9,301 nucleotides of DNA, taken from positions 1 through 9,301 of the forward strand of contig JAJYAH010000212.1 of the NCBI GenBank assembly GCA_021779635.1. The letters run 5' to 3'. The DNA is from Pseudomonadota bacterium (GTDB lineage Bacteria > Pseudomonadota > Alphaproteobacteria > Rhizobiales > Xanthobacteraceae). Made by a program: the position numbers and the translations under genes. Shown piece by piece: positions 1-9,301 of this stretch; the stretch's first letter is position 1, and every line of letters begins with the position of its first letter. The notes under the pieces are model-generated. The model had not been told where the DNA came from. It searched no databases and saw only the letters and a program-made list of their open reading frames with translations.

Positions 1-393
1 ATTCCCGCCGATCATCTCATTCGGTGTATCCGCGAAACCCCTGATATCGCTCTTGCAATGGTCGCATCGGTCTCGCAACGTATGCATTATCTCGTGCAGC
101 AGGTTGAGCAGCTCAAGGCGCAAAGCGGTGTGCAGCGGGTTGCGGAATTTCTGGTGTCGTTGACGATGGCGGAGCATGGTTGCTGCGTGCTCGTGCTGCC
201 ATATGACAAGGTGCTGATCGCGAGCCGGCTCGGCTTGACGCCGGAGACGCTGTCACGCGCCTTCGCGAAACTGAGGGGAGTGGGGGTTACCGTCAACGCA
301 TCACAAGTCAATGTCAGGGATATCATCGAGCTGCGCCGGATCGCGGCTGACGATCGCTATGCCGTCCGAGGTACCTTGCGTCCGATACATTGA
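1..393 (+). CDS. Crp/FNR family transcriptional regulator, C-terminal part (HbaR-like), 5' end outside window
   Basis: The frame is open from base 1 and gives 130 residues up to a TGA at 391-393, so the effector-binding N-terminal domain lies upstream of the window. The visible part begins in the long dimerisation helix (about residues 20-54) and continues into a winged helix-turn-helix (about 67-100). The recognition helix contains P-E-T-L-S-R (E82, S85, R86 of the fragment). This is the E-x-x-S-R arrangement with which FNR reads TTGA half-sites, unlike the R-E-x-x-x-R of CRP. Such regulators are cytoplasmic dimers that activate or repress in response to oxygen, NO or a metabolite; the sensing part is not visible here. 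In Rhodopseudomonas palustris a Crp/FNR protein, HbaR, activates 4-hydroxybenzoate genes, and the neighbouring hbaBCD makes that the leading identity. Four matching palindromes in the downstream promoter gaps support local control. FixK-, DNR- or AadR-like alternatives are not excluded. Confidence 0.88.
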   Translation: MPADHLIRCIRETPDIALAMVASVSQRMHYLVQQVEQLKAQSGVQRVAEFLVSLTMAEHGCCVLVLPYDKVLIASRLGLTPETLSRAFAKLRGVGVTVNASQVNVRDIIELRRIAADDRYAVRGTLRPIH

Positions 394-451
394 TGACAAA
401 CTTCAATGGCCATACGCATCCGCGGCAAAGTCCGTTGGCGATGCCACAATC

Positions 452-457
452 AGGAGG
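452..457 (+). promoter_or_regulatory. Shine-Dalgarno AGGAGG of the RidA-like gene
   Basis: A full AGGAGG lies 10 bases before the ATG at 468 and fixes that start. The 74-base gap after the regulator stop codon shows no terminator hairpin and no FNR-type palindrome, so read-through from the regulator gene is plausible. Confidence 0.75.
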
Positions 458-467
458 GGCCCTGTAA

Positions 468-872
468 ATGTCAGGTGTGATTCTCCAGCCGCCGAACTGG
501 CCGCCGCCGACGGGGTATGCCAACGGCATCAGCGTGGATGGCGGCCGGATTGTCTTCATTGCCGGGCAGGTCGGCTGGGACGCCGATCAAAAATTTGCAA
601 GCGAAGACCTCGTTCCGCAATTCAAGCAAGCGCTGGAAAATATCCTTGCCATTCTTGACGAAGCCGGAGGCAAGCCCGGCGATATTTGCCGGTTGACCGC
701 ATTCTGTATCGACAAGCCCGCCTATCTTGCCGGCCGGCGCGAGCTTGGCCGCATCTGGAAATCACTGATGGGAAATCATTATCCGGCCATGAGCATGATT
801 TTTGTTGCCGATCTGCTCGACACGCCGGCGAAGATCGAGCTCGAGGCAACAGCGGTTATTTCTGCGTCATGA
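468..872 (+). CDS. RidA/YjgF/YER057c/UK114 family protein lacking the catalytic arginine
   Basis: A 134-residue protein of normal length for this trimeric family. Recognisable blocks are the N-terminal TGYANG with Y17, the IAGQVGWD strand (about 31-38), and the C-terminal HYPAMSMIFVADL...KIELEATAV (about 104-130). Classical RidA hydrolyses reactive imines/enamines released by PLP enzymes, using an arginine in the P-A-R-S motif (R105 in E. coli) to hold the carboxylate. Here that position is methionine (M108, PAMS), while the downstream glutamate (E124) is kept. By family knowledge this places it with the Arg-less Rid4-7-type groups, so ordinary imine deaminase activity is unlikely. The start is set by a strong AGGAGG. 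It lies 74 bases after the Crp/FNR gene on the same strand and converges on hbaD with a 45-base gap that shows no clear terminator. Rid-like genes occur in other aromatic-CoA clusters; the substrate here is unknown. Confidence 0.9.
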   Translation: MSGVILQPPNWPPPTGYANGISVDGGRIVFIAGQVGWDADQKFASEDLVPQFKQALENILAILDEAGGKPGDICRLTAFCIDKPAYLAGRRELGRIWKSLMGNHYPAMSMIFVADLLDTPAKIELEATAVISAS

Positions 873-917
873 GGCGGCTCGGGTTCGAAATCAGAGCAGT
901 GAAATGTCGAGACCAGC

Positions 918-1895
918 TCAAGCCGCATGGCAGAGATCGGCAATCAGGCGCTTTGCCAGCGCGGCGGCGGCGAGCCGACGATAATTTGCCGAGGTGAGGG
1001 TGGTCCGCATCGGCTTGACCTGTCTCTGAACGAGGCGGTCGACCTCTTGCAACAACTCGTCCTCGATGGATCGCCCCGTAAAGGCTTCAGTGCCGGCAAG
1101 CAGGAACGGTCGCGAATTTGTGCCGGTCAGCGCCAAGCGAAACGACACGATTTCGGTTGCGGAGGTCCGAAGCGCTACCGCCACGCCTGCCAGCGGAAAA
1201 TCGATCGCCGCGCGTGTGCGAAGCTTTGCGTAAGCGGATGGAAGCGGGTCCGGCGGCAGATGCACGGCAGTGATGAGCTCGCCGTCAGCAAGTGCAAGAT
1301 GAGCCTTGCCGTCCTCGACATAAAGCTGGCGCAGCGGGATCCGGCGATTTCCCTGTCTTCCGGCTATGTCAACTTGCGCATCAAGAACCAGCAAGGCGGG
1401 CGCAAGGTCGCCGGAGAACGCGGCATGACAGCGTTGCCCCTGCGGGGCCACATGACAAACGCTCCCGCGATTTTTGAGACAATAGTCATTTGCGCTGCGC
1501 CACCATTCGCTCTGGTTGTAGTAGATGCATCTAGTGTCGAGACACAAATTGCCTCCGACGGTCCCCATGACGCGGTGGCCGGGGCCGGCGATGGCCGCCG
1601 CAGCCTGCGCAAGTGCGCCATATCGGGCCACGATCAGATCGTGGCCCGCAAGCGCGGCAATATTGGCACCCGCGCCGATCGCGACCCCATCGTCGGTGAT
1701 CCGGATGGCGGTCAATTCGTCGATACCAGAGAGATCCACCAGCAATTCCGGTGTGTTGATTCCGCGCCTCATGTTCACGAGCAGATCGGTTCCTCCCGCG
1801 ACGAAGCGGCTGCCCGCCTGATCGCGGCAGGCGGCAACTGCCTCTGCGACGCTGCGGGGGTTGGCGAGACGAAACTTCGGCAGTGGTCTGTTCAT
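918..1895 (-). CDS. hbaD: 4-hydroxybenzoyl-CoA reductase, FAD and [4Fe-4S] subunit (beta; HbaD/HcrB)
   Basis: This 325-residue subunit of a xanthine-oxidase-family molybdoenzyme relays electrons between an FAD/[4Fe-4S] module and the [2Fe-2S] subunit. FAD-binding motifs are VAGGTDLL (32-39) and GTVGGNLC (111-118). The diagnostic feature is an insertion with cysteines C123, C139, C147 and C156. Their spacing, C-x15-C-x7-C-x8-C, equals that of the four [4Fe-4S] ligands (122/138/146/155) of the Thauera aromatica beta subunit. Ordinary CO dehydrogenase or xanthine dehydrogenase medium chains lack this insertion, so the substrate call is firm. The complex reductively removes the para-hydroxyl from 4-hydroxybenzoyl-CoA, giving benzoyl-CoA in the cytoplasm under anoxic conditions. 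Its ATG overlaps the hbaC stop as ATGA (1892-1895), indicating translational coupling, and GAAGG lies about 8 bases upstream of the start. It is the last gene of the leftward hbaBCD operon. Confidence 0.95.
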   Translation of the reverse strand: MNRPLPKFRLANPRSVAEAVAACRDQAGSRFVAGGTDLLVNMRRGINTPELLVDLSGIDELTAIRITDDGVAIGAGANIAALAGHDLIVARYGALAQAAAAIAGPGHRVMGTVGGNLCLDTRCIYYNQSEWWRSANDYCLKNRGSVCHVAPQGQRCHAAFSGDLAPALLVLDAQVDIAGRQGNRRIPLRQLYVEDGKAHLALADGELITAVHLPPDPLPSAYAKLRTRAAIDFPLAGVAVALRTSATEIVSFRLALTGTNSRPFLLAGTEAFTGRSIEDELLQEVDRLVQRQVKPMRTTLTSANYRRLAAAALAKRLIADLCHAA

Positions 1896-4228
1896 GACGC
1901 GGCCTTCAGGGTACCGGCAAGCCGTGCGTTCCGCCGGCGCTGGATGAGCCCGTCCATGATCCGGTCAGGTGTCGCCGGCAATTCGTTGAGATCGATGCCG
2001 ATCGCGCTGGCAATGGCGTTGACCAATGCCGGCGGGAAGCCGGCCAGTGCGCCTTCGCTCGCTTCCTTGGCGCCGAGTGGCCCAAATGGATCATGGCTTT
2101 CGACGATATTGGTTTCTATCGGCGGAGAATCCATGATGGTCGGCATGCGATATTCCAGCATGCTTGCATGGGCGGGCAATCCGTCGAGATAGCGGGTTTC
2201 CTCGCAGAGCGCCTGACCCATGCCCATCCAGACCGATCCCTGGATTTGTCCTTCGACCGCAAGCGGATTGATTGCATGACCGCAGTCGAGCGCGACCCAA
2301 ACCTTCTCGACGGTCACAAGACCGGTCGCTTCGTCAACGCTGACTTCCACGACCTGGGCCGCATAGCTGAAGCCCATAGTAGCGCCGACGGCGCCACCGC
2401 GATGCTTGCCGCCTTGCGCTTCCGGCGGACAAGTAAACGTCCCCTTGATTGAGATAGCGCCTTCGTCGACCAGCGCAGCCGCCACGACTTCGGCGAACGG
2501 CAGCGCCGATTGCCTGCCGCCGCCGACGCAAAAAGTCTCGTTGATGCATTCGACGTCCTCGGCGCGCGCTTCAAGCTTGCGTGCGGCGGTGGCAACGAGC
2601 AGCGCTCTCAGCTTTCGGGCGGCGTCAATCGCCGCGTTGCCCACCATGAAGGTGATGCGCGATGAATAGGCTCCGTTATCCTTGGGCGTGACGGCGGTGT
2701 CGGCTGAGATCACGCGCACCCGCTCAAGTGAAATATCCAGCGTTTCGGCCACGGCGATCGCCACCATCGTCGAGGAACCCTGTCCGATGTCGGCGGCGCC
2801 GGTGAGCGCCGTAACCCCTCCATCGAAGTCAAGCTTCAGATTGACGACAGCGTGTGGCTCTCCGGTGAAATGAATCGGCTTGGCCGCGCCGCTGACATAG
2901 TGAGAACAGGCCATCCCGAGCCCCCGGCCTGGCGGCATTCGGCCGATGCGTTCTTTCCATCTGCTCGCCCGCTCGACGCGATCGAGGCATTCAGCCAGCC
3001 CGTAGCTGTTGATCATGAGATCATTCATGGTGCGTGTCGGTGATCGCAACAAGTTGGCGCGGCGCACCGTGAACGGGTCAAGCCCAAGCTCTCGCGCCAT
3101 GCGGTCGACCAGACATTCGAATGCGTGGCGAGTGTCGACCGAACCGTGCCCGCGCATGGCGCCGCAAGGCGGCAGATTCGCGTAGATCCGGTAGCCGTCG
3201 TATTTGACGGCCGGAATGTCGTAGATGCCGTGCAACAGCGAGCCGGCATAAAGGATTGTAATGATACCATAACCGGCATAGGCGCCGCCTCGCTGCACGA
3301 CCTGCAGTTCGCAAGCCGTGAGGCGTCCGTTCCTGTTCATGCCGAGCTTGAGGCGAATATCGGTATGTGGACGGGCACGATGGGTTATGAAGGTCTCTTC
3401 GCGGCTCAGCTCCATCAACACTTTACCAGCGGCTGCACGGGCGAGCAGGGCGGTAACGATCTCGAAATTCAGCGCCTCGACGCGTGCGCCAAAGCCGCCG
3501 CCAATAAAGGGCTTGATGACCCGGATTTGCGACGTCTCCATGTTGAGACATCGGGCAAGCATGAGGTGCAGGTAGTAGCCGACTTGGGACACTGTTTGCA
3601 CAGTAAGGCGGCCGGTCGTGGGATCGAACTCGGCCAGGCTCGCGTGGGGCTCGATTTGCGCGTGGTTGATCTCCGCACAACAGAATGCTTCCTCACGCAC
3701 CAGATCGGCTGTCGAGAAGCCAAGATCGACGTCGCCGAAATGATGGTGGACCTCGCGTTCAACATTGCCGGGTTTGTTGTCGTGCAGCGGGACAGCGCCG
3801 GGCGCGCGGGCGTCATCGGAAGTGTAGTAGGCCGGAAGCTCGCTGATCTTCAGTTCGATCAACCCAAGCGCACGTTCGGCGGTCTCCGCGTCGATCGCTG
3901 CCACTGCCGCTACGGGCTCGCCGCGGTAGCGTACGCGACCACGCGCCAGCGGATACTCGTTCATTGCGATGGGAAGCACGCCATAAGTATAATCGCAATC
4001 ATCGCCGGTAATGACCGCTATGACGCCATCCAGCGCGCGCGCTCTGGAGACGTCCAGTCCGACAATCATGCCATGGCTTACGGGGCTGCGCAGGATGCGG
4101 CCGACCAGGGCATCGGCATGGTCGAGATCGGCTGTGTAACGCGCGCGCCCGGTCACCTTGTCGATGCCGTCGATCAAGGGAACGCCGCGGCGAGAGGTCT
4201 TTTGGTGCATGATAAGATCAGCGGTCAT
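1892..4228 (-). CDS. hbaC: 4-hydroxybenzoyl-CoA reductase, molybdopterin subunit (alpha; HbaC/HcrA)
   Basis: This 778-residue catalytic large subunit is close to the usual family length of about 770. The N-terminal a/b hammerhead domain (about 20-135) is followed by the Mo-cofactor domain. Cofactor motifs are FIGGGFGAR (241-249), GAMRGHGSVDTRHAFE (356-371) and ADIGQGSS (479-486). Near the C terminus, GPLGAKEASEG (716-726) supplies the invariant active-site glutamate (E725, matching Glu726 of the Thauera enzyme). The enzyme uses Mo-molybdopterin cytosine dinucleotide to reduce the phenolic C-O bond of 4-hydroxybenzoyl-CoA. The start at 4228 overlaps the hbaB reading frame by 11 bases and has GGAG about 8 bases upstream. 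A second in-frame ATG at 4210 lacks any Shine-Dalgarno sequence, so 4228 is preferred. Long open frames on the opposite strand are composition shadows. Confidence 0.95.
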   Translation of the reverse strand: MTADLIMHQKTSRRGVPLIDGIDKVTGRARYTADLDHADALVGRILRSPVSHGMIVGLDVSRARALDGVIAVITGDDCDYTYGVLPIAMNEYPLARGRVRYRGEPVAAVAAIDAETAERALGLIELKISELPAYYTSDDARAPGAVPLHDNKPGNVEREVHHHFGDVDLGFSTADLVREEAFCCAEINHAQIEPHASLAEFDPTTGRLTVQTVSQVGYYLHLMLARCLNMETSQIRVIKPFIGGGFGARVEALNFEIVTALLARAAAGKVLMELSREETFITHRARPHTDIRLKLGMNRNGRLTACELQVVQRGGAYAGYGIITILYAGSLLHGIYDIPAVKYDGYRIYANLPPCGAMRGHGSVDTRHAFECLVDRMARELGLDPFTVRRANLLRSPTRTMNDLMINSYGLAECLDRVERASRWKERIGRMPPGRGLGMACSHYVSGAAKPIHFTGEPHAVVNLKLDFDGGVTALTGAADIGQGSSTMVAIAVAETLDISLERVRVISADTAVTPKDNGAYSSRITFMVGNAAIDAARKLRALLVATAARKLEARAEDVECINETFCVGGGRQSALPFAEVVAAALVDEGAISIKGTFTCPPEAQGGKHRGGAVGATMGFSYAAQVVEVSVDEATGLVTVEKVWVALDCGHAINPLAVEGQIQGSVWMGMGQALCEETRYLDGLPAHASMLEYRMPTIMDSPPIETNIVESHDPFGPLGAKEASEGALAGFPPALVNAIASAIGIDLNELPATPDRIMDGLIQRRRNARLAGTLKAAS

Positions 4229-4715
4229 AAGCCATCTCCGCGGCCGCTTTCACGGACTCAACGATCTTAACGTAGCCGGTGCACCGGCAGAGGTTGCCTG
4301 ACAACGCGGCGCGTATTTCTTCGTCGGTCGGCGCCTGGTTTCGACGCAGCAGCGCCTCGGCAGCCATGATCATTCCCGGCGTACAGAAGCCGCATTGAGC
4401 GCCCAGCTTCTCGTGAAAGGCTCGCTGCAAGCTGCTGAGGCGGCCTTGCGTGGCGAGCGCTTCGATTGTTTCAACACTCCGTCCCTCGCAGCGCACGGCA
4501 AGTGTGATGCAGGATGGTATTGCCTCGCCATCGACGAGGACTGTACAGGCGCCGCATTCGCCGCCGTCGCAACCGGTTTTCGTGCCGGTGAGGTGTGCGA
4601 TCTCGCGCAGATAACTGACCAGCAAATCCGTTTCGAGAACGGCGTCTTCTCTCCAGCGCCCGTTCAACTTCAATCTCAGCAGGCGCTTCTTCAGTTCCGA
4701 ACCGGGAGCGTACAT
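4218..4715 (-). CDS. hbaB: 4-hydroxybenzoyl-CoA reductase, [2Fe-2S] subunit (gamma; HbaB/HcrC)
   Basis: A 165-residue small subunit with the two [2Fe-2S] clusters typical of molybdenum hydroxylases. The plant-ferredoxin-like N-terminal cluster uses C49, C54, C57 and C69 (TGCDGGECGACTVLVDG...C). The C-terminal helical-bundle cluster uses C108, C111, C143 and C145 (QCGFCTPG...NLCRCTG). These clusters carry electrons between the HbaD centres and the Mo site of HbaC. It is the first gene of the leftward operon and overlaps hbaC by 11 bases. AGAGG sits about 7 bases before the ATG at 4715 and supports this start. The promoter gap contains an FNR-type palindrome (4768-4781) and a perfect 19-base palindrome (4735-4753) near the predicted -10 region. 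The sequence alone fits many molybdenum hydroxylase small subunits; the specific call comes from the four cysteines of HbaD. Confidence 0.94.
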   Translation of the reverse strand: MYAPGSELKKRLLRLKLNGRWREDAVLETDLLVSYLREIAHLTGTKTGCDGGECGACTVLVDGEAIPSCITLAVRCEGRSVETIEALATQGRLSSLQRAFHEKLGAQCGFCTPGMIMAAEALLRRNQAPTDEEIRAALSGNLCRCTGYVKIVESVKAAAEMAYDR

Positions 4716-4734
4716 CTTTGACCTCTAATCCAGA

Positions 4735-4753
4735 AAGCAATGCTGCATTGCTT
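4735..4753. promoter_or_regulatory. Perfect 19-base palindrome upstream of hbaB, candidate repressor operator
   Basis: AAGCAATGCTGCATTGCTT has two perfect 9-base arms around a single central base. It lies 20-38 bases upstream of the hbaB ATG, and its centre coincides with the -10 position predicted from the FNR-type site at 4768-4781. A dimeric regulator bound there would block RNA polymerase. It has no U-tract, and no hbaB transcript is expected to extend this far upstream, so a terminator is unlikely. No second copy was noticed in the other gaps. The binding protein is unknown. Confidence 0.5.
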
Positions 4754-4767
4754 GGCGCCGTGGCTCC

Positions 4768-4781
4768 ATGACAAAAGTCAA
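4768..4781 (-). promoter_or_regulatory. FNR/HbaR-type operator 1 (hbaB side of the divergent gap)
   Basis: On the + strand it reads ATGAC-AAAA-GTCAA, one mismatch from the palindrome TTGAC-N4-GTCAA. Its centre (4774.5) is 60 bases from the hbaB ATG. If it acts at -41.5, transcription would start near 4733, leaving a leader of about 18 bases. Relative to hbaB, the better half-site is promoter-distal, the reverse of the other three sites. Confidence 0.65.
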
Positions 4782-4819
4782 GAATCACGTCGTCTTTGAA
4801 ACAGAGGCGGACAATCGAC

Positions 4820-4833
4820 CTGACAGAAGTCAA
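4820..4833 (+). promoter_or_regulatory. FNR/HbaR-type operator 2 (upstream of the first CoA ligase)
   Basis: It reads CTGAC-AGAA-GTCAA followed by GG. Its centre (4826.5) lies 52 bases from operator 1. Activation from -41.5 would put the transcript start near 4868 with a weak -10 (TAGATG, 4856-4861). The ATG at 4892 would then follow a leader of about 24 bases, and the upstream ATG at 4859 would lie before the transcript start. Confidence 0.65.
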
Positions 4834-4891
4834 GGACCGGCGTGCGGATCATGAGTAGATGGGAGCGTGGGTAATTGCCAAGGCGACGCTC

Positions 4892-6466
4892 ATGACAGCG
4901 CTTCGCGACTACAATGCCGCGGTGGATTTTGTGGACCGCCACGTGGCCGAGGGCCGTGGTGACAAGATCGCCTTTATTGATCAAGCCCGAAATCTGACCT
5001 ATGGCGAATTGCGCGATTCGGCGGCGCGTATTGGTCCCATGCTGACGCGCATGGGCATCGAGCCGGAAAGCAGAATTGCGCTGGTTCTGCTCGATACCGT
5101 CGATTTTCCCATATTGTTCTGGGGAGCGATCCGGGCTGGCGTCGTACCAGTTCTGGTCAATACGCGCCTCACCGTCGATCAGTACCACTATCTATTTGAA
5201 GATTCGCGTACCAATGCGATTTTCGTCTCAACGCCGCTGCTGCCGGATGTTCAGGAAGCGGCAAAGGATCTGCCTGGTCTCAGACGGATTGTCGTCGTCG
5301 GCGGCGGCCCTGCATCATTGCCGCGGCTTGACTCGCTCCTGGCGGCCGAGAACGAAGGCTCGGCGCCGGCCAGAACCGTGGCCGATGAGGTCGCTTACTG
5401 GCTCTATTCGTCCGGCACCACCGGAATGCCAAAAGGCGTCATGCACGTGCATTCGAGTCCTAGGATCATGGCGCAGACCGCTGGCGAGCGGCGTATCGGT
5501 TATCGCGAAGATGACGTGATCTTTTCCGCCGCCAAACTGTTTTTCGCCTACGGTCTCGGCAACGCGATGTTTTGTCCGATGTGGGTCGGAGCAACATCGG
5601 TCTTGTATTCCGAGCGACCGACGCCGCAGACCGTATTCGAGACTTTGCGCGGCTATCAGCCAACGATGTTCTTTGCAGTGCCAACGCTTTACGCGGCCAT
5701 TCTGGCCGATCCCGAATGCAAGCCAGAAAATATGTCCAGCCGGCTTCGAATCTGCTTCTCGGCCGGAGAGCCGTTGCCTTCGCACGTTGGTATCGCCTGG
5801 AAGCAGCGATTTGGTCTCGACATCGTCAATGGCGTCGGCTCCAGCGAGATGGGGCACCTGTTTCTAACGAATCTCCCCGGGGCCGTCGAATACGGTACAT
5901 CCGGCGTCCCGGTCGATGGCTTCAAACTCAGACTGGTTGACGAAAATGGGCAGGATGTCGGTGACGATGAGATGGGTGAGCTTCTCGTAAAGGGTGAGTC
6001 GACTGCGGCGGGCTACTGGAACCAGCGTGAGAAGTCGCGGCGTACCTTTTTGGGCGAGTGGACCCGCACCGGAGACAAGTACACGCGGCGTGCGGATGGG
6101 GTCTATACCTACTGCGGACGCACGGATGACATGTTCAAGGTCAGCGGGATTTGGGTGTCGCCTTTCGAGATCGAAGACGCCCTGGTAGCTCATCCGAAGG
6201 TCCTGGAAGCTGCCGTCGTGCCGGCCGAGGATGACAACGGTCTGATCAAGCCAAAAGCCTTCATTGTGCTCATGGATCATCCTGAAGGTGAAATCGGCCG
6301 AGCGCTGTTTGAGGAGCTCAAGGTGCATGTGAAGCGCGCCATAGGCCCGTGGAAGTATCCGCGATGGATTGAGTTCGTCGATACTCTGCCAAAGACCGCG
6401 ACCGGAAAGATCCAGCGCTTCATGCTTCGGGATCGGAACGGGATCGCAAACGGTGGAGACCGGTAA
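4892..6466 (+). CDS. Aryl-CoA ligase of the benzoate-CoA ligase family, probably 4-hydroxybenzoate-CoA ligase (HbaA-like)
   Basis: This 524-residue adenylate-forming enzyme would convert an aromatic acid, ATP and CoA to the aryl-CoA. Motifs are the P-loop YSSGTTGMPKG (172-182), KLFFAYGLGNA (215-225), GVGSSEMGHLF (314-324), TGDKY (393-397), the hinge GRTDDMFKVSG (409-419) and PKTATGKIQR (500-509) with catalytic Lys506. The start at 4892 (MTALRDYNAAVDF) is preferred over the in-frame ATG at 4859. It has AAGGCGA upstream, fits the start of related ligases, and agrees with the FNR-type site. The longer form would add 11 residues. Divergence from hbaBCD suggests 4-hydroxybenzoate as substrate. At the acyl-pocket His322 the flanks are G and L instead of the L and I of typical benzoate-CoA ligases, which could admit a para substituent. 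It is a close paralogue of the next gene. Substrate remains inferred. Confidence 0.9.
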   Translation: MTALRDYNAAVDFVDRHVAEGRGDKIAFIDQARNLTYGELRDSAARIGPMLTRMGIEPESRIALVLLDTVDFPILFWGAIRAGVVPVLVNTRLTVDQYHYLFEDSRTNAIFVSTPLLPDVQEAAKDLPGLRRIVVVGGGPASLPRLDSLLAAENEGSAPARTVADEVAYWLYSSGTTGMPKGVMHVHSSPRIMAQTAGERRIGYREDDVIFSAAKLFFAYGLGNAMFCPMWVGATSVLYSERPTPQTVFETLRGYQPTMFFAVPTLYAAILADPECKPENMSSRLRICFSAGEPLPSHVGIAWKQRFGLDIVNGVGSSEMGHLFLTNLPGAVEYGTSGVPVDGFKLRLVDENGQDVGDDEMGELLVKGESTAAGYWNQREKSRRTFLGEWTRTGDKYTRRADGVYTYCGRTDDMFKVSGIWVSPFEIEDALVAHPKVLEAAVVPAEDDNGLIKPKAFIVLMDHPEGEIGRALFEELKVHVKRAIGPWKYPRWIEFVDTLPKTATGKIQRFMLRDRNGIANGGDR

Positions 6467-6479
6467 GCCCGCATCTCGA

Positions 6480-6531
6480 CTTGAACTTGTACGCTGTCGC
6501 GCCGGTTGACCGAAGTCAAGGGGAGTTCAAG
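6480..6531. repeat. Spaced inverted repeat CTTGAACT / AGTTCAAG
   Basis: Two perfect 8-base arms at 6480-6487 and 6524-6531 are separated by 36 bases that contain the FNR-type operator 3. The repeat is centred at 6505.5 and the operator at 6512.5, so the two are not concentric. It has no U-tract and does not look like a terminator. It could be an accessory operator or chance. Confidence 0.3.
6506..6519 (+). promoter_or_regulatory. FNR/HbaR-type operator 3 (upstream of the second CoA ligase), perfect palindrome
   Basis: TTGAC-CGAA-GTCAA is a perfect 5+5 inverted repeat with a 4-base spacer, followed by GG as in operator 2. Its centre is 6512.5. At -41.5 it would drive a start near 6554, with a weak -10-like TATGCA at 6542-6547, giving a leader of about 60 bases before the ATG at 6614. 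This implies the second ligase has its own promoter rather than depending only on read-through from the first. Confidence 0.72.
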
Positions 6532-6613
6532 CCGCAAATGATATGCATCCTTGCAACTCAATCGGCGTGAAAATTGCGAACCGTTTTGCTGAACTGAAAA
6601 GCGGGTCCATGCA

Positions 6614-8227
6614 ATGCTGAACCACACGGTGGAAGCTGATACTTCTGAGGGCTCTTCACGCCTGCGCTTCGCAGAACAATTCAACGTCGCTGTTCCGTTC
6701 ATTGATCGACACGTCGCCGAAGGCCGAGGAAGCAAGGTCGCGATCCGCACATTGAACGACAGCGTGACTTATGCCGATCTCGCTGCCAACGTTAATCGCT
6801 GCGCGGTGCTACTCTCGCGCTTCGGGCTTGAGCGCGGCGATCGCATGCTAATGGTCGTGAAAGACTGTCCCGCCTTCTTCTATCTCTTCTGGGGTGCCAT
6901 CAAGGCTGGTGTCATTCCGGTCCCACTCAATACGCTCCTGCGATCGGCCAGCTACACTTACATGATTGAGGACTCGGGCGCGGCTGCGCTCGTTTACTCA
7001 TCCGAGTTCGCGAATGAGGTACTGCCGGCCATCGCAGGCAGTTCCCGCGCGCCGCGGGTGGTTCTCTGCACGGAAGGTGAAGCAAATTCGCTTGCAGATC
7101 TGCTCGTGGATGCCAATCCGAATTTTGAAGCCGTAACGGCGAGCGCCGACGATGACTGCTTCTGGCTCTACTCGTCGGGCTCCACGGGGGCGCCAAAGGC
7201 CGCTGTTCACCGCCATCGCGACATGGTTGTTACCAGTCAGCGGTTCGGCGTCGAGACATTGGGAATTCGAGAGAATGATGTGTTTTACTCCGAGGCCAAA
7301 TTGTTTTTTGCTTACGGGCTCGGCAACAATCTTAGCTTTCCGCTATGGGTCGGCGCCACGGCGGTGCTGAATGAACACCGTCCTGGTCCAGCCTCGAGCT
7401 TCCAGCTCATCGAGCAAACGCGGCCGACGCTCTATTTCGGGGTTCCGACTCTTTATGCGGCTTATCTGCAGCACTTTACCAAGGAGAAGCCTGATCTCTC
7501 GTCGGTTCGGCAATGCGTATCGGCTGGTGAGGCGCTGCCAGCAGAAATCCTGCGCCGCTGGCATGAAGAAACCGGTCTTTGGATTCTGGACGGTATCGGT
7601 TCGACCGAAGCGCTGCATATCTTCATTTCGAATACGCCAAGCGACGTCAGGCCCGGATCAAGCGGCCGCGTCGTTCCGGGATATTCGGCGCGCATTCTCG
7701 ACGAGCGAGGCGTCGACGTGCCGGACGGTGAGACCGGTCAATTGCTGATTTCCGGAGCGTCGACAGCCCGCTGTTACTGGAACAATGCCGAGCGAACGGC
7801 GACGACGATGGTCGATGGCTGGCTTAATACCGGTGACACCTACCGACGCGATGCGGAAGGTTACTTCTATTACTGTGGTCGCAGCGACGATATGATGAAG
7901 GTTGGGGGCATCTGGTGCTCACCGTTCGAGATCGAATCGCGGCTTGTCGAGCATCCGCAGGTCGTCGAAGCGGCGGTTGTTGGTCGGATAGATCGGGAAG
8001 ATTTGGTCAAACCTGAGGCGTTCGTCGTTCTCAAGGGTGGAGGGGGCGGCAGTCCCGTGCTCGCCGCCGAACTGGCTGAGTTCTGCAAGAAGGGACTCGC
8101 CCCCTACAAATATCCGCGACAGGTGAATTTCGTGACTGAATTGCCAAAGACGGCGACCGGAAAGATCCAGCGTTTTGTGTTGCGTTCAGCACTCAGGGAT
8201 GAGCCGGCGAAGGCACGCCTGCCTTGA
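6614..8227 (+). CDS. Benzoate-CoA ligase family protein (BadA-like)
   Basis: A 537-residue adenylate-forming acyl-CoA ligase making an aryl-CoA from ATP, CoA and an aromatic acid. Motifs are the P-loop YSSGSTGAPKA (186-196), KLFFAYGLGNN (229-239), DGIGSTEALHIF (326-337), TGDTY (406-410), GRSDDMMKVGG (422-432) and PKTATGKIQR (511-520) with catalytic Lys517. That lysine is the acetylation-controlled residue in R. palustris BadA. The His335 flanks (L334, I336) match typical benzoate-CoA ligases, pointing to benzoate or a small analogue. The P-loop has PKA where PKG is usual, and a five-glycine run (475-479) lies in the C-terminal domain. The start codon has only a weak Shine-Dalgarno sequence and precedes an N-terminal extension of about 20 residues before the conserved AEQFNVAVPFIDRHVAEG region, so the exact start is less certain. 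It is paralogous to the preceding gene; a 147-base gap with its own FNR-type site separates them. Confidence 0.9.
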   Translation: MLNHTVEADTSEGSSRLRFAEQFNVAVPFIDRHVAEGRGSKVAIRTLNDSVTYADLAANVNRCAVLLSRFGLERGDRMLMVVKDCPAFFYLFWGAIKAGVIPVPLNTLLRSASYTYMIEDSGAAALVYSSEFANEVLPAIAGSSRAPRVVLCTEGEANSLADLLVDANPNFEAVTASADDDCFWLYSSGSTGAPKAAVHRHRDMVVTSQRFGVETLGIRENDVFYSEAKLFFAYGLGNNLSFPLWVGATAVLNEHRPGPASSFQLIEQTRPTLYFGVPTLYAAYLQHFTKEKPDLSSVRQCVSAGEALPAEILRRWHEETGLWILDGIGSTEALHIFISNTPSDVRPGSSGRVVPGYSARILDERGVDVPDGETGQLLISGASTARCYWNNAERTATTMVDGWLNTGDTYRRDAEGYFYYCGRSDDMMKVGGIWCSPFEIESRLVEHPQVVEAAVVGRIDREDLVKPEAFVVLKGGGGGSPVLAAELAEFCKKGLAPYKYPRQVNFVTELPKTATGKIQRFVLRSALRDEPAKARLP

Positions 8228-8268
8228 CATCCTTCCAGTGTCGGTGCGTTTGCCTTTTCGAGATGTCA
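8225..8268. repeat. Inverted repeat TGACATC / GATGTCA spanning the second ligase stop codon
   Basis: Perfect 7-base arms at 8225-8231 and 8262-8268 surround 30 bases. The left arm includes the TGA stop (8225-8227). The loop is long, the stem is not GC-rich and no U-run follows, so this is at best a weak mRNA structure and not a convincing terminator. Confidence 0.2.
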
Positions 8269-8302
8269 TCGGCCGCGCCGGCAAGGGACGCGAGATGATC
8301 GG

Positions 8303-8316
8303 TTGATTTTAGTCAA
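8303..8316 (+). promoter_or_regulatory. FNR/HbaR-type operator 4 (upstream of the bacteriohemerythrin)
   Basis: TTGAT-TTTA-GTCAA followed by GG is a hybrid between the FNR consensus half TTGAT and the GTCAA half shared by the other three sites. Its centre is 8309.5. Exactly where a -41.5 activator requires a -10 box lies TATTTT (8339-8344), predicting a transcript start near 8351 and a leader of about 54 bases to the ATG at 8405. Confidence 0.7.
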
Positions 8317-8338
8317 GGCACGGCTGTTGTTCGTAGCA

Positions 8339-8344
8339 TATTTT
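8339..8344 (+). promoter_or_regulatory. Candidate -10 element of the hemerythrin/transporter promoter
   Basis: TATTTT matches four of six bases of TATAAT and sits in an AT-rich run in otherwise GC-rich DNA. Its first base is 29.5 bases from the centre of operator 4, the spacing of a class II Crp/FNR-activated promoter, and no good -35 box is needed in that arrangement. Confidence 0.45.
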
Positions 8345-8404
8345 TCGTCAACCGTTCTGGTCGTGCGCATTAAAATCGGTGAATTGTATTGAGGGTGAAT
8401 AACC

Positions 8405-8851
8405 ATGGCCCTGGTACAGTGGAGGAGCGAACACAGCGTCGGGGCCGAGACGATCGATGACGAGCACAAAGCGCTCATCGACCGGATCAATCGCCTTGAT
8501 GATCAACTCATGGCCGCGGACGCCCCACTCGCGGTGTCGATCTTCTTCAGGCGTCTGACCGAGTTGGTCACGTCGCATTTCGTTCGTGAAGAACGGTTTG
8601 TGCGCGAACGTGGCTACGATCAGTTGCCGCAGCACAGAGAAGACTATGAACGCCTCCTCGATGAGATAGATGCATCGATCGAAGAATTCGATCCTAACGA
8701 GATGTCGAGTCGTGGGGATCTCGCAGCCCTGCTCGATGGCTGGCTTTCGGATCATTTCCAGACCCATGATGTCAGGCTCGCGGAGGCATTTCATCCTAAC
8801 GCCGAGCCCGGAGTCCGCCACGTTTCGTGCATCTCTGAGAGCAAGGTCTGA
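8405..8851 (+). CDS. Bacteriohemerythrin (non-heme di-iron O2-binding protein) with a His-to-Tyr ligand change
   Basis: A 148-residue single-domain hemerythrin. Members bind O2 reversibly at a carboxylate-bridged di-iron site in a four-helix bundle and act in O2 storage, delivery, scavenging or sensing. Ligand positions by comparison with Methylococcus bacteriohemerythrin (H22, H58, E62, H77, H81, H117, D122) are H21 (DDEHKAL), H58 and E62 (SHFVREE), H77 (PQHRED), H117 and D122 (DHFQTHD). The residue at position 81 is Tyr instead of His (codon TAT), so one iron has a changed ligand set. GAGGGT lies 8 bases before the ATG. The gene has its own FNR-type operator and lies 20 bases before the transporter, so the two probably share a transcript. 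In a locus of O2-sensitive enzymes an O2-buffering or signalling role is reasonable inference. There is no signal peptide, so it is cytoplasmic. Confidence 0.92.
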   Translation: MALVQWRSEHSVGAETIDDEHKALIDRINRLDDQLMAADAPLAVSIFFRRLTELVTSHFVREERFVRERGYDQLPQHREDYERLLDEIDASIEEFDPNEMSSRGDLAALLDGWLSDHFQTHDVRLAEAFHPNAEPGVRHVSCISESKV

Positions 8852-8857
8852 ACAATC

Positions 8858-8865
8858 GGAGGAGG
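8858..8865 (+). promoter_or_regulatory. Shine-Dalgarno GGAGGAGG of the transporter gene
   Basis: A strong purine-rich ribosome binding site lies 6 bases before the ATG at 8872, inside the 20-base gap after the hemerythrin stop. It fixes the transporter start and supports co-transcription. Confidence 0.75.
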
Positions 8866-8871
8866 CGACCA

Positions 8872-9301
8872 ATGCAGAGCAGAAGCCAAGTGGATGTTCG
8901 GGCCTTTCTCGACGAGCACCCGTTCACATCCTTTCAATGGATCGTTTTCTCTTTGTGCTTCGTCGTGGTCCTGCTGGATGGGTTCGATACCGCCGCGATC
9001 GGGTTTGTTGCGCCCTCCTTGATCAAGGAATGGGGTGTCGAAAAATCCGCACTTGGGCCGGTGCTTAGCGCGGCGCTGTTTGGCCTTGCGGCCGGAGCCA
9101 TCGTCGCCGGACCGCTTGCCGATCGCTTTGGCCGCAAGTTCATGCTGGTCATCTCCGTGCTGGTGTTCGGCGTTGCCTGTCTCGGCTCGGCGTTCTCCGC
9201 CGACCTCCGCCAACTGACCTTGCTGCGTTTTGTGACGGGGCTCGGTCTCGGAGCGGCAATGCCGAATGCTGTGACGATGATGAGTGAGTACTGCCCGCAG
9301 C
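8872..9301 (+). CDS. MFS transporter, aromatic acid:H+ symporter (AAHS) family, N-terminal part (PcaK/BenK-like), truncated by window end
   Basis: The frame is open from ATG 8872 to the last base (143 codons), about one third of a typical 12-helix AAHS permease of 440-460 residues. The protein begins MQSRSQVDVRAFLDEHPFT, then helix 1 with the AAHS signature D-G-F-D (LLDGFDTAAIGFVAPSL, about 35-51). Helix 2 leads into the MFS loop 2-3 motif GPLADRFGRK (about 80-89), followed by helix 3 and the helix 4 region (RFVTGLGLGAAMPNAVTMMSEY). The DGFD acidic residues are needed for proton-coupled aromatic acid uptake in PcaK. The protein is an inner-membrane importer, probably of 4-hydroxybenzoate, benzoate or a related acid, feeding the two ligases upstream. 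It follows the hemerythrin by 20 bases with a strong ribosome binding site, so it is likely under FNR-type operator 4. Exact substrate cannot be read from this fragment. Confidence 0.9.
   Translation, partial: MQSRSQVDVRAFLDEHPFTSFQWIVFSLCFVVVLLDGFDTAAIGFVAPSLIKEWGVEKSALGPVLSAALFGLAAGAIVAGPLADRFGRKFMLVISVLVFGVACLGSAFSADLRQLTLLRFVTGLGLGAAMPNAVTMMSEYCPQ

Follow-up and report, generated by a model that had tools for sequence, protein, structure and literature searches.

The window analysed here (the whole stretch of 9,301 nucleotides) carries the genes for 4-hydroxybenzoyl-CoA reductase, two ligases of the benzoate-CoA ligase family, a bacteriohemerythrin, and a PcaK-like transporter, together with four palindromes and a regulator gene at its left edge (Table 1). 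The palindromes stand ahead of genes for the anaerobic degradation of 4-hydroxybenzoate. The partial transporter protein scores below the whole-protein PcaK cut-off. Because only 20 bases separate it from the hemerythrin gene, the transporter gene is probably part of the hemerythrin operon.

Table 1. Features of the window; promoter elements and transcript starts are predictions.
Feature	Position	Strand	Remarks
Regulator gene (3' part), likely HbaR orthologue	1..393	+	Crp-type helix-turn-helix; recognition helix LTPETLSR
Rid-family protein	468..872	+	Pfam Ribonuc_L-PSP 67.9 bits (cut-off 27.3); NCBIfam matches below cut-off
hbaD, 4-hydroxybenzoyl-CoA reductase beta subunit	918..1895	-	TIGR03195, above its cut-off
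hbaC, 4-hydroxybenzoyl-CoA reductase alpha subunit	1892..4228	-	TIGR03194, above its cut-off
hbaB, 4-hydroxybenzoyl-CoA reductase gamma subunit	4218..4715	-	TIGR03193, above its cut-off
Predicted hbaB transcript start	4733	-	18-base leader
-10-like hexamer CAGCAT, hbaB promoter	4740..4745	-	start index 37 from site
Site 1	4768..4781	-	CTTGACTTTTGTCATGGA, read toward hbaB; centre 4774.5; matrix rank 1
Site 2	4820..4833	+	CTGACAGAAGTCAAGG; centre 4826.5; precedes ligase 1; matrix rank 2
-10-like hexamer TAGATG, ligase 1 promoter	4856..4861	+	
Predicted ligase 1 transcript start	4868	+	24-base leader to ATG 4892
Ligase 1, benzoate-CoA ligase family, hbaA position	4892..6466	+	TIGR02262 839 bits (cut-off 375)
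Site 3	6506..6519	+	TTGACCGAAGTCAAGG; centre 6512.5; precedes ligase 2; matrix rank 4
-10-like hexamer TATGCA, ligase 2 promoter	6542..6547	+	
Predicted ligase 2 transcript start	6554	+	60-base leader
Ligase 2, benzoate-CoA ligase family	6614..8227	+	TIGR02262 621 bits (cut-off 375)
Site 4	8303..8316	+	TTGATTTTAGTCAAGG; centre 8309.5; precedes hemerythrin; matrix rank 3
-10-like hexamer TATTTT, hemerythrin promoter	8339..8344	+	
Predicted hemerythrin transcript start	8351	+	54-base leader
Bacteriohemerythrin	8405..8851	+	NF033749 89.5 bits (cut-off 84)
PcaK-like aromatic acid transporter, cut by window end	8872..9301	+	best match PcaK

When both strands of the window were scanned, TGAYNNNNGTCAAG gave four exact matches (starts 4769, 4821, 6507, and 8304); the site coordinates in Table 1, which are those of an earlier sequence-only reading, take in one base preceding each match. 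The A that this reading had placed directly before GTCAAG was found in 4/4 sites. As it had also claimed, all four sites lay in three intergenic gaps, which are those longer than 100 bases (4716-4891, 6467-6613, and 8228-8404). Intergenic sequence amounts to 639 of 9,301 bases. No exact match was observed in the three shorter gaps or inside the window's genes, where the closest match carried one mismatch (2277-2290, hbaC). When up to two mismatches were allowed, 26 matches were obtained over the whole window against 12.2 expected, and at least 26 were reached in 1 of 200 shuffles. Furthermore, 22 sites of 12 relatives were used to build a weight matrix, from which the window itself and the distal sites with one mismatch in L005 and L011 were left out. 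Applied to all window positions on both strands, this held-out matrix ranked the four sites as the top four (32.5, 28.4, 17.6, and 14.7 bits), followed by two positions within genes (12.7 and 11.6 bits) and a seventh at 2.6 bits. Over 300 dinucleotide shuffles, 0.017 positions on average scored at or above the fourth site. In 19.9 kb of a further relative absent from the matrix (L255), its top three positions were the sites of hbaB, ligase 1, and hemerythrin. A chance origin could be argued from the shortness of the motif, half of which is a common element; however, the held-out ranks 1-4, the shuffles, and the constant spacing across relatives described below leave that explanation a negligible probability, and it was rejected. 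The four palindromes are thus real features of the window.

The sequence-only reading had taken each palindrome as an activator site centred at -41.5. The leaders that it derived (Table 1) are arithmetically correct provided that ATG 4892 is the ligase 1 start. The ligase 1 starts of relatives agree with a protein from this codon, and a longer open reading frame from 4859 would start upstream of the predicted transcript start. We then compared 33 promoters (12 of hbaB, 12 of ligase 1, 5 of ligase 2, and 4 of hemerythrin), the sets for ligase 2 and hemerythrin being restricted to loci whose site lies about 94-104 bases away. A -10-like YA was present at index 37 from the site in 27/33 promoters, with the ligase 1 promoter of L011, which was out of register, scored as a miss, and it was found in all four classes; at the other indices from 28 to 47, it was present in at most 8/33. 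A TTGACA-like -35 element 17 bases ahead of the -10-like hexamers was absent at the window's four promoters. Judged from sequence, these promoters appear to have the arrangement of Crp/Fnr class II promoters, with a site centre near -41.5, a -10 element, and no -35 element. The constant distance to the -10-like hexamer in every promoter class therefore supports the proposed geometry.

Relatives had sites at near-fixed distance ahead of hbaB and of both ligase genes; the hemerythrin had one in fewer relatives. The hbaB-proximal site was centred 54-60 bases from the hbaB ATG in the window and 11 relatives. For ligase 2, a site lay 100-104 bases upstream in four relatives; these were the four used among the 18 loci best matching this gene (L160-L177), and 12 others (L178-L189) better matched ligase 1. 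Thirteen of the 18, among them L168, whose contig starts inside the gene, had no site within the 240 bases examined, and the L173 locus carried a variant site, TTGACCATCATCAA. The hemerythrin site was found 94-102 bases upstream in three relatives and 152 bases upstream in a fourth (L193), which was excluded from the promoter count; the other 15 of the 19 hemerythrin loci examined had no upstream site. In Rhodopseudomonas, the ligase-side site is degraded. In the gap between hbaB and ligase 1, the starts of the two sites were 52 bases apart in the window, 41-53 in the nine relatives with both exact sites (L001-L004, L006, L007, L010, L014, and L051), and 91 in L012. Helical phasing of the two sites was rejected because this spacing varies between genomes, and a reading in which each divergent promoter has its own site fits better.

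HbaR is a known sensor of 4-hydroxybenzoate, and its control of the hba genes was already known; Egland and Harwood reportedly described HbaR and the 4-hydroxybenzoate genes of Rhodopseudomonas palustris in 2000. By gene order and similarity, the left-edge gene appears to encode an HbaR orthologue, which is the likeliest regulator. Its product contains a Crp/Fnr helix-turn-helix (Pfam HTH_Crp_2, 43.7 bits; cut-off 27), and its last 130 residues were 65-87% identical to the regulator near hbaD in relatives. In a curated family search, no HbaR model was among the matches, and the best NCBIfam match, FtrB, was below its cut-off. The gene stands beside hbaBCD and a hydroxybenzoate/benzoate-CoA ligase gene, with one Rid gene between, and the same neighbourhood was observed in relatives, including Rhodopseudomonas pseudopalustris (L011). 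The hbaR promoter and the sensor domain of the window's regulator fall beyond the window edge. An N-terminal cysteine cluster of the Fnr-type Fe-S sensor was absent from the full-length HbaR of relatives, the window's own N-terminus lying outside the window. The recognition helix of the relatives' HbaR is PESLSR, and that of the cysteine-bearing Fnr-like proteins L228 and L233 is IETVSR. The best solved relatives of one relative's HbaR are DNR and 3fx3-type Crp/Fnr proteins, which by sequence comparison have the PE[ST].SR helix in common with it and whose ligands and targets may differ.

Among 50 hba-bearing genomes, the 13-mer TTGAYTTYNGTCA was found within 260 bases of hbaB in 12 of the 14 whose HbaR reaches 60% identity and in 0/36 others (Fisher 7e-10, uncorrected for relatedness). 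These 50 were drawn from 80 loci; the 30 omitted were mostly distant or short and had no 13-mer ahead of hbaB wherever readable. Eleven of the 36 have a distant HbaR match (33-48%). Running against this association, L009 has a 74% HbaR yet only variant sites, L008 has a 60% HbaR and no site, and the L013 genome has no HbaR match yet carries TTGATTTAGATCA sites. Two tandem HbaR-like genes with an identical recognition helix are present in L001 and L051, and the L051 genome has a third Crp/Fnr gene near hemerythrin, so that the true binder could be a paralogue, either the second tandem copy or another DNR/FtrB-like Crp/Fnr protein. We consider this improbable: 7 of the 12 genomes with the 13-mer ahead of hbaB have a single HbaR match (E <= 1e-30), and, in both L001 and L051, the hbaD-side copy is the one nearer to the window's regulator (84 and 81%, against 78% for each second copy).

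Alternatively, the sites might be bound directly by an Fnr-family regulator that responds to oxygen or redox state (AadR, FnrN, or FixK), with HbaR unneeded or sharing them. According to the available parts of two reports, a FixK box, TTGA-N6-TCAA, functions at a class II promoter of R. palustris (PMC3050613), and the FnrN/FixK/AadR sites of Rhizobiales are modelled by one profile (PMC4999443). As far as these texts go, the window sites have this frame and the class II position in common with the alphaproteobacterial boxes, but the boxes read TTGATC-NN-GATCAA, whereas the window sites, in one orientation, read TTGAY-TTY-N-GTCA. The canonical core TTGATCNNGATCAA was found in 0/4 window sites, which hence do not qualify as canonical boxes, against 5 of the 12 hbaR genes with an upstream site in relatives; the 13-mer occurred at none of these 12. 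A mixed form, TTGACTTTAATCAA, was observed at two hbaR promoters (L002 and L051 copy a), which would favour direct Fnr-family binding, as would the occurrence of the 13-mer ahead of hemA-like and respiratory genes. In contrast, the 36 hba loci without a close HbaR had the exact canonical form ahead of hbaB in eight cases, as if under direct control, and the 13-mer in none. Taken together, these observations make direct Fnr-family control of the window sites unlikely, and HbaR remains the preferred binder.

The 13-mer was further examined beyond the hba promoters. The sequence-only reading had proposed a genome scan for sites inside genes; in the genomes of 12 relatives, 60/74 matches lay outside called genes against about 12 expected, a figure derived from the coding cover of a crude gene caller (84%, from stretches around the matches); this outcome favours that reading. 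Since these relatives had also supplied the 13-mer, 25 of the 74 are partly matches by construction (20 hbaB-ligase 1, 3 ligase 2, and 2 hemerythrin); of the remaining 49, 35 were outside called genes. In the relatives' genomes, the 13-mer also precedes hemA-like, NosR-like, cytochrome, and succinate dehydrogenase genes, and it occurred 33 times in 12 HbaR-poor genomes, with 2 occurrences of the backward control. Outside the hba promoters, its density was similar in HbaR-bearing and HbaR-poor genomes (0.92 per Mb, from 49 matches in 53.5 Mb, and 0.76 per Mb, from 33 in 43.6 Mb, respectively). An exclusive HbaR code was therefore rejected, and other Crp/Fnr proteins probably bind the 13-mer, because it precedes hemA-like and respiratory genes. 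Accordingly, the earlier suggestion that the TTGAC/GTCAA form may mark a regulator-specific variant is not borne out in that wording: the form is better described as preferred at HbaR-linked promoters than as the mark of one regulator distinct from FNR/AadR/FixK.

On this sequence evidence, we think it probable that the window's HbaR orthologue uses the four palindromes as class II activator operators. We infer that HbaR, a Crp/Fnr-superfamily activator sensing 4-hydroxybenzoate, would bind as a dimer centred at -41.5, compensate for the missing -35 element, and recruit RNA polymerase to the four promoters. Its targets would be hbaBCD for dehydroxylation, the two ligases for CoA activation, and the hemerythrin with the transporter. 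The compact regulon that the sequence-only reading had drawn is supported in this form, the transporter being included by way of its short gap to hemerythrin. Oxygen would probably be read one step earlier, because the relatives' hbaR promoters have a Crp/Fnr-type site of their own, hinting at a two-step circuit. A wider proposal, which we put forward tentatively and hold at somewhat below even chances, is that HbaR has its own operator code (TTGAYTTYNGTCA), distinguished by its strength from the FNR/AadR/FixK code behind hbaR expression, to give an AND gate of low oxygen and then 4-hydroxybenzoate; the dedicated hemerythrin would be a recurrent regulon member guarding the oxygen-sensitive reductase or the low-oxygen switch.

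In the available text on R. palustris, the gene order is hbaA-hbaB-hbaC-hbaR, the genes are strongly upregulated on 4-hydroxybenzoate, and the listed uptake genes are those of the ABC system hbaEFGH (PMC6974649). In a yeast chimera, the HbaR sensor domain responded to 4-hydroxybenzoate and other benzoates, as stated in the part of that report available (PMC6959289). As far as these sources go, the window resembles the R. palustris system in neighbourhood (hbaA, hbaBC, and hbaR) and protein family, and differs from it in its four promoters, which share an explicit operator, and in carrying a second ligase together with a hemerythrin and a PcaK-like transporter. A literature search returned no HbaR operator or binding-site sequence in the portions of text available. 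The regulator itself is not new; the operator and the hemerythrin look like the new parts. These findings would provide an explicit operator and promoter layout for HbaR and extend the predicted 4-hydroxybenzoate regulon by a second CoA ligase and a hemerythrin that binds oxygen, and they suggest a route by which these bacteria may integrate oxygen and aromatic signals.

All three reductase subunits in the window passed curated cut-offs for 4-hydroxybenzoyl-CoA reductase. The Rid-family gene separates hbaD from hbaR, an arrangement that was also observed in several relatives.

Features of the window and of relatives' loci (L handles)
Feature	Location	Strand	Remark
Crp/Fnr regulator (HbaR)	window, left edge		3' end only
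Rid-family gene	window 468-872		
hbaDCB	window	minus	4-hydroxybenzoyl-CoA reductase subunits
Two benzoate-CoA-ligase-family genes	window		ligase 1 and ligase 2
Bacteriohemerythrin	window		
PcaK-like transporter	window		start of gene only
Palindrome	window 4768-4781		
Palindrome	window 4820-4833		
Palindrome	window 6506-6519		ahead of ligase 2
Palindrome	window 8303-8316		ahead of hemerythrin
Tandem HbaR-like pair	L001:13415-15033		identical recognition helix
Tandem HbaR-like pair	L051:13596-15234	minus	identical recognition helix
Acyl-CoA-synthetase-like gene	L003:7121-9343		740 residues, ADP-forming type
Acyl-CoA-synthetase-like gene	L005:7086-9305	minus	740 residues, ADP-forming type

The four palindromes claimed by the sequence-only reading were found at the positions that it had given, and they were the only exact matches to the pattern in the window. 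A 20-position matrix was then built from 22 sites of 12 relatives, all located in the gap between hbaB and ligase 1, with the window excluded. The relatives came from the best 80 of 423 hbaC loci, taken from named genome records, and the hbaB upstream regions of these loci were used where long enough. When the window was scanned with this held-out matrix, the four sites took ranks 1 to 4, including those of ligase 2 and hemerythrin, though the training set had neither promoter type; ranks 5 and 6 were in genes, 2.0 and 3.1 bits under rank 4. In L255, a relative outside the training set reached via its hemerythrin, the three best matrix positions corresponded to the sites of hbaB, ligase 1, and hemerythrin; ligase 2 was not found between the latter two genes.

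In 11 relatives, as in the window, the centre of the hbaB-proximal site was 54-60 bases upstream of the ATG; it was outside this range in L012 and L013 (79 and 83 bases); L009 had a variant site at 90 bases, and L008 had no site upstream of hbaB. The ligase 2 site was located 100-104 bases upstream of the start in four relatives (73-84% identity), one of which, L164, had the variant TTGATCTTGGTCAG, and no site was present within the upstream bases covered in L163 (ligase 2 76% identical). The hemerythrin site was 94-102 bases upstream in three relatives and 152 in a fourth. When the promoters were aligned by the site in the gene direction, Y-A was observed at positions 37-38 in 27 of 33 (T-A in 17), and at any other position from 28 to 47 in at most 8 of 33. 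If the site centre is placed at -41.5, this Y-A would be -12/-11, the first two bases of the -10 element. A TTGACA-like -35 was absent 17 bases upstream of the -10-like hexamers in all four promoters of the window. These features, read from sequence, are consistent with the proposed -41.5 activator geometry, and the layout looks like that of the established Crp/Fnr class II activator promoters. The FixK box of the pio promoter in R. palustris has its centre at -44.5 (PMC3050613).

Compared with genes located close to hbaD in relatives, the last 130 residues of the left-edge regulator showed 65-87% identity (71% for Rhodopseudomonas pseudopalustris, L011). In 2000, Egland and Harwood reportedly found that the approximately 20-fold induction of hbaA requires HbaR, which is also said to be functional in aerobic cells of another host. 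HbaR with at least 60% identity was found in 14 of the 50 hba-bearing genomes tested, which were drawn from the best 80 of 423 loci. The 13-mer TTGAYTTYNGTCA occurred within 260 bases of hbaB in 12 of these 14 genomes versus none of the other 36, and a p-value for this association is a guide only, because the two groups differ in ancestry. A close hbaB was present in 4 of 16 Rhodopseudomonas genomes; all four kept the hbaB-side 13-mer, and their ligase-side site was degraded. In R. palustris, hbaA, hbaB, hbaC, and hbaR are rpa0669, 0670, 0671, and 0673, and they were upregulated by log2 9.98, 8.40, 8.37, and 4.19, respectively, on 4-hydroxybenzoate versus succinate in strain SA008.1.07 (PMC6974649). 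In a yeast chimera, the sensor domain of R. palustris HbaR responded to 4-hydroxybenzoate; benzoate and p-aminobenzoate also elicited a response, at lower concentration (PMC6959289). The accessible parts of PMC6959289, PMC4999443, PMC6191541, PMC4424350, PMC6974649, PMC6509789, and PMC3050613 describe no HbaR operator, nor was such a paper found in the wider literature, where most subscription papers were outside the scope and absence is not proven.

Hemerythrin is preceded by a site in L001, L255, and the window; the site ahead of it in L010 and the L051 genome varies in letter pattern or distance. Hemerythrin adjoins hbaR in L009, L010, and the L012 genome; no upstream site was seen for the hbaR-adjacent copies of L009 and the L012 genome or for L192, a 54% homologue in the L002 genome. 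We infer that the hemerythrin may keep oxygen off the reductase or its partners. Only one paper found, outside most subscription literature, contained both hemerythrin and 4-hydroxybenzoyl-CoA reductase; it lists a hemerythrin-like protein as abundant in an aniline degrader, and its accessible part mentions no regulon (PMC7500099).

In the 12 relatives' HbaR genomes, the 13-mer had 74 matches versus 3 for a backward control. The intergenic placing noted in the window was upheld, as 60 of the 74 were outside called genes in fetched sequence of which 84% was called coding. The four promoter classes (hbaB, ligase 1, ligase 2, hemerythrin) accounted for 25 matches, and five of the eight in the 4.1-Mb L051 genome fell in one 14.3-kb stretch ending at the hbaB promoter. 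Forty of the other neighbours were listed with partial sequence, and 20 of these were looked up in Pfam, with two further checks. Located 70-304 bases from the 13-mer, they included two hemA-like aminotransferases and a NosR-like protein (both kinds assigned by sequence; for the latter, Pfam gave only Fer4_5), cytochromes, a succinate dehydrogenase anchor, and a molybdopterin oxidoreductase. HemA-like and respiratory genes are Fnr/FixK territory; accordingly, the 13-mer is not exclusive to HbaR. It also had 33 matches versus 2 for the control in an HbaR-poor set of 12 hba-bearing relatives' genomes, four of which had none; the set consisted of 11 genomes lacking a close HbaR plus that of L008, whose HbaR is 60% identical. 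Thus, the suggestion of a regulator-specific form was not supported as stated. Since the densities outside hba promoters were alike (0.92 versus 0.76 per Mb in HbaR and HbaR-poor genomes), HbaR's own regulon looks small and local. Across the 12 HbaR genomes, the canonical FNR/AadR/FixK form TTGATCNNGATCAA occurred at 58 places, each palindrome being listed on both strands.

In L122, the genome of L051, 13-mer sites were observed in the divergent gaps between hemerythrin and a FeS_assembly_P protein and between an enoyl-CoA-hydratase-family gene (BadI-like by sequence) and a 4HBT-type thioesterase, with a third Crp/Fnr gene (TPEYLSR helix) nearby. The synthetase-like genes of L003 and L005 lie directly behind the ligase 1 promoter (Pfam CoA_binding_2, Succ_CoA_lig, and ATP-grasp_5 in L003). 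Their N-terminus is a near copy of the first 11-12 residues of ligase 1 (MALRDYNAAVD), which follows with its own such start. The promoter and first codons of ligase 1 seem to have been duplicated onto them, and L006 may be similar.

Exact TTGATCNNGATCAA was found ahead of hbaB in 8 of the 36 genomes without close HbaR: L038 and, with a perfect copy about 80-150 bases upstream, L041, L042, L045, L047, L050, L059, and L062. None of the eight had an HbaR match at E <= 1e-30. This suggests direct Fnr-type control of hbaB where HbaR is missing, and a regulator switch in such clusters.

Finally, a TTGA-N6-TCAA site centred 55.5-65.5 bases upstream of hbaR was found in 10 of the 12 relatives with adjacent HbaR (12 genes), and none was seen in L009 and L014; the hbaR promoter of the window itself lies beyond its left edge. 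The exact canonical form occurred in 5 of these 12 genes and the 13-mer in none; TTGACTTTAATCAA was present in L002 and L051 copy a. Each tandem HbaR-like gene of L001 and L051 has its own site approximately 63-65 bases upstream. In R. palustris, FixK controls AadR and AadR controls bad (PMC6191541), and growth on 4-hydroxybenzoate requires both hbaR and aadR (PMC6509789). Taken together with these reported roles, the relatives' hbaR promoters lead naturally to a cascade in which an oxygen signal would be followed by an aromatic signal.
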